A stretch of 64,000 nucleotides of DNA from Sulfitobacter sp. W027 (GTDB taxonomy: Bacteria; Pseudomonadota; Alphaproteobacteria; Rhodobacterales; Rhodobacteraceae), in the NCBI RefSeq assembly GCF_025143985.1, contig NZ_CP083564.1, positions 869,501 to 933,500 of the forward strand, written 5' to 3'. Numbering within the stretch: the first letter of the stretch is position 1; every line of letters begins with the position of its first letter. The position numbers and the translations under genes were made by a program. The notes beneath the pieces are model-generated. The model worked only from the letters and a program-made list of their open reading frames with translations. It did not search any database and had not been told where the DNA came from. This document shows, piece after piece, positions 1 to 64,000 of this stretch.

Positions 1-1
1 A

Positions 2-856
2 GAAAAGCGTGATCCACATCCCGTTTACGGTGCTTTCATGGAAGAGCGCGTGTCGCGGGCCTTCAGCGATGACACCGCCCGGACCCGCGTATTGACGGCC
101 TATATGGGGCTGATCAAGCAGCTGGATGACCAGATCGGCCGCCTAATGACTTTTGTCGAGGCACAGGGGATTGCGGATGAAACGATGATCGTTTTCACCT
201 CGGACCATGGAGACTACCTCGGCGATCATTGGATGGGTGAAAAGGAGCTTTTTCACGATCCCTCGGCCCGCATCCCGCTAATCGTTGTCGACCCCAGCCT
301 CGAGGCCGACGCCACACGCGGGGTGACATCCTCTGCGCTGGTTGAAGCGATTGATGTGGTGCCCACCATCCTCGACTATTTCGGCGGCGCCTCGGTGCCC
401 CATATCATCGAGGGGCGGTCTTTGATACCTGTGCTCCACGGGAAAGCTGACAAGCTGCGCGACTTTGCGGTATCGGAATACGACTATGCGCAGCGCGATG
501 TGCGCAAGCGGCTCGGGGTCGAGGTGAAAGACGCCAAGCTGACGATGCTCTTTGACGGGCGGTGGAAATACATCTTTGCCGAAGGATTTCGCCCGATGCT
601 CTTTGACCTAAAAGCTGACCCCGATGAGTTGACCGATCTGGGTGCCGACCCGGCCCATGCACCAGTAATCGCCCGCATGGAGCGTCTGTTTTTCGACTGG
701 GCGCGCAGAACTTCGCAGCGGACGACCATATCGGACGCGCAGATCGCGGGGAAAGATGCCACGATTGGGGAGGCACAGGCGGGTATCTTGATCGGGTACC
801 GAAACGAGGATGAACTGCGCGAGGTCTTGGCGGCGGCGGCGCGGGGTGAGAAATAA
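2..856 (+). CDS. Sulfatase / phosphonate monoester hydrolase family protein, 3' part only
   Basis: The reading frame is already open at the first codon of the window (base 2), so the gene begins upstream and only the last 284 codons are present. It carries the C-terminal half of the alkaline phosphatase superfamily sulfatase fold. The metal-binding SDHGDYLGDH motif is followed by GEKELFHD, which supplies family Lys/His residues, and then by the strand region with VDVVP-like sequence (AIDVVPTILDYFGG). The formylglycine cysteine region lies outside the window, so substrate class cannot be read. The pattern resembles phosphonate monoester hydrolases and arylsulfatases that split sulfate or phosphonate esters. 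No partner gene is visible downstream; the next feature is a tRNA on the other strand. Confidence 0.8.
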   Translation, partial: EKRDPHPVYGAFMEERVSRAFSDDTARTRVLTAYMGLIKQLDDQIGRLMTFVEAQGIADETMIVFTSDHGDYLGDHWMGEKELFHDPSARIPLIVVDPSLEADATRGVTSSALVEAIDVVPTILDYFGGASVPHIIEGRSLIPVLHGKADKLRDFAVSEYDYAQRDVRKRLGVEVKDAKLTMLFDGRWKYIFAEGFRPMLFDLKADPDELTDLGADPAHAPVIARMERLFFDWARRTSQRTTISDAQIAGKDATIGEAQAGILIGYRNEDELREVLAAAARGEK

Positions 857-972
857 GGGTAATAGTCCTAGTGCTTAGCAATACCAACGGTGAAAGAGGT
901 CGAATGGCGAAGCATGACAGATGTCAGCAGCGACGTTACCTATAGTGAACAAATATATTTAGATGGGATAAA

Positions 973-1046
973 TGGAGGCGAGTACCGGAATCGAACCGGT
1001 GTACACGGATTTGCAATCCGCTGCGTAACCACTCCGCCAACTCGCC
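973..1046 (-). tRNA. tRNA-Cys (GCA)
   Basis: On the minus strand the sequence folds as a standard 74-nt tRNA with a 7-bp acceptor stem (GGCGAGT pairing with ACTCGCC), a TTCGATT T-loop, anticodon GCA in the loop between the CGGATT and AATCCG arms, discriminator T and an encoded CCA end at 973-975. The GCA anticodon and U73 discriminator are those of cysteine tRNA. A possible promoter lies upstream on the same strand (TTGCGG at 1087-1092 and TAGCAG at 1064-1069, 17-bp spacing). Confidence 0.95.
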
Positions 1047-1189
1047 GTCCGGTGGTTGGCGCACTGCTACCGGATCACGAAGAGCGCCGCAAGACCCATA
1101 TGCGTGCGAAAATGCGGTCAGGGCGTTGCCGCTGGCCCGGCGATGTGGCACACCATTCTCCAAACACCCTGAACGAATGAGTTTAGCTG

Positions 1190-1843
1190 ATGAGTGATTT
1201 CGCCGCCCGCCGCATAACCATGGTAGATACGCAGGTTCGTCCTTCGGATGTGACCAAGTTCCCGATCATCGATGCGATGTTGACCGTGCAGCGCGAAGAC
1301 TTCGTGCCGGCGGCGCAGCGCGAGGCTGCTTATCTGGGCGAGAACCTCGATCTCGGGCAGGATCGTGTGCTGCTTGATCCACGCACTCTGGCTAAGATGC
1401 TTGATCATCTCGACATCACCAATGACGAACTGGTGCTCGATATCGGCTGCGCCATGGGCTATTCCAGCGCCGTGATCGCGCATATGGCCGAAGCCGTCGT
1501 TGCCGTCGAAGAGGATGAGGCCATGGCCGCCGAAGCGCAGGAAGCGCTGGCGCAGGCTGGGGCGGATAACGTGATCGTCCATGTCGCCCCGCTGACTGAA
1601 GGCGCGCCGCAGCATGGGCCCTATGATGTGGTCATTATCCAAGGTGCCGTGGGCGAAGTGCCCGAAGCCTTGTTGGAACAGGTGAAAGAGGGTGGGCGCA
1701 TTGCCTGTCTCTTTATGGATCGGGGTCTGGGCGAGGTGCGTCTGGGCTATAAACGGGGCGGCCAGGTGTCTTGGCGGCCCGAGTTCAACGCCGGTGCGCC
1801 GGTGCTGCGTGGCTTTGAACGTCAGGCAGAATTTCAGCTGTAA
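1190..1843 (+). CDS. Protein-L-isoaspartate O-methyltransferase-like protein
   Basis: A 217-residue protein of the PCMT family, which uses S-adenosylmethionine to methylate isoaspartyl residues in damaged proteins. The N-terminal ARRITMVDTQVRP stretch and the REDFVPAA region are typical of this family. The SAM-binding motif I is present near residue 84 as LDIGCAMGYSSAV, rather than the usual EIGTGSGYQ form, so catalytic activity on isoaspartate is not certain. It lies 124 bases upstream of the tolC homologue. This pairing is common in Rhodobacteraceae, which suggests a link to the outer membrane efflux locus or simply a conserved neighbourhood. The start is the first ATG after the tRNA region. 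Confidence 0.85.
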   Translation: MSDFAARRITMVDTQVRPSDVTKFPIIDAMLTVQREDFVPAAQREAAYLGENLDLGQDRVLLDPRTLAKMLDHLDITNDELVLDIGCAMGYSSAVIAHMAEAVVAVEEDEAMAAEAQEALAQAGADNVIVHVAPLTEGAPQHGPYDVVIIQGAVGEVPEALLEQVKEGGRIACLFMDRGLGEVRLGYKRGGQVSWRPEFNAGAPVLRGFERQAEFQL

Positions 1844-1967
1844 GTGGAAGCATGGCGCACCGGCCGATATCGGGCGCCACTCCGCTTTCAGGGTAGGGGC
1901 ACCCGTCCCGGTCGGGCCTTTGGGCCGGTCAAAAAGGTCTATAAAAGCCATTCAGGGGCATTGAGCC

Positions 1968-3404
1968 ATGAGCGCGAATAGTTTCACAAAATCCCTCAAA
2001 CGTTTTGCCATCGCGGTGCCGGTGAGCCTTGCTTTGGCAGGCGGGGCTGCCTTTCCGCGCGTGGCCTCGGCCGAGACTTTGGCCGATGCGCTGGTCGGCG
2101 CCTATGAATACTCCGGCCTGCTTGAACAGAACCGAGCGCTTTTGCGCGCCGCTGACGAAGATGTAGCCGCAGCGAAATCGACGCTGAAACCCGTGCTGCG
2201 ATGGGCGGCGGGGCTCACGCAGAGCTTTGGTACCACGCGCACCTCCTCCCTACTGGCGGCTCAATCGACGGAAGGCCTTAGGGCATCGATCAATCTCATC
2301 GGCGAGCTGTTGATCTATGACTTCGGTGCCAGCGCCTATCGGATTGAGGCCGCGAAAGAGACCGTGCTGGCCACCCGCCAAACGCTTGTGAACCTTGAGC
2401 AGCAGGTGCTGTTGCGCGCTGTTGCGGCCTATATGGGGGTGATCGAAGCCTCAGAAACGGTGGAGCTGCGCAACAACAACCTGCGTCTGTTGACCCAAGA
2501 ACTGCGCGCCGCGCGGGATCGCTTTGACGTAGGCGAAGTGACCCGTACCGATGTGGCTCTGGCCGAAGCGCAGCTTGCGAATGCCCGCAGCGGTCTCGCC
2601 GGGGCGGAGGGGGCTCTGCTCCGTGCGGTCGAAGAATATCGCAACGCCGTGGGCCGCACACCCGGCAATCTCAGCCAGCCACCGAGCCTGCCAAATGTTG
2701 GTGGCAACCTCGCCGCGGCCAAGGCTTTGGCCGTGCGCCAGCATCCGTCAATCATCTCAGCGCAGCATCAGGTGGCCGCCGCCGATCTGGGGGTGGAGGC
2801 CAATGAGGCCGCGATGGCGCCGCGTATTACGCTGAACGGCCAATACGGCTTGAATGAGACCTTCAACAGCGACGCCTATACCCGCAGCGGCAGCGTTGGG
2901 GTGGAGGTCGGACAGACCATTTATCAAGGCGGGGCGCTTTCCTCGGCTGTGCGCCGTTCGATGGCTCAGCGAGATGCGCAGCGTGCGAATCTGCATGTGG
3001 TGCGCCGGAATGTGGAGCAGGAAGTAGGCAATGCCTATGCCGCGCTGGCCTCGGCCCGGGCGCAGTTGGAAGCCTCTGACCGGCAAATCCGCGCCGCGCG
3101 GATCGCCTTCCGGGGGGTCCGCGAAGAAGCCACTCTCGGCGCACGTACAACCTTGGATGTGTTGGACGCCGAACAATCCTTGCTGGATGCGGAGTCGACC
3201 CGCGTGTCGGCCCGCGCAAACCTTTATGTGGCGGCCTATTCGGTGCTGGCGGCGACAGGTCAGTTGACAGCATTGGACCTCAAGTTGCCGGTGCAGATCT
3301 ACGATGCGGGGGCCTATTACAACCTTGTTAAGGACGGCCCCGCTAAATACTCAAAAGAGGGCCAAGCGCTTGATCGAGTGCTGCGCGCGCTGCAAAAAGA
3401 CTGA
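1968..3404 (+). CDS. tolC: TolC family outer membrane efflux protein
   Basis: A 478-residue outer membrane channel protein that would join inner membrane ABC or RND pumps to the exterior for type I secretion and efflux. An N-terminal signal peptide of about 35 residues ends near VASAETLADAL. The rest contains two related halves of long helices, as seen by the repeated coiled segments ending in RTDVALAEAQLANARSGLAGAEG and RTTLDVLDAEQSLLDAES, which are the family hallmarks of TolC helices. Length is typical. It could serve the ABC exporter at 9.4 kb or the export of the repeat protein at 41.8 kb, but no dedicated adaptor or RTX exporter is in the window. An AGGGG element lies about 12 bases before the ATG. 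Confidence 0.92.
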   Translation: MSANSFTKSLKRFAIAVPVSLALAGGAAFPRVASAETLADALVGAYEYSGLLEQNRALLRAADEDVAAAKSTLKPVLRWAAGLTQSFGTTRTSSLLAAQSTEGLRASINLIGELLIYDFGASAYRIEAAKETVLATRQTLVNLEQQVLLRAVAAYMGVIEASETVELRNNNLRLLTQELRAARDRFDVGEVTRTDVALAEAQLANARSGLAGAEGALLRAVEEYRNAVGRTPGNLSQPPSLPNVGGNLAAAKALAVRQHPSIISAQHQVAAADLGVEANEAAMAPRITLNGQYGLNETFNSDAYTRSGSVGVEVGQTIYQGGALSSAVRRSMAQRDAQRANLHVVRRNVEQEVGNAYAALASARAQLEASDRQIRAARIAFRGVREEATLGARTTLDVLDAEQSLLDAESTRVSARANLYVAAYSVLAATGQLTALDLKLPVQIYDAGAYYNLVKDGPAKYSKEGQALDRVLRALQKD

Positions 3405-3498
3405 CGCTTTGCACGGCGCTTTGACATTTTGCACCGCCCCATTGTGAGAATCCCCCCACGCGGTTAAGCTGTCCGCGAGGAAAGAGTGGTAGAGAAAT

Positions 3499-4680
3499 AT
3501 GTCCGAACCCGTCACAAATGCGGAGGTGGAAGACGTCCTGTCGTCGATTCGCCGATTGGTGTCTGAAGATAAGCGTCCCCTGCAAGCATCTGGCCCCGTA
3601 AAGGAAACCGCCCCCGAAGCTGCCGCGCCGCCGCGCGCGGCGCAGGCGGGCGAAGAGGGCGAGTTCAAGAGCGCGCGCGGAGGGTCTTCGGAAACCGTAT
3701 CGCCAGATGATTTTACGCCGCATCTGTCGCTTCGTTCTGCCTCTGCCAGCCCGATGCGTTCCTTGAGCGGGCAGGAGGCAGCCGGCAAAACGCTAGAGGC
3801 CGCACCGCGTCCTTTGCCCCTGACCCAAGCCATGCAAGCAGAAGGTGACAACAGCTCTCACAAAGCAGAGCGTCCCTTTGTCTCTGCCCGTCGCCCCTCC
3901 ACAGCGCCTGCCGCGAAAGCGCCGGGTGCATCCAGCGATCGTTTGGTGCTGACCCCGGCGCTGCGCGTGGCCACTTCGGATGGCAAAGACCGCCCGCAGC
4001 CCACCGCTGCTGAGCCTGCTAAAGTGTCGCCCTTGGACTACGACATGCTGCATGACGATCCCAGCGACCTCCATGCCGAAGACTACAGCAGCCCCCCGCA
4101 GGAAGCGGCAGCAGAGGCCGAAACCGTGGCTGAGACGGTGGTTAAGGCCACCGGTGGCACCCGCAGCGACAAGCTGGCCGCGCTGGAAACGGCGATTGGC
4201 AAGATTTCTGACGATTGGGACCCGGACAGCCCCGGTGACAACGACTATTCCGGCACCGAACCTCCGGCGATGGAATGGAAAGACGATGTCGAGTTTGAAA
4301 CCCCGGAGACTCCGGAGATTGCGGAGGCCCCGATCGCCGATACCGCCACGGTAGAGGCAGAGGAGCCTGCACCACGCCCGCGCCGTCCGCAGCCGTCAAC
4401 ACCTCAACTCGAAGAGCAGGTGCGGCGCTTTGCCGACAGCGGCCCCCGCGTGGCCGACCCGGCTGCGACCGCGCCGGAATTCGGCTATGCCGCCCCTGCG
4501 CAAGACGATGGTATGGCCGGCGATGACCAGTTCCTCGACGAAGAGGCGCTGCGCGATTTAGTGACAGAGATCGTTCGCGCTGAGTTGCAAGGTGCCTTGG
4601 GCGAGCGGATCACCCGCAACGTGCGCAAATTGGTGCGCCGCGAAATTCACCGTGCGCTCACGGCCCAAGACCTCGAATAA
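3499..4680 (+). CDS. DUF2497 / PopZ-like polar organizing protein
   Basis: A 393-residue, mostly disordered, acidic and proline-rich protein with two short conserved ends. The N-terminus (residues about 5-22, EVEDVLSSIRRLVSED) and the last 50 residues (EEALRDLVTEIVRAELQGAL onward, ending in an Arg-rich helix) match the DUF2497 family, whose best known member is PopZ, the Caulobacter polar scaffold for chromosome and cell-cycle proteins. The long middle is low complexity and would not align between species. Its place directly after tolC is a common Rhodobacteraceae arrangement. Function as a pole scaffold in this organism is inference from the family. Confidence 0.8.
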   Translation: MSEPVTNAEVEDVLSSIRRLVSEDKRPLQASGPVKETAPEAAAPPRAAQAGEEGEFKSARGGSSETVSPDDFTPHLSLRSASASPMRSLSGQEAAGKTLEAAPRPLPLTQAMQAEGDNSSHKAERPFVSARRPSTAPAAKAPGASSDRLVLTPALRVATSDGKDRPQPTAAEPAKVSPLDYDMLHDDPSDLHAEDYSSPPQEAAAEAETVAETVVKATGGTRSDKLAALETAIGKISDDWDPDSPGDNDYSGTEPPAMEWKDDVEFETPETPEIAEAPIADTATVEAEEPAPRPRRPQPSTPQLEEQVRRFADSGPRVADPAATAPEFGYAAPAQDDGMAGDDQFLDEEALRDLVTEIVRAELQGALGERITRNVRKLVRREIHRALTAQDLE

Positions 4681-4802
4681 CCGGACTGGCAGCATCCCCG
4701 CGCCAGACTTTGACGAGATGACGCTACGCGACCCGCCTCGCGTGGCCTTGCGACATATGCGCCGCCGTTTACATTAGACGCAACAGGGCGGAAGGATCAC
4801 CG

Positions 4803-5261
4803 ATGGAATTGACGATAAACGGCACGGTCCACGAAGTGGATGTGGAAGACGATATGCCGCTTCTGTGGGTCCTGCGCGATGAGTTGGGCATCACCGGTCC
4901 TAAATACGGCTGCGGCATCGCGCAATGCGGCGCTTGTACCGTACATGTTGACGGGCTGGCCGTGCGGTCGTGCCAACTGCGGGCGGCGGATGTGAACGGA
5001 AACGTCACCACCATCGAAGGCTTAGGCACGCCCGAGGCGCTCCATGTGGTGCAGGCAGCATGGGTCGAGCATCAAGTGGCACAATGCGGCTACTGCCAAT
5101 CGGGGCAAATCATGCAAGTGGCCTCTTTTCTTGATCTCAATCCCGATCCGACCGACGATCAGATCGACGCGGCGATGAGCGGGAACCTCTGTCGTTGTGG
5201 CACCTACCCGCGCATCCGCGCCGCCGTCCACAGCGCCGCCGCCCGACTGCGGGGGGCCTGA
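4803..5261 (+). CDS. (2Fe-2S)-binding subunit of a molybdenum hydroxylase (IorA-like)
   Basis: A 152-residue small subunit of the xanthine oxidase family. It has a plant-type 2Fe-2S domain with Cys37, Cys42, Cys45 and Cys57, then a helical 2Fe-2S domain with Cys95, Cys98, Cys130 and Cys132 (CGYC and CRC motifs). It passes electrons from the molybdopterin centre to an acceptor. No FAD subunit gene is near. The gene is followed 2 bases later by the large subunit and then by a cytochrome, the arrangement of isoquinoline 1-oxidoreductase and related periplasmic aldehyde or N-heterocycle oxidising enzymes. The true substrate is unknown. Confidence 0.92.
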
Positions 5262-5263
5262 AC

Positions 5264-7504
5264 ATGTCGCGTTTGCGCACCATCACCCGCCGCAGTTTCA
5301 TCATCGGCTCTGCGGCCATCGTCGGGGGCGTCGCCTTTGGCACCTACCTCTATAGACGTGACCTGAAGAATCCGCTGCTAGAGGGGCTGCCCCCCGGCGC
5401 GGCGGCGATCACGCCCTATGTTAAGATCGATGCCAGCGGTGTCACCCTAATCACCCCGCGCGCTGATGTAGGGCAGGGAGCATACTCTATCCAAGCCCAT
5501 ATGATCGCTGAAGAATTGGATGTCGATCTCGACACAGTTCAGATCACGCCCGGCCCCCCTTCGCCGGTCTATTACAATGGCGTGGTCGGGGTTGAGGCGA
5601 TGCCGATTGCCGCGACCTCCGAAACACTGCTGGCGCGCACCGGGCGCGGGGCGTCGGATGTGGCGGGGAAAATTCTGGGCCTGCAACTCACCGGCGGCAG
5701 CTCTACCGTGCCGGATATGTATGACCGCCTGCGCATGGCCGGGGCTGTGGCACGTGAAACGCTGCTGGCCGCCGTCGTGGCGCAGACCGGGCTGGATCGT
5801 GATCAGCTCAAGACCGAAGCGGGCGCCGTGGTGCTGCCTGATGGCATGCGACTGACCTATCAAGACCTTGCCGCCGCCGCGGCAGACATTGATCCAGTGA
5901 CCGAGGTGACACTGCGCGATCCCAGCGAATGGCGGCATCTGGGCAAGACGCAGATGCGTACCGATATTCTGTCCAAATCCACCGGCACCCAGACCTATGG
6001 CATCGACATGGCGATGGAAGGGATGCTCTACGCCACCACCCGCACCAATCCGGCGCAGGGTGGGGAGATCATGGGGTTCGACGCAGGCCGTGCCGAAAAG
6101 ATGCGTGGCGTGCAGGCCGTGCTGCCGATCACCGGCGGGGTGGCCGTGGTGGCGGACAATACGTGGCGCGCTTTTCAAGCCGTGCAGGCAGTCGACTGTG
6201 ACTGGGGGCCGTCGCCCTATATTGGCGATACGGCAGAGCAGTTCGAGACTGTTGCCGCATCCTTCACCGACGACCGACAAGACAGTCGGTTTCGCGATGA
6301 CGGCGATGTAAAAGCGGCGCTTTCTGATGGTGAGGTTTTGGAGGCCGAATATCGCATTCCCTATCTTGCCCACGTCCCGCTCGAGCCGATGAGCGTGGTG
6401 GTGAAGCTCGAGAAGGGCCGCGTCGATATCTGGACCGGCACGCAAATCCCGCGTTTCATGCAGGCCAATGTGGCCGCGCTGACCGGGATCGACGCCGAGA
6501 ACGTGCATATCCATGTGCTGATGTCAGGCGGCAGTTTCGGACGGCGGCTTGAGGATGACTATACCCTGCGTGCCGTCGAAGTGGCGCAGCAGATGCCGGG
6601 CACACCAATCAAGATGGTCTGGTCGCGTGAAGAGGATTTCACCCATGACTTCCCCCGCCCGCTGGCCATGGCTCGGGCACGTGGCAAAGTCACAGACGGG
6701 CAGATTGCGGCCTATGATCTGGCCATCGCTGCGCCCTCAACGGCGGAATCGCAAATGGCGCGGCTCAACCAGCCGGTTTTCGGCCCCGACATCGCCATTG
6801 TTGCGGGCGCGTGGGATCAGCCTTTCGCGATCCCCGACTACCGCGTGACCGGCCACCGGGTGCCCGCGATGGTGCCTGTGAGTTCGTGGCGCTCTGTCGG
6901 GGCCTCGGGCAACGGATTCCTGCATGAAAGCTTCATGGATGAGATGTGCCATGCCGCAGGCGTCGATCCGTTGGAGGAACGGCTGCGTCTTTGCACCCAT
7001 GCGCCCTCGCGCGGGGTGTTGGAGGCCGTGGGCGAGATGTCGGATTGGGGCGTTGACCTCGGGCCGGGGCGGGGTCGGGGGCTGGCGTTTTGCCTGTCCT
7101 TTGGCGTGCCGGTGGCCGAGGTGGTCGAGGTCAGCCAGACCGACGCGGGCCTCAAGATTGACCGGGTTTTCGTCGCCGCCGAAGTGGGCCGCGTGATGGA
7201 TCCGGTGAACTTTGAGGCGCAGCTCTCCGGGGCGGTGATCTGGGGTTTGGGCCATGCGATGAACTGCGAGCTTACCTATCGCGACGGGGTGCCGCAGCAG
7301 GACAATTATCACCTTTATGAGGGGCTGCGGCTGTACCAGACGCCGAAGATCGAGGTGCGCGGGTTGGAGAACGGCGGCAAGCTGCGCGGCATCGGCGAGC
7401 CGGGCGTGCCGCCCGCCGCCCCGGCGCTGGCCAATGCGATCTTTGCTGCCACAGGCCAACGGATCCGTGAACTCCCCCTCTCCAAATCCGTGGATTTCGC
7501 ATGA
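5264..7504 (+). CDS. Molybdopterin-binding large subunit of xanthine dehydrogenase family (IorB-like), Tat-exported
   Basis: A 746-residue large subunit. The ATG at 5264 is preferred over an upstream in-frame start because it follows the small-subunit stop by two bases and opens with a twin-arginine signal (RRSFIIGSAAIVGG from Arg9). This suggests folded export with cofactor bound. Molybdenum-cofactor regions include GGSFGRRLEDDY and the SWRSVGASGNGFLHES segment. The GEPGVPPAAPALANAI segment near the C-terminus carries the family catalytic glutamate. Two molybdopterin-binding halves and family length are present. The gene ends in ATGA, overlapping the start of the cytochrome gene, so the three are translationally coupled. 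Hydroxylation of an aldehyde or aromatic N-heterocycle is likely; the exact substrate cannot be read. Confidence 0.9.
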   Translation: MSRLRTITRRSFIIGSAAIVGGVAFGTYLYRRDLKNPLLEGLPPGAAAITPYVKIDASGVTLITPRADVGQGAYSIQAHMIAEELDVDLDTVQITPGPPSPVYYNGVVGVEAMPIAATSETLLARTGRGASDVAGKILGLQLTGGSSTVPDMYDRLRMAGAVARETLLAAVVAQTGLDRDQLKTEAGAVVLPDGMRLTYQDLAAAAADIDPVTEVTLRDPSEWRHLGKTQMRTDILSKSTGTQTYGIDMAMEGMLYATTRTNPAQGGEIMGFDAGRAEKMRGVQAVLPITGGVAVVADNTWRAFQAVQAVDCDWGPSPYIGDTAEQFETVAASFTDDRQDSRFRDDGDVKAALSDGEVLEAEYRIPYLAHVPLEPMSVVVKLEKGRVDIWTGTQIPRFMQANVAALTGIDAENVHIHVLMSGGSFGRRLEDDYTLRAVEVAQQMPGTPIKMVWSREEDFTHDFPRPLAMARARGKVTDGQIAAYDLAIAAPSTAESQMARLNQPVFGPDIAIVAGAWDQPFAIPDYRVTGHRVPAMVPVSSWRSVGASGNGFLHESFMDEMCHAAGVDPLEERLRLCTHAPSRGVLEAVGEMSDWGVDLGPGRGRGLAFCLSFGVPVAEVVEVSQTDAGLKIDRVFVAAEVGRVMDPVNFEAQLSGAVIWGLGHAMNCELTYRDGVPQQDNYHLYEGLRLYQTPKIEVRGLENGGKLRGIGEPGVPPAAPALANAIFAATGQRIRELPLSKSVDFA

Positions 7505-8082
7505 AATACCTCTCCATCTGTGCCGCGCTGATGCTGGCCACCCCTGCGATCGCGCAGGACGATCCCAACCGCGTCGAGGGGCTGGCGGCTTGGGATCGGA
7601 TCTTTACTGTCACCTCGCACCCACGCTGCACCAACTGCCATGTAGGCGAAGAGGGCCAGCCGATGTGGCAGGCATTGGGCTATGGTCCTGAGGCGGTGCA
7701 CGGCATGAACGTGCGCGCAGGCGAAAGCCGGATCGGGGCCGAAAGCATTCCCTGCAATGCCTGCCACGTCACCTCTGCCGCTGCGAACACCGTGCCCCAT
7801 GCCCCACCGCATATCGACGATGCCTGGCGGCTGCCGCCGGTGGAATTGGCGTGGTTCGGTAAATCTTCGGCAGAGGTCTGCACCCAGTTGCGCGACCCTG
7901 AGACCAATGACGGCCATGACATCGCCTCTCTGGTCGACCACCTGCAAAGCTCGGCCTTTGTGAACTGGGGTTTCGCCCCCGGTGCGGGGCGCTCGGTGCC
8001 CGAAGGATCGCTCGATGCGCTGGTGCATGATGTGACGGTCTGGGGCGCAGCGGGCACGCCTTGTGAAGGTGATCAGGGCTGA
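7501..8082 (+). CDS. Periplasmic diheme c-type cytochrome linked to the molybdenum hydroxylase
   Basis: A 193-residue protein with a cleavable signal peptide ending near AIAQ (residue 19) and two covalent heme-binding motifs, CTNCH at residues 43-47 and CNACH at 85-89. It overlaps the large-subunit gene by 4 bases (ATGA). The spacing and the His-rich stretch between the motifs do not match a simple class I cytochrome c, and I do not recognise a named family. As the third gene of the module, it is the likely periplasmic electron acceptor for the 2Fe-2S subunit in place of FAD and NAD. It ends convergently with the YihY gene, overlapping by 10 bases. Confidence 0.8.
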   Translation: MKYLSICAALMLATPAIAQDDPNRVEGLAAWDRIFTVTSHPRCTNCHVGEEGQPMWQALGYGPEAVHGMNVRAGESRIGAESIPCNACHVTSAAANTVPHAPPHIDDAWRLPPVELAWFGKSSAEVCTQLRDPETNDGHDIASLVDHLQSSAFVNWGFAPGAGRSVPEGSLDALVHDVTVWGAAGTPCEGDQG

Positions 8083-9014
8083 TCGCTCATCGCGCGGGCC
8101 AATCTGCGGATGCGCAGGGCGCGGTTCAGCTCCCCGCCAAAGATCAGCACCAGTGCCGCGAGATACATGAAATACAGCGCCGCAATGATTCCGGCCATGC
8201 CCGCGTAATAGCTGGAATAGGTGGCAAAGCTGCGCAGGTAGGACGAAAAGAGCACAGCAAGCAGGGTCCAAGCGACGGCGGTTGCCACCACGCCGGGCCA
8301 GATGTTGTTAAACTTGGTGCGACGGGCAGGCAGGATCACATGGGCGGCAAATAGCGCCACCAGCAGGATCGTCGCCGAGACCGGGAAGCGCACAAGGCCG
8401 ACGGTCACCGACCCCGGATCAAACCCCGGCATCAGCATATGCAACCAAGACCCCGCGCGCGGGGCCAGCACCAGCAGGTATCCGACGATCACAAGGATCA
8501 GGCTTGCCAGCAGCACCATCACCACTTGCACCGCATAGATCGTGAAAACTGAACGTGTTTCGCGCAGCCCATAGGCCCGGTTCAGGCCCACGCGCACCCC
8601 ATCAACCCCGCCCACGGCAAACCAGACGGTGAGCAGGATACCCACGCTCAGCAAATCACCGCGCGGCACGGTCATGACCTTTTCCACCTCCGACACGATC
8701 GGCTCGATCAGGGCAGGGGGGACGATGGCGATCAGGAAATGGATCAGGTCATCGGCCATCGACCGGTCGCCGACGAAGGCGGTGAGCGAACTGGTGAAGA
8801 TCAGGAACGGGAAAATTGCCAGCAGCGCGCGAAAGGCCACGTTTCCGGCCATGCCAAAGGCATCATCGCTCCACAGACGCAGCACCGCTTCGTGCAAAAC
8901 TGCGCGCGCGACCCGCAAGCCGGTGCCGTGAAACAGGTCCTCGGGGTTCTCGCTAAGAACACCGTGGGTCATCACCACTTCGCGCTTCTGGTCGTGAGCC
9001 GGTCTGCCGTCCAT
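8073..9014 (-). CDS. YihY/virulence factor BrkB family membrane protein
   Basis: A 313-residue inner membrane protein with about six transmembrane segments, the AFRALLAIFPFLIF opening helix of the family, the WFAVGGVDGVRVGLNRAYG loop and a C-terminal YFMYLAALVLIFGGELNRAL helix typical of YihY. The family's biochemical role is unsettled; links to membrane organisation have been suggested. The ATG at 9014 is chosen because a GAGG sits 7 bases before it; an ATG two codons earlier has the same GAGG too close. The 3' end overlaps the cytochrome gene tail to tail. Confidence 0.88.
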   Translation of the reverse strand: MDGRPAHDQKREVVMTHGVLSENPEDLFHGTGLRVARAVLHEAVLRLWSDDAFGMAGNVAFRALLAIFPFLIFTSSLTAFVGDRSMADDLIHFLIAIVPPALIEPIVSEVEKVMTVPRGDLLSVGILLTVWFAVGGVDGVRVGLNRAYGLRETRSVFTIYAVQVVMVLLASLILVIVGYLLVLAPRAGSWLHMLMPGFDPGSVTVGLVRFPVSATILLVALFAAHVILPARRTKFNNIWPGVVATAVAWTLLAVLFSSYLRSFATYSSYYAGMAGIIAALYFMYLAALVLIFGGELNRALRIRRLARAMSDQP

Positions 9015-9140
9015 TCCCATGCCTCATTGCAGTCTGTGAGGTAAAGCTAGTGCCCCTTTGGCTTCGCGACCACCTTGATAACGGAGGGCGGGCGAAAGCA
9101 GGCTCATGCAATTGATCCCGCGCAAGATGCATCGCTCCAC

Positions 9141-9169
9141 TTGACGGTCCCTAAGCGATAAAATAGGAG
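9141..9169 (+). promoter_or_regulatory. Possible promoter of tRNA-Gly
   Basis: TTGACG at 9141-9146 is a good -35 hexamer. With 17-bp spacing the -10 position reads TAGGAG (9164-9169), a weak match, placing the start about 5 bases before the mature tRNA 5' end. Position fits a tRNA promoter, but the -10 is poor. Confidence 0.4.
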
Positions 9170-9180
9170 GAAACCGTAGC

Positions 9181-9254
<74 letters not shown>

Positions 9255-9417
9255 CTTCTCCCCCCCCCCCGATGCGATTTTTATGACGGCAGCAGCGCTG
9301 AGTGCGTCCGTCCGCTGGCCCATGGCGGGGGCGGCAGATTGTCCCCATCGCGGCGGACACGCTTGACCCCGCCCAGCCCCCGCGCCATGACCGATGTGGA
9401 AAGACAAAGGAAAGCCC

Positions 9418-11226
9418 ATGGCCCGCACTCCAACCCCAGCACCGACCGCCAAAGATGAACGTGAAAAGTCGCGGCGGATCGGGGCTTTGGCGGCGCTGAT
9501 GCCGTTCATGGTGCCCTATCGCTGGCTGATGGCTGCGGCCGGAGCGGCGTTGGTGTTGACCGCTATGATCTCGCTGGCACTCCCCCTGGCCGTGCGCCGG
9601 GTGATCGATAATTTCGGGACGGGCGAAAGCGAGTTGCTCGACCAGTATTTCGTCGCCGCCTTGCTGATTGCGGCTCTGCTCGCCGTGGGGACCGGGCTGC
9701 GCTATGCGCTGGTCACCCGGTTGGGCGAGCGGGTCGTGGCCGACATCCGTCGTGCGGTGTTTGACCGGGTAGTGGGCATGAGCCCCTCTTTCTATGAGCG
9801 TATCCTGACCGGCGAAGTGCTGAGCCGGATCACGACCGACACCACGCTGATCCTGTCTGTGATCGGGTCTTCGGTCTCCATCGCGCTGCGTAATCTGCTG
9901 ATTTTTGTAGGCGGGTTGGGGCTGATGTTGCTGACCTCGGCCAAGCTTACCGGACTGGTTCTGCTGATTGTGCCTGCCGTGGTGATCCCCATCCTGACGC
10001 TGGGCCGCCGCCTGCGCGTGCTGAGCCGTGAGAACCAAGACTGGATCGCTGCCAGCTCGGGCAATGCCTCGGAGACGCTAGGCGCGGTGCAAACCGTACA
10101 GGCGTTCACCCATGAGGCGGCAAGCCGGGGCCAGTTCGCGCAGATGACCGAAGCGTCTTTCGACGCCGCGCAACGCCGCATCAAAACCCGTGCCGCGATG
10201 ACGATGATCGTGATTTTTCTGGTCTTTGCGGGCGTGGTGGGCGTGCTATGGATCGGCGCGCGCGATGTGCGCGCTGATGTGATGAGCGCAGGCGCACTGG
10301 TGCAATTCGTGATCTATGCGGTCATGGTGGCGGGCGCGGTCGCCGCCCTGTCTGAGATTTGGGGCGAGTTGCAGCGCGCCGCAGGCGCCACAGAACGGCT
10401 GGTGGACCTGCTGCAAACCGAAGACACGGTGAAAGACCCGGCCCATGAGGCGCAGGTCAGACTGCCGCAACCGGTCGCGGGTAAGATCGCCTTTGAGAAG
10501 GTGCAATTCACCTATCCCGCCCGGCCCGATGTCGCGGCCCTCGATGGGATCGACCTTGAAATCAGCCCCGGCGAGACGGTGGCCTTTGTCGGCCCCTCGG
10601 GCGCGGGGAAGACGACGATCATCCAGCTGATCCTGCGGTTTTATGACCCACAGTCGGGTCGGATCACGCTGGACGGTGTCGACCTACGCGACGTAGCGCG
10701 GGATCAATTCCGCCGCGCCGTGGCGCTGGTTCCGCAGGACCCGGTGATCTTTGCCGCCACGGCTGCCGAGAATATCCGCTTTGGGCGTCCGGACGCCAGT
10801 GACGCGGAGGTTGAGGAGGCCGCCCGCGCGGCAGCGGCACATGAGTTCATCACCGCGCTGCCAGAAGGCTATGACAGCTATTTGGGCGAGCGCGGCGTAA
10901 TGCTGTCGGGCGGGCAGAAACAGCGTATCGCCATCGCCCGTGCTATTCTCCGCGACGCACCGGTTCTGCTGCTGGACGAGGCGACCTCTGCACTGGATTC
11001 CGAAAGCGAAGGGCTGGTGCAGGCTGCTGTGGACCGCCTGAGTGCCGATCGCACCACGCTGATCGTCGCACATCGTCTCGCCACCGTGAAAAAGGCCGAC
11101 CGCATCGTGGTCATGGAGGCCGGGCGCATCGCGGCCATCGGCACCCATGACGAACTGGTGGCGCGCGACGGGCTCTACGCACGTTTGGCGCGGCTGCAAT
11201 TCACCGATGGGGCCGTCGCCGCCTGA
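9418..11226 (+). CDS. ABC exporter, fused permease and ATPase (MsbA/ABCB type)
   Basis: A 602-residue half-transporter. The N-terminal half (about residues 30-320) has six predicted membrane helices of the ABC type 1 exporter fold. The C-terminal half is a nucleotide-binding domain with Walker A GPSGAGKTT from residue 392, signature LSGGQKQR from 496, Walker B VLLLDE from 516 and the H-loop in LIVAHRLA. It would act as a homodimer exporting a lipid, peptide or drug; the substrate is not deducible. The ATG at 9418 has an AAAGGAAAG ribosome site just upstream, so it is preferred over an in-frame ATG eight codons earlier. Confidence 0.92.
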   Translation: MARTPTPAPTAKDEREKSRRIGALAALMPFMVPYRWLMAAAGAALVLTAMISLALPLAVRRVIDNFGTGESELLDQYFVAALLIAALLAVGTGLRYALVTRLGERVVADIRRAVFDRVVGMSPSFYERILTGEVLSRITTDTTLILSVIGSSVSIALRNLLIFVGGLGLMLLTSAKLTGLVLLIVPAVVIPILTLGRRLRVLSRENQDWIAASSGNASETLGAVQTVQAFTHEAASRGQFAQMTEASFDAAQRRIKTRAAMTMIVIFLVFAGVVGVLWIGARDVRADVMSAGALVQFVIYAVMVAGAVAALSEIWGELQRAAGATERLVDLLQTEDTVKDPAHEAQVRLPQPVAGKIAFEKVQFTYPARPDVAALDGIDLEISPGETVAFVGPSGAGKTTIIQLILRFYDPQSGRITLDGVDLRDVARDQFRRAVALVPQDPVIFAATAAENIRFGRPDASDAEVEEAARAAAAHEFITALPEGYDSYLGERGVMLSGGQKQRIAIARAILRDAPVLLLDEATSALDSESEGLVQAAVDRLSADRTTLIVAHRLATVKKADRIVVMEAGRIAAIGTHDELVARDGLYARLARLQFTDGAVAA

Positions 11227-11374
11227 ACCATTCTTGATCCGCGCAACCCCGGCGTTACGTCACCCTCGTGTGACGTTGCGTTTGTTGTTGCCGATTGCTT
11301 GCGAAACGGCGCGTTTCGCCGCAATCTGGCGCGAGGAGAATAAGCCGGAACACCGGCATAGGGGAGGAGACACC

Positions 11375-13255
11375 ATGACATTCGCCGGGATCGAGGACCG
11401 CAATGCAATTGCGGCGGAAATGCCGTGGGAAGACCGCGACGTGGCCAAGACGCTCTACGGGATGCTGAGCAATACGACCGCGAAATTCCCCAACCACAAC
11501 GCCGTCAGCTATCAGATTTTCTCAGGTCCCAAGGACAAGGCGGAAACGCTGTCGTGGAAAGAGCTGCATGGCCGTGTGACGCAGGCCGCGAACCTGTTCC
11601 GCAGCCTTGGCGTGGGCGAAAAAGACGTGGTGGCCTATGTGCTGCCGAACTGTATCGAGACGACGATCACCCTGTTGGGCGGTGCCGTGGCCGGGATTGT
11701 CAGCCCGATTAACCCGCTGCTGGATGCCGAACAAATCGGGGCCATCCTGCGCGAAGTTGGCGCATCGGTCGTCGTCACTCTGCGGCCTTTCCCGAAAACG
11801 GATGTGGCGCAAAAGACTGCCGAGGCGGTGCAGCTTGCGCCCAAGGTGCATACGGTGCTCGAAGTCGATCTGGTCCGCTATCTCACCCCGCCGAAAAGCT
11901 GGATCGTCCCGCTGGTCCGGCCCAAGGGGATGGTGAACAATCAGGCGAAATACCTCAACTTTAACGCCGAGATCGCCAAACAAAACACATCGCTCAACTT
12001 CGAGGACGTGCAAGAGGATCGCGTCGCTTGCTATTTCCATACCGGTGGTACGACCGGGATGCCGAAGGTGGCGCAGCACAAATACTCCGGGCTGATCTAC
12101 AACGGTTGGCTGGGTCATCGTCTGCTCTTCAGTGAGCAGGACAATATCATGTGTCCGTTGCCGCTGTTCCACGTCTTTGCCTGCCATGTGATCCTGATGG
12201 CCGCCGTGTCCTCTGGCGCGCATGTGGTCTTCCCCACGCCGCAGGGCTATCGCGGCGAGGGGGTGTTCGACAACTTCTGGAAGCTCGTTGAACGATGGAA
12301 GATCACCTTCATCATCACCGTGCCCACCGCGATTTCGGCCAAAATGCAGCGCCCGATTGATGCGGATGTCAGCACCGTGAAAACGGCCTTCTCCGGCTCG
12401 GCCCCGCTGCCGCTGGAGCTCTTTCGCCGCTTTGAGAAGGCCACCGGCGTCACGCTGGTCGAAGGCTACGGCTTGACCGAGGCGACCTGCCTTGTGTCCT
12501 GCAACCCAACGGATGGTGTCAAAAAGGTGGGCTCAATCGGCATCGCCTTTCCCTATTCGGATGTGCGGATCATCAAGGGCACGGCGGACGGGCCGATTGA
12601 TGCGGATGTCGATGAGATCGGCGAGATCTGCGTGTCGAACCCCGGCGTCTTCGCGGGCCATACCTATGTCGAAGAAGAGAAGAACAAAGACCTCTTCTAC
12701 CACGGCAAATACCTGCGCACGGGCGATCTGGGTCGGATCGACGCTGATGGCTACATCTGGATCACGGGCCGCGCCAAAGACCTGATCATTCGCGGCGGGC
12801 ACAACATTGACCCGGCTGAGATTGAGGAGGCGCTTTTGGGCCATGAGGCTGTCGCCTTTGCCGGGGCCATCGGTCAGCCCGACGCCCATGCGGGCGAGGT
12901 GCCCTGCGCCTTTGTCGAACTGGTGGACGGCGCCAATGTGACCGAGGAAGAGTTGCTGGCTTTCGCCCGTGAGAAAGTGGCAGAACGCGCGGCCCAGCCA
13001 AAACACCTCAAGATTATGGATGAACTGCCCAAGACCGCTGTCGGTAAGATTTTCAAACCCGATCTGCGCAAGGATGCCATTACGCGGGTCTATAACGGCA
13101 GCCTTGAGCAGGCCGGGTGCGCCGCGCGGGTGACCGACGTGATCGACGACAAAAAGCGCGGGCTGGTGGCCAAGGTCACGATGAACGGCGCATCACATGA
13201 TGACGTGTCCAAAGTGCTCAGCGTCTATACACGCCCGTGGGAGCCTGCGAGCTAA
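11375..13255 (+). CDS. Acyl-CoA synthetase, AMP-binding family
   Basis: A 626-residue adenylate-forming enzyme that activates a carboxylic acid with ATP and joins it to CoA. The phosphate-binding loop TGGTTGMPK, the VEGYGLTEAT motif, the YLRTGDLGRIDADGYIWITGRAKDLIIRGG hinge region in segments, and the catalytic lysine near the C-terminus (KTAVGKIFKPDLR) are all seen. Length exceeds typical short-chain ligases and matches a subgroup of fatty acyl-CoA synthetases of unassigned chain length. The start at 11375 follows a strong GGGGAGGAG ribosome site; reading upstream would run into the ABC gene. No beta-oxidation genes flank it. Confidence 0.88.
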   Translation: MTFAGIEDRNAIAAEMPWEDRDVAKTLYGMLSNTTAKFPNHNAVSYQIFSGPKDKAETLSWKELHGRVTQAANLFRSLGVGEKDVVAYVLPNCIETTITLLGGAVAGIVSPINPLLDAEQIGAILREVGASVVVTLRPFPKTDVAQKTAEAVQLAPKVHTVLEVDLVRYLTPPKSWIVPLVRPKGMVNNQAKYLNFNAEIAKQNTSLNFEDVQEDRVACYFHTGGTTGMPKVAQHKYSGLIYNGWLGHRLLFSEQDNIMCPLPLFHVFACHVILMAAVSSGAHVVFPTPQGYRGEGVFDNFWKLVERWKITFIITVPTAISAKMQRPIDADVSTVKTAFSGSAPLPLELFRRFEKATGVTLVEGYGLTEATCLVSCNPTDGVKKVGSIGIAFPYSDVRIIKGTADGPIDADVDEIGEICVSNPGVFAGHTYVEEEKNKDLFYHGKYLRTGDLGRIDADGYIWITGRAKDLIIRGGHNIDPAEIEEALLGHEAVAFAGAIGQPDAHAGEVPCAFVELVDGANVTEEELLAFAREKVAERAAQPKHLKIMDELPKTAVGKIFKPDLRKDAITRVYNGSLEQAGCAARVTDVIDDKKRGLVAKVTMNGASHDDVSKVLSVYTRPWEPAS

Positions 13256-13268
13256 GCTGCGCAAAGGC

Positions 13269-13287
13269 GGGGCGGCTAAACTGCCCC
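13269..13287 (+). terminator. Possible hairpin terminator after the acyl-CoA synthetase gene
   Basis: GGGGCGG and CTGCCCC form a 7-bp stem (one G-T pair) with a 5-base loop, 14 bases after the stop codon. No T-run follows, so termination would be Rho-dependent or the hairpin may only protect the mRNA end. Confidence 0.4.
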
Positions 13288-13464
13288 CATCCCCCCTAAA
13301 TATCCAGATTGCAGCCCCGCTGCGTTGCGCCGATGCACAATTCCTGTGTGTCGGCGCAAAAAATTTGGGCTATTTTGCCTATAGTTAGAGGTCGGCCTTT
13401 CGCGTCAGGCATAGCGCCTATGCAAATTCTGCGGGTTCAAACTACGGTCAGAGCGTACTACTTC

Positions 13465-13498
13465 TGCATTGCAGCATTAATAATGCACTTGCAGCATT
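13465..13498. promoter_or_regulatory. Operator-like repeat before the DUF1127 genes
   Basis: The 10-mer TTGCAGCATT occurs at 13469-13478 and again at 13489-13498, exactly 20 bp (two helical turns) apart. Between them lies a perfect inverted repeat GCATTA-A-TAATGC (13474-13486). The array ends just before the AAAGGAG ribosome site of the first DUF1127 gene, so it sits where a regulator or promoter would be expected. TGC/GCA half-sites recall those bound by PhaR-type repressors, but this is only a resemblance. Confidence 0.45.
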
Positions 13499-13516
13499 CT
13501 GAAAGGAGTTGCGCTT

Positions 13517-13759
13517 ATGACGATGGCAATCTCACGTGGCACCACCCTGAGCTCCGCGCTCGATGGGCTTCACCACACCTATGACGGCCTGCGCCGTCGT
13601 GTGGCCCAGATGAAGGCCCGGCGCGCAGCTTACAACCGAACTTTCACAGAACTTAACGCACTGAGTGATCGCGAACTGTCGGATATCGGCATCGCGCGGT
13701 GTGACATCCGACGTCTCGCGTCGGAAGAACTTTTGAAGGAACAGACCTATGAAGTATAA
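13517..13759 (+). CDS. DUF1127 domain small protein (CcaF1-like)
   Basis: An 80-residue basic protein whose C-terminal half carries the DUF1127 signature, FTELNALSDRELSDIGIARCDI, followed by a short tail. DUF1127 proteins of Rhodobacter are small RNA-binding or stress-linked proteins whose genes are co-transcribed with CCTCC-loop sRNAs. It has an ideal ribosome site (AAAGGAG at 13501-13507) and overlaps the next gene by 11 bases. With that gene and the three downstream hairpins it forms one probable transcript. An RNA maturation role, as for CcaF1 of R. sphaeroides, is inference from synteny and family. Confidence 0.88.
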   Translation: MTMAISRGTTLSSALDGLHHTYDGLRRRVAQMKARRAAYNRTFTELNALSDRELSDIGIARCDIRRLASEELLKEQTYEV

Positions 13760-14009
13760 CAACACCCTATCCGCCCCTCACGGTTTCTCCCTGCGGGATG
13801 CGACGGCACCGGTCCTCGGTGCGCTCGGCACCGCTGCGGGCAAAGTGGGCAACATGCTGGCGCGTGGCGTCACCCAGATGCAGATTTCGCGTATGCAGTC
13901 CGTGTTGAACGGCATGAGCGACGAGCAGCTGGAACGCGCGGGCATCGAACGCAACCAGATCCCGCAGCACGCCGAAGCGCTGGTCACCGAAGAATACGAC
14001 GGTCTGTAA
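13749..14009 (+). CDS. Second DUF1127-like small protein
   Basis: An 86-residue protein starting inside the end of the preceding DUF1127 gene (11-base overlap), so translation is coupled. The C-terminal part, with QSVLNGMSDEQLERAGIERNQI, has the same pattern of leucines, SD(R/E)xL and (D/R)xGIxRxxI as DUF1127 but is more divergent. The N-terminal half is Ala/Gly-rich and could form one amphipathic helix. It is immediately followed by the CCTCC hairpin cluster. It is a likely partner or paralogue of the first protein. Confidence 0.75.
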   Translation: MKYNNTLSAPHGFSLRDATAPVLGALGTAAGKVGNMLARGVTQMQISRMQSVLNGMSDEQLERAGIERNQIPQHAEALVTEEYDGL

Positions 14010-14061
14010 GCCCGCAGGCTTGCACCCTTCAGGAATCAATGTCGCGCTCTGAGCGCCGCAT

Positions 14062-14103
14062 TGTCAGGCGTCGGACCCCGTTCCTCCCCGGGTTGATCTG
14101 ACA
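14062..14103 (+). ncRNA. Cuckoo/CcsR-type sRNA hairpin 1
   Basis: TGTCAG (14062-14067) pairs with CTGACA (14098-14103), with an inner ACCC/GGGT stem presenting CCTCCCC in the apical loop. It is the first of three successive hairpins behind the DUF1127 genes whose loops show a CCTCC core complementary to Shine-Dalgarno sequences. Confidence 0.7.
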
Positions 14104-14112
14104 CCGCATTTT

Positions 14113-14136
14113 AACGGTCCTCCTCCCGGACCCGTT
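14113..14136 (+). ncRNA. Cuckoo/CcsR-type sRNA hairpin 2
   Basis: AACGG-TCC pairs with GGA-CCCGTT with a one-base bulge, and the 7-base loop is TCCTCCC. The pairing and loop match the conserved CCTCCTCCC-bearing stem-loops that follow DUF1127 genes in Rhodobacter. Confidence 0.75.
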
Positions 14137-14141
14137 ATACC

Positions 14142-14177
14142 GGCCGGCAAGCTTACCTCCTCCCAAGCTTGCCGGCC
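14142..14177 (+). ncRNA. Cuckoo/CcsR-type sRNA hairpin 3, also probable transcript end
   Basis: A perfect 13-bp stem, GGCCGGCAAGCTT (14142-14154) with its complement (14165-14177), closes a 10-base loop reading ACCTCCTCCC. This is the strongest hairpin of the cluster, and its loop holds the full CCTCCTCCC motif. It lies 20 bases before the end of the convergent dtd gene. It may also stop transcription from both sides, although no long T-run follows. Confidence 0.78.
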
Positions 14178-14197
14178 CATGCTTTCCCCGCTTTCGA

Positions 14198-14644
14198 TCA
14201 AGGTGCCGCGCTGTCGAGCCAAAGGGTCACCGGCCCGTCATTGACCAGCGCCACGGACATATCCGCGCCGAAACGCCCCGTCTGAACTGGAATATCCAAG
14301 GCGGTGAGGCTGCGGGCGAAATGCGCATAGAGCGTTTCGGCCATGTCGGGCTTTGCCGCGCCGGAAAAACCGGGTCGGTTGCCGCGTGAGGTATCGGCGG
14401 CGAGGGTGAACTGGCTCACGACCAAGGCTGCGCCGCCGGTCTTAGCGAGGCTCAGGTTCATTTTACCGCCCTCATCCTTGAACAGCCGCAGTTTCGAGAT
14501 TTTCAGCGCCAGCTTCTCTGCCGTTTCTTCCGTGTCCTCGGGCATGGCGCAAACGAGGATCAGCAGGCCGTGTCCGATCTCTCCGATGATCTCACCTTCG
14601 ACCGTGACCGACGCCTCGGTCACCCGTTGCAGCAATGCGCGCAT
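14198..14644 (-). CDS. dtd: D-aminoacyl-tRNA deacylase
   Basis: A 148-residue enzyme that removes D-amino acids (and glycine from mischarged tRNA) from tRNA. The N-terminus [15 protein letters not shown], the catalytic-pocket [17 protein letters not shown] motif and the C-terminal [11 protein letters not shown] (Gly-cisPro motif NDGPVT) are all intact. The start at 14644 gives the canonical N-terminus. It lies one base after the end of the nitroreductase gene, as the last member of the minus-strand run that starts at 21.6 kb. Confidence 0.95.
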
Positions 14645-14645
14645 G

Positions 14646-15323
14646 TCAGTCTTTCCAATCGATAATGTCTGAGGGGGTCGCCCGTTCGGTGCGGAAGGCG
14701 TTGGCCGGGTGGTCGCTGTCTGCATAGCCAAAGGAGATAGCGCAGAGCACCAGTCGATCTTCGGGCAGGTCAAGCACCTCACGCACCAAGGGCGCATAGG
14801 CGGCGATGGCAGCCTGCGGGATGCTGGCCACGCCAAGCGCTGTGGCGGCGAGGGTGAAGGCCGTGACGAAGCCGCCGCAATCCATCGCGCCATAGGGGCC
14901 AAGCTCGGCAGGGGAGGTCACGATGGCCACATGCGGCGCATCAAAGAGCGCGTAGTTGCGCAGCATCTGCGCCTTACGCGCTTCGCGGTCAGACTTGGCG
15001 ATGCCCACCGCATCATAGAGCTGGAACCCGCAGGTGCGCCGCCGCTCGGCATAGGCGCCGGAGTAGCCTTTGGGCCATGGTAGATCGGGTTCAACCGGGG
15101 CGCCCTCGCTCGCGGCTTTGAGGAGTGCGCCGCGGAAGGCTTCTGTGCCAGCGCCCCGCGTCACGGTCACTTGCCATGGCTGGGCATTGCACCACGATGG
15201 CACATGGCGTGCGGCGCTAACGATCTGGGTGATGGTTTCCTCCGGCAGCGGGTCGGGCCGAAAGGCGCGGCAGGAATGGCGCGTCTGCAAGAGGTCGGTA
15301 AACTGGTCGTAACTCTGGGTCAT
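14646..15323 (-). CDS. Nitroreductase family flavoprotein
   Basis: A 225-residue FMN-dependent NAD(P)H oxidoreductase. The N-terminal [17 protein letters not shown] segment (phosphate-binding Arg-x-Ser), the [12 protein letters not shown] loop and the C-terminal [19 protein letters not shown] segment are typical. Its start codon overlaps the stop of the upstream zinc-ribbon gene by 4 bases and it ends one base before dtd, so it is co-transcribed. The substrate could be a nitroaromatic, quinone or enone; the family does not fix it. Confidence 0.9.
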
Positions 15324-16432
15324 TGCTGTGCCATGAAATAGCCAACGATGGCGGCGGCAATCAGCCCCAGCACCACGGCAAAGGCGATCTTGATTGCGGA
15401 ATAGGGGCGTTCGCCCTGCACCTTGCCCGAATGCCCGTTAACCACGAAGCGATAGGTCTTGCCACGGTACTTATAGGCGGCCAGCCAGACCGGTAGTAGG
15501 ATATGTTTGAAGGTCACGTCACTGATCTGCGTGTTGATGTCATGCACGCGCTGACGGTCACCGCCGATGTCGAACTTCACGTCGCGTTCAATCACCCGGT
15601 CCATATGGGCGCTGGCCTGAACGAAGCCTTCCTCCAGCGTGACGCCGTAGGCCTCGGCCCGAAAACCGGCGAGGTATTCGGGCGCATAGGGTTCCAGCGC
15701 GGACAGGTCCCAAGGGTGCAGCGCATCGGTGTGTTTCTTGGGCAGAGACCGGGAGGCCAGCACCAGCACGTCGTCAAAGAACCGCGCCACCCGGCCCGAG
15801 GCCGCCCGCCAGCGCACTTTCGGCACCTGCTGCTGCACGCGCTTGCCGTCGCGCATGACCGTTTGCGTGACGTAATAGACCGTGCCCCGTTCGCCGCGAT
15901 AGCTGGAGGCCGTCTGCGCGTCATAGGTCCAGTAGGGCACGTAAATCCCCTGCATTTTCCGCCCCTTGCGGGCATATTGCTGCAAGCCATTGGGCGCGAA
16001 CCAGAGGCTGCCCAGCCAGTCTTTCATCGCGCTGCGGGCGCTTTCTTCGGATTGGGCGAAGGGCAGCACGGCGCGGGGTTTGATGTGACGGTTGGTGCCG
16101 GTATCGACCACGATTGGCGTGGCGCAGAAGGGGCATTCGGTGGCGTGTTTGCCAGCCTCGAACTCCACCTCCGCCGCGCAGTTGGGGCAGGTGGTGACGC
16201 GGGTCTCTTCCATCTCGACGGCGGGCAGCGCGGCCTGCAAGCCTGCGCGAAAATCTTGCTCGGCGATGGCATGGGCGTGGCGGCCTGTGCCGTCGATCGG
16301 TTCAACATTGCCGCAGTGGTCGCAGATCAGCAGGGACTGCGCCGGGTCAAAGCGCATGTCAGAGCCGCAGGTATCACAGGGGAAACGGTGCTCTTCAAGC
16401 GGGGCGGCAGGGGGCAGATCGGTGGCGGACAT
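15320..16432 (-). CDS. Membrane-anchored zinc-ribbon protein (TFIIB-type zinc finger)
   Basis: A 370-residue protein with two zinc ribbons at the N-terminus, CDTCGSD...CDHCG (about residues 19-41) and CPNCA...CPFCA (about 82-103). A beta-rich middle region and one C-terminal transmembrane helix (about 345-365, IAFAVVLGLIAAAIVGYFMA) follow. Its start lies 71 bases beyond the cytochrome b gene, and its end overlaps the nitroreductase gene. Proteins of this build are often mis-annotated as primosomal helicases; there is no helicase motif here. Neighbouring SPFH and TelA genes suggest a membrane role. Confidence 0.75.
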   Translation of the reverse strand: MSATDLPPAAPLEEHRFPCDTCGSDMRFDPAQSLLICDHCGNVEPIDGTGRHAHAIAEQDFRAGLQAALPAVEMEETRVTTCPNCAAEVEFEAGKHATECPFCATPIVVDTGTNRHIKPRAVLPFAQSEESARSAMKDWLGSLWFAPNGLQQYARKGRKMQGIYVPYWTYDAQTASSYRGERGTVYYVTQTVMRDGKRVQQQVPKVRWRAASGRVARFFDDVLVLASRSLPKKHTDALHPWDLSALEPYAPEYLAGFRAEAYGVTLEEGFVQASAHMDRVIERDVKFDIGGDRQRVHDINTQISDVTFKHILLPVWLAAYKYRGKTYRFVVNGHSGKVQGERPYSAIKIAFAVVLGLIAAAIVGYFMAQQ

Positions 16433-16503
16433 GAGATATGCTTTGCAAGGTCAATCGCGGCGGAGCCTAGCGGCCTTGGGGGGCATGGGCCAGACCTTGA
16501 ACC

Positions 16504-17100
16504 TCACAAAAAGCGGTGCAGGCATTTCGGCGCCATGATCCGCAGTGCGTTGTCGCGCAGGCGCAAGTGGCGCCAAAGATGAAACAGCGCATGGGCGCCC
16601 GCAATGGCGGCCAAAAGGTAGAATTCATAGATGTGGATTTTGCCAATCAGATCATGCGCACGCGGCAGGTTCAGCGGCGGGGCCACCGGCACCAGATCGC
16701 CCGCCATAAAGAGACGCGGTGCAGTAAGACCAAGGCCAAAGCCCGTGAGTGCCACGCCAAACAGCCCCCAAATCAACGCCTTATGCATCCACTGGTGCAC
16801 ATGCCGCGCCCAAGGCGGCAGCTTTGGCCCCGGTCGGCTGGCAAGACCCCGGCGCAGGTAATCGGCAGTCCAGAGCAGACAGGCGGTGACAAAGACCAGC
16901 CCCAGCAGCGAATGGATACGAAAGGCCGTGGGGCCAAAGGGCAGTACATCAGCGGGGGTCACAAGGATGAACCAAATCAGCAGCGGCACCATCGACCAAT
17001 GCAGCACCTTGAGGGCGCTGCGGCGGTGCGGAAATTTGAGGCGCGTGATCATAGGAAAACCACGGGCAGGCGCGCGCAAAAGTTTCACTTGGCGCGCCAC
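16504..17100 (-). CDS. Cytochrome b561-like membrane protein
   Basis: A protein of up to 198 residues with four predicted membrane helices and conserved histidines in helix 1 (KVLHWSMV), helix 2 (RIHSLLG), the loop before helix 3 (HVHQWMHKAL) and helix 4 (KIHIYEFY...GAHALFH). This matches the two-heme cytochrome b561 domain. It would carry electrons within the inner membrane. The GTG at 17100 lies 4 bases after the SPFH stop and would be coupled to it; an ATG at 17052 would remove 16 residues and still keep the whole domain. A redox protein inside this stress-type cluster is unexpected. Confidence 0.78.
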   Translation of the reverse strand: MARQVKLLRAPARGFPMITRLKFPHRRSALKVLHWSMVPLLIWFILVTPADVLPFGPTAFRIHSLLGLVFVTACLLWTADYLRRGLASRPGPKLPPWARHVHQWMHKALIWGLFGVALTGFGLGLTAPRLFMAGDLVPVAPPLNLPRAHDLIGKIHIYEFYLLAAIAGAHALFHLWRHLRLRDNALRIMAPKCLHRFL

Positions 17101-17104
17101 CAGA

Positions 17105-18226
17105 TCATCCCGTGGCTGGCGGCGGGGGAGGTGGCATCACGGTGAAAAGTTGCGCCAGTTCGGCCACATCCTCGGCCCGCTGCCAGCCGTCTTGGCCCGG
17201 CGTCCAGACCAGAGAATCGCGGGTAAGGCCGCCGTCAGTCACCTTGCGCCCCATAGCGGCCTTGGAGAAGGGGCCAGAGGTCGCGCCATCCTTGGCGATG
17301 TGCCAGACTTTTTCGACCGGCGGTGGGGGCGGCGGCACGGGGGCGGCGGCAGTCGGGGCAGGGCGCGCGCCCCAGGGGCCGGCCTGCGCGGTGGCGGCCT
17401 GCGCCATGCTCATCCCCAGCCCCGCGCCAAGACCGGTTTGCATCGCCGCACCCCCGGCGCCATCTCGGCCAAGGGCTTCGGCGGCTTGGAACTGCATGTA
17501 TTCGTTTAGATTTCCGACCACGCCCATCGAAGTGCGCTTGTCCATCACCGCTTCGACCGCGGGCGGGAGCGAGATGTTTTCGATGTATAGCTCCGGCATC
17601 GCCAAACCGTATTCCGCGATCTGCGCGGCGATGTCCTTGCCTACCAACTGCCCCAGCTCGCGCGTGTTGGCGGCCATGTCGAGCACCGGGATGCCAGAGG
17701 ATGCCAGCGTGCGTGAGAAGGCTTGAACGATGATGTTACGAATTTGGTAAGAGATTTCGTCCATGGTGAATTCACCATCGGTGCCGACGATCTCGGTCAG
17801 GAATTTCGCCGGGTCGCTTACCCGCACCGAATAGGTGCCATAGGCCCGCAGGCGCACGGGGCCAAACTCAGGGTCGCGGGCGATGATCGGATTTTTTGTG
17901 CCCCATTTTAGATCGTTAAACCGAGTTGTGTTGACGAAGTAGATTTCGGATTTAAACGGGCTTTTGAAGCCGTGATCCCAGTGTTGAAGCGTCGTCATGA
18001 TCGGCATGTTGTTGGTCTCAAGCATATAGAGACCGGGGGTGAAGACATCCGCCAACTGCCCCTCATGCACAAAGACCGCTGCTTGCCCTTCGCGCACCGT
18101 CAGCTTGGCGCCGTATTTGATCTCATGGCCTTCACGCTCAAACCGCCAGACCATCGTGTCGCGGGTGTCGTCGGTCCAGTGAATGACGTCGATGAACTGG
18201 CCAGAGAGGAAATCGAAAATGCCCAT
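17105..18226 (-). CDS. SPFH-domain protein with C-terminal GYF_2 domain
   Basis: A 373-residue protein. Residues about 25-240 form an SPFH/band-7-like domain of the YdjI type (TVREGQAAVFVHEGQLADVFTPG in segments, then the NIIVQAFSRTLAS helix). An Ala/Gly-rich stretch and a polyproline linker follow (about 300-315). Residues about 316-365 form a GYF_2 domain (VWHIAKDGATSGPFSKAAMG, ending near WTPGQDGWQRAEDV), a peptide-binding fold. There is no N-terminal membrane helix. It sits between a DUF2927 lipoprotein and a cytochrome b gene. A scaffold on the inner membrane face, perhaps binding proline-rich partners such as its own linker, is inference. Confidence 0.82.
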   Translation of the reverse strand: MGIFDFLSGQFIDVIHWTDDTRDTMVWRFEREGHEIKYGAKLTVREGQAAVFVHEGQLADVFTPGLYMLETNNMPIMTTLQHWDHGFKSPFKSEIYFVNTTRFNDLKWGTKNPIIARDPEFGPVRLRAYGTYSVRVSDPAKFLTEIVGTDGEFTMDEISYQIRNIIVQAFSRTLASSGIPVLDMAANTRELGQLVGKDIAAQIAEYGLAMPELYIENISLPPAVEAVMDKRTSMGVVGNLNEYMQFQAAEALGRDGAGGAAMQTGLGAGLGMSMAQAATAQAGPWGARPAPTAAAPVPPPPPPVEKVWHIAKDGATSGPFSKAAMGRKVTDGGLTRDSLVWTPGQDGWQRAEDVAELAQLFTVMPPPPPPATG

Positions 18227-18261
18227 GGGGATGGTCCTTATTCTTTCGTCGTAAGGGTGCG

Positions 18262-19224
18262 TTACACCGGCCCGTCCGTCAACTCGCGTGCGATGATCCG
18301 GGTGATCGGGTTAACCTGCTCCGCCGTCATGCCGGGGCGCAGACGCGTGTCGTAGAGCATCTTGAGCAGAAGCTCGTCGTGTCGGGTCAGCAGGGCAAAT
18401 TCGTCGTCGTCGTTAAAGATCGAAGGCCGCGCGGCGGGGCTGTCGTTGGCCAGACCCAGCCCCTGGGCCAGTTCTTCGTGGATGCACGACAGCCGGAGCA
18501 ATTCGGGGTTTTCCGAGCGGATCACAGCCACGGCGGCGGTATAGACATTAGGATTGTCGCCAGCAGCATAGGCGGCCACGGCGCAATAGGTGTCGCGGCG
18601 CATGTTGCGCATGGCCCGCAGCGAAGATTTGCTGACCCCCGCCACCTTTTCTGCCGCTTGCGCCAGCGCATCGACGCGGTCGTCTTCGGACGCAACGATG
18701 ACCATGAAATTCGGCCTGTCACTGACCGAGACCGAATGGCCGGTGACCCGCGCCAGGCGGCGGACAAAGGCGTTGATCTTGGCGGTGTCAGAGCGGCGCT
18801 GCGAGGGCGGCACGCTGTCGCCAAAGATGATCTGCATCCGCACTGGCGATTCCCAACGACGCAGCGGGCTTGCACCCCCCTGGCCCGAGAAATCCCCGTC
18901 ATATTCATTGTAGAGCGCGATCTGCTCAAAGTTTCGCGCCAGCATCTCGCTGGTGAAAGGCGTGTCTTCCCCGCCGCCGTCTTGGCGCAACAGGTCTTGG
19001 CCCAATTGCGCCTTTTCGACCTGATGCAAATAGCTGCGCAGCATGGCGCTTTTTTGCGATGTGGGCTGGGCCACCACCGGCGCGGGCGGGGGCGCCACCG
19101 CAGGGCGGGCCTGCGGTTTGGCAACCTTTTGCAAGACAGGCTCAGGCTCAGCGCAGGCCGCTAATAGCGTGCTCAGCGCCAGCGCCCCCACGGCGCGCAG
19201 ATGTCTGCGCAAACGTCCTTGCAT
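18262..19224 (-). CDS. DUF2927 lipoprotein
   Basis: A 320-residue protein with a lipoprotein signal (RRHLRAVGALALSTLLAAC, lipobox L-A-A-C near residue 22) and a proline-rich linker, then a DUF2927 domain. The domain has the family CIHEELAQGLGLANDSP motif, a His-Glu pair that resembles a metalloprotease-like centre, and a following FNDDDEFALLTRHDELLL segment. The start at 19224 was chosen to place the signal peptide at the N-terminus; an in-frame start further upstream would add a charged tail running into the telA gene. It lies 22 bases after telA. Enzymatic activity is unproven. Confidence 0.82.
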   Translation of the reverse strand: MQGRLRRHLRAVGALALSTLLAACAEPEPVLQKVAKPQARPAVAPPPAPVVAQPTSQKSAMLRSYLHQVEKAQLGQDLLRQDGGGEDTPFTSEMLARNFEQIALYNEYDGDFSGQGGASPLRRWESPVRMQIIFGDSVPPSQRRSDTAKINAFVRRLARVTGHSVSVSDRPNFMVIVASEDDRVDALAQAAEKVAGVSKSSLRAMRNMRRDTYCAVAAYAAGDNPNVYTAAVAVIRSENPELLRLSCIHEELAQGLGLANDSPAARPSIFNDDDEFALLTRHDELLLKMLYDTRLRPGMTAEQVNPITRIIARELTDGPV

Positions 19225-19246
19225 TGCCTGTTCCCTCACCTTGGCC

Positions 19247-20443
19247 TTAGCTCGGAACCGCGTTGCTGGTGGTGTCTCCCAAACCCGTTTCGCGGGCTTT
19301 GGCGGACGCCAAGGTGTCGCGCAGACGGCCTTCCATCTCTTGCAACTCCTTCTCGGCATTAGCGCGTTTCGCCTTGCCCTCATCGGCGATTTGCAAAGAT
19401 TCCTCAATGGTGCCGATGAGGTCTTCATTGGCCTGTTTCACGGCTTCGATGTCGAATACGCCGCGCTCCATTTCCTGACGGATCACCTTATTGCTGTCGC
19501 GTAGATTCTTGGCGTTGGAGGTGAGCAATTCGTTGGTCAGATCGTTTGCCTCGCGCACCGCATGGGCGGCTTCGCTGCTGCGTTGGATGGTGACGGCCTG
19601 CGCCAGTTGGGTTTCCCACAGCGGTACGGTGTTCACCAAGGTCGAGTTGATCTTGGTCACGAGGCTCTTGTCGTTCTCCTGCACCAGACGGATCGAAGGC
19701 AGGGATTGCATGGTGACCTGCCGCGTCAGTTTCAGATCATGCACCCGACGCTCCAGATCATCTCGCGCGGCGCGCAGGTCGCGCAGCTCTTGGGCGCGCA
19801 TGACTTGGTCGTCCTCGCCCGCCTTATCCAGCGCGGTCTGCTTGGCGGGGATGGTCTTGTGGTCAAGCTCTACGATCTTGGCCTCACCGGCAGAGATATA
19901 GAGCGCCAGTTCGTCATAGAACTGCAGTGTCTTCTCATAGAGCAGATCAAGGGATTTGATGTCTTTCAGCAGCGTATGCTCATGGGCCAGCAGGTTGTCG
20001 GTGATCCGGTCGATCTGGCCCTGCACCTCTTCGAAACGCGCGGTGAATTTGGCGAAAGGGGTGGCGCGGCCCAGCAGTTTCTCCCACCAGCTTTGTTTGC
20101 GCCGCACGTCAAGTTCCGAGACCGAGAAGCCGCGAATCGCGCTGACCATGGTGCGCAGGCTGTCCCCCGCGGGGCCGACATCCTTGTTGCGCACATCGGC
20201 CAACATGGCTTGGCTGATTTCTTGCAGCTCGGCCTGCGCAGCGGAACCAAAGGCGACGATGGACTGGGTGTCAGTCACATCGATCTCGGCCATGCGCTTT
20301 TGAATTTCGGCGCTTTGCGTAGGATCGGCCTTGGCCAAGGGGACGATGGCATTGGCATCCGCAGGTTCGGGCAGAACGGTTGCGTTTACTTCTTCGACCA
20401 GACCTTGCGACTGGGCAGCTTTTTCACGGACGGCATCGGTCAT
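19247..20443 (-). CDS. TelA family (toxic anion resistance) protein
   Basis: A 398-residue, largely alpha-helical coiled-coil protein of the TelA/KlaA family, named for tellurite resistance plasmid genes. Seen here are the IVAFGSAAQAELQEIS N-terminal region, KLLGRATPFAKFTARFEEVQGQIDRI in segments, and the long helical C-terminus ending in a helix rich in Glu/Arg. The ATG at 20443 overlaps the XpaC stop in TGATG, so the pair is coupled; a GTG one codon earlier is also possible. TelA-XpaC pairs are widespread, and their true role is thought to be membrane stress rather than tellurite chemistry. Confidence 0.88.
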   Translation of the reverse strand: MTDAVREKAAQSQGLVEEVNATVLPEPADANAIVPLAKADPTQSAEIQKRMAEIDVTDTQSIVAFGSAAQAELQEISQAMLADVRNKDVGPAGDSLRTMVSAIRGFSVSELDVRRKQSWWEKLLGRATPFAKFTARFEEVQGQIDRITDNLLAHEHTLLKDIKSLDLLYEKTLQFYDELALYISAGEAKIVELDHKTIPAKQTALDKAGEDDQVMRAQELRDLRAARDDLERRVHDLKLTRQVTMQSLPSIRLVQENDKSLVTKINSTLVNTVPLWETQLAQAVTIQRSSEAAHAVREANDLTNELLTSNAKNLRDSNKVIRQEMERGVFDIEAVKQANEDLIGTIEESLQIADEGKAKRANAEKELQEMEGRLRDTLASAKARETGLGDTTSNAVPS

Positions 20444-21357
20444 CACTGATCTTCCTTAGTATTTACAGGGGCGGGCTGTTCGAGCCGGACCCCCTCACGG
20501 GAGAGACGCGCGCGCAGCACGTCGATTTCGACATTCAGATCGCTGCGGTCGTCGAGCAGGGATTTCGCCGTGCGGGCGGCAAAATTCTCATCCAGATCGT
20601 CGAGCAGCGCGAGGTAGTCATCGCGGGCTTGGTCATCGCGGTTGCGGGCGTAAAGATCGGCGAACTTCACCGTTGCATCATGCGCGCCGCGCAAATAGAC
20701 GACAAGGTATTTGCGCGCGGCGGTCAGGTCGCGGGGGTCTTCTTCGACGGTGCGGATCAGCTGGCGGGCGGTCTCTTGGAAATCCGCCAGCCGCGCTTCG
20801 GCGCGGCGGTCTCCGGCGCGTAGGATGGCTTGGCTCATGCCCGAGAGCAGTTTCTCGGCCTCATCTACCACGCGGGCAACGCGGTCTTGCTGGAAGGTGT
20901 CGATGCCCTTCATCCCTTTGTTTTTCAACGGATCAACGCCAAATGCCGCGAGGTGCAGCGCCATGGCCGCGATGCCATAGAGCACGGCTGCGGTAAGGCT
21001 GGGTTCATTGGTATATGCCGCAAGCCCCGCACCCAGACCAGCCAGCACTGCGGCGAGGATTTTGCGCGGCAGGACAGGGCGGCGGGCGACCTTGCGCTCG
21101 TTATACTCCGCCTCGGCCAGCAAACCTTCGCGCAAAAGCCAGACGCCGGAGGCCAAAAGGAACGCGCCGCCAAGCCCGAGGATCAGCGTGCCCGCCCCAG
21201 CAGTGAGTGAGGTCGCGGCCAGCAGGACCGGGGGGAGGAACAGGAGATTCACACGCCCGCCCGCAGGGTCGACCCGCAGTCGCTGCGTTTTGCGCGGGGT
21301 GGTGCCGAGCTTTACGTCCGTGCCGGGGCTATATCGGCCCCCAAAACGTTGCGCCAT
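20443..21357 (-). CDS. XpaC-type protein (5-bromo-4-chloroindolyl phosphate hydrolysis family)
   Basis: A 304-residue protein. It has four hydrophobic segments between residues 36 and 140, in two pairs (LLFLPPVLLAATSLT and TLILGLGGAFLLASGVWLL, then ILAAVLAGLGAGLAAY and AAVLYGIAAMALHLAAFGV). A long cytoplasmic helical region follows, with LSGMSQAILRAGD and DDYLALLDDLDENFA. This matches the XpaC family that pairs with TelA. The family name comes from an indirect phosphatase phenotype, not a shown active site. It starts 3 bases after the end of the small two-helix peptide gene and overlaps telA. Confidence 0.8.
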   Translation of the reverse strand: MAQRFGGRYSPGTDVKLGTTPRKTQRLRVDPAGGRVNLLFLPPVLLAATSLTAGAGTLILGLGGAFLLASGVWLLREGLLAEAEYNERKVARRPVLPRKILAAVLAGLGAGLAAYTNEPSLTAAVLYGIAAMALHLAAFGVDPLKNKGMKGIDTFQQDRVARVVDEAEKLLSGMSQAILRAGDRRAEARLADFQETARQLIRTVEEDPRDLTAARKYLVVYLRGAHDATVKFADLYARNRDDQARDDYLALLDDLDENFAARTAKSLLDDRSDLNVEIDVLRARLSREGVRLEQPAPVNTKEDQ

Positions 21358-21360
21358 AGA

Positions 21361-21591
21361 TCACAACCCCCCGAGAAAACCGCTGGTCAGGCCAAGCAGT
21401 ACAACCAGCAAAGCGCCGTAGGCGATTTTCTGAAAGGTTGTTGGCGCCATCATGTTTCCCCTTTTGCTGCCCCAGATGGGGCGCAATGCCGTGCCAGCAC
21501 TGTCTGCCGCGCGCCCCAAGAGAGAGGCCGCGCCGAGGATGATAACCACGAGCGCAGCCAAGGCCACCAAAAACATCACTATTCGCGCCAT
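21361..21591 (-). CDS. Small two-helix membrane protein, first gene of the XpaC-TelA-SPFH run
   Basis: A 76-residue protein with two hydrophobic helices (residues about 4-23, IVMFLVALAALVVIILGAAS, and about 55-74, IAYGALLVVLLGLTSG) joined by a basic loop. The start at 21591 follows a GAAAAGGG ribosome site. It ends 3 bases before the XpaC start. I do not recognise a named family. Position at the head of the cluster suggests a membrane partner of XpaC or TelA. Its promoter would lie in the gap of about 110 bases after rluB. Confidence 0.72.
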   Translation of the reverse strand: MARIVMFLVALAALVVIILGAASLLGRAADSAGTALRPIWGSKRGNMMAPTTFQKIAYGALLVVLLGLTSGFLGGL

Positions 21592-21705
21592 ATTGCCCTT
21601 TTCTGACAGCGGTTTCACGCTTGTCTTGCCTGCCGTTCTCTTGTCAACGCGCGCCTCATGGCAGCGTTCCGACAGCGCAAATGGCTTGGCTTGCGGCAAA
21701 GCCAA

Positions 21706-22788
21706 TCAGCGACGGGGTTTGGGGCCCCGGCTGCTGGGCTTTGCACCCGGTCTCGCGCCCGGCTTTGCATTTGGTCGGCCTGTCGGAAGCGCGCCCGGTT
21801 TGCCACTGGGCTTGCCCAGTGCGGCCTTGCCATGCGGTGCGTTCTTCGCTTTGCCACCGCCACGGCGGGGCGGCGGGGTATCGTCTTCGCCCGGCTCCAC
21901 AGGCAGGCCGGGCTGGCCCGCGCCGCCGAAACCACCGGGCTTACGACGCGGCGGGCGGCGCACGGCACTGGGTTTCTTGACGGCGGTGCCGGTCGGGTCT
22001 TCCAACTCAAGACCAAGTTGATCGCGCACGACCTTGCGACGCAGTTCTTCGACTTCGCCAGTTTTCAACTCGCCCAGTTGGAACGGGCCGTAAGAGATAC
22101 GGATCAGCCGGTTAACGGTCAGGCCCACGGCCTCCATCGCGCGGCGAATCTCGCGGTTGCGGCCTTCGCGCAGGCCAATGGTCAGCCAAGCGTTGGCGCC
22201 TTGCTGGCGGTCCAGCGTCACATCCATCGGCTGAAAGTTTTCGCCCTCAACGGTGATGCCGCGGCGCAGCGGCTCAAGCATCTCGTCGGTCGGACGGCCA
22301 TTCACCCGCGCGCGGTAGCGGCGCAGCCAGCCGGTGCTGGGCAGTTCCAGCCTGCGTTTCACGCCGCCGTCATTGGTCAGCAGCAAGAGCCCTTCGGAAT
22401 TGAGATCAAGCCGACCCACGGTCATCACGCGGGGCATGTCCTCGGGCAGGGCGTCAAAGATCGTCTCGCGGCCCTTTTCATCAGAGTTCGTCGTCACCAA
22501 ACCGGTGGGCTTATGATACAGCCAGATGCGCGGCGGCTCGGGCGCGCCGACGGGGGTGTTGTCGACGGTGATCTTGTCTTCGGGCGTGACGTTCAGGGCG
22601 GGCGAGGTGATCTGCTCACCGTTCACACGCACGCGGCCTGCCTCGATCATGCGCTCGGCCTCACGGCGCGAGGCGATGCCTGCGCGGGACAGCACTTTGG
22701 CGATGCGGGCGCCCTTCGCTGTGCTGGCGTCAGCAGCGGAAGAATCATCAGTCGGGCCGGAGCCGGAGAGGGGTGGTTTTGCGTCCAT
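21706..22788 (-). CDS. rluB: 23S rRNA pseudouridine synthase B
   Basis: A 360-residue RsuA/RluB family enzyme that makes pseudouridine in 23S rRNA helix 89. An N-terminal S4 RNA-binding domain (RIAKVLSRAGIASRREAERMI, about 28-90) is followed by the catalytic domain with GRLDLNSEGLLLLTNDG (catalytic Asp128) and REGRNREIRRAMEAVGL. The last 100 residues are a basic Pro/Gly/Lys-rich tail, long for the family and likely unstructured RNA-binding sequence. It is divergent from tadA; the two starts are 62 bases apart. Confidence 0.92.
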   Translation of the reverse strand: MDAKPPLSGSGPTDDSSAADASTAKGARIAKVLSRAGIASRREAERMIEAGRVRVNGEQITSPALNVTPEDKITVDNTPVGAPEPPRIWLYHKPTGLVTTNSDEKGRETIFDALPEDMPRVMTVGRLDLNSEGLLLLTNDGGVKRRLELPSTGWLRRYRARVNGRPTDEMLEPLRRGITVEGENFQPMDVTLDRQQGANAWLTIGLREGRNREIRRAMEAVGLTVNRLIRISYGPFQLGELKTGEVEELRRKVVRDQLGLELEDPTGTAVKKPSAVRRPPRRKPGGFGGAGQPGLPVEPGEDDTPPPRRGGGKAKNAPHGKAALGKPSGKPGALPTGRPNAKPGARPGAKPSSRGPKPRR

Positions 22789-22850
22789 ACTCTGCGCTTA
22801 CCCTGTTTCACGCCCTTGCGAAAGGGTGGCGTTTGCGGCCATGTGAGCGG

Positions 22851-23306
22851 ATGGAGTTTCGCTCATATATGGGTCAGGCGCTGGATCAGGCGCGGGCAGC
22901 GGCCACACGCGGCGAGGTGCCGGTGGGGGCCGTGGTGGTCTCTCCGACGGGCAAAATCGTGGCGGCGGCGGGCAATGAGACCCGCGCGCGCCATGATCCC
23001 ACGGCCCATGCCGAAATGCTGGCCCTGCGCGCCGCCTGTGCGGCGGTGGGGTCAGAGCGACTGATTGGTCACACGCTTTATGTCACGCTGGAGCCTTGTG
23101 CGATGTGCGCAGGCGCCATCGCGGCGGCGCGGGTTGAGCGGCTTTTTTACGGCGCGGCGGATCCAAAGTCTGGCGGGGTGGCGCAGGGGGCGCGGGTGTT
23201 TGCACATCCGCAGTGCCATCATGTGCCGCAGATTTTCGATGGGATCGCAGCGCGAGAAGCAGAGGAGCTGCTTGTCGGCTTCTTTCGGGAAAAGAGGGAC
23301 CGATAG
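22851..23306 (+). CDS. tadA: tRNA-specific adenosine deaminase
   Basis: A 151-residue cytidine-deaminase-fold enzyme that converts A34 to inosine in tRNA-Arg(ACG). Zinc ligands and catalytic residues are His53 and Glu55 (HAEML) with Cys83 and Cys86 (PCAMC). The C-terminal FFREKRDR is typical. The ATG at 22851 gives the canonical N-terminus; reading from an earlier in-frame codon would add an unrelated tail. No gene follows on this strand for more than 300 bases. Confidence 0.95.
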   Translation: MEFRSYMGQALDQARAAATRGEVPVGAVVVSPTGKIVAAAGNETRARHDPTAHAEMLALRAACAAVGSERLIGHTLYVTLEPCAMCAGAIAAARVERLFYGAADPKSGGVAQGARVFAHPQCHHVPQIFDGIAAREAEELLVGFFREKRDR

Positions 23307-23451
23307 CTGGGCAGCGCCGGACCGGGGGATGGCGGTCCTTCGTTGGCAGTTTGGCAATTTATGGCTGCTGCCGTGGCGCGCCCTCCACCGGCTCATCCAG
23401 CATTTGCCAAAGCGCCAGCCCATCGCACCAGAGGCGCGCTGTTAAATTGTC

Positions 23452-23517
23452 GGCACGCCTACGGCGTGACGGACGGTCTGGCGCTGCCCGGCGGCCTTCG
23501 GCCTTGGTTCCGAGCTG
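23452..23517 (+). repeat. Intergenic palindromic repeat, copy A
   Basis: Starts with the hairpin CACGCC-TAC-GGCGTG and continues through a second small hairpin GGCC-TTC-GGCC. The first 25 bases match 21 of 25 in copy B at 27921-27984, and the second halves also align, with one gap on each side. Both copies lie in non-coding DNA in the same orientation. This looks like a REP-like element of the host chromosome. Confidence 0.5.
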
Positions 23518-23579
23518 GGTGGATATTGCGAGGTTCCTCAATGCAGCATCAGCGGCCGCCGGAGGCCCTTTCCAACGCA

Positions 23580-23608
23580 AAGGGCCACGCGCAGTGCACG
23601 TGGCCCTT
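23580..23608 (-). terminator. Rho-independent type terminator of rpmG
   Basis: A 10-bp perfect stem (AAGGGCCACG at 23580-23589 with its complement at 23599-23608) and a 9-base loop, 22 bases past the rpmG stop. On the minus strand the stem ends in a short CCCTTT run. Confidence 0.7.
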
Positions 23609-23630
23609 CAAACCATCAGGTCAGGCGATC

Positions 23631-23798
23631 TTACTTGATCTTGCCTTCCTTGTATTCGACGTGCTTGCGCGCAACGGGGTCGTACTTCTTGATGACCATC
23701 TTCTCGGTCATGGTGCGTGCGTTCTTTTTGGTTACGTAGAAATGGCCTGTGCCCGCGGACGAGTTCAGACGGATCTTGATCGTGGTTGGCTTCGCCAT
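23631..23798 (-). CDS. rpmG: 50S ribosomal protein L33
   Basis: A 55-residue ribosomal protein beginning [16 protein letters not shown], with [11 protein letters not shown] and the C-terminal [18 protein letters not shown]. The sequence and length are those of the alphaproteobacterial L33 of the large ribosomal subunit. It lacks the zinc-binding cysteines of the C+ form, so it is the C- type. The ATG follows an AGGAGA ribosome site. It is too short for common length filters but clear. Confidence 0.97.
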
Positions 23799-23921
23799 GT
23801 GTCTTCTCCTGCTGCAGCGCCGCGCAGGCCTGCGTGAATTCTGAATTTCGGGTTCTAGTCAGACCCGCGCCCGAGTCAACCGCTATTTGCCCGTCCGATG
23901 TCGAAAGACGCCGGTTTCGTC

Positions 23922-23949
23922 GAAAAACCTGTCTTTCGGACCTGAAAGA
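23922..23949 (-). terminator. Terminator of the RNase P RNA gene
   Basis: On the minus strand, TCTTTC-AGGTCC-GAAAGA forms a 6-bp hairpin followed by CAGG and TTTTT, a few bases beyond the RNase P RNA 3' end. It is a short but well-placed intrinsic terminator. Confidence 0.6.
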
Positions 23950-23959
23950 GCAGGAATAT

Positions 23960-24441
23960 GCGCGGAAGGCCTATAAGCCGGATTTTGTACCTGCCCTAAA
24001 GCAAGCGATGACCATTCCTCTGACTGCACCGTTGCCGATGCAGCTACAGCTGCCAACCCGGACCTGCTGGGGCAGAAGAGCCCCGCCTTTGACCCGAAGA
24101 TCATCGGCGCGCGGTCCCTATTTGGCATTGCTCCCGGTGGGGCTTGCCATGCCAGAGCTGTTGCCAGCCCCGCGGTGGGCTCTTACCCCACCGTTTCACC
24201 CTTACCCCTGCGGCTGTTCCGGCAAGCCGGACCGTAGGGGCGGTTTCATTTCTGTGGCGCTTTCCGTCGGGTTGCCCCGCCCGGGCGTTACCCGGCACCG
24301 TTCCTTCTTGGAGTCCGGACTTTCCTCTACGTCGCCTTTGCCTCGCAAAAGCGACGCCGCCGATGCCACACATGCGTGTGACGGGAGCGGACGTCGGTCA
24401 TGCGACACGAGTCGACGCAGCGGCCATCCAGCCTTCCGCGC
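23960..24441 (-). ncRNA. rnpB: RNase P RNA, bacterial type A
   Basis: The catalytic RNA of RNase P, which makes tRNA 5' ends. On the minus strand it carries the universal GAGGAAAGTCCGGACTCC block (near 24320-24337) and the 3' ATCCGGCTTATAGG block. The ends pair as P1: an 11-base strand at 24431-24441 is the exact complement of 23960-23970. The paired ends give about 482 nt, somewhat long for the family; I did not model the whole fold. It is transcribed from a promoter inside the end of the amidase gene. Confidence 0.93.
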
Positions 24442-24448
24442 CTGACCG

Positions 24449-24476
24449 CCCTAGACCCCGCCGCGCGGCGCGTCAA
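24449..24476 (-). promoter_or_regulatory. Probable rnpB promoter
   Basis: On the minus strand TTGACG (24471-24476) and CTAGGG (24449-24454) are spaced by 16 bp, and initiation about 6-7 bases later would fall at 24442, the P1 5' end. The -35 hexamer overlaps the amidase stop codon. Confidence 0.6.
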
Positions 24477-25141
24477 TGGGCGCGGGGCAGGGCGGCGAGG
24501 TCTGCGGGGGTGAGAGGGCCGCTCCCCCATGGCCTGAACCGCATACGTACGGTACTCAGCAGCGTGTCATTGTCGCAGGGCGCGGTGAAGCCTGCGGCCC
24601 GTGCGGCATCGCGGAAGGTTTCGGCGGTTACGCTGTCAGGAACGGGGCCATCGCCCGCAGGCAGCGCCAGCCCGCGCCGTGCGAGCCGCGCCCAATCGAA
24701 TCGCGGGCCAGGGTCGATCTTGCGGCCCGGAGCCATGCAGGAATGACCGATCACCCCCTCAGCGGGGATGTCATGTCGGGCCATGATGCCGGGCAGCAAA
24801 GTTTCGAGCGCCTGCATTTGCGGCTCAGCAAAGGGGTGATCGCCGCGATTGTCCAACTCTATGCCGATTGAGCGGGAATTAATATCGTCGAGCCCCGCCC
24901 ACTCGCCTTGGCCTGCATGCCACGCGCGCTGGTCTTCCTCGACCAGTTGAGTGACATCGCCGCGCCCGGAAATCAGGTAATGGGCAGAGACTTCGGAAGA
25001 AGGGTCGCAAAGCCGTTCCAGCGCCGCTTGGGCGCTGGCCATGGCCGTGTAATGCAGAACGATAAGTCGGGGGTGTAGCCCGCTACGTCGCGGGCCGCAG
25101 TTGGGTGAAGGGTGCACCGTCACGTCAGGCGCGGCGGGCAT
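24473..25141 (-). CDS. N-acetylmuramoyl-L-alanine amidase (amidase_2 / AmiD type)
   Basis: A 222-residue zinc amidase that cuts the bond between MurNAc and L-alanine in peptidoglycan or its fragments. Zinc ligand regions LIVLHYTAM (His), WHAGQG and IGHSCMAPGRKIDPGPRFDW are intact, as in AmiD/AmpD. No signal peptide is evident at the annotated start, so it may act in the cytoplasm on recycled muropeptides like AmpD. It starts 3 bases after the end of the lipoprotein gene, making a two-gene operon. Confidence 0.9.
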   Translation of the reverse strand: MPAAPDVTVHPSPNCGPRRSGLHPRLIVLHYTAMASAQAALERLCDPSSEVSAHYLISGRGDVTQLVEEDQRAWHAGQGEWAGLDDINSRSIGIELDNRGDHPFAEPQMQALETLLPGIMARHDIPAEGVIGHSCMAPGRKIDPGPRFDWARLARRGLALPAGDGPVPDSVTAETFRDAARAAGFTAPCDNDTLLSTVRMRFRPWGSGPLTPADLAALPRAH

Positions 25142-25144
25142 CTA

Positions 25145-25882
25145 TCAGCCCTGTGCAGCCCGGCGGAAGGGGGTCGGATCCCAGTCACAGGCAAAGCCAT
25201 CGCCATCAGGGTCCATGCCTTCTCGGTCCTTCTCAGGACCGCCCGCAGCAAGGAAGGCGATCTGCGCTTGGTCGGCATGGCTGTACTGCGAACAGGCCCG
25301 TTCAAACTTGCGGGCCTTGTTAAAGCCAATGCGGCTGTAGATTTGCTGACCGATCTGTTGGTTGCTTTGCAGCGCATAGGCGACGATGTTCGGGCCGCTG
25401 GCAGTACGTTCGGGCAGCGCTTCGGGCTGGATCACCTCATATTGCGCACGATTGGCGGCGACGCGGGCGGCGTCATCTTGAATGCTGCGTTGGCCGGATA
25501 CGGCATCAAAGTTGTTCTCGTTCGAGATGCCCACGGCATTGACCGCCGCGGGGGGCGGGTTCGACGGGCTGGCGTTCACCGGGGTCACGCCGGGGTTCAG
25601 GGCACTTGCCCCGCCCGGACGGGTGGCGGCCAGAACGCGGGCGGTTTCGGCGGCTGTGGCCTCGGGCGAGCCGTCCGCCGGGGCGGGTGTCGTGGCCGCG
25701 ATGGCGCTGTCGATGCTGTCATTGGCAAGTGCCGCGTCACGCGCCCGCTGTTCAGCCTCAAAGCTGCCGTCGCCAAAGCCGACGCCGCGCCCGCTGTTGA
25801 TGCTCCCGGAATCGGGGATCGCAGGTTGGCAGGCTGCCAAAAGACCGCCCGCTGTCATCGCTAGAAGTGTCCGTTTGATCAT
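25145..25882 (-). CDS. Lipoprotein with C-terminal excalibur-like calcium-binding motif
   Basis: A 245-residue protein with lipobox L-A-A-C near residue 18 (MIKRTLLAMTAGGLLAAC). A low-complexity Ala/Pro-rich middle follows, then a C-terminal region ending DPDGDGFACDWDP, the Asp-rich loop of excalibur domains. It is likely anchored in the outer or inner membrane and coupled with the adjacent amidase, so a cell-wall role is reasonable. The family has no firm function. Confidence 0.75.
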   Translation of the reverse strand: MIKRTLLAMTAGGLLAACQPAIPDSGSINSGRGVGFGDGSFEAEQRARDAALANDSIDSAIAATTPAPADGSPEATAAETARVLAATRPGGASALNPGVTPVNASPSNPPPAAVNAVGISNENNFDAVSGQRSIQDDAARVAANRAQYEVIQPEALPERTASGPNIVAYALQSNQQIGQQIYSRIGFNKARKFERACSQYSHADQAQIAFLAAGGPEKDREGMDPDGDGFACDWDPTPFRRAAQG

Positions 25883-25919
25883 CTGACCCGCTCTTGCCTG
25901 TTAAATAACGCCCGTGGGC

Positions 25920-27410
25920 TTACCACCATTTTTCCGGCTTGGCCACAAAACCAGCGGCCCGCTCCAGCGCATAGGCGGAGGACAGCAACTCGGCCTCTTC
26001 CCAAGGACGCCCGATCAGTTGCAGACCCAGCGGCAAGCCGGTGGCGCTTTGCCCGGTCGGCAGCGCGACACCCGGCAGACCGGCGAGGTTCACCGTCACG
26101 GTAAAGACGTCGTTGAGATACATCGCAACCGGATCGGCGTCCTTCATCTCGCCCAGACCAAAGGCCGCCGAAGGCGTGGCCGGGGTGAGGATGCTGTCAA
26201 TGCCTTGCGCGAAGACGTCTTCGAAGTCCTTCTTGATCAGGGTACGGACCTTGCGGGCGCGGTTGTAATAGGCGTCGTAGAAGCCAGCCGACAGCACATA
26301 GGTCCCCACCATCACACGGCGCTGCACCTCATGGCCAAAGCCTTCGGCGCGGGTTTTCTCGTACATCTCGGTGATGCCGTCGCCGTGGTCGAGCTTGGCG
26401 CGGTGGCCAAAGCGTACACCGTCATAACGCGCGAGATTCGAGGACGCCTCGGCAGGCGCGATGACGTAATAGGCTGGCAGGGCGTATTTGGTGTGCGGCA
26501 GCGAGATGTCGACGATCTCAGCGCCCGCGTCCTTCATCATGGCGATGCCGTCTTGCCAGAGCTTCTCGATCTCCTCGGGCATACCGTCCATCCGGTATTC
26601 GCGGGGGATGCCGATCTTCTTGCCGCGGATGTCGCCGGTCAGCGCCGCTTCAAAATCCGGCACGGCCAGATCGGCGCTGGTGCTGTCCTTGGCGTCATGG
26701 CCACACATAGCTTCCAACATAATCGCGGCGTCGCGCACCGTCTTGGTCATCGGCCCGGCTTGGTCGAGCGAGGAGGCGAAGGCGACGATGCCCCAGCGGG
26801 AACAACGGCCATAGGTCGGCTTGATGCCCACGGTGCCAGTGAAGGCCGCAGGCTGGCGGATCGAGCCACCGGTGTCGGTGCCGGTCGCGGCGAGGCACAG
26901 ATCAGCAGCCACGGCAGCGGCGGAGCCGCCCGAGGAACCGCCCGGTGTCAGTTCGGCGGAGTCGCCCTGTCGGCGCCACGGGTTCACCGCGTTGCCGTAG
27001 ACGGAGGTCTCGTTCGACGAGCCCATAGCGAATTCGTCCATGTTGAGCTTGCCCAGCATCACGGCACCGCTGTCTTTCAGCTTTTGGCTGACGGTGCTTT
27101 CATATTCCGGCAGGAACCCTTCGAGGATGCGGCTGCCCGCTTGGCTCGGCACGCCTTTGGTGCAGAAGAGATCCTTGATGCCGATGGGCAGGCCGCACAT
27201 GGCAGGGGCGTCGCCCTGTTTGATGCGCGCGTCGGCCTCGGCGGCCTGTTCCATCGCGATCTCGGGCGTGCGGTGGACAAAGGCGTTGAGCGCGCCTGCG
27301 CCGTCGATGGCTTTAAGGCAGGCTTCGGTCAGCGCGGCGGATGTCGTTTCACCCTTGCGCAGGGCATCGCGGGCGTCGGCAAGGCTCAGTGTGTTCAGAT
27401 CGTCGCTCAT
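25920..27410 (-). CDS. gatA: Aspartyl/glutamyl-tRNA amidotransferase subunit A
   Basis: A 496-residue glutaminase subunit that releases ammonia for converting Glu-tRNA-Gln (and Asp-tRNA-Asn) to the amide form. The amidase signature includes the catalytic lysine in LPIGIKDLF, the [11 protein letters not shown] serine region and [11 protein letters not shown] with the nucleophilic serine. It overlaps the end of gatC by one base (TAATG). gatB is not in the window, so it lies elsewhere in the genome, as in other Rhodobacteraceae. Confidence 0.96.
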
Positions 27411-27697
27411 TATTCCACCACCTTCGGCACGGCAAAGAACCCTTCACGGGCATCGGGCGCATTCTTGAGGACCGCGTCCTGCTGGTCCCCATCGGTGACA
27501 ACGTCCTCGCGCCGTTTCAGGCGCTGCGGGGTCACGGAGGTCATCGGTTCCACGCCCTCAACGTCCACCTCAGACAGTTGTTCGATAAAGCCGAGGATGT
27601 TGTTGAATTCCTCCGCCAGCGCCGGGAGCGCATTTGGTTCAACCTTGATCCGGGCCAGTTTCGCCACGCGTGCGGCGGTGTTTTCGTCGATCGACAT
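27410..27697 (-). CDS. gatC: Aspartyl/glutamyl-tRNA amidotransferase subunit C
   Basis: A 95-residue subunit that stabilises GatA and clamps the complex. It starts [19 protein letters not shown], with the [19 protein letters not shown] segment and the C-terminal [15 protein letters not shown] that lies along GatA. The ATG at 27697 has GGAG 7 bases upstream; an earlier in-frame ATG is less well placed. It is the first gene of gatCA. Confidence 0.95.
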
Positions 27698-28064
27698 GAA
27701 CATCTCCATCTCTTTGAGGCTCCTCTACCGTTTGGGACCGGGCCTCGCAAGGGTTTGGGCTGAGTAAGAGAGAGGAGGGTCAGCGCCTGCCCGCAGGTCG
27801 GCGATCCTAAGGGTGGTTCATGCCACTTTATGGATTAGCCGTGATGTGCGTTCCGCGAAGTTGCGCCTAGCCTAACGAAATCGCCTACCCGGTCGCACCG
27901 AAGGTGGGCCAATATAAACTGGCACACCTTTGGCGTGACGGGCGGGCAGACGATGGCCCGGCGCCTGCGGCTTGATTCCGGGCCGGTGGCATGGGGAACC
28001 GTTTTCTTGATTCCGTCGCAAGGAAGCGCAAGTTTGAGGTAAGCAACAAATCAGGAGTACACCC
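27698..28064. other. Gene-free interval between gatC and the UPF0173 gene
   Basis: About 370 bases between divergent genes. Apart from the repeat copy at 27921-27984 and the ribosome site just before 28065 (AGGAG), no gene or RNA is supported. The gatC promoter should lie in its left part. Confidence 0.6.
27921..27984 (+). repeat. Intergenic palindromic repeat, copy B
   Basis: Begins GGCACACCTTTGGCGTGACG, matching copy A at 23452 in 21 of the first 25 bases, followed by an alignable second half with GCCTGCGGC. The first hairpin is less perfect than in copy A. Confidence 0.5.
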
Positions 28065-28757
28065 ATGAACATCATCTGGCTCGGCCACGGCTCATTCCGC
28101 ATCGAGATCGAAGATCAAGTGCTGCTGATCGACCCTTGGCTCAAAGACAACCCAATGCTGGACGCAGCGCATCATGCGGAAGCCATCCGGGGGGCCACGC
28201 AGATCCTCGTCACCCACGGTCATTTCGACCATACGGCAGACATCGCCGATGTCGCCAGCCGCACCAATGCGCCTGTGGCGGGGATGGTCGAATTGATGGG
28301 CTGGCTGGAAGGCAAAGGGGTCGCACAAACCACGGGCTTTAACAAAGGCGGTACGATCCGCGCGGGCGAGGTGGCGATCACCATGGTCCCGGCCTCGCAT
28401 TCTTCATCGGTGGAAGGCGAGAACGGGCCGATCTACACGGGCATGGAAACCGGTTTCATGATCTCGGGCGAGGGCCATACGATCTATCATTCCGGCGACA
28501 CGGCGATCATGGCGGATATGGATTGGATGGGCGACTACCACAAACCCGACATCGGCATTCTCTCGGCAGGCGGGCATTTCACGATGGACATGGCGCAGGC
28601 TGCCTATGCCGCAAAACGCTATTTTAACTTTAAGACAGTTATCCCCTGCCACTACCGCACCTTCGACGCGCTGGAGCAATCAGCGCAGACGTTGGTTGAC
28701 GGGCTGCCCGGAGTCGATGTGGTCGAGCCGCAGGTAATGCAGCCGATCAAACTTTGA
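28065..28757 (+). CDS. UPF0173 family metal-dependent hydrolase
   Basis: A 230-residue metallo-beta-lactamase-fold protein. The metal motif THGHFDHTAD, the LIDPWLKDNP segment, the HSGDTAIM strand and PCHYRTFDALEQS near the C-terminus match the UPF0173 family (YtkL-like). The substrate is unknown across the family. A good AGGAG ribosome site lies 9 bases upstream. It is followed 74 bases later by a small lipoprotein gene. Confidence 0.9.
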   Translation: MNIIWLGHGSFRIEIEDQVLLIDPWLKDNPMLDAAHHAEAIRGATQILVTHGHFDHTADIADVASRTNAPVAGMVELMGWLEGKGVAQTTGFNKGGTIRAGEVAITMVPASHSSSVEGENGPIYTGMETGFMISGEGHTIYHSGDTAIMADMDWMGDYHKPDIGILSAGGHFTMDMAQAAYAAKRYFNFKTVIPCHYRTFDALEQSAQTLVDGLPGVDVVEPQVMQPIKL

Positions 28758-28831
28758 CCCTCCCACCCCCATCGCCTTGCGTTGCAAGGCGGAACAGGGG
28801 ATACCTCAACATCAACTGCCGGGGAACTGCC

Positions 28832-28990
28832 ATGTCTGCCAAATTGACCGCTGCGATCTTGTTGCTGACACTGGGGGCCTGCGCCCCGCTGGACCGGGCA
28901 GAGCCCACCGGCAGCGTCGGCTTCACCGGCGTGGGCGGCGACCGCCCCGTCATCTTCCCGGCACATGTTCTGGTGTACCAGCCGCAATAG
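28832..28990 (+). CDS. Small lipoprotein
   Basis: A 52-residue protein with a lipoprotein signal and lipobox L-G-A-C near residue 17, then a short Gly/Pro-rich tail. The ATG at 28832 fits the signal peptide; an earlier in-frame codon would bury it. It has no family I recognise. It sits between the UPF0173 gene and the VIT transporter gene, 16 bases before the latter. Confidence 0.6.
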   Translation: MSAKLTAAILLLTLGACAPLDRAEPTGSVGFTGVGGDRPVIFPAHVLVYQPQ

Positions 28991-29006
28991 ACGTAAGGCG
29001 GCTGAG

Positions 29007-29696
29007 ATGCCCAGAGAAGGTCACTACATTAACCGCAGCAATTGGCTGCGCGCCGCCGTTTTGGGCGCCAACGATGGTATCGTCTCCTCGGCCAGCCTGC
29101 TGGTGGGGGTGAGTGCCGCCGGGATGACGCATGGCAATGTCCTATTGACCGGGCTTGCCGGCCTGACCGCCGGGGCGCTGTCGATGGCGGCGGGGGAATA
29201 TGTGTCGGTCTCTGCCCAAGCGGATGTCGAACGTGCAGATCTGGAACGTGAGCGCGTCGCCCTGATCGAAGACCCCGACTATGAACTTAGCGAGTTGGCG
29301 GAAGGGTTGGAGAACCGCGGCGTGGAGAGCGACCTCGCCTTGGAAGTAGCCGCGCAGATGACCGACCATGACGCGCTCGGCGCCCATGCGCGGGAGGAGT
29401 TGGGCATGTTCGGCCTTGCTGGTCAGGCCGATCCCCTGCAGGCGGCGGGCGCCTCGGCACTGGCTTTTGGATTGGGCGGCGGGCTGCCTCTGCTTGCGGC
29501 AGGTCTCGCGCCAATGGGGGTACGGGGTCTGTCGGTCGCGCTGGTGGCGATGCTTGCGCTGGTGATGCTGGGGGTGGGCGGCGCGCAGCTAGGCGGTGCG
29601 CCGAAATGGCCTGCGATACGGCGCGTGGTCTTCTGGGGCGGTTTGGCCATGGCTGTGACGGCTGGGGTGGGCCATCTCTTCGGCGCGATTGGCTGA
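29007..29696 (+). CDS. VIT1/CCC1 family metal transporter
   Basis: A 229-residue protein of the vacuolar iron transporter family. The N-terminal NWLRAAVLGANDGIVSSASLLVGVSAAG block, the AGALSMAAGEYVSVSAQADVE block and a cytosolic helical metal-binding region rich in Glu/Asp precede three C-terminal membrane helices, as in the family. It would move Fe(II) or Mn(II) across the inner membrane. The chosen ATG gives the canonical N-terminus. An intrinsic terminator follows at 29726-29755. Confidence 0.88.
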   Translation: MPREGHYINRSNWLRAAVLGANDGIVSSASLLVGVSAAGMTHGNVLLTGLAGLTAGALSMAAGEYVSVSAQADVERADLERERVALIEDPDYELSELAEGLENRGVESDLALEVAAQMTDHDALGAHAREELGMFGLAGQADPLQAAGASALAFGLGGGLPLLAAGLAPMGVRGLSVALVAMLALVMLGVGGAQLGGAPKWPAIRRVVFWGGLAMAVTAGVGHLFGAIG

Positions 29697-29725
29697 AGTC
29701 TCACTGTAATGCGACCGCCAAAGAA

Positions 29726-29755
29726 AAAGGCCGGCTCCTCTGGGAACCGGCCTTT
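29726..29755. terminator. Bidirectional intrinsic terminator
   Basis: AAAGGCCGG (29726-29734) and its complement (29747-29755) make a 9-bp stem with a 12-base loop. T-rich tracts follow on both strands, longest on the minus strand, so it ends both the VIT transporter and the convergent Bax-inhibitor gene. Confidence 0.85.
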
Positions 29756-29775
29756 CTTGTTGAGAGGTAAAGCGA

Positions 29776-30552
29776 TTACTCGCGATTACCGAAGAGCGAC
29801 AGCAACATCATGAACATGTTGATGAAGTCCAGATAGAGGCTCAGCGCGCCCATGATGGCGGCTTTGCCCAACCATTCGGTGTCGCCGTGATGCGCGTGGG
29901 CGAGGTATTCGGTTTTGATCTTCTGCGTGTCATAGGCGGTCAGACCTGCAAAGATCAGAACACCGATGGCGGAGATCGCAAACATCAGCGCCGAGGAGGC
30001 GAGGAAGATGTTGACGATCGATGCGACGATCAGGCCGATCACGCCCATGATCAGGAAGCTGCCCCAGCCCGAGATGTCCTTCTTGGTGGTGTAACCCCAG
30101 AGCGACAGACCCGCGAAGGCGATCGAGGTGATCAGGAAGACTTGCGCGATCGAATAGCCGGTGAAGACCAAGAAGATCGAGCTGATCGAGATGCCCATGA
30201 CAGCGGCGAACGCATAGAAAACCGTCTGCGCCGTCGCAGCGGACATTTTGTTGATCATCGCGCTAAAGCCAAAGACAAAGGCCAAGGGCGCGAACATCAC
30301 AACCCATTTCAGCGGCGAGGCATAGAGCGCGTAGCCGATCTGCGTCAGGTATTTGCTCTCGCTCAGCTGAGCGGCACCAGCGGCAGGATCGGTGGTAACC
30401 GACAGGCCGGAAATGGCCCATGCGGCGGCAAAGGTGATCAGCATGCCAATCGACATGGTGCCATACACCTTGTTCATATGAGCGCGCAGGCCTGCGTCGA
30501 TCGCAGAGGCGCGCGTCCCAGCGGTTGAGCGAATTGTATTGACGTCAGCCAT
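29776..30552 (-). CDS. Bax inhibitor-1 / YccA family membrane protein
   Basis: A 258-residue seven-helix protein of the BI-1 family (TMBIM/LFG), linked to calcium leak and to FtsH-dependent protease control in bacteria (YccA). The N-terminus (STAGTRASAIDAGLRAHMNKVY) and the C-terminal FAGLTAYDTQKIKTEY segment with its acidic residues are typical. A sigma-32-like promoter lies 62-90 bases upstream. Confidence 0.9.
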   Translation of the reverse strand: MADVNTIRSTAGTRASAIDAGLRAHMNKVYGTMSIGMLITFAAAWAISGLSVTTDPAAGAAQLSESKYLTQIGYALYASPLKWVVMFAPLAFVFGFSAMINKMSAATAQTVFYAFAAVMGISISSIFLVFTGYSIAQVFLITSIAFAGLSLWGYTTKKDISGWGSFLIMGVIGLIVASIVNIFLASSALMFAISAIGVLIFAGLTAYDTQKIKTEYLAHAHHGDTEWLGKAAIMGALSLYLDFINMFMMLLSLFGNRE

Positions 30553-30613
30553 TTAGTGACTCCCATTGGCAAAATTGCGTGTCGAAAGCGAGCCGACACG
30601 TTCTTGGCTTTGA

Positions 30614-30642
30614 ATATCGGGTGTGAGAGGCGAAATTTCAAG
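30614..30642 (-). promoter_or_regulatory. Sigma-32 (RpoH)-like promoter of the Bax-inhibitor gene
   Basis: On the minus strand, CTTGAAA (30636-30642) and CCCGATAT (30614-30621) are separated by 14 bp. This is close to the heat-shock consensus CTTGAAA-N(13-15)-CCCCATNT. The predicted start would give a leader of about 50 bases before the ATG at 30552. Confidence 0.6.
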
Positions 30643-31178
30643 TGTCTTGCCGCCTGATTTCAAGGCGATAATTGCGGATTTCGGAGCGTTCGGGTCATGG
30701 AACAAAGCGCGGACTGGCTGAGACCCTCATTCGGGACGCGCAGCGCTGCCCCTAGTGAGTCGATCAGCGAAAAAATTCCTATTCTTTTGGCCCGCGGCGG
30801 ACGCAGCGCGATGACCGTTCGCAAAGCCTTGAGGTCAAAAATGTGGCATTTGTTGCATTGACTGGGAACCGATTGATATTCTTTGCGTTCACCCACTGGT
30901 TGCTAAGCGGGGAAGCAATAAAGTCAAGGAACATAGCACTTTAACATCCGTCTGGCAGTGAGAGGATAGGAGCGTTGCACCGCCTGAGGTTGCAGTCGAT
31001 ATGAGGCGGATTTTTACCATCACGTAAAATTTCTTGGCCGAATTGAGCGCAACCGCTATGATAGGGGGTAGAACTCTTGCGCAACCCTTGCGGTATTGCG
31101 CGGGGTGACGGCGCAATTCGTTCTTGTTTGGAAATGAGGTTGGCACGGTGGCATGTGCCCCTATAAGGATTAGGCAAT
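30643..31178. other. Gene-free interval before the XRE regulator
   Basis: About 540 bases with lower GC than the flanks and no supported gene. Short frames on the minus strand lack family features. It probably holds the promoter region of the downstream regulator (31179). Confidence 0.5.
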
Positions 31179-31553
31179 ATGGTACATGTGGTAGATGTGC
31201 ATGTGGGAAAACGCATCCGGCAACGGCGGTGGTTGACCGGGATGACCCAACAAAAACTAGCAGAACTTGTCGGCATCAAGTTTCAGCAAATACAGAAATA
31301 TGAGACTGGGGCGAACCGGGTCAGCGCATCGCGTCTGTGGGATATCGCAGATGCGCTCGGAGTACCGGTGTCCTTCTTTTTTGAGGGGCTGAAAGACGAG
31401 GCGGTCGATGGCTCTGCGCCGATTGACGGGCTACCTGCCGATCTGATGGCCGACAAAGAAGCGATGGAACTGGTGCGCTCTTACTATGCCATTCCGGAAA
31501 ATCAGCGGCGCAGGCTTTTTGAGCTGGCCCGCGTATTAAGCGACGTGGCCTGA
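31179..31553 (+). CDS. Cro/C1-type helix-turn-helix regulator
   Basis: A 124-residue DNA-binding protein with an XRE domain at about residues 9-66 (VGKRIRQRRWLTGMTQQKLAELVG, then QIQKYETGANRVSASRLWDIA). A C-terminal helical region with MELVRSYYAIPENQRRRLFELARVL could mediate dimerisation. Proteins of this form are common in Roseobacters and their targets are mostly unknown. The nearest genes are the Bax-inhibitor gene on one side and hisN on the other. AAGGA lies upstream of the ATG. Confidence 0.88.
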   Translation: MVHVVDVHVGKRIRQRRWLTGMTQQKLAELVGIKFQQIQKYETGANRVSASRLWDIADALGVPVSFFFEGLKDEAVDGSAPIDGLPADLMADKEAMELVRSYYAIPENQRRRLFELARVLSDVA

Positions 31554-31623
31554 TTTATCCCCGGCTTCCTTGTAAGGCGCTGACAGGCTTGCGCAAACCG
31601 GCGCAAGCTGTCAGGTCTTGGCC

Positions 31624-32424
31624 ATGATGAAAACCACCGATTTTGATCCCGATATCCGCCGCGTTGCCCACCTCATGGCGGATGCCGCTCGCCACGTGAT
31701 CCTACCCTATTTCCGGAGCCTTGACCTTGAGGCCGACAATAAGCTCGGCTTAGGCTTTGACCCGGTGACAGAGGCTGACCGTGCCGCCGAACGGGCGATG
31801 CGCGATATCTTGGCAGCGGAGCGGCCCATGGATGGGATCTTGGGTGAAGAATACGGTGCGCAGCCCGGTACTTCGGGGCTGACGTGGGTGCTTGACCCCA
31901 TTGACGGCACGCGCGGCTTTCTCAGCGGCACGCCGACTTGGGGGGTGCTGATTGCTGTCTCCGATGCTTTAGGGCCGTTCTATGGCATTATTGACCAGCC
32001 CTATATTGGAGAGCGGTTTGAGGGCGCTCCGGATGGCGCGTTTTTGACCGGACCGCATGGGCGGCATGCCCTAAAAACCCGTGCAGCACGCGATCTGCGG
32101 CAAGCCATCGTTTTCACCACCTTCCCCGAAGTCGGCAGCAGCGAAGAGGCCAGCGCCTTTCGTGCCGTTGCATCGCAAGCATTGCTGACGCGCTATGGCA
32201 TGGACTGTTACGCCTATGCACTGGTTGCGGCCGGACAGGTCGATCTGGTGATCGAGGCGGGGTTGAACGCCTATGACATTCAAGCGCCCATTGCGGTGAT
32301 CCAAGCCGCGGGCGGGGTCGTGACCGATTGGCGGGGCAATCCGGTGCATGAAGGGGGCAGGGCGCTCGCCGCGGCTAACCCAGAAATCCACGCGCAAGCG
32401 TTGCAAATCCTATCGGCGTTTTGA
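31624..32424 (+). CDS. hisN: Inositol monophosphatase family phosphatase, probable histidinol-phosphatase
   Basis: A 266-residue metal-dependent phosphatase. Metal motifs LGEEYG, WVLDPIDGTRGFLSG and the C-terminal GLNAYDIQAPIAVIQAAGG match the HisN type of the inositol monophosphatase family, which removes phosphate from histidinol phosphate in the penultimate histidine step. The unusual TRGF in place of TKxF is a HisN-like feature. It is not in a his operon here, so the assignment to histidine synthesis is probable, not certain. The ATG at 31624 is preferred to a TTG two codons earlier. Confidence 0.78.
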   Translation: MMKTTDFDPDIRRVAHLMADAARHVILPYFRSLDLEADNKLGLGFDPVTEADRAAERAMRDILAAERPMDGILGEEYGAQPGTSGLTWVLDPIDGTRGFLSGTPTWGVLIAVSDALGPFYGIIDQPYIGERFEGAPDGAFLTGPHGRHALKTRAARDLRQAIVFTTFPEVGSSEEASAFRAVASQALLTRYGMDCYAYALVAAGQVDLVIEAGLNAYDIQAPIAVIQAAGGVVTDWRGNPVHEGGRALAAANPEIHAQALQILSAF

Positions 32425-32558
32425 TCACATTGTCAAAAAGCCACGGATTGACCGGGACGGGAATGTTGCGATAAATGGCGCATAGGTCGGTTCTCTTGCC
32501 CGTTTTCCACCGACCTCCCACACTTTTCATGAGGCGGGCGTCAAGAAAAGTGTGACCT

Positions 32559-33893
32559 ATGGCCGAAACTCTCATCCGCTGCGCGGATTATCTTATCACG
32601 ATGGACGATACCCGGCGGGAGCTTGCAGGCGCGGACCTGCTGCTGCGCGACGGGGTGATTGCCGAGATCGGGCAAGACCTCCGGACAGGGGGAGAGATTG
32701 TCGAGGCCAAGGGCTGTGTTGTCACACCCGGCCTCGTGAATACGCATCATCACCTTTACCAAAGCATGACCCGCGCTGTGCCGGGGGCCCAGAATGCGCT
32801 GCTCTTCGGCTGGCTGCAGCGGCTCTATCCGATCTGGGCGCGTATGGGGCCGGAGCATATGTTCGTCTCGGCACAAATCGGGCTGGCGGAACTGGCGCTG
32901 TCGGGCTGTAGCCTGAGTTCGGACCACCTCTATCTCTACCCAAACGGCGTGCGGCTGGAGGATACGATCCACGCCGCTGCCGAGCTTGGTCTGCGGTTTC
33001 ACCCCACGCGCGGATCGATGAGTATCGGTGAAAGCGACGGCGGATTGCCCCCGGACGCGCTGGTCGAGCGTGAAGCGGCGATTTTGGAAGACAGCATTCG
33101 CGTAGTTGATGCGTTTCACGATCCCGCGGAAGGGTCGATGTGCCGCGTTGGCTTGGCCCCTTGTTCGCCCTTCTCCGTCAGCCGCGAATTGATGCGCGAC
33201 ACGGCCCTGCTGGCCCGTGACAAGGGTGTCATGCTGCACACCCATCTGGCCGAAAATACCGAAGACGTTGCTTATTCGCTAGAGACATTCGGCTGCCGCC
33301 CCGGCGAATATGCCGAAAGCCTTGGTTGGCTGGGCGATGACGTCTGGCATGCCCATTGCGTGCAACTGGACGCGTCCGAGATTGACCTCTTTGCCCGGAC
33401 CCGCACGGGGGTGGCGCATTGCCCCTGTTCGAATTGCCGCCTTGGGTCAGGCATCGCGCCGGTGCGGGCGATGCTGGATGCGGGGGTGTCGCTGGGGCTG
33501 GGCGTCGACGGGTCGGCCAGCAATGACAGCGGCAATTTGGCCGCCGAGGCACGGCAGGCGATGCTGTTACAGCGCGTGACCCGCGGCGCTGATGCGATGA
33601 GCCCGCGTGCGGCGCTGGAACTGGCGACGCGGGGCGGGGCGGATGTGCTGGGGCGCGCTGATTGCGGCCGCCTGATGCCCGGCAAACGGGCCGATGTGGC
33701 GATCTGGGATGTCTCGGGTGTGCAAAGCGCGGGCAGTTGGGATCCTGCTGCGCTGCTTCTTGCCGGTCCGACGGCGGTGCGCGACCTTTTCGTTGAAGGC
33801 CGTCAGGTGGTGCGCGATGGTCGCGTCACCACGATTGACTTGGCCGCACAGGTGGCGCGGCAGAACGAATTGGCGAAAGGCTTGGCTGAATGA
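32559..33893 (+). CDS. 8-oxoguanine deaminase-like amidohydrolase
   Basis: A 444-residue zinc amidohydrolase. Metal ligands are in VNTHHHLYQSM, HTHLAENTED, HAHCVQLD and the VDGSASNDSGN strand. The sequence type is that of the group annotated as hydroxydechloroatrazine ethylaminohydrolase, whose characterised Pseudomonas member acts on 8-oxoguanine. It would convert 8-oxoguanine or a related purine or triazine to the keto form and ammonia. It overlaps the start of the CAP-domain gene by 4 bases and lies near a guanine deaminase gene on the other strand. Confidence 0.85.
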   Translation: MAETLIRCADYLITMDDTRRELAGADLLLRDGVIAEIGQDLRTGGEIVEAKGCVVTPGLVNTHHHLYQSMTRAVPGAQNALLFGWLQRLYPIWARMGPEHMFVSAQIGLAELALSGCSLSSDHLYLYPNGVRLEDTIHAAAELGLRFHPTRGSMSIGESDGGLPPDALVEREAAILEDSIRVVDAFHDPAEGSMCRVGLAPCSPFSVSRELMRDTALLARDKGVMLHTHLAENTEDVAYSLETFGCRPGEYAESLGWLGDDVWHAHCVQLDASEIDLFARTRTGVAHCPCSNCRLGSGIAPVRAMLDAGVSLGLGVDGSASNDSGNLAAEARQAMLLQRVTRGADAMSPRAALELATRGGADVLGRADCGRLMPGKRADVAIWDVSGVQSAGSWDPAALLLAGPTAVRDLFVEGRQVVRDGRVTTIDLAAQVARQNELAKGLAE

Positions 33894-34309
33894 GGCCATT
33901 TTTTCTATCGATACTTATGTTGGCAGGGATGCCAGCATGGGCCGACCCGATGGGGTTGGAGCGCGTAAACGCGCTGCGGGATGTGCAGGGGCTCAAACCG
34001 TTGATCTATGACAGCCGCTTGGCGCAGGCGGCGGGAACCCATGCCAGCGATATGGCAGAGCATGACTATTTCAGCCACAAGGGCCGCGACGGCACGGATG
34101 TAGGCCGTCGTGCCGCGATGGCGGGCTATCAATGGTGTTTTGTCGCTGAAAACATCGCCAAGGGGCAGCAGTCCTTGGATGAGGTCATGACCGGCTGGAC
34201 CAATTCGCCGGGGCATTACCGCAATATGGTCGACAGCCGCGCCGAAGAGATGGGGCTGGTGCGGACCGATAGCGAGGTCTGGGTCATGGTGTTGGGCGCG
34301 CCCTGCTGA
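33890..34309 (+). CDS. Secreted CAP/SCP domain protein
   Basis: A 139-residue protein with a signal peptide ending near PAWA (residue about 18) and a CAP domain. Family features are HASDMAEHDYFSHKGRDG, a central AENIAKG and the TGWTNSPGHYRNMVDSRAEEMGL motif. Its start overlaps the deaminase stop in ATGA. CAP domains bind lipids or act as hydrolases in many secreted proteins; the role here is unknown. It converges on guaD. Confidence 0.85.
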   Translation: MRPFFLSILMLAGMPAWADPMGLERVNALRDVQGLKPLIYDSRLAQAAGTHASDMAEHDYFSHKGRDGTDVGRRAAMAGYQWCFVAENIAKGQQSLDEVMTGWTNSPGHYRNMVDSRAEEMGLVRTDSEVWVMVLGAPC

Positions 34310-34333
34310 CGTGACCCAATCGCGGGTGGTGCG

Positions 34334-35635
34334 TTACGCCGTGCCACCCCGACGCGCACCCGCAACCCAAACATCTGCAATCGCGCGGTCATCGCCCATC
34401 ATGATGGTGGCGAAGAGGCTTTCCCAGATATCTTTGGCAGCCGCGTGACGCTGTGCGATAGCGGGGGTCGAGTCGAGCGATAGCACGGTGATATCCGCCT
34501 CCATCCCAGTCGCTAGAGAACCCACATGATCCTGCAGATGAAGGCTGCGGGCCGAGCCTGCGGTGGCAAGCCAGATCAGCTGCGCCGCATGTAGCGGCGT
34601 GCCGCGCAACTGGCCGACCTCATAGGCTGCCGCCATGGTGCGCAGCATCGAAAACGACGAGCCGCCCCCGGTATCCGTCGCCAGCGCCAGCGGAATGCCC
34701 CGCGCGGCAAGGCCGGTCATGTCAAACAGCCCGGAACCGATGAAAGTGTTGGAGGTCGGGCAATGCACCAACGCGCCGCCCGTCTCTGCCAGCCGGTCGA
34801 TCTCACGCGGCTCTAGGTGGATCGCATGGCCGTAAAGGCCTCGTTCGTTCAGCAGTCCGTGGGTCTCATAGGTATCAAGGTAATCACGGGCCTCAGGAAA
34901 CAACCCGCGCACCCATTCGATCTCATCCGTCTGTTCGCTGAGGTGGGTTTGCATCAGACAGGTCGGATGCTCTGCCCAAAGCGCACCGAGGGCCGAGAGT
35001 TGCTCGGGCGTCGAGGTCGGAGAGAAACGCGGCGTGATTGCATAGCTCGCGCGGCCCTTGCCGTGCCAGCGCTCAATCAGCGTTTTGCTGTCTTCATAGG
35101 CCGATTGCACCGTGTCGCGCAGCCCCTCAGGGGCGTTGCGATCCATGCAGGTCTTGCCCGCCACGATCCGTTGACCGCGATCCTCTGCCGCCTGAAACAG
35201 CGCGTCGGCACTGTGGGGATGGATCGTGCAATAAGACGCGACCGTGGTGGTGCCATGGGCCAGCGTCAGGTCCAAATAACGCGCGGCGATCTCATCCGCA
35301 TAGGCCGGATCCGACAGGCGCATCTCTTCGGGGAAGGTATAGGTGTTGAGCCAGTCGATCAGCCGCTTGCCCCAAGAGGCGATGATCGCGGTCTGGGGAT
35401 AATGCACATGGGCATCGACAAACCCCGGACAAATCAGCGCGTTGCCGTAGTGCGTCACCTCGGTCTGCGGATGCGCGGCGCGCAGGGCGTCTCGATTGCC
35501 AACCGCCGTGATCCGGCCTTCTTCGATCAAGACACCGCCTTCGGTGTCGATCTTCACGGCATCCTCCCAGGCGCTTTGCATCGGGTTGCCGGAATAGCTG
35601 AGCGTTGCGCCCAAAAGGAGTCGTTGATTTGTCAT
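34334..35635 (-). CDS. guaD: Guanine deaminase
   Basis: A 433-residue zinc amidohydrolase that converts guanine to xanthine. Motifs in order are PGFVDAHVHYPQT, TCLMQTHLSEQTDE, the metal-binding GHAIHLEP, TGGALVHCPTSNTFIGSG and LALATDTGGG. Length and motif order match GuaD. It is divergent from mgtE and convergent with the CAP-domain gene. With the 8-oxoguanine deaminase-like gene it suggests purine salvage. Confidence 0.92.
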   Translation of the reverse strand: MTNQRLLLGATLSYSGNPMQSAWEDAVKIDTEGGVLIEEGRITAVGNRDALRAAHPQTEVTHYGNALICPGFVDAHVHYPQTAIIASWGKRLIDWLNTYTFPEEMRLSDPAYADEIAARYLDLTLAHGTTTVASYCTIHPHSADALFQAAEDRGQRIVAGKTCMDRNAPEGLRDTVQSAYEDSKTLIERWHGKGRASYAITPRFSPTSTPEQLSALGALWAEHPTCLMQTHLSEQTDEIEWVRGLFPEARDYLDTYETHGLLNERGLYGHAIHLEPREIDRLAETGGALVHCPTSNTFIGSGLFDMTGLAARGIPLALATDTGGGSSFSMLRTMAAAYEVGQLRGTPLHAAQLIWLATAGSARSLHLQDHVGSLATGMEADITVLSLDSTPAIAQRHAAAKDIWESLFATIMMGDDRAIADVWVAGARRGGTA

Positions 35636-35757
35636 GCCAGTGGTTTAGGTGAGGGCGAGACGGGGAACAATACCGAAGCGTCGCGGGTGCCGTTGTACCC
35701 CCGAGGCCGCTCGCCTATTGTCGCCTCCAACAAGGGCACAGGCACGGAGAGCAGCGG

Positions 35758-37161
35758 ATGTCAGAGCAGATCGAAGAGCTGGATCCGGCGGTAGCCTCTG
35801 AGGAGACTGCCGAGGCCTATATGCTGGACCGTAAGGCCGTTGCCGCGATCCTTGAAACCGTGGAGGCCGGGGATCAGGCCCATCTAACCCAGCTCATGGA
35901 ACCGCTGCACGCGGCGGACATCGCTGACCTTTTGGAGCAGATCGACGAGGATGACCGCGCGGCGCTGATCCGGCTCTATGGGCAGGAATTCGACGGTGAG
36001 ATTCTGTCGGAACTCGACGAGTCGATCCGCGAAGAGGTCATCTCCATCCTGTCGCCGCAGGTTCTGACCCAAGCGGTGCGCGAGCTGGACAGCGATGATG
36101 TCGTCGACCTGATCGAAGATCTGGAGGATGCGCAGCAGGAAACCATCCTCGACGCGCTGGAGGAGACTGACCGGGTCGCCGTTGAACAGGCGCTGAACTG
36201 GCCGGAGTATTCCGCCGGTCGTCTGATGCAGCGCGAGGTCGTCATGGCGCCCGAGCATTGGACGGTTGGTCAAGCCATCGACCACCTGCGCGCCACCAAG
36301 GAAGAAGACCTGCCCGATCAGTTCTATCACATCGTCATGGTCGACCCGCGTCTGCACCCGGTGGGCAATGTGACACTGGGCAAGCTGATGCGCTCGCGCC
36401 GCGAGACGCGGCTGGCGGATATCTTGGAGGACACATTCCAGATCATTCCCGCCATGCGCGATGAGGGCGACGTGGCCTATGCGTTTAACCAGTACCACCT
36501 GATTTCGGCCCCTGTCGTCGATGAAGAGGGGCGGCTGATCGGGGTCATCACCATCGACGACGCGATGGCGGTGCTTGATGAGGAACATGAAGAAGATATC
36601 CTGCGTCTGGCGGGTGTGGGCGAAGGCTCTCTCTCTGACCGGGTGACGGAAACGACCAAACAGCGCCTGCCGTGGCTTGCGGTGAACCTTGTGACGGCGA
36701 TTGCGGCATCGATGGTGATTTCTCAGTTTGAAGCAGCCATCGCGCAGATCGTGGCGCTGGCGGTGCTGATGCCGATCGTGGCCTCGATGGGCGGCAATGC
36801 AGGCACGCAAAGCCTGACCGTGGCAGTGCGTGCGATTGCCACCAAAGACCTCACCGGCTCCAACGTCTGGCGGGTGATCCGGCGGGAGGTTCTCGTCGGC
36901 TTGGTCAACGGGGTGATTTTCGCGGTGATCATGGGGATCGTCGGCGTGATCTGGTTCGGCTCTCCGGCGCTGGGCTATGTGATCGCCACGGCAATGGTGA
37001 TTAACCTTGTGGTGGCGGGGCTTGCAGGCACTGGTATCCCGATCTTACTGGAGCGGTTCGGGATTGACCCGGCACTCGCCTCGGGAGCCTTTGTGACGAC
37101 GGTGACGGATGTGGTCGGTTTTTTCGCCTTCCTCGGTCTCGCGGCGCTGGTGCTGTTGTGA
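35758..37161 (+). CDS. mgtE: Magnesium transporter MgtE
   Basis: A 467-residue Mg2+ channel. The N-terminal superhelical MgtE_N domain (HAADIADLLEQIDEDDR to about residue 145), a CBS pair (about 150-270, with HLISAPVVDEEGRLIGVITIDDAM) and five C-terminal helices with PIVASMGGNAGTQSLTVAVRA are all present. The N-terminal and CBS domains sense cytosolic Mg2+ to gate the pore. The end overlaps the GTG start of the next gene. Confidence 0.95.
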   Translation: MSEQIEELDPAVASEETAEAYMLDRKAVAAILETVEAGDQAHLTQLMEPLHAADIADLLEQIDEDDRAALIRLYGQEFDGEILSELDESIREEVISILSPQVLTQAVRELDSDDVVDLIEDLEDAQQETILDALEETDRVAVEQALNWPEYSAGRLMQREVVMAPEHWTVGQAIDHLRATKEEDLPDQFYHIVMVDPRLHPVGNVTLGKLMRSRRETRLADILEDTFQIIPAMRDEGDVAYAFNQYHLISAPVVDEEGRLIGVITIDDAMAVLDEEHEEDILRLAGVGEGSLSDRVTETTKQRLPWLAVNLVTAIAASMVISQFEAAIAQIVALAVLMPIVASMGGNAGTQSLTVAVRAIATKDLTGSNVWRVIRREVLVGLVNGVIFAVIMGIVGVIWFGSPALGYVIATAMVINLVVAGLAGTGIPILLERFGIDPALASGAFVTTVTDVVGFFAFLGLAALVLL

Positions 37162-37724
37162 GTGATGCTGCGGCCCGCAAGGCCGCGGCGCGCAAGGCCG
37201 CCTTTGCCCGCCGCAAGCCGTTGTTTGAGCAGGCGAATGCCGCGCAGGGGGGCTATTTGTCTGAGGTGCTGGCAGGCTACCGTGGCGTGCCGCTTTCGGG
37301 GTTCATGCCGATCCGGACCGAGATTGACCCCCGTCCCGCCATGGCAGAGGCCTGCGCCCATGGGCCGGTTGGCGTGCCGGTGATCATGTGGCCTGACCAT
37401 CCGCTCTCCTTCTCGCGCTGGACGCCGGAGACGCCAATGGTTTCGGGCAGCTTCGGCGCGATGATCCCAGAACATAACGATTTTTTCGAACCTGAGATCG
37501 TGATTGTGCCGCTCTTGGCCTTCAACCGCGCAGGCGCGCGGCTGGGCTATGGCGGCGGGTTTTATGACCGGACGCTAGCGATGCTGCGCGCGCGGAGGGC
37601 CACGATGGCGATTGGTTTCGCCTTTGCAGGGCAGGAGTGGGATGACATTCCGCTCGAGGAAACCGATGAGCCGCTGGACCTGATCGTGACAGAGGCCGGT
37701 GTGATCGAAGTGACGCAACGCTAA
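37158..37724 (+). CDS. 5-formyltetrahydrofolate cyclo-ligase
   Basis: A 188-residue enzyme that uses ATP to turn 5-formyl-THF into 5,10-methenyl-THF. It has the Lys/Arg-rich N-terminus (ARKAAARKAAFARRK), SFGAMIPEH and the C-terminal substrate motif GYGGGFYDRTLA. It starts with GTG at 37158, overlapping the mgtE stop by 4 bases, so it is translationally coupled. This coupling has no known functional reason. Confidence 0.92.
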   Translation: MSDAAARKAAARKAAFARRKPLFEQANAAQGGYLSEVLAGYRGVPLSGFMPIRTEIDPRPAMAEACAHGPVGVPVIMWPDHPLSFSRWTPETPMVSGSFGAMIPEHNDFFEPEIVIVPLLAFNRAGARLGYGGGFYDRTLAMLRARRATMAIGFAFAGQEWDDIPLEETDEPLDLIVTEAGVIEVTQR

Positions 37725-37781
37725 CCCGCCCAGGCGGAATAAGGGTTGCCGCCAAGGCGTCTGCGTCCTAGTCCATAGTTT

Positions 37782-38594
37782 ATGAAGATTTTGTTTCTTG
37801 GCGATGTGATGGGCCGGGCCGGACGGCGGGCGATCACCGAAAATCTGGCGCGGCTGCGGCGCGACTGGAAGCTCGATTTTATTGTGGTGAATGGCGAGAA
37901 TGCGACCGGGGGCATGGGCCTGTCGGGCGCGCATGCCAAAACGTTGCTGGATGCCGGAGCTGACTGTCTGACCCTTGGCGATCACGCTTTCGATCAGAAA
38001 GACATGCTCAGCTTTATCGAGCAGGAGCCGCGCGTGATCCGCCCGCTGAACTTCTCCAAATCCGCGCCGGGCAAAGGGGCCAAGCTGTTCACGGCGCAGA
38101 ACGGCAAGAAGGTTCTGGTCACCCAAGCGCTTGGCCAAGTCTTTATGAAACGGCCCTTTGATGATCCTTTCTCGGCGCTGGAGCCGGTGCTGAAAACGCA
38201 TCCTTTGGGCGGCATGGCGCAGGCGATCATCGTCGATATGCACTGCGAAGCTACGAGCGAAAAGATGGCCATGGGCCACTGGTGCGACGGGCGGGCGAGC
38301 CTTGTTGTCGGCACCCATACCCATGTGCCCACCGCCGATGCGATGATCCTGCCGGGCGGGACGGCCTACCTCAGCGATGCGGGCATGTGCGGCGATTATC
38401 ATTCGGTGATCGGCATGGATAAGGCCGAGCCGCTGCGCCGTTTCATCACCGGCATGCCGCGCGAACGTTTCACCCCGGCCAATGGCGAGGCGACACTCTC
38501 AGGCGTTTATATCGAAACCGATGACCGCACGGGCCGGGCCACGCGGATCGTGCCGGTGCGCGAGGGCGGTGCCTTACAGGCCAGCGCGCCCTGA
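37782..38594 (+). CDS. ymdB: YmdB family metallophosphoesterase (TIGR00282)
   Basis: A 270-residue calcineurin-like phosphoesterase. Metal-binding motifs are GDVMGRAGRRA, NGENATGGMG, LGDHAFD and GTHTHVPTADA, with the MCGDYHSVIGM C-terminal block. The Bacillus YmdB hydrolyses cyclic nucleotides and affects biofilm development; that role is not shown here. It lies 57 bases after the folate gene and is likely in one transcript with it. Confidence 0.93.
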   Translation: MKILFLGDVMGRAGRRAITENLARLRRDWKLDFIVVNGENATGGMGLSGAHAKTLLDAGADCLTLGDHAFDQKDMLSFIEQEPRVIRPLNFSKSAPGKGAKLFTAQNGKKVLVTQALGQVFMKRPFDDPFSALEPVLKTHPLGGMAQAIIVDMHCEATSEKMAMGHWCDGRASLVVGTHTHVPTADAMILPGGTAYLSDAGMCGDYHSVIGMDKAEPLRRFITGMPRERFTPANGEATLSGVYIETDDRTGRATRIVPVREGGALQASAP

Positions 38595-38689
38595 GGTTCT
38601 GACAGCATGCGCTTTTGCGTCGGGCTTGCGCAGGGCGCGTCAATCGGCGTAACTGGACAACGGCCTTTTGCCCGAATGACAGGTTCTTG

Positions 38690-40462
38690 ATGGAATTTTT
38701 CAGCTTCTCTCCGATGGAGACGGCCGTACTCACCCTTGTGGTGGTCGGCATGATGTTCGTGCTTTTCCTGCGCGAAGCTTTCCCTACCGAAGTGGTCGCC
38801 ATCGCCGGTGCAGCGCTGTTGCTGGCCATTGGCGTCCTGCCCTATGACGATGCGCTGGCAGTACTGTCAAACCCCGCGCCTTGGACGATTGCGGCCATGT
38901 TTATCATCATGGGGGCGCTGGTGCGCACCGGGGCGCTTGATGTGCTGACCCGGCTTGCCGAACGGTCGGCCAAGACACATCCTAAGACGGCGGTGGCGGG
39001 GGTGATCCTGTCTGTCATGGCGGCCAGTGCGATTATGAACAACACGCCCGTCGTCGTGGTGATGATCCCGGTGGTGGTGCAATTGACCCGCACGCTCAAT
39101 ACCAAAGCCTCTAAGTTGCTGATCCCACTAAGTTATGCCGCGATCATGGGTGGTTCTCTCACGTTGATCGGCACCTCGACCAACCTTCTGGTCGATGGTG
39201 TGGCACGGTCGCAGGGGATGGAGCCTTTCGGTATCTTCGAGATCCTCCCCGTTGGCCTTGTGGTCTGCGCGTGGGGCCTGATCTACATGCTGTTCTTCGC
39301 AGACAAGCTACTGCCCGCGCGCGACAGCATGGCGAATATGCTGTCGGACCGCTCTAAAATGAAGTTCTTTACCGAGGCGGTGATCCCCCCGGAAAGTAAC
39401 TTGATTGGCCGTGAAGTATTGGATGTGCAGCTGTTCAAACGCGAAGGCGTGCGGCTGATCGACGTGGTGCGCGGTGATGATTCATTGCGCCGCAACCTTA
39501 AAGGCGTTGAGCTTCAGGTCGGAGACCGCGTGGTGCTGCGGACCCAGATGACCGAGCTGTTGAGCCTGCAAAACAACAAGGAACTGCGCCGGGTTGATCA
39601 GCTTTCGGCAGTGGAGACCACGACCGTTGAGGTGCTGATCACGCCGGGCTGCCGGATGGTGGGCCGTTCGCTGGGCTCAATGCGGTTGCGGCGGCGCTAC
39701 GGGGTCTATGCGCTGGCGGTGCATCGGCGGAACCAGAACATCGGCCAGCAGCTTGATCAATTGATCATCAAAGTGGGCGACACGCTGCTGCTGGAAGGCG
39801 CGGCAGAGGACATTCAGCGGTTGGCCACCGACATGAACCTCGTCGATGTAACCCAACCCTCGGCCCGCGCCTTTCGCCGGGGCCATGCGCCGATTGCCAT
39901 CGCCGCGCTGGTGGGGATCGTCACATTGGCGGCCTTCAACGTGGCGCCGATCTTGGCTTTGGCCGTGATTGCTGTGGCCGTGGTGCTAGTGACGGGCTGT
40001 ATCGACGCGGAGGAGGCATTCTCTTTCGTGGAAGGGCGCTTGCTGGCGCTGATCTTTGCCATGTTGGCCGTGGGGGCCGCGCTGCAAAACTCGGGCGCTA
40101 TTGCGCTGATTGTCGATAATATCGCACCGGGGCTGGCGGAACTGCCGCCCTTCTGGATCATCCTGTCCGTGTTCCTGCTGACGACGACCCTGACCGAGAT
40201 CGTCAGCAACAATGCCGTGGCGGTGATCATGACGCCCATCGCCATCAGCCTCAGCACTGCGCTTGGCATGGACCCGCGCCCGCTGGTTGTGGCGGTGATG
40301 ATCGCGGCCTCCTGCGCCTTTGCCACGCCGATTGGGTATCAGACTAACACGCTGGTTTACGGGCCGGGGGGGTATAAATTCACCGACTTCATGCGCATCG
40401 GGATCCCGCTTAACTTAAGCATGTCGCTGCTGGTAAGCGCGGTGATCCCGCTGTTTTGGTAG
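38690..40462 (+). CDS. SLC13 family permease with central TrkA-C domains (1 of 2)
   Basis: A 590-residue transporter. About 11 membrane helices flank two cytoplasmic TrkA-C (RCK_C) domains (about residues 210-390, with NLIGREVLDVQLFKREGVRL and CRMVGRSLGSMRLRRRYG). This is the DASS/SLC13 group that carries di- or tricarboxylates, sulfate or other anions with sodium. The TrkA-C pair is thought to be regulatory. The ATG at 38690 starts MEFFSFSPMETAVLT and fits the first helix better than an earlier in-frame codon. A second protein of the same length and build is at 44.6-46.4 kb. Confidence 0.88.
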   Translation: MEFFSFSPMETAVLTLVVVGMMFVLFLREAFPTEVVAIAGAALLLAIGVLPYDDALAVLSNPAPWTIAAMFIIMGALVRTGALDVLTRLAERSAKTHPKTAVAGVILSVMAASAIMNNTPVVVVMIPVVVQLTRTLNTKASKLLIPLSYAAIMGGSLTLIGTSTNLLVDGVARSQGMEPFGIFEILPVGLVVCAWGLIYMLFFADKLLPARDSMANMLSDRSKMKFFTEAVIPPESNLIGREVLDVQLFKREGVRLIDVVRGDDSLRRNLKGVELQVGDRVVLRTQMTELLSLQNNKELRRVDQLSAVETTTVEVLITPGCRMVGRSLGSMRLRRRYGVYALAVHRRNQNIGQQLDQLIIKVGDTLLLEGAAEDIQRLATDMNLVDVTQPSARAFRRGHAPIAIAALVGIVTLAAFNVAPILALAVIAVAVVLVTGCIDAEEAFSFVEGRLLALIFAMLAVGAALQNSGAIALIVDNIAPGLAELPPFWIILSVFLLTTTLTEIVSNNAVAVIMTPIAISLSTALGMDPRPLVVAVMIAASCAFATPIGYQTNTLVYGPGGYKFTDFMRIGIPLNLSMSLLVSAVIPLFW

Positions 40463-40463
40463 G

Positions 40464-41498
40464 TCAGGCGCTGCGCTGTTTTTCGGTCTGAGCGGCGATC
40501 GCGTCAAAGCCTGCCTGCGCTTCAAGGAAGTTGCGGGTCAGTGGCGCGGTCAGTTCGGATTGGTCTGAGAAATAAGCCCCAACCCGGCAGATATGCGCCG
40601 CAAATTCGGGGTGTACGCCCGCGTCATCATAGCGCCGAATGCGGTCCTTGCTCAGCCAGCCACGCTTCTTGGCCTCCTTGCTGATCAGCTTAAGCCGCTG
40701 CACCGCATGGAAGGTCAGGTAGACCGAAAGATAGTCGAGGTAGTCGGGCAGGGGAATGCCGCAGGTGGGATCAAAGGCCTCGATCACCACGTCGACCATG
40801 TCCTGCGGTGCCACGGGCCACGCCTCATCCCCGATCAGCCACGCGATGTCTTCGGCCCCATGACGCAGGCCGGCATATTCAAAGTCGAACCAGCGCAATT
40901 TCTCGTCGCGGCCAATTGCGGCATTGCCTGACCGGCAGTCCCATTTCACAAACTGCCGCGCCGGGGCGTTGATGCGCTCATAGGCCGCGGTGCGGTCGAA
41001 TTGGTCCGAGATCCCGCCACCGAGGTCTTTGAGGAAGTCCACCGCATCGACGAAGTTCAACACCCAGTCGCGGTTGTTGCCAAGGTGCGGCATGATGGCA
41101 TTCAACTCGGTCTGGCGCGCCGCGCCGTGGATGCGGAAGATGGCCGCAACGGCCTGTGCCGCCAGATCGAGTTGTGCCGCCGGTTCCACCTGCGCAACCT
41201 CGACGTTGAGGCGGCGTTTGCCCACATCCGATTGGAACATGATCTCCCCCACCACGCCCAAACATTCGGGTAGATCGCTGCAATGGCGACCGAGTTCAGT
41301 CAGCACATGCGCTTCCAAATGGGTCCGGCGAAAGTTGGGGCGCAGGGTGGCGATGATCGTGCGGTCGGTCAGATGCAGGCGAAAGCTCGACCGGTTTTCG
41401 CCCCCGGGGGCCGACACCCGCGCCACGTCCTGACCGAAATGCTTGCGCGCCGCTGCGACGATCTGCGCCTGAGAGCTTTGTTCCTTGGGTCGTGCCAT
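40464..41498 (-). CDS. Aminoglycoside phosphotransferase (APH)-fold protein
   Basis: A 344-residue kinase-like protein. The catalytic loop reads KWDCRSGNAA (Asp and Asn in the APH pattern) and the metal loop reads WFDFEYAGLRHGAEDIAWL. The N-lobe lacks a clear glycine-rich loop but holds a lysine-free SSFRLHLTDRTIIATLR region. Such proteins phosphorylate small molecules; the substrate is not clear. The gene is convergent with the SLC13 permease gene; their stops are one base apart. Confidence 0.78.
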   Translation of the reverse strand: MARPKEQSSQAQIVAAARKHFGQDVARVSAPGGENRSSFRLHLTDRTIIATLRPNFRRTHLEAHVLTELGRHCSDLPECLGVVGEIMFQSDVGKRRLNVEVAQVEPAAQLDLAAQAVAAIFRIHGAARQTELNAIMPHLGNNRDWVLNFVDAVDFLKDLGGGISDQFDRTAAYERINAPARQFVKWDCRSGNAAIGRDEKLRWFDFEYAGLRHGAEDIAWLIGDEAWPVAPQDMVDVVIEAFDPTCGIPLPDYLDYLSVYLTFHAVQRLKLISKEAKKRGWLSKDRIRRYDDAGVHPEFAAHICRVGAYFSDQSELTAPLTRNFLEAQAGFDAIAAQTEKQRSA

Positions 41499-41818
41499 GG
41501 GGCCTCCGCTGGTGTTTTCGTCTGTCTAGACTGGCTGGCTGACGAGGGTACGGCGGGTTTTGGGCAAAACAAAGGCAATTTCACCCCTATGTAGATGGAG
41601 TGATTCGTCAGCATTAGGAGGGATTGACCTATACTAAAGAACAATGGCCCATGAGGGGGGTGGAATGTTTCGATAATGCGTTAGAGCTGCGCCCAATTCA
41701 CCGAAAAGATGGAAAGAATTTGCCGAAAAGAAGCGGTGCCTGATAGATTAAAAGGTCTGTGGGGGGCGCGCTGCTGCGGAGCGGTCGCGACTGCAAATGT
41801 ATATGAGGGATTGGTGTC
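41499..41818. other. AT-richer gene-free interval before the repeat-protein gene
   Basis: About 320 bases with a clear fall in GC compared with the flanks. No supported gene; the ribosome site of the repeat-protein gene (GAGGG about 10 bases before the ATG) is at its right edge. TATACT at 41632-41637 is a possible -10 but has no good -35. The fall in GC may mark regulatory DNA or acquired sequence. Confidence 0.5.
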
Positions 41819-43579
41819 ATGGGTTATAGATTCTCGAAGGATTGGAACAGCACGGCTGATAGTTGGTCCACCGACGGTGCGGCGGGCAGTGGATGTGATG
41901 CCAGCGGAACGAAGTCCTATCACAATGGCGGGGTAGAAGGGTCTTCCTTCGCCAAGTGGTATGACGAAAACCTGGCTGGGAAGTTCGACGGGAGCGATGA
42001 CGTCAATGGCTCCGGCTCTGGCGGCACGAAGGGTTCCGGCTCTGGCGGCACGAAGGGCTCCGGCTCTGGCGGCACGAAGGGCTCCGGCTCTGGCGGCACG
42101 AAGGGTTCCGGCTCTGGCGGCACGAAGGGCTCCGGCTCTGGCGGCACGAAGGGTTCCGGTTCGGGCGGCACGAAGGGCTCCGGCTCTGGCGGCACAAAGG
42201 GTTCCGGTTCTGGCGGCACGAAGGGTTCCGGTTCTGGCGGCACCAAGGGTTCCGGCTCTGGTGGCACGAAGGGCTCCGGTTCGGGCGGTACGAAGGGCTC
42301 TGGTTCCGGCGGCACCAAGGGTTCCGGTTCTGGCGGCACGAAGGGGTCCGGCTCTGGTGGCACGAAGGGCTCCGGCTCGGGCGGCACGAAGGGTTCCGGT
42401 TCTGGCGGCACCAAAGGTTCCGGTTCTGGCGGCACGAAGGGTTCCGGCTCTGGCGGCACCAAAGGTTCCGGTTCTGGCGGCACGAAGGGTTCCGGCTCTG
42501 GCGGCACGAAGGGCTCCGGCTCGGGCGGCACCAAGGGCTCCGGCTCGGGTGGCACCAAAGGCTCCGGCTCTGGTGGCACGAAGGGTTCCGGTTCTGGCGG
42601 CACCAAAGGTTCCGGTTCTGGCGGCACGAAGGGTTCCGGCTCTGGCGGCACGAAGGGTTCCGGCTCTGGCGGCACGAAGGGTTCCGGCTCTGGCGGCACG
42701 AAGGGCTCCGGCTCGGGTGGCACCAAAGGCTCCGGCTCGGGTGGCACCAAAGGCTCCGGCTCTGGCGGCACGAAGGGTTCCGGCTCTGGCGGCACCAAGG
42801 GTTCCGGCTCTGGTGGCACGAAGGGCTCCGGCTCTGGCGGTACGAAGGGCTCCGGTTCTGGCGGCACGAAGGGGTCCGGCTCTGGTGGCACGAAAGGTTC
42901 CGGCTCTGGCGGCACGAAGGGCTCCGGTTCGGGTGGTACGCAAGGTGGTGATACGGGTGGCGATGACAAGTCTGTTCTAAATTTCCTGATGGGAGAGAAT
43001 GGAGAGATTACAATCGCCGTTACGGAGATGCCGAATGGGCAGTTGCACTTTAACCTTTCACCCACAGACCCTGAGGCTGAGTCTCACGCAGACATCAACG
43101 GGCTTTTCTTCAATGTGACTGATGGCAGTGCAATCGAAGAACTGAACTTCTTCCCTGACGTGAACGCTGAAGGCTATCACCTTACGGACGTGAAAGCAGT
43201 TGATGACGGTGTCGACGGTTTCGCTGATGGCCCTCAAGCAGGGGGAAGTTTCGATGTAGGTCTGCAATTCGGCACCACGGCTGACAGTTCAGATGGTGAG
43301 GTCACAAGTACAAACTTCACCCTGTGGACCTATCCCGGTTCGCTGTCGTTCGAGGATATCGATCTGAGCGGCATGCGCGTTGTCGTCGACTCGGATGAGA
43401 CTGGCGGCGAGGTGCTTGAGGTGACCGGTATGGTCGATCCAGACATGGATGACCCCGACACCGCCGATACCTCGGACAGCGCAACCGCCCTTATGGATGC
43501 GCTCAGCCTTACCTCCATGCCTTCGGAAGAGGACGAAGAGACCGACACCTATGAGGATGACGCCTTCGACATGGCTTAA
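41819..43579 (+). CDS. Large octapeptide-repeat protein (GSGSGGTK)39 with C-terminal beta-rich domain
   Basis: A 586-residue protein in three parts. Residues 1-63 are an unrepeated N-terminus without a classical signal peptide (MGYRFSKDWNSTADSWS). Residues 64-375 are exactly 39 tandem octapeptides GSGSGGTK, the last ending in Q. Residues 376-586 form an acidic domain with ADINGLFFNVTDG, EELNFFPDV, SFDVGLQFGT and a hydrophobic tail DDAFDMA. This C-terminal part resembles domains of secreted Rhodobacteraceae proteins exported by type I secretion, but I cannot name its family. Coding on the plus strand is supported by purely synonymous variation among repeats. A bidirectional terminator follows at 43601. 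Confidence 0.85.
   Translation: MGYRFSKDWNSTADSWSTDGAAGSGCDASGTKSYHNGGVEGSSFAKWYDENLAGKFDGSDDVNGSGSGGTKGSGSGGTKGSGSGGTKGSGSGGTKGSGSGGTKGSGSGGTKGSGSGGTKGSGSGGTKGSGSGGTKGSGSGGTKGSGSGGTKGSGSGGTKGSGSGGTKGSGSGGTKGSGSGGTKGSGSGGTKGSGSGGTKGSGSGGTKGSGSGGTKGSGSGGTKGSGSGGTKGSGSGGTKGSGSGGTKGSGSGGTKGSGSGGTKGSGSGGTKGSGSGGTKGSGSGGTKGSGSGGTKGSGSGGTKGSGSGGTKGSGSGGTKGSGSGGTKGSGSGGTKGSGSGGTKGSGSGGTKGSGSGGTKGSGSGGTKGSGSGGTQGGDTGGDDKSVLNFLMGENGEITIAVTEMPNGQLHFNLSPTDPEAESHADINGLFFNVTDGSAIEELNFFPDVNAEGYHLTDVKAVDDGVDGFADGPQAGGSFDVGLQFGTTADSSDGEVTSTNFTLWTYPGSLSFEDIDLSGMRVVVDSDETGGEVLEVTGMVDPDMDDPDTADTSDSATALMDALSLTSMPSEEDEETDTYEDDAFDMA
42008..42943 (+). repeat. Tandem repeat, 39 copies of 24 bp
   Basis: Thirty-nine contiguous units of 24 bases, consensus ggytccggytctggyggcacsaar, in the repeat-protein gene. 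Units differ at the third codon positions and, in one unit, swap two serine codons; only the last codon changes the amino acid (K to Q). Several other frames are open because a 24-bp repeat keeps any stop-free frame open throughout. Confidence 0.97.
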
Positions 43580-43600
43580 GGCCCCGTCATTCTAGAAATG

Positions 43601-43628
43601 AAAGGCGCGTCCCTCGGGGCGCGCCTTT
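43601..43628. terminator. Bidirectional intrinsic terminator
   Basis: AAAGGCGCG (43601-43609) pairs with its complement (43620-43628) around a 10-base loop, with a TTTTG tract on the plus strand. It separates the convergent repeat-protein and BASS transporter genes. Confidence 0.8.
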
Positions 43629-43641
43629 TGCTTGTCCATTT

Positions 43642-44499
43642 TCAGCGCTTGCGAAACCAAAGTACGAAGGGCAGGGCCACCAGATACATGGTGATCCCAT
43701 AGACCGCCGAGGGCAGAGCATAGGCGCTGAACCCTGATGTTTGACCCGAGATCAAAGCGGCGAGGGTGATGCCCAGAGTGGCGTTCTGGATGCCCACCTC
43801 AATCGAGATCGTCTTGCGCGTCTGCCACGCCAGTCCTGCGGCCCCGGCGATGCCAAGCCCCAGCAGCATCAATGCCGCGTTCAGGCTGATAAGCGCAGGC
43901 CCTAGGCTGGCGAGGTTCTCGGTGAAGAGCCGCCAGTTCCCGGCAAGGGCAGCCAGCACAATCACCGCAAAAAGCAGCGCGGCGAGGGCCGATAGGCCCG
44001 GCTCAATTCGCGCGGCGAGGGTTGGAGCGCCATGGCGCAGCAGCAGCCCAAGCGCGACCGGCAGGGTGGTGATCAAGAACATCGCCAAGGCGAGTGCGGC
44101 GACCGAGACATCCGGCGCAGCGTCGCCCATGAGATGCCGCACGGCGATGGCGGTAAAGATCGGCACGGTCAGGATGCTCAGGAGCGAGACGACCGCCGTT
44201 AATGTCACCGAGAGCGCCACATCGCCCCGGGCAAATTTGCTGACCATGTTTGAGGTCACGCCGCCGGGACAAAAAGACAGGATCATCAGCCCCACCGCCA
44301 GCTCTCCGCTGAGGCCAAAAGCCGTGGCCACGGCCCAAGCGGCGGCGGGCACCAGCACCACTTGGCACAGCGCGCCCAACCCGAAGGCGCGCGGGTATTT
44401 TGCGACGCGGGTGAAGTCTTGGACCGTAAGGCCGACCCCCAGCGACAGCATGATGATCGCCAAAGACAGCGGCAGTACGACGTTGATTAGAATATCCAT
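43642..44499 (-). CDS. Bile acid:sodium symporter (BASS) family transporter
   Basis: A 285-residue protein with about nine membrane helices. The family motif SFCPGGVTSNMVSKFARGDVALSVTLTA (in segments) and the late SIEVGIQNATLGITLA helix are clear. BASS proteins move organic acids such as pyruvate, pantoate or bile acids with sodium; the substrate is open. It is a stand-alone gene with a terminator on its left. Confidence 0.9.
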   Translation of the reverse strand: MDILINVVLPLSLAIIMLSLGVGLTVQDFTRVAKYPRAFGLGALCQVVLVPAAAWAVATAFGLSGELAVGLMILSFCPGGVTSNMVSKFARGDVALSVTLTAVVSLLSILTVPIFTAIAVRHLMGDAAPDVSVAALALAMFLITTLPVALGLLLRHGAPTLAARIEPGLSALAALLFAVIVLAALAGNWRLFTENLASLGPALISLNAALMLLGLGIAGAAGLAWQTRKTISIEVGIQNATLGITLAALISGQTSGFSAYALPSAVYGITMYLVALPFVLWFRKR

Positions 44500-44578
44500 T
44501 TGTCCCCCCTAAAGCTGAAATCAGCCTAGGGGCGGCAAATGTGATCTGGCAAGCCTGACGCGCGCTGGAGGCGCAACG

Positions 44579-46351
44579 TCAGAGTGGCCAGAAGACGAGG
44601 ATCGCGGGGATCGACACGGCGACCACGATGATCTCAAGCGGCAGCCCCATGCGCCAATAGTCGCCAAAGGAATAGCCGCCGGGGCCGAGGATCAGCGTGT
44701 TGTTTTTATGTCCAATCGGCGTGAGGAAGGCCGAGGAGGCCGCCACCGCCACCGCCATCAGGAAGGGGTCTGGGGAGACCCCTAGGGACTGCGCCATCTG
44801 AATGCCAACAGGTGCGGCGACGATGGTTGTCGCCGTGTTGTTCAGCACATCCGAGAGCGACATGGTCACCACCATCAGCACCGTCAGCACGACCCAAGCG
44901 GGCAGCCCTTCGGTCAATCCGACAAGTGCGCCCGCAATCAGCTCGGTCCCGCCTGAGGTTTCCAGCGCCGCCCCCAGCGGGATCATCGACCCCAAAAGCA
45001 CGATCACCGGCCATTCGATATGCGTGTAAAGCTCTGACAATGGCACAATTTTGGCCAGCACATAGCCAACCACGACAATCCCAAGCGCGATGGGCAGATA
45101 GATCAGTCCAAAGGAGGCCGCTGCCACCGCCCCGGCGAACATACCGATGGCGAGCCACGTCTTGCTGTCTTGGGTGACGGCAAGGCCACGGTCGGCCAGC
45201 GGCAGCACGCCCAGCCAGTCGGTGACATGGGCAACCGTATCGCGCGGGACCAGCAGTAGGAGAATGTCACCGGGCTTCAGCTCGGTCGTGCGCAATTGCG
45301 AGGTGATCTTGCGGCCTTGCCGAGACAGACCCAGAAGCACCGTGCGCTGACGCCACGAGAGGCCCACCGCCTGCGCCGTGCGACCGTTGAGGCGCGAGGC
45401 TTCGGTCACCACGACCTCGACAATTTCGACCCCGTCGCCATCGGCCAGCAGCAGGTCTTCGCGCTCACTGTCCGCCAACGCGAGGTTCAGGGTGCTGCGG
45501 AATTCATCCAAAGCGTCGGGCGTGGCCTCCAACACCAGCGCGTCCCCGGCTTGCAGCACCGCATTACGCGCGGTGCCATAGCGCCTCTTGCCATCCCGCA
45601 TCAGCCCAAGGATCGCCACATCGGCCTTATGTGCTTCTTCCTGTAGTTCTGCCAAACGCTTGCCGATCTGTTTGTTGCCCTCGGGCACGGTCAGCTCGGC
45701 GATATATTCCGCGATATCCTCAGCCTCGATCATGGCGTCTTCGCGGGCGGGGATCAAACGCCAGCCGATCAGCGCCACGAAGATCAGCCCGGCGATGGCC
45801 GCCAGACCGCCCACCGGGGCAAAATCGAACATCTTGAACGGCGCGCCCAGCGATTCCTGCCGGATTGACGCGATGATGATATTGGGGGGTGTGCCGATCA
45901 GCGTGGCCATGCCGCCAAGGATGGTGGCAAAGCTCAGCGGCATCAGGCTCAGCCCAGGCGCGCGGCCCGCTTTTCGGGCGGTTTGGATGTCCACCGGCAT
46001 CAGCAAAGCCAAGGCCGCTACGTTGTTCATGAAGGCCGAGAGCACCCCACCTACAGCGCCCATAATGGAGATATGCGCCCCAAGCGAGCGCGAGCTGTCC
46101 ACCAACGTCCGGGTGATCAACATCACCGCGCCCGAGCGCACCAGCCCGGCAGAGACCACCAGTACCAGTGCCACGATCAACGTCGCCGGGTGGCCAAAGC
46201 CGTCAAAGGCGTTCTTGGTCGGCACCACCCCCAGCACCACCCCGGCCATCAGCGCCGCAAAGGCCACGATGTCATAACGAAAGCGGCCCCAGAGCAGCAG
46301 GCCAAAGACCGCGCCGAAGAGGGTGAAAAGAATAATCTGATCTGTGGTCAT
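44579..46351 (-). CDS. SLC13 family permease with central TrkA-C domains (2 of 2)
   Basis: A 590-residue anion transporter with the same design as the one at 38.7-40.5 kb. N-terminal helices include the ALALLMPVDIQTARKAGRAPG block and FATILGGMATLIGTPPNIIIA. Two TrkA-C domains lie at about 205-390, and the C-terminal helices include LTPIGHKNNTLILGPGGYSFGDYWRMG, a substrate-binding signature. The two proteins are clearly related but not near-identical. It is divergent from yebC. Confidence 0.9.
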   Translation of the reverse strand: MTTDQIILFTLFGAVFGLLLWGRFRYDIVAFAALMAGVVLGVVPTKNAFDGFGHPATLIVALVLVVSAGLVRSGAVMLITRTLVDSSRSLGAHISIMGAVGGVLSAFMNNVAALALLMPVDIQTARKAGRAPGLSLMPLSFATILGGMATLIGTPPNIIIASIRQESLGAPFKMFDFAPVGGLAAIAGLIFVALIGWRLIPAREDAMIEAEDIAEYIAELTVPEGNKQIGKRLAELQEEAHKADVAILGLMRDGKRRYGTARNAVLQAGDALVLEATPDALDEFRSTLNLALADSEREDLLLADGDGVEIVEVVVTEASRLNGRTAQAVGLSWRQRTVLLGLSRQGRKITSQLRTTELKPGDILLLLVPRDTVAHVTDWLGVLPLADRGLAVTQDSKTWLAIGMFAGAVAAASFGLIYLPIALGIVVVGYVLAKIVPLSELYTHIEWPVIVLLGSMIPLGAALETSGGTELIAGALVGLTEGLPAWVVLTVLMVVTMSLSDVLNNTATTIVAAPVGIQMAQSLGVSPDPFLMAVAVAASSAFLTPIGHKNNTLILGPGGYSFGDYWRMGLPLEIIVVAVSIPAILVFWPL

Positions 46352-46470
46352 ATATACGGTCTAACGTGGTTGCCTCATCGGCGGAAAGCTAAGCACAGGC
46401 CGGGTGGCTTGTTCCAGCGGTGATGCTGGCATATAGAGTGGCGCAAACGCATTGCCAGAACGAGGTATTC

Positions 46471-47211
46471 ATGGCCGGTCACTCCAAATGGGCAAACATC
46501 CAGCATCGCAAGGGCCGTCAGGACAAGCTGCGCGCCAAGGTGTTTTCCAAACTCTCCAAGGAAATCACCATCGCGGCCAAGATGGGCGATCCCGACCCGG
46601 AAAAGAACCCGCGTCTGCGCATGGCCGTGAAAGAGGCCAAGGGCCAGTCCATGCCCAAGGACAACATCGAACGCGCCATCAAGAAAGCGATCGGCGGCGA
46701 GGGCGAGGATTACGAGGAAATCCGCTATGAGGGCTATGGGCCGAATGGCGTGGCGGTGATTGTCGAGGCGATGACCGACAACCGCAACCGCACCGCCTCG
46801 ACCGTGCGTTCGACCTTCACCAAGAACGGCGGCAATCTGGGCGAGACGGGTTCGGTCGGCTTTATGTTCGAGCGTAAGGGCGAGGTGATCTACCCGGCTT
46901 CCGTCGGCGACGCGGACACTGTGATGATGGCGGCGATCGAGGCCGGGGCTGAGGATGTGGAAAGCTCTGAAGACGGCCACGTCATTTATTGCGCCGACAC
47001 CGATCTCAACGAAGTCTCGACCGCGCTCGAGGCCGAATTGGGCGAGTCGGAATCGACCAAACTGATCTGGCGTCCGGTCACGACGACAGAGATGGATCTT
47101 GAGAACATGGAAAAGCTGATGAAGCTGGTCGATGCGCTTGAGGAAGACGACGATGTGCAGCGCGTCACCACCAACTTTGAGGCTTCCGACGAGGTTATGG
47201 CGCAGCTTTAA
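46471..47211 (+). CDS. yebC: YebC/PmpR family protein
   Basis: A 246-residue protein starting [18 protein letters not shown], a universal YebC N-terminus, with [11 protein letters not shown] and [22 protein letters not shown]. YebC proteins were first seen as transcription regulators; recent work shows they relieve ribosome stalling on proline stretches. This fits the proline-rich proteins coded in this window only as background. The ATG at 46471 follows a GAGG site. It overlaps the end of the convergent LysR gene by 4 bases. Confidence 0.93.
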
Positions 47212-48089
47212 CGCGCCTCTTGCACCAGCGCCTCGCGCGCCGCGGCCCGAATGGAGGCGGTGAGCAGGGCGAGCGCGGGCGCCATGATCCGCGCGACCTG
47301 CCAATAGAGCGGCACATCCAGCGGCAGAGCCTCGTCGAATGAGACGAGGCGGCCCATCTCCATATCCTCAGCCACCAGAGGGGCAGGGTTCATGCCCCAT
47401 CCCAAGCCTTCGCGCGCCGCCGCCACGAAGCCGTGACTTGAGGGCAGGTGGTGGCTGGGCGGGGTCAGTCGCTGCCCGGTCTTTTGCATCAGCCAACGCC
47501 CCTGCAGTTGGTCCTTTCGGTTAAAGGTCAGCATCGGCGCACGCGCCAGTGCCTCGGCGGTCATGCCATCTGCAAACCAGCTTTCCACATAGGCGGGGCT
47601 TGCCGTCGCATGGTATCGCAGCGCACCCAAAGCCAGCACATCGCAGCCCGGTGCCGCGCGGGCTTGTCCTGTCACCGCCGCGCTGACCTCTCCCCGGCGC
47701 AGCCAATCTGCCGAGGTGTCTTGATCGTCAATCATCAGATCAAAAAGCATCTCGGGCACTTGAGCCAACGCCGGGATAAGCCATGTCGCCAATACATCCG
47801 CAGGCACCGCCAGCCGCAGCCGGGGTGGGGCGGTGGTATCACTGGCGCCCAAAGCCTGCGCTTCCAGCAGGGCAACATCTTCGGCGTGTTTGGCGAGACG
47901 CTGGCCCATCGGTGTGCCGGTGCAGGGCTGACCGCGCAAGACCAACGTCGCGCCGACGCGGTCTTCCAAAGCCTTCACCCGCTGCGAAATCGCCGAGGGG
48001 GTCACCCCAAGCGCCGCCGCCGCTGCATCAAAGCTCCCAAGCCGTAGGATTTGCGCCAGAGCAGTAAGCTGGGCGCTATCAAGCTGCAT
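47208..48089 (-). CDS. lysG: LysR family regulator ArgP/LysG
   Basis: A 293-residue LysR regulator. The N-terminal HTH ([36 protein letters not shown]) is typical of the ArgP/LysG subgroup, and the effector domain follows. It stands divergent from a LysE exporter gene with 88 bases between the starts, the classical pair in which LysG activates lysE when lysine or arginine is high. Confidence 0.9.
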
Positions 48090-48177
48090 AAGTTTTTCTA
48101 ATCCCGACGTAGACTATTGAATTTGAGTAATCTGGACAACAAGGCTAGGCAAGTGCAACCTAAGACAGGACGCCCTA

Positions 48178-48777
48178 ATGCTGACCTCCTTCCTCCCCGG
48201 CTTTGCGCTGAGCCTCACCCTCATCATGGCCATCGGCGCACAGAACGCCTTTGTGCTGCGCCAAGGGCTGCGGCGCGAGCATGTCTTAGCGGTGGTTCTG
48301 GTATGCGCCACCTCGGATGCGATTCTGATCACGGCGGGCGTGGCGGGTTTCGGCGCGCTGGCCGAAGCGGCACCGTGGTTCGGCCCCTTGATGCGCTACG
48401 GCGGCGCGGCCTTCCTGCTGTGGTACGGCTGGCGCAATGCGGTGTCAGCTTGGCAGGGCGGGGAGGCGCTGGAGACCGAAGGGCAATCCACCCGGAGCTC
48501 GGGCAAGGCGATCCTGACCTTACTGGCGCTGACATGGCTAAACCCGCATGTCTATCTTGATACATTAGTGCTGCTTGGGTCGATCTCGGCGCAATATCCC
48601 GACCGTCTGAGCTTTGGCATCGGCGCAGCGCTGGCGAGCTTTGTGTTCTTCTTCGCGCTTGGTTATGGCGCGCGGCTTCTTGCGCCGCTCTTCGCCAAAC
48701 CGCGCAGTTGGCAGGTTTTGGACGCGGTGATTGCCGTAACCATGTGGGCAATTGCGATCAAATTGGTTGCGATGTGA
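48178..48777 (+). CDS. lysE: LysE/ArgO family amino acid exporter
   Basis: A 199-residue inner membrane exporter with five or six helices. The N-terminal GFALSLTLIMAIGAQNAFVLRQGLRREH block and the TWLNPHVYLDTLVLLGSIS helix are the LysE/ArgO hallmarks. It exports lysine and/or arginine when peptides overload the cell. Control by the divergent LysR protein is inferred from position. Confidence 0.92.
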   Translation: MLTSFLPGFALSLTLIMAIGAQNAFVLRQGLRREHVLAVVLVCATSDAILITAGVAGFGALAEAAPWFGPLMRYGGAAFLLWYGWRNAVSAWQGGEALETEGQSTRSSGKAILTLLALTWLNPHVYLDTLVLLGSISAQYPDRLSFGIGAALASFVFFFALGYGARLLAPLFAKPRSWQVLDAVIAVTMWAIAIKLVAM

Positions 48778-48831
48778 ATAAATTGCCGCGGTGATCTTGC
48801 CCTTGCCCGCACTTTGGGAAAGGGTCGCGGC

Positions 48832-49761
48832 ATGACACAAAACCCGGCCACCACCCCCGACATCCCCGTTCCCACCAATCGCCCGCTTGTCGGAGTGTTT
48901 TGGATGCTGGTCACGGGGGCTTGTTTTATCGGCGTGACCGCGCTGGTGAAATATATGGGGCCGCGCTTGCCTTCGGCAGAGGCCGCCTTTCTGCGCTATG
49001 CCATGGGGCTGGTTTTCATCTTGCCGATGCTGCGCTCGCTGCTGGCCACGCCGGTCAGTGGGCGGCAATGGGGGCTGTTCGGTCTGCGCGGGTTCTTCCA
49101 CGCGGGCGGGGTGATCTTGTGGTTCTACGCCATGACGCGCCTGCCGATTGCTGAGGTGACGGCGATGAACTACCTCGCGCCGATCTATGTCACCGTCGGC
49201 GCTGCGCTCTTTCTGGGCGAAAAGCTCGCGGCGCGGCGCATCGTGGCGGTCTGTCTGGGGCTGGCGGGGGCGGCGATCATCCTGCGGCCCGGCTTTCGCG
49301 AAGTCTCAACCGGGCATCTGGCGATGCTGCTGGCGGCGGTGGTTTTCGCAGGCTCCTACCTTTTGGCCAAAGTGCTGGCGGATGAGGCGCGGCCTGTGAT
49401 GATCGTCACCATGCTGTCGATCTTCGTGACCATTGGCCTTGCGCCCTTCGCCTTCACCGTCTGGATCACGCCCACTGTGCAGGAATTGCTGATCCTCGCC
49501 GGCGTCGCCTTTTTCGCCACGGCGGGGCATTTCACCATGACGCTGGCCTTTGCCGCGGCCCCCGTGACGGTGACGCAGCCGGTGACTTTCCTGCAATTGA
49601 TTTGGGCCACGATCCTTGGCGTCGTGGTCTTTGCCGAGCCGGTCGACATCTGGGTGGTGCTGGGCGGCGCGGTGATCTTGGGCTCGGTCACCTTTATTAC
49701 TTGGCGCGAAGCGATGCTGAAACGGCAGGTCACGCCGCCCGCTCACGCCACGAAATTCTGA
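48832..49761 (+). CDS. EamA/DMT family permease
   Basis: A 309-residue protein with ten predicted helices in two EamA halves (first near FWMLVTGACFIGVTALVKYMG, second near LAMLLAAVVFAGSYLLAKVLA). DMT permeases export amino acids, purines or other metabolites; the substrate is not set. The ATG at 48832 is chosen over a TTG six codons earlier. The gene ends just before the betI promoter. Confidence 0.88.
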   Translation: MTQNPATTPDIPVPTNRPLVGVFWMLVTGACFIGVTALVKYMGPRLPSAEAAFLRYAMGLVFILPMLRSLLATPVSGRQWGLFGLRGFFHAGGVILWFYAMTRLPIAEVTAMNYLAPIYVTVGAALFLGEKLAARRIVAVCLGLAGAAIILRPGFREVSTGHLAMLLAAVVFAGSYLLAKVLADEARPVMIVTMLSIFVTIGLAPFAFTVWITPTVQELLILAGVAFFATAGHFTMTLAFAAAPVTVTQPVTFLQLIWATILGVVVFAEPVDIWVVLGGAVILGSVTFITWREAMLKRQVTPPAHATKF

Positions 49762-49787
49762 CGGAGGCGGTGGTCTCTGGTAACTTG

Positions 49788-49817
49788 ATTGACGAGTCAA
49801 TAAAGATTCCCCTATCC
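49788..49817 (+). promoter_or_regulatory. betI promoter with BetI-type operator
   Basis: The perfect inverted repeat ATTGAC-GA-GTCAAT (49788-49801) overlaps the -35 hexamer TTGACG (49789-49794). A weak -10 CTATCC (49812-49817) lies 17 bp further on. A palindrome over the promoter of a TetR-type gene is the expected site for autorepression, here lifted by choline. Confidence 0.7.
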
Positions 49818-49853
49818 TGAGGCGGTCAACACTGCCCCAAGGACCCGAATCCA

Positions 49854-50429
49854 ATGCCCAAAGTCGGAATGGAACCCATTCGCCGCTCTGCGCTGGTCAA
49901 AGCCACCATCGCCGAGATCGGCGAAGCTCAGTCGCTGGATGTGACGGTGAGCCAGATCGCCAAGCGGGCGGGCATGTCGAGCGCGCTGGCGCATCACTAT
50001 TTCGGCGGCAAGAATCAGATCTTCCTCGCCGCGATGCGTCATATCCTGTCGGAATATGCCGCCGGGGTGCGCGAACGGCTAGCCACGGCCCGCACGCCGC
50101 ATGACAGGGCAGCGGCGATCATCGTCGCCAGTTTCGACGACACCGGCTTTCACCCCGGCACGATCAGCGCATGGATGACACTCTACGCCCATGCCCGCAC
50201 CAATCCCGAAACGCGGCGGCTGCTGACGGCTTATCAAAGCCGCCTGCGCTCCAACCTCACCCATGCGCTGCGCCCGATCAGCCCTCAACCCGAAGGTGAC
50301 GCCGACACATTGGCGGCGCTGATTGATGGGCTCTATCTGCGCGCCGCGCTGTCGGACAATGTCAGCGCTGCCGAAGCCATGACCCGCGCGCTCTATACCC
50401 TCGACCTGCTGCTGAAAGCGGGCCGCTGA
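49854..50429 (+). CDS. betI: TetR family choline-responsive repressor BetI
   Basis: A 191-residue regulator starting [24 protein letters not shown], with the [29 protein letters not shown]. The N-terminus and HTH match BetI, which represses the bet genes in the absence of choline. It is the first gene of betIBA; the gap to betB is 76 bases. Confidence 0.92.
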
Positions 50430-50505
50430 ACACGGCGGAGAAGGGCGGCATTGCCGCGCTCCGCCTCCTCGAACACTCCGCCCCTCAGGCAAGAAAGTAT
50501 CTTTG

Positions 50506-51963
50506 ATGTCCTATGATCCCCAACCCACAGCCAGCCATTTCATCGACGGCGCCTATGTCGAAGACACGAACGGCACGCCGATCCCGGTGATCTATCCCGC
50601 CACGGGCGAGACGATCGCAACGGTCTATGCCGCGACGCCTGCAATCGTCGAGCAGGCCATCACATCGGCCCGTAAAGCCCAAGCCGGATGGGCTGCGATG
50701 AGCGGGACTGAGCGGGGGCGCGTGCTGCGCCGCGCCGCTGACATGATCCGCGACCGCAACCATGATCTGTCGGTGCTCGAGACCTATGACACCGGCAAAC
50801 CCTATCAAGAAACCTCTGTCGCCGATGCCACCAGCGGAGCCGACGCGCTGGAGTATTTCGGCGGTCTGGCGGGCAGCCTGACGGGCGAGCATATCCAATT
50901 GGGCGAAGACTGGGTCTATACCCGCCGCGAGGCGCTTGGCCTTTGCGTTGGCATCGGCGCGTGGAACTACCCGACCCAGATCGCCTGCTGGAAAGCCGCG
51001 CCCGCGCTGGCCTGCGGCAATGCGATGATCTTTAAACCGTCTGAGACCACGCCGCTTTGTGCGTTGAAGGTGGCTGAAATTCTGGTCGAGGCCGGACTGC
51101 CTGCGGGCCTGTTCAACGTGGTGCAGGGCATGGGCGAAGTGGGCCGGTCGCTGGTGACTGATCCGCGTGTTGATAAGGTCTCACTGACCGGATCGGTGCC
51201 GACGGGCCGCAAGGTCTATGCGGCAGCGGCTGAGGGCATCAAACATGTGACCATGGAACTAGGCGGCAAGTCCCCCATGATCGTCTTTGAAGATGCCAAC
51301 ATCGAGAACGCGGTAAGCGGCGCGATTTTGGGCAACTTCTACAGTTCCGGGCAGATTTGCTCAAACGGCACGCGGGTCTTTGTGCACCGCGACATTAAGG
51401 AAGCGTTTCTCGCCCGCCTCGCCGAACGGCTGGGCAATGCGGTGATCGGCGATCCGATGGACCCCGACACCAGCTTTGGCCCGATGGTCAGCGAACGGCA
51501 AATGCAGATCGCGCTGGACTATGTGGCGAAGGGCGAGGCCGAGGGCGCGCGTCTGGTCTATGGTGGCCAGCGGATCGAACGCGAGGGTTTTTACATGCGG
51601 CCCACCGTCTTTGCCGATGTCAAAGACGACATGTTAATCGCCCGCGAAGAGATTTTCGGCCCCGTCATGGCGGTCTTGGATTTCGCGGATGAGGCCGAGG
51701 TCATGGCCCGCGCCAATGCCACCGAGTATGGCCTCGCTGCGGGGGTCTTTACCAATGACCTCAGCCGCGCGCACCGGGTTGCGGCCGGGTTTGAGGCGGG
51801 CACCTGCTACATCAACACTTATAATGATGCGCCGGTCGAAGCGCCTTTTGGGGGCATGAAAAACTCCGGTGTCGGGCGCGAGAACTCCAAGGCGGCGATC
51901 AACCACTACAGCCAGTTGAAGTCGGTCTATGTGCGCATGGGCGATGTCGAAGCGCCGTTCTGA
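50506..51963 (+). CDS. betB: Betaine aldehyde dehydrogenase
   Basis: A 485-residue NAD-dependent aldehyde dehydrogenase that oxidises betaine aldehyde to glycine betaine, an osmoprotectant. Motifs in order are [24 protein letters not shown], the [11 protein letters not shown] nucleotide region, ELGGKSP with the catalytic Glu, and [13 protein letters not shown] with the catalytic Cys. The ATG at 50506 is used. Confidence 0.95.
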
Positions 51964-52044
51964 ACGCCGAAAATGAGCGGGCAGCGCGGGCCGGTTCGCC
52001 GGGCGCTGCCCCGTACCCGTACGGACCCACGGAAGGTGAAGAGA

Positions 52045-53703
52045 ATGGAAGCTGAATTTGTCATCGTTGGCGCGGGCTCCGCGGGCTGCGCCATGGCCTA
52101 CCGTCTGGCCGAGGCAGGCCGCAAGGTCACGATCATCGAACACGGCGGGAGCGACGCGGGACCCTTCATCCAGATGCCCGCCGCGCTCAGCTATCCAATG
52201 AACATGCCGCGCTACGACTGGGGCTACAAATCCGAGCCGGAGCCGCATTTGAACGGGCGAGAGCTGGTCTGCCCGCGCGGCAAGGTGATCGGCGGCTCGT
52301 CTTCGATCAACGGAATGGTCTATGTGCGCGGCCACGCCAAGGATTTCGACCATTGGGAAGAGAGCGGCGCGCAGGGTTGGTCCTATGCGGACGTGCTGCC
52401 CTACTACAAGCGCATGGAGACATGGCACGAGAACGGCCACGGCGGCGATGCAGCCTGGCGCGGCACGGATGGGCCGCTGCATGTCAGCCGTGGGCCACGG
52501 GCCAATCCGCTGTTTGATGCCTTTGTGCAGGCGGGTGCGCAGGCGGGCTATCAGGTGACCGAGGATTACAATGGCGAGAAGCAAGAGGGCTTTGGCCCGA
52601 TGGAGCAGACCGTCTGGAATGGGCGGCGCTGGTCGGCGGCGAATGCCTACCTGCGGCCTGCTCAGAAAACCGGAAACGTGACGCTGATCCGCGCTTTGGC
52701 ACAGCGGGTGGTGATTGAGGACGGGCGCGCCGTGGGCGTTGAGGTCAAGCGTGGCGCGGCCACCGAGGTCATCCGTGCGCAGCGCGAAGTGGTGCTGGCC
52801 GCGTCGTCGATCAACTCACCCAAACTGCTGATGCTGTCGGGCATTGGCCCGGCGGCGCATCTGGCGGACCATGGCATCGACGTAGTCGCCGACCGCCCCG
52901 GCGTGGGGCAGAACCTGCAAGACCATCTGGAGCTCTATATTCAGATGGCCTCAAGCCAGCCGATCACGCTTTATAAGCATTGGAACTTGCTGTCGAAGGC
53001 GGTGATCGGGGCGCAGTGGCTCTTTACCAAGACCGGCATGGGCGCGTCGAACCAGTTTGAATCCGCGGCCTTCATCCGCTCGAAACCCGGCGTGGAATAC
53101 CCTGATATTCAATACCATTTCCTCCCCATCGCGGTGCGCTATGACGGGCAAGCGGCGGCCGAAGGACATGGCTTTCAAGCCCATACCGGGCCGATGCGCT
53201 CCAAATCGCGGGGCGACATTACCCTGCGCTCGGCGGACCCGGCCGAGGCGCCGCGCATCCGCTTCAACTATATGTCTCATCCTGACGATTGGGAGGAATT
53301 CCGCACCTGCATCCGCCTCACGCGCGAGATCTTCGGGCAGGAAGCGTTCAAGCCCTTCGTGAAGCATGAAATTCAGCCCGGGGCCGCGCTTCAGTCGGAT
53401 GCGGAGCTTAATAGTTTCATCGCTGAACATGCGGAAAGCGCCTATCACCCCTGTGGCACCTGCCGCATGGGCGCAGCGGATGATCCAGGCGCGGTGGTCG
53501 ACCCGCAGGCGCGGGTGATTGGGGTTGAGGGGCTGCGGGTGGCCGATAGTTCGATCTTTCCGCGCATCACCAATGGCAACCTAAATGCGCCGTCGATCAT
53601 GGTGGGGGAAAAGGTCTCGGACCTGCTTTTGGGGCGCGATCCTTTGCCACGCGCGAATGAGGAGCCTTGGTTACACCCCAATTGGCAGGTGGCGCAGCGA
53701 TAG
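52045..53703 (+). CDS. betA: Choline dehydrogenase
   Basis: A 552-residue GMC-family FAD enzyme that oxidises choline to betaine aldehyde. The N-terminal dinucleotide motif [34 protein letters not shown] and the C-terminal HPCGTCRMG and [18 protein letters not shown] active-site blocks are intact. The ATG at 52045 follows GGAAGGTGAAGAGA. It is the third gene of betIBA; no choline transporter gene lies in the window. Confidence 0.94.
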
Positions 53704-53764
53704 CTGTTAACCTCTCTTAATTTAGCGGCTTGAAGGCAACGGGGCAGGGCGTCATACCTGCCCC

Positions 53765-54439
53765 ATGTTAAGGATTTGTTCACTTTTCACCCTCAGTCTG
53801 GCGCTGAGCTTCGGGGCTGTTCCTGCCGATGCGCAGACTGTCTCGGGCGTGGTGCGGGTGATCGATGGGGATACCATTGATCTCAACGGCACGCGCATCC
53901 GTCTGCATGGCATTGATGCGCTTGAGGCGAGCCAGACTTGCGAAACGGCCACGGGGCAGCCATGGGCCTGTGGCGATTGGACAACGAGGGAGGTGCGCGA
54001 AAGATATCAAGGCGCTAAAGCTGAATGTGAGGCGCTGGACCGCGACCGCTATGATCGCATCGTCGCGCGCTGCCAAGTGGGTGGCGTCGACGTGGGGCAG
54101 ACGCTGGTGCGTGACGGGCTGGCATTCGCCTATCGTAAGTATTCGATGGACTATGATCTGGATGAAAAGGCCGCATTCGTCGCGGAACGTGGCATTCATG
54201 GGTTCAAGACGATCTCTCCCGCACGCTATCGCGTGACCCGCCGCAGCGGGACAGAGCCCACGCGGCCCAAGGGAAGTTGCCAGATCAAGGGCAATATCAG
54301 TGCCAAGGGAACCAAGATTTATCATATGCCGGGGCAGGACTTTTACACCCGCACGCGGATCAATACCCGCAAGGGCGAAAGATGGTTCTGTAGCGAAGCC
54401 GAAGCGCGGGGTGCGGGCTGGCGACCTGCGCGGCGCTAG
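53765..54439 (+). CDS. Secreted thermonuclease-like protein
   Basis: A 224-residue protein with a signal peptide ending near PADAQ (residue about 24) and a staphylococcal nuclease-like domain (VIDGDTIDLNGTRIRLHGIDALEASQ, then CEALDRDRYDRIVARCQVGGVDVGQTLVRDGLAFAYRKYS in segments). A C-terminal extension reads GNISAKGTKIYHMPGQDFY and WFCSEAEARGAGW, a module often found after nuclease domains. The catalytic Arg/Glu/Arg pattern is partly kept. It faces pccR tail to tail, one base after it. Confidence 0.88.
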   Translation: MLRICSLFTLSLALSFGAVPADAQTVSGVVRVIDGDTIDLNGTRIRLHGIDALEASQTCETATGQPWACGDWTTREVRERYQGAKAECEALDRDRYDRIVARCQVGGVDVGQTLVRDGLAFAYRKYSMDYDLDEKAAFVAERGIHGFKTISPARYRVTRRSGTEPTRPKGSCQIKGNISAKGTKIYHMPGQDFYTRTRINTRKGERWFCSEAEARGAGWRPARR

Positions 54440-55840
54440 TCATTCGACCCGATAGGGCAACACATCACGCAGGTGGGGATCAACAACAAGCTGCCGCTCC
54501 AGAGGCGGAACAGAGCGTTGATGGCAGTCCCGCCGTTCACAAATTCGGCAGGAAATGCCAATCGGCTCAAAAGCATCGCTGCGGGTAACGTCCATCCCAT
54601 CGGCATAGACCAGCGCTGCCGCATGGCGCACTTCGCAGCCCAGCGAAATCGCGTAGCGCCGCACCGGCGCGCCAAAGCGTCCGGCCGGTTTCGAAATATC
54701 CCGCGCCAGACTGATATAGCGCACCCCATCCGGCGTCTCGGCCAGTTGCCGCAGGAACCTGCCCGGCGTCTCAAAGGCGCGGTGAACATTCCATAACGGG
54801 CAGGCTCCGCCAAAACGGGCAAATTGCAGACGTGTCGCGGAATGGCGTTTGGTGATCGTGCCCGCCTGATCGACCCGCACAAAGAAGAAGGGCACCCCCT
54901 TGGCGCCGGGCCTTTGCATCGTCGAGAGCCGATGCGCCACTTGTTCGATCGAGGCACCGAAATGTCCGGCCAGCACCTCAAGATCATGGCGACAGTCCTG
55001 CGCCTTTTGCAAAAACCGTCCATAAGGCAACAATGCCGCACCGGCAAAGTAGTTCGCCAGCCCTATCTTGGCGATATCCCGCGCGGCTGCACTATGGAAC
55101 CGGGCTAGATCAAGCGTCGCTTCCAGCAGCGCGTCCTGCTGGGTCAGCGCCACTTGCAATAGGATTTGAAAGGTCTGCGTCTCAGGCGCTGCGCGGGCAG
55201 AGAGATGCAGCGTTTTACTTGTTGGATCATAGGCACGCAGACGGTCGTCGTCCTTAAATACCACCGTCACCCCGGCGCGGTCGAGCGCATCTATAGCGGT
55301 TATGCGGGTATCGCTGCCTGAGCCTTCACGGGTGGCAAAATGCTCGGCCGCGCGGTCAACTGCATCGATGTAGTTGTCGCAATAGTGAAAGAAGTCGCGC
55401 ACCTCCTCCCAGGGGGAAGGCGTGGCGCGGGCGTCCTCGCGGCCCAGTGCTTCGTCCAATGATGCCAGCCGCTCGTGCACCTGCCGATAGCTTTGATGCA
55501 AAGCAAGGAAGGCATGCGCCAACCCCGGCGCATTGGAGGCCGTGAGGCGCAGATCGGCCATCGGGGGTGCCTTTCCGGCAAAGATCGGATCGGCCAACGC
55601 CTCACGCAGATCGCTCACCAGCCGCTCCCCGTCGCCGCTGGAAAGCTCGGTCACATCCAGCCTGAACTCCGACGCCAAGGCCAGCACGACATTGGTGCTG
55701 ACGGGCCGGTTGTTGTTTTCCATCTGGTTGAGATAAGGCAAGGAGACGCCCAGCCGGGCGGCGAAGTCCTTCTGGGTCAGCCCCGCGCGTGTCCGGGTCT
55801 CACGCAGTTTCACACCGGCATAGAGTTTCTGGATCGCCAT
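54440..55840 (-). CDS. pccR: Short-chain fatty acyl-CoA regulator PccR
   Basis: A 466-residue regulator with an N-terminal XRE HTH (LRETRTRAGLTQKDFAARLGVSLPYLNQMENNNRPVS, about 10-65), a central IrrE-like domain and a C-terminal ScfR domain with cysteines near ISCRICERRDCHQRS. This is the ScfR family, whose R. sphaeroides member PccR activates pccB and represses itself, binding TTTGCAAA boxes. Such boxes lie just upstream of this gene and of pccB here, and pccB is only 1.5 kb away. Identification is therefore strong. Confidence 0.92.
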   Translation of the reverse strand: MAIQKLYAGVKLRETRTRAGLTQKDFAARLGVSLPYLNQMENNNRPVSTNVVLALASEFRLDVTELSSGDGERLVSDLREALADPIFAGKAPPMADLRLTASNAPGLAHAFLALHQSYRQVHERLASLDEALGREDARATPSPWEEVRDFFHYCDNYIDAVDRAAEHFATREGSGSDTRITAIDALDRAGVTVVFKDDDRLRAYDPTSKTLHLSARAAPETQTFQILLQVALTQQDALLEATLDLARFHSAAARDIAKIGLANYFAGAALLPYGRFLQKAQDCRHDLEVLAGHFGASIEQVAHRLSTMQRPGAKGVPFFFVRVDQAGTITKRHSATRLQFARFGGACPLWNVHRAFETPGRFLRQLAETPDGVRYISLARDISKPAGRFGAPVRRYAISLGCEVRHAAALVYADGMDVTRSDAFEPIGISCRICERRDCHQRSVPPLERQLVVDPHLRDVLPYRVE

Positions 55841-55849
55841 CTGGGCACC

Positions 55850-55888
55850 TTTGCAACTTTGCAGTCAGGCGCAGCGTAGCTTTGCAAA
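55850..55888. promoter_or_regulatory. PccR-type operator before pccR
   Basis: Adjacent half-sites TTTGCAAC (55850-55857) and TTTGCAGT (55858-55865) and a third, TTTGCAAA (55881-55888), lie 10-48 bases upstream of the pccR ATG. They match the TTTGCAAA boxes bound by PccR and suggest autoregulation. Confidence 0.8.
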
Positions 55889-55920
55889 CTCTTCCTAGCA
55901 AGCCCGAGGCGGGGTGCAGG

Positions 55921-57135
55921 TTAAAGTCCCAGGGCTTTCTCGCGCCGGATCACAACCCATATGGAGGCGACCGAGGCGATGGCCGTCAGCAGCATAAGCC
56001 ACAACAGCGGATAGGCCCCGGTTTCCGGGGTGAGCAGGGCGCCTGCCAGCGCGCTCAGCGCCGCACCACCGACGATCATGATCGCCCCGCCAAGACCAGA
56101 GGCCGTGCCCGCCAGATGCGGGCGCACCGACAGCATCCCGGCAGTGGCATTTGGAATGCACAGCCCGTTCCCCAACCCCACAAGGGTCATCAGCCCGAAA
56201 AAGCTGAGCGGGGAGCCATAGCCCGCAAGGAAAATCAGCAGCGACACCGTGCCGCCCACCGCGTTGGAAATGCAGCCCCAGAGCACAAGCGTATTCACGC
56301 CAAAGCGGGTCGCAGTGCGCGCGGTGATGAAGTTGCCGATGAAATAGCCAATCGCGGGCGCGCCGAAATAGAGGCCCAGCACCGCAGGCTCCATCCCGAA
56401 AACGACGGTTCCAACGAAGGGTGCGCCGCCGAGATAGGCGAAGAAGGCGCCCGAGCAAAAGCCCGTCGCAAGCGCATAGCCCCAAAAGCGTGGAGAGCGG
56501 AGCAACTCCGGGTACTCGCCAAATTGCTGCGCCAGTGACTTGCCGCTGGCACGGGCGGTCTCACCCAAATCAGCCCAGGCCACCCAGAACACCAAGCCGC
56601 CGAGGATTAGCATCGCCCAGAATGACGCCTGCCAGCCAAAGCCCTGCTCCAACAGGCCCCCCAAAGCCGGGCTGATCATCGGCACCAGCGCCATGCCCAT
56701 GGTGACATAGCCGATCATGGAGGCCGATTCTTCCTGAGTATAGAGGTCGCGGATCACCGCGCGGCTCAGCACCATGCCTGTGGCGATCACGGCCTGCGCC
56801 ATGCGAAAGACCAAAAACACAGCGATGTTCGGAGCCAACAAGCAGCCCACCGTGGCGGCAAGGAACAGGCCCAGCCCCCAAAGCATCACGCGCCGCCGCC
56901 CGAGGTTGTCCGAAATCGGCCCGATGAAAATCTGCAATATGCCGCTGAAGAACAGGTAGAGCGGCACAGAAAGCTGGATCACTGCATAATCCGTGCCAAA
57001 ATGCTCTGCCATCTTCGGCAGGCTGGGCAGGAAGATGTTCATCACCATGGCCGAAAGCCCGGCCAGCAGGATCAGCGTGGAAATGTGGGGTGGGGTTGTC
57101 CGATTTAAATATCGGACCCGGGGGATATCGCTCAT
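55921..57135 (-). CDS. Bcr/CflA family MFS transporter
   Basis: A 404-residue protein with 12 helices. Family motifs are the LGRRRVMLWGLGLF loop between helices 2 and 3 and VLSRAVIRDLYTQEESASMIGYVTMGM (helices 4-5). The Bcr/CflA family exports drugs such as bicyclomycin and some amino acids or sulfonamides. The start at 57135 was chosen on family N-terminus; an in-frame ATG 24 bases earlier is possible. A degenerate TTTGCAAC box lies 52 bases upstream, so PccR control is possible but unproven. Confidence 0.86.
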   Translation of the reverse strand: MSDIPRVRYLNRTTPPHISTLILLAGLSAMVMNIFLPSLPKMAEHFGTDYAVIQLSVPLYLFFSGILQIFIGPISDNLGRRRVMLWGLGLFLAATVGCLLAPNIAVFLVFRMAQAVIATGMVLSRAVIRDLYTQEESASMIGYVTMGMALVPMISPALGGLLEQGFGWQASFWAMLILGGLVFWVAWADLGETARASGKSLAQQFGEYPELLRSPRFWGYALATGFCSGAFFAYLGGAPFVGTVVFGMEPAVLGLYFGAPAIGYFIGNFITARTATRFGVNTLVLWGCISNAVGGTVSLLIFLAGYGSPLSFFGLMTLVGLGNGLCIPNATAGMLSVRPHLAGTASGLGGAIMIVGGAALSALAGALLTPETGAYPLLWLMLLTAIASVASIWVVIRREKALGL

Positions 57136-57186
57136 GCAAATGCAAGTAGTCTGGGGCATGGGAAATGTCCATGTTAACTAGATTGA

Positions 57187-57243
57187 TTTGCAACTTTTCA
57201 TTTTGCGCAACGCTAGCTGTATTAGTTTTGCAAATTTGCAAAA
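57187..57243. promoter_or_regulatory. PccR-type operators before pccB and the divergent transporter
   Basis: TTTGCAAA (57227-57234) is directly followed by a second TTTGCAAA (57235-57242), together forming an 18-base palindrome 62 bases before the pccB ATG. A weaker pair, TTTGCAAC (57187-57194) and TTTGCGCAA (57202-57210), lies closer to the divergent transporter gene. The pccB palindrome is the strongest PccR box in the window. Confidence 0.85.
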
Positions 57244-57304
57244 TTGCTCTTTGGTCACCTGCGGTCCTCCGATAGAATGCTCGAAATCACATTAGGGGTG
57301 CGTC

Positions 57305-58837
57305 ATGAAAGACATTCTCGAACAACTGGAGCGGCGCCGTGAAGATGCGCGTTTGGGCGGCGGTCAGGCACGGATCGATGCGCAGCATGGCCGCGGAAAG
57401 CTGACCGCGCGGGAGCGTGTCGATCTGCTGCTCGACGAAGGCTCGTTCGAGGAGTTCGACATGTTCGTCACCCACCGCTGCACCGATTTCGGCATGCAAG
57501 ATCAAAAACCTGCGGGCGATGGTGTGGTTACGGGCTGGGGCACGATCAACGGTCGCCTCGTCTATGTATTCAGTCAGGATTTTACAGTTTTCGGCGGCTC
57601 CCTGTCGGAAACCCACGCCCAGAAAATCTGCAAGATCATGGACATGGCGGTGCAGAACGGCGCGCCCGTGATCGGCATCAACGATTCCGGCGGGGCGCGC
57701 ATCCAAGAGGGGGTGGCAAGCCTTGCTGGCTATGCCGAAGTCTTCCAACGTAACATCGAAGCCTCCGGCGTGATCCCGCAGATCAGCGTTATCATGGGCC
57801 CCTGCGCGGGCGGCGCGGTCTATTCCCCGGCGATGACCGATTTCATCTTCATGGTCAAAGACAGCTCCTACATGTTCGTGACCGGCCCCGACGTGGTGAA
57901 AACCGTCACTAATGAGGTCGTCACTGCCGAGGAACTGGGTGGCGCCACGACCCACACACGCAAATCCTCCGTCGCTGACGGGGCCTTCGAGAACGATGTG
58001 GAGGCACTGGCCGAGGTGCGCCGTCTCGTCGATTTGTTGCCCGCCAACAATCGCGAGAAGCCCCCGGTTCGTCCCTTCTTCGACGACCCCAACCGGATCG
58101 AACCCTCGCTCGACACGCTGGTGCCGGCCAACGCCAACACACCCTACGACATGAAGGAATTGATCCTGAAGCTGGCGGATGAAGGCGATTTTTATGAAAT
58201 CCAAGAGGAATTCGCCAAGAACATCATCACCGGTTTCATCCGCCTTGAAGGCCGTACCGTCGGCGTGGTCGCCAACCAGCCGATGGTGCTGGCCGGATGC
58301 CTCGACATCGACAGCTCGCGCAAAGCGGCGCGTTTCGTGCGCTTCTGCGATGCTTTCGAGATTCCAATTCTGACCCTTGTGGACGTGCCCGGCTTCCTGC
58401 CCGGCACCGGTCAGGAGTTCGGCGGCGTCATCAAGCACGGTGCGAAACTGCTGTTCGCCTATGGCGAAGCGACCGTGCCGATGGTCACTGTGATCACACG
58501 CAAGGCCTATGGCGGCGCCTATGACGTGATGGCCTCCAAACATCTTCGCTCGGATTTTAACTACGCATGGCCCACCGCTGAAGTCGCCGTGATGGGGGCC
58601 AAGGGCGCGACAGAGATCATCCACCGCAAAGACTTGAACGACCCTGAGAAAATCGCCCAGCACACAAAGGATTATGAAGACCGTTTCGCCAATCCTTTCG
58701 TCGCCGCCGAACGGGGCTTCATCGATGAGGTGATCCAGCCGCGCTCTACCCGCAAACGGGTCGCCCGCGCCTTTGCCTCCCTGCGCAATAAAAAAGTGCA
58801 GACCCCGTGGAAAAAACACGACAACATCCCGCTCTGA
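57305..58837 (+). CDS. pccB: Propionyl-CoA carboxylase beta chain
   Basis: A 510-residue carboxyltransferase subunit that moves CO2 from biotin to propionyl-CoA to form (S)-methylmalonyl-CoA. Two crotonase-fold halves carry the acyl-CoA blocks [22 protein letters not shown] and [50 protein letters not shown] and [18 protein letters not shown] complete the family. It works with the alpha chain at 61.0-63.1 kb. Gene order (pccB, small genes, pccA) is known from Roseobacters. A PccR box lies upstream. Confidence 0.96.
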
Positions 58838-58942
58838 GCACCATCATGCAGCTTCATCCTTTCTTAAATACCGATCCCACGGGGGCCGCGCGCGGAACCC
58901 CCGGCGGGCTGGGTGGTTTCCTCTGCAAAGGAGGATCTGACC

Positions 58943-59197
58943 GTGCCGAACGCATCCATCAAGGACGAAAAGACCTACAAGTCCCTGCGCGAGGACGGGG
59001 CGAGCAAGGAGAAAGCCGCCCGGATCGCCAATGCGCAGGCCAACGACAGACAGCATCCCAGCAAGAAGGGGGGCAAGCAGCCGTCCTACGAGGATTGGAC
59101 CAAGGACGCGCTTTACGACCGGGCGCAGGAACTTGGGATCGAGGGACGCTCGGACATGGACAAGGACGCGCTGATCGACGCCCTGCGCAGCCACTAG
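58943..59197 (+). CDS. Rho N-terminal-like (DUF7218-type) small protein
   Basis: An 84-residue, highly charged protein. The first half has KDEKTYKSLREDGASKEKAARIANAQA, the second half KKGGKQPSYEDWTKDALYDRAQELGIEGRSDMDKDALIDAL, a SAP-like or Rho N-terminal-like helix-extended-helix fold that may bind nucleic acid. It starts with GTG at 58943, 8 bases after a perfect AAAGGAGG ribosome site; a GTG 30 bases upstream lacks one. It lies 105 bases after pccB. Function unknown. Confidence 0.78.
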   Translation: MPNASIKDEKTYKSLREDGASKEKAARIANAQANDRQHPSKKGGKQPSYEDWTKDALYDRAQELGIEGRSDMDKDALIDALRSH

Positions 59198-59220
59198 GCG
59201 CGCGATTCACCCGCGCCGCC

Positions 59221-59595
59221 TTGCCAGCCGCGCTGATTTTTGCGCTGGCGACGCCAGCTTTGGCCATCGACGTGCCCTCGGGGCAGGTCATCGATCTGCA
59301 AGAAGTGCTGGTCGAGGATATGGGCGAAGAGACTTGGCTGCGCTTTCGTTTCATTGCGCCCCAGATCGCCGAAGGCCCGGATGCCATTGCCTATGATTTG
59401 GCCGCGCCCGATATGGAACACCTCTGCGCGGCTGTCGCACTGCCCTATATGATTGAACATGCGCTCGTGGGGCAGGTGATAGTTGTCTCCTTGGCCGACC
59501 GTGCGGTGGAGTTTGGCGCAGCCGACCCTGAAGCCACCCAGTATTTCGAAGCTTTTCGCGCTCAAAACGACACCTGTATTTGGGAAGGTTTGTGA
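59221..59595 (+). CDS. DUF6497 family exported protein, start uncertain
   Basis: About 124 residues with a probable signal peptide (ALIFALATPALA) and a conserved core (IDVPSGQVIDLQEVLVEDMGE in segments, HLCAAVALPYMIEHAL, EYFEAFRAQNDTCIWEGL-like end) that I recall as DUF6497. There is no in-frame ATG or ribosome site at a reasonable distance. The TTG at 59221, 24 bases after the previous stop, is the best candidate; a more upstream start would run inside the preceding gene in another frame. Translation is probably coupled. The function is unknown. Confidence 0.6.
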   Translation: MPAALIFALATPALAIDVPSGQVIDLQEVLVEDMGEETWLRFRFIAPQIAEGPDAIAYDLAAPDMEHLCAAVALPYMIEHALVGQVIVVSLADRAVEFGAADPEATQYFEAFRAQNDTCIWEGL

Positions 59596-59809
59596 TGGGC
59601 ACGCCATATCTTGCAAGAATCCGCCGATCCCCCATTTGGAATGATGCTTTGGAGTCACAGCGCCACCGATTGCGCTTGCAACCATATCCATTGCCATGTG
59701 AATCGCATATGATGCAGTCAAGGAATACCCACGTATCCCTTGCCTCAGAACCCGGGCTTGGTCGGCATGATGTCGCACCAGGTTCCACTAACATTAATAG
59801 GAGATTTAC

Positions 59810-59950
59810 ATGTCCAAGAGCATCAAATTGCTGGCAGCTATCGGTTTCGTCGCAGCTGTTTCGGCCTGCGCACAGCAAGAAGAAGAATTCGTTGTTGTCG
59901 AGCCCGCGCCCATCTCGGTTGAGCCCGTCTACACCGGCAAGTACAAGTAA
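59810..59950 (+). CDS. 46-residue lipoprotein of the pcc region
   Basis: A 46-residue protein starting MSKSIKLLAAIGFVAAVSAC. The lipobox is V-S-A-C, so the mature lipoprotein is only about 27 residues: an acidic start (AQQEEE) then EFVVVEPAPISVEPVYTGKYK. It has a good AGGAG ribosome site (59799-59803). The sequence is of a type that I recall as conserved in many Rhodobacteraceae beside pcc genes. Function unknown; it is too short for length-filtered gene calls. Confidence 0.78.
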   Translation: MSKSIKLLAAIGFVAAVSACAQQEEEFVVVEPAPISVEPVYTGKYK

Positions 59951-60019
59951 TGCCGTTGCAGGGCAGGCGTCCACGCCTGCCCTGATCCCTAACACCCCTG
60001 CAATCGGGAGGGGTGTCTG

Positions 60020-60379
60020 ATGCCCGCCTATATGTTAAAGCACCGCGGGTTCCCCGGGCGTCTGCCTGGCACCGATTTTCAATTCACCATTCGCCGCCCG
60101 AACCCCAAAGGGGTCACGCCGATCACACGGCGTGAGCGTCGCCCTGACCGCCGGGCGCCAGACCGTCGCGCTGACACCGCTTTTGTCAAAGCCCTTTGGG
60201 AAGCCTTTGGCGAGCATCCTTTCGAGCGTGGCAATCTCGATGCGGGCCGGCTGTCTTGGCTATTTGGCCGCGAGGTACTGCCCGCAACCGATCCGTTTGA
60301 TCCCGCCGATTACGAAGCGTTGCTGGTGCTCGACGTCGCCGCTGCGCGGGCTGCCTTCCCCGAAGCATTCGAGGGTTGA
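60020..60379 (+). CDS. Conserved hypothetical protein of the pcc region
   Basis: A 119-residue basic protein with an Arg-rich stretch (RRERRPDRRAPDRRAD) and a C-terminal half with ALWEAFGEHPFERGNLDAGRLSWLFGREVLP. There is no signal peptide or membrane helix. I do not recognise a family. Its position between pccB and pccA, which recurs in Roseobacters, suggests it is co-expressed with the carboxylase. It may be followed by the strong terminator at 60550-60593. Confidence 0.65.
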   Translation: MPAYMLKHRGFPGRLPGTDFQFTIRRPNPKGVTPITRRERRPDRRAPDRRADTAFVKALWEAFGEHPFERGNLDAGRLSWLFGREVLPATDPFDPADYEALLVLDVAAARAAFPEAFEG

Positions 60380-60701
60380 TCGGCATGTTGTCGCCGCGTC
60401 TCGCCGTAAATCAGCACAGCTTTGCCGAAGTCAGGCCGCCGTTCACCGCGCGCTTGGCGCGGGTGCGGGTTTGGGGCAGGTTTGCGGTGCTTGGCGGCGC
60501 ATTATTTGTCCTACGTGCCACCAGACATGAAGACCATACCCCTTCCCCTGTCGGGCAGCGGACGTGCCGATCGGCACCGCTGCCCGACTTTTTGAATGCG
60601 TGGTCTTTTAAACACAGGGCATCAGGCAGAAAATCTGACCGGGAACCCGCCAATAGGCGGGGCGTTGGTCGGACAGTAGACAGCAGTGAAGGAACAGGCA
60701 C
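60380..60701. other. Gene-free interval with a strong terminator
   Basis: About 320 bases between the hypothetical gene and the small lipoprotein gene. It holds the terminator at 60550-60593. No coding sequence is supported; frames through it lack family features or a ribosome site. Confidence 0.6.
60550..60593 (+). terminator. Strong intrinsic terminator
   Basis: A perfect 12-bp stem, GTCGGGCAGCGG (60550-60561) and its complement (60577-60588), is followed by TTTTT (60589-60593). The loop holds a nested palindrome GTGCCGATCGGCAC. It ends the pccB-side transcript, so pccA likely has its own promoter. Confidence 0.88.
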
Positions 60702-60908
60702 ATGTCAATCCGTAACATCATTCTCGCGCTTGGCGCGACAGCCGGGCTTGCCGCATGTGGCGACAACATCGGTGAACAAACCCTTGGCGGCGCAGCCGTC
60801 GGCGCAGGCGCCGCAGCGGTCACAAGCGGCTCGCTTTTGCAAGGTGCAGCCATCGGCGCCGCAGCCAACGTCGGCTATTGCCAGCTCAACCCCGGCAAAT
60901 GTAACTAG
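60702..60908 (+). CDS. Small glycine-zipper-like lipoprotein
   Basis: A 68-residue protein with a lipoprotein signal (RNIILALGATAGLAAC, lipobox L-A-A-C) and an Ala/Gly-rich tail (GGAAVGAGAAAVTSGSLLQGAAIGAAA) like glycine-zipper proteins, ending YCQLNPGKCN with two cysteines. It may be membrane-anchored and form helices with small residues. It precedes pccA by about 130 bases, with a hairpin in between. Function unknown. Confidence 0.75.
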   Translation: MSIRNIILALGATAGLAACGDNIGEQTLGGAAVGAGAAAVTSGSLLQGAAIGAAANVGYCQLNPGKCN

Positions 60909-60915
60909 CCAATTC

Positions 60916-60950
60916 GCCGCTCTGCCCACCCTCCGTGCGGGCAGGGCGGC
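60916..60950 (+). other. Hairpin between the small lipoprotein gene and pccA
   Basis: GCCGC-CTGCCC pairs with GGGCAG-GCGGC with one-base bulges on each side. An AGCC/GGCT hairpin with a TTTTT tail follows near 60986-61013. These may be a terminator for the lipoprotein gene or part of a pccA leader. Confidence 0.45.
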
Positions 60951-61039
60951 TCTGCCCACCATCTTTACCTCTATAGGCAACGCGCAGCCCCCGCTGACGC
61001 GGCTTTTTGCGTTGCCTGTCACCGTCAAAGGAACTGCTG

Positions 61040-63085
61040 ATGTTTGACAAGATCCTGATCGCCAACCGGGGCGAAATCGCCTGCCGCGTTATCAAGACTG
61101 CCAAGAAAATGGGGCTGACCACCGTCGCGATCTATTCAGACGCGGACGCCAATGCGTTGCATGTCGAAATGGCGGATGAGGCCATTCACATCGGCCCACC
61201 CCCTGCGAACCAATCCTATATCGTTATCGACAGGGTGATGGAGGCGGTCAAGAAATCCGGCGCGCAGGCGGTGCATCCGGGCTATGGGTTCCTCAGCGAA
61301 AACAGCAAGTTTGCCGAGGCTCTTGATGCGATCGGCGTGGCGTTTGTCGGCCCGCCCGTCGGTGCCATCGAGAAGATGGGCGACAAGATCACTTCCAAAA
61401 AGATCGCGCAAGAGGCCGGGGTGTCGACCGTGCCGGGCTATATGGGCCTGATCGAAGATGCCGATGAGGCGGTGAAGATTTCCAATGAGATCGGCTATCC
61501 GGTGATGCTCAAAGCCTCTGCAGGTGGCGGCGGCAAGGGCATGCGTATCGCCTGGAATGATGAAGAGGCGCGCGAAGGTTTCCAATCGTCCAAGAACGAG
61601 GCCGCGAACTCCTTCGGTGATGACCGTATCTTTATTGAAAAGTTCGTCACACAGCCGCGCCACATCGAGATTCAGGTACTCTGCGACGCGCATGGAAACG
61701 GTATCTATCTGGGCGAGCGCGAATGTTCGATCCAGCGCCGCAACCAGAAGGTTGTTGAAGAAGCGCCGAGCCCCTTCCTTGACGAAGCCACCCGTAAAGC
61801 GATGGGTGAACAGGCCGTCGCTCTGGCGCAGGCGGTGGGCTACACCAGCGCGGGCACCGTGGAGTTCATCGTCGACGGCGACAAGAACTTCTACTTCCTT
61901 GAGATGAACACCCGCCTGCAGGTGGAACACCCGGTGACGGAACTGATCACCGGCGTCGATCTAGTCGAACAGATGATCCGCGTCGCCAATGGCGAAAAAC
62001 TGTCGATCACCCAAGACGATGTGACACTTACCGGCTGGGCCATCGAAAACCGACTTTATGCCGAGGACCCTTACCGCGGCTTCCTGCCCTCGATTGGCCG
62101 TCTGACCCGCTACCGCCCGCCGCAGGAAGTGGCCGCCGGCCCGCTCTTGGACCAGGGTACATGGCAGGGCGATGCCCCTGCAGGCGACATGGCCGTGCGT
62201 AACGATACCGGCGTCTATGAGGGCGGCGAGATTTCGATGTATTACGACCCAATGATCGCCAAACTCTGTACTTGGGCACCGACCCGGGCCGAGGCGATTG
62301 AGAAGATGCGCGTGGCGCTTGATAGTTTTGAGGTCGAGGGGATCGGACATAACCTTCCGTTCCTGTCTGCCGTAATGGATCACCCCAAGTTTATCTCGGG
62401 CGAGATGACCACCGCCTTTATTGCTGAAGAATACCCCGAGGGTTTTGAGGGCGTTACCCTGCCAGAAGGCGAGCTGCGCCGCATCGCCGCCGCCTGTGCC
62501 GCCATGCACCGCGTCGGCGAAATCCGCCGCGCCCGTGTCTCCGGCCGGATGGACAACCACGAGCGCAAGGTCGGCAGCGACTGGAACGTGAAGCTTCAGG
62601 GTGAGAACTTTGACGTGGTCACCAAGGCCGATCCCGAGGGGGCGACGGTGGTCTTCTCCGACGGTGTCGAGATGCGCGTCAGCGGCGATTGGACGCCGGG
62701 CGACCAACTGGCAGAGATGACGGTCGATGGTGCACCGCTGGTGCTGAAGGTCGGCAAAATCTCAGGCGGTTTCCGCATTCGTACACGCGGCGCGGACCTC
62801 AAAGTCCACGTTCGCACCCCACGTCAGGCGGAATTGGCCGCGCTGATGCCCGAGAAACTGCCGCCTGACACCTCCAAGATGCTGCTCTGCCCGATGCCGG
62901 GTCTGGTGGTGAAACTCGACGTCGAGGTGGGCGATGAGGTTCAAGAAGGTCAAGCGCTCTGCACCATTGAGGCGATGAAGATGGAAAACATCCTGCGCGC
63001 CGAAAAGAAAGGCGTCGTCAGCAAGGTCAACGCGGGCGCGGGCGACAGCCTTGCGGTGGACGATGTGATCATGGAGTTCGAATAG
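61040..63085 (+). CDS. pccA: Propionyl-CoA carboxylase alpha chain
   Basis: A 681-residue biotin enzyme. It has an N-terminal biotin carboxylase (ILIANRGEIACRVIKTAKKMG; ATP-grasp with ASAGGGGKGMRIAW; catalytic EMNTRLQVEHPVTE), a linker and BT region, and a C-terminal biotin carrier domain with IEAMKMENILRAEK (biotin lysine about Lys647). It carboxylates biotin, which PccB then transfers to propionyl-CoA. The ATG at 61040 fits the family N-terminus and has AAAGGAA upstream. It is 2.2 kb downstream of pccB. Confidence 0.96.
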   Translation: MFDKILIANRGEIACRVIKTAKKMGLTTVAIYSDADANALHVEMADEAIHIGPPPANQSYIVIDRVMEAVKKSGAQAVHPGYGFLSENSKFAEALDAIGVAFVGPPVGAIEKMGDKITSKKIAQEAGVSTVPGYMGLIEDADEAVKISNEIGYPVMLKASAGGGGKGMRIAWNDEEAREGFQSSKNEAANSFGDDRIFIEKFVTQPRHIEIQVLCDAHGNGIYLGERECSIQRRNQKVVEEAPSPFLDEATRKAMGEQAVALAQAVGYTSAGTVEFIVDGDKNFYFLEMNTRLQVEHPVTELITGVDLVEQMIRVANGEKLSITQDDVTLTGWAIENRLYAEDPYRGFLPSIGRLTRYRPPQEVAAGPLLDQGTWQGDAPAGDMAVRNDTGVYEGGEISMYYDPMIAKLCTWAPTRAEAIEKMRVALDSFEVEGIGHNLPFLSAVMDHPKFISGEMTTAFIAEEYPEGFEGVTLPEGELRRIAAACAAMHRVGEIRRARVSGRMDNHERKVGSDWNVKLQGENFDVVTKADPEGATVVFSDGVEMRVSGDWTPGDQLAEMTVDGAPLVLKVGKISGGFRIRTRGADLKVHVRTPRQAELAALMPEKLPPDTSKMLLCPMPGLVVKLDVEVGDEVQEGQALCTIEAMKMENILRAEKKGVVSKVNAGAGDSLAVDDVIMEFE

Positions 63086-63127
63086 GGTGCGATGCGCTGG
63101 CGATCAGGGCGGGCAGGGCGCGGGGCA

Positions 63128-63583
63128 TCAACGGATGACGTCGCGCTCCTTTGCCTCTCTGATTTCACGCTGGCGCAGCGGCATCTTGTCGATACTACGG
63201 GTGATCTCGCGCACGTCCCATGGAAAGGGTTTGCGCAATTCGATCTGGCCTTCCTTGTCGACCAGAACCAGCATGAAGCCTCGCGGGCGCATCCGCAGCC
63301 TGAGCGGGCTGCGCGCGGCGGGGTCGGTATCGGTCAGCACGATGACATCACGCAGGCGCAACTCCTCCTCGCGGTCGTGTAGATACTCCATCTGGGCGAC
63401 AAATGCGGGGTCGTTCTCGGAATTGGCAAAGACCAGCACGGGCCGCTTTTTCCACTGGAAGGCGCTAAGATCGGCCATATCGGCAACCAGAAACAGCGGA
63501 TCCTCCTCGGGGGTGTCGGCCCCTTGGGCAATCGCTGTGCTCGCGATCAATCCTGCAAAAACTAGTGAGATCAAACGTTTCAT
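63128..63583 (-). CDS. DUF4174 domain secreted protein
   Basis: A 151-residue protein with a signal peptide ending near AIAQG (residue about 21) and a DUF4174 domain ([49 protein letters not shown] in segments, then [40 protein letters not shown]). The fold recalls peroxiredoxin or thioredoxin strands, but no active-site Cys is seen. It stands opposite to pccA and the mutase gene. The ATG at 63583 gives the signal peptide its normal start. Confidence 0.85.
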
Positions 63584-63748
63584 CAAGGCTCCTGTCCCTT
63601 CAGATATAGGTGGCCTGTACCATTTTGCGAAGGGCAAAGCGCCGCAGGGGGTATTTATCCCCGTGAGCGCGCGCTCCGTGACAATTCAGCCGCCGGTGAT
63701 GCGCAGGCCCATGCCTGCCACTCGGCGTTAAGGGAGAAGGACAAGCAT

Positions 63749-64000
63749 ATGACATCCGACCAAAAGGACGCCAAGACACGCTGGCAGGAACTGGCCACGG
63801 GCGAATTGCGCGGACGCAGCCTTGATGATCTGACGTGGAAGACATTGGAGGGGATCGACGTACAACCGCTTTATACCGCCGACGACGTGAACGGGCTGGA
63901 GCATCTCGGCAGCATCCCCGGCGAAGCGCCGTTTACGCGCGGTGTGAAAGCGACGATGTACGCGGGCCGTCCTTGGACGATCCGGCAATATGCGGGTTTT
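63749..64000 (+). CDS. Methylmalonyl-CoA mutase, 5' part only
   Basis: The first 84 codons of a large gene that continues past the window edge. [71 protein letters not shown] is the N-terminal start of methylmalonyl-CoA mutase. The B12 enzyme turns methylmalonyl-CoA into succinyl-CoA, completing propionate entry to the TCA cycle. The ATG follows a GGGAGAAGG ribosome site. Confidence 0.93.

Follow-up and report, generated by a model that had tools for sequence, protein, structure and literature searches.

A GSGSGGTK repeat protein of Sulfitobacter is genetically linked to a divergently encoded APH-type kinase

Introduction

On Bacillus subtilis spores, the Ser-rich repeats of CotB and CotG are polyphosphorylated by CotH, a kinase from the same gene cluster, and that kinase gene is clustered with genes for disordered Ser/Lys tandem-repeat proteins (PMC7821199). 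The locus presented in this study is alike in its layout, as Ser-rich tandem repeats are encoded beside a kinase, but it differs in that the kinase matches the APH family rather than CotH and the repeats are Gly-rich, and their phosphorylation is something we infer. The setting differs too, since the organism, unlike B. subtilis, presumably forms no spores. No kinase homologue that we scanned matches CotH, and the likeness is therefore one of operation and not of membership in the CotB/CotG–CotH module. The pairing of a kinase with a repeat substrate is thus of a known kind, but enzyme class, repeats and setting all differ from the documented case.

Three further groups invite comparison. The kinase resembles the APH family (PF01636), including the corramycin phosphotransferase 8agy, by a weak profile match and conserved catalytic-type residues, but its association, unlike that of the family, is with a repeat protein and not with resistance or metabolism. 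Some RTX-Hint proteins of Rhodobacteraceae (PF00353 and PF13403) carry Gly/Ser/Thr stretches and adjoin related kinases; the repeat protein, unlike these, has no Pfam match and therefore, by the Pfam test, neither RTX repeats (PF00353) nor a Hint domain. The likeness to type I secretion substrates is circumstantial and consists of an acidic tail, a PrtD–HlyD pair elsewhere in the genome and type I secretion genes beside a distant kinase relative. Our search of the literature found no description of the kinase/repeat-protein pair.

A constrained octapeptide in an array of labile length

The window, by which we mean the whole stretch of 64,000 nucleotides analyzed from Sulfitobacter sp. W027, contains the following features of interest:

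40464–41498, minus strand: APH-type phosphotransferase (kinase-like), 344 aa, proposed repeat modifier
41499–41818: intergenic region of 320 bp between the divergent kinase and repeat-protein genes
41819–43579, plus strand: repeat protein gene, 586 aa, no Pfam, NCBIfam or PADLOC match
41915–41986, plus strand: N-terminal motif SYHNGGVEGSSFAKWYDENLAGKF, common to the family's array proteins
42008–42943, plus strand: array of 39 GSGSGGTK units, the last being GSGSGGTQ (in-frame unit count and Tandem Repeats Finder)
42962–43438, plus strand: C-terminal domain, predicted beta-sandwich, without a clear fold match
43439–43576, plus strand: acidic tail, predicted disordered with one short helix; possibly a type I secretion signal

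The array consists of exactly 39 in-frame 24-nt units with 21 distinct DNA sequences, and Tandem Repeats Finder gave it the top score among its four rows in the window (1365; 38.2 copies of 24 nt). All eight third positions of the unit are variable, against one of the 16 first and second positions, which changes K to Q in unit 39. Averaged over pairs of units, pS was 0.370 and pN 0.0031, a ratio of 0.008. These values bear out the first-pass annotation, which had described octapeptides varying at synonymous sites and purifying selection on the peptide; the reading frames that we inspected in relatives also stay open through their arrays. The same annotation had taken the expansion to be old, but an old, static expansion was not supported: unit number ranges from 10 to 39 in close Sulfitobacter relatives, whose protein lengths are offset from one another in steps of 8 aa (354, 394 and 450 aa, for instance, against 586 aa here, the first three corresponding to 10, 15 and 22 units as estimated from length), and three other whole-genome relatives have 24, 29 and 32 units. 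Repeat numbers from short-read assemblies may be underestimates; in two genomes (G022, G047) the motif and the C-terminal domain lie on separate contigs, so arrays can break assemblies and unit counts may be low. The octapeptide is thus strongly constrained while the length of the array is labile.

Arrays of relatives do carry amino-acid changes, since pN/pS spans 0.000 to 0.128 in the 24 other arrays measured. Within them, Ser is replaced by Thr, Phe or Pro, Gly by Cys or Asp, and Lys by Gln, Arg, Asn, Gly and others. Among 715 units in 26 arrays, a hydroxyl residue (Ser/Thr/Tyr) occupies 703 of 715 sites at position 2 (695 Ser, 8 Thr), 713 at position 4 (694 Ser, 18 Thr, 1 Tyr) and all 715 at position 7 (710 Thr, 5 Ser), or 2131/2145 in total, whereas Lys is retained at position 8 in 578/715. 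Ala was found at none of the Ser/Thr positions of these 715 units. When each substitution was counted once per genome, in units required to have Gly at position 3 and at most two mismatches, Lys8 contributed 36 of 75 events.

These figures also bear on the proposal, made in the same annotation, that the array is a cationic flexible linker acting as a surface spacer or polyanion binder. The window's own array does carry a net charge of +10 per 100 residues, but over 45 arrays the charge runs from −4.3 to +13.5; this set was picked as Gly/Ser/Thr-rich segments, which partly builds in its Ser+Thr values but not its Ala content or charge. About half of the Lys residues are replaced by Gln in two arrays (L069, L076) and by Gly in two others (L086, L156), Asp offsets Lys in five (L017, L018, L020, L084, L085), and one array (L073) is nearly devoid of Lys. 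The constant features of the arrays are Gly and Ser/Thr, positive charge is not constant, and we regard the cationic linker as a very improbable explanation.

A Cys in place of Gly (GSGSCGTK and similar) was observed in a unit near the array end at six loci (L007, L008, L009, L011, L070, L072). In relatives, Cys also often stands before the motif; the window protein has a single Cys.

A repeat protein family with an optional C-terminal domain

Pfam, NCBIfam and PADLOC hold no family covering the repeat protein, and no Pfam family matched it at E up to 1. Its relatives in Rhodobacteraceae share a plan of a YHNGGVEG motif, one or more arrays, often a beta-sandwich, and an acidic tail. Beside the array, the motif in relatives reads SYHNGGVEGxxFxxWYDxxL, and in four of the loci read (L071, L074, L075, L140) it occurs twice, each copy followed by an array. 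All motif counts given here use a pattern with both Gly fixed; by this pattern, the motif was found among 289 genomes of the class only in the window's own genome.

The C-terminal domain, which the first-pass annotation had described as beta-rich, is predicted by AlphaFold2 to be a beta-sandwich (mean pLDDT 72.5; block means 83–91 for residues 31–150), and fold searches gave no clear match. The same prediction shows the tail as disordered apart from one short helix. The domain is optional, being missing by eye from L070, L077 and L081. It also occurs apart from the motif: 35 genus genomes encode it, 13 of them without the motif, and none of the eight of these 13 that were inspected has an array. 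The tails of the family contain 6–24 acidic residues in their last 55; an LM(T/N/S) element is present in 23 of 29 tails but not in that of the window protein. At one locus (L087:8374-10557), the same beta-sandwich stands at the head of a protein that has another domain repeated three times; motif, array and kinase are absent there.

The kinase gene accompanies the motif and array

The most informative feature of the locus is the kinase-like divergent neighbor, which lay outside the first-pass finding. Among 62 genus genomes, 24 have the motif and exactly those 24 have the kinase (at least 59% identity); two further genomes have kinase relatives at 33–34% identity. Among 394 family genomes, 25 have the motif and 49 a kinase match, including all 25 motif genomes. 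In all 48 distinct motif genomes, motif and kinase lie on one contig within about 1.6 kb, although the G124 kinase is fragmentary and contains a stop, and one stop interrupts the G380 match. None of the 13 genus genomes with the C-terminal domain but without the motif gave a kinase match, which indicates that the kinase tracks the motif and array and not the C-terminal domain. The genetic link between kinase and repeat protein is well supported, and we consider it very probable that the two are also linked in function.

At 35 fetched loci, 115–424 bp separate the kinase gene from the array gene. Thirty of these loci are divergent, with 291–424 bp between the genes, as expected for a shared control region, and linked genes are lost together; adjacent genes can also be co-inherited without acting on each other. 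Linkage through a common divergent regulatory region or co-inheritance alone would leave the repeat protein an unmodified flexible spacer and give the kinase some other task. The remaining five loci are co-directional and still adjacent, at 115–197 bp, and adjacency has thus outlived rearrangement; moreover, neutral Ser/Thr-to-Ala changes are absent from the 715 units. On this evidence, linkage without a shared function seems improbable.

Several arrangements around the pair deserve mention. In the intergenic region (41499–41818), short stretches around GTGATTCG and TGTTTC are alike in several genus members and are possibly control elements. At L079, motif and array reside in two separate genes (L079:8935-9528 and L079:10728-11567, both minus strand) with the kinase gene in line between them; its array part gives a match to the Collagen repeat of Pfam. 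A protein related to Acetyltransf_6 (PF13480), as judged by relation to the PF13480 member of L121, adjoins the kinase at L070, L071, L074, L076, L077, L086 and L121; it could be a second modifying enzyme.

A divergent APH-type enzyme

The window kinase matches APH weakly and falls under the Pfam cut-off (19.3 against 23.2 bits). Six of 16 kinase homologues matched PF01636 at E up to 1, with a best value of 5.9e-9, and one relative (L194) exceeded the cut-off with 44.1 bits. The Pfam scan of the 16 homologues listed six families, and the CotH profile matched none of these proteins. R53, E62, D187, N192, D205 and E207 are invariant in the 16, whose identities go down to 25%. We take these to be catalytic-type residues of the APH fold; D187, N192, D205 and E207 presumably include the catalytic Asp and Asn of the family, together with its metal-binding Asp.

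APH-type enzymes usually act on small molecules, and the only solved relative by profile is the corramycin phosphotransferase 8agy (E 1.6e-5). The kinase might accordingly serve the repeat protein indirectly, by phosphorylating a small molecule or sugar that later becomes joined to the protein or a co-exported polymer; the Acetyltransf_6-type gene beside the kinase in some loci, and sugar-transferase-like and Wzz-like proteins (named by eye) a few genes away in some, would fit such a role. However, the one gene common to the fetched array loci is the kinase, no other enzyme accompanies the pair throughout, and the constrained positions of the array are the hydroxyl-bearing ones. We rate an indirect role as unlikely.

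RTX-Hint proteins beside some of the more distant kinases

Of the 24 family-set kinases without the motif, ten lie beside Hint or Hint-like proteins (nine by Hint_2 matches, L123 by its C-terminus only), and G065 and G086 were left out. Three close kinases (L120–L122) have no motif partner, and for nine distant ones no partner was seen, as judged from neighbor lists for six and from the screen only for L152–L154. Two genus kinases, from the closely akin G012 and G032, also adjoin Hint proteins. All six Hint proteins that we scanned carry RTX repeats as well.

RTX-Hint proteins from 11 genomes contain a Gly/Ser/Thr-rich stretch in 8 of 11 cases when adjacent to the kinase and in 2 of 26 when not (Fisher p 1.6e-4), in a comparison where a crude Hint pattern is absent from 9 of the 26 controls and the longest ORF of L183–L185 may not be the Hint frame. 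The 71 Hint rows of these genomes comprised the 11 kinase-adjacent proteins, the 26 controls fetched and 34 that were dropped (frames below 420 aa), with weaker or unlisted Hint rows left out. Of the two controls that have the stretch, L174 is within a few kb of the G283 kinase and L175 is weak; the stretch is missing from 3 of the 11 kinase-adjacent proteins. In a tree of 67 kinase rows, the 36 motif/array-partnered kinases and L120–L122 form one clade (100/99), and all 12 Hint-linked kinases fall outside it. The tree has long branches and was rooted at the midpoint; the root being arbitrary, the order of events is one we infer. That distant kinases adjoin a different class of protein with similar Gly/Ser/Thr stretches also argues against mere linkage at the array loci. 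In G283, several RTX-Hint genes stand in a row beside one kinase gene (G283:C16:143249-156566; L129, L166, L174).

Among 289 class genomes, seven besides the window's own have kinase relatives. One of these, in another family, comes directly after genes for type I secretion, PrtD and HlyD (720 and 400 bits, both above the cut-off). A second faces an RTX frame that runs for at least 1914 aa, a third adjoins a 594-aa GSGK-rich protein, and the remaining four had no such neighbor among the genes seen.

Proposed mechanism

Both partner types share Gly-Ser/Thr-rich stretches, and type I secretion is the usual export route of RTX proteins. The simplest explanation is that the kinase modifies these stretches. 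The repeat gene would then encode an exported, largely disordered repeat protein and its neighbor a dedicated modifying enzyme. The APH-type kinase would recognize the repeat protein, perhaps through the YHNGGVEG motif beside the array, and, while it is in the cytosol, phosphorylate the Ser/Thr residues of its Gly-Ser/Thr repeats, after which the protein would exit through a type I secretion system. Outside the cell it might form a long phosphorylated, partly Lys-bearing chain that is headed by the beta-sandwich and serves as adhesive, matrix or surface brush.

The concentration of constraint on hydroxyl-bearing positions speaks for this scheme, as do the tight gene linkage, the invariant catalytic-type residues of the kinase, the Gly/Ser/Thr stretches of kinase-adjacent RTX-Hint proteins, the class-level kinase relative that follows PrtD and HlyD, and the PrtD–HlyD pair of the window's genome. 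Direct phosphorylation of the repeats by the kinase is a serious possibility, though short of probable. A docking function of the motif, exit by type I secretion and a role outside the cell are proposed parts of the scheme, with export the most tentative. The small-molecule norm of APH enzymes, the partnerless kinases (four of the seven class-level relatives among them), the broken kinase of G124, the stop in the G380 match, the three Hint proteins without a stretch, the lack of a type I secretion gene beside the array gene in the window and the tail without LM(T/N/S) count against the scheme. By analogy with CotH acting on CotB and CotG, the complete sequence of phosphorylation followed by type I export may apply, and we advance it tentatively as the best explanation. 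If true, exported repeat proteins would be subject to large-scale phosphorylation in bacteria, by an enzyme family usually read as antibiotic-type phosphotransferases. The scheme would also assign a role to a family of marine bacterial proteins that has no name yet, account for a constrained octapeptide alongside an unconstrained copy number, and provide phosphorylated protein polymers from just two genes.

In a broader reading, which we think somewhat unlikely, Alphaproteobacteria would have a whole family of APH-fold enzymes that serve as dedicated protein kinases and act on the Gly-Ser/Thr repeats of type I secretion substrates ahead of export. An extreme branch would then be the GSGSGGTK proteins, extracellular phosphoproteins of hypervariable length that could parallel the phosphoserine/lysine adhesives of marine organisms.
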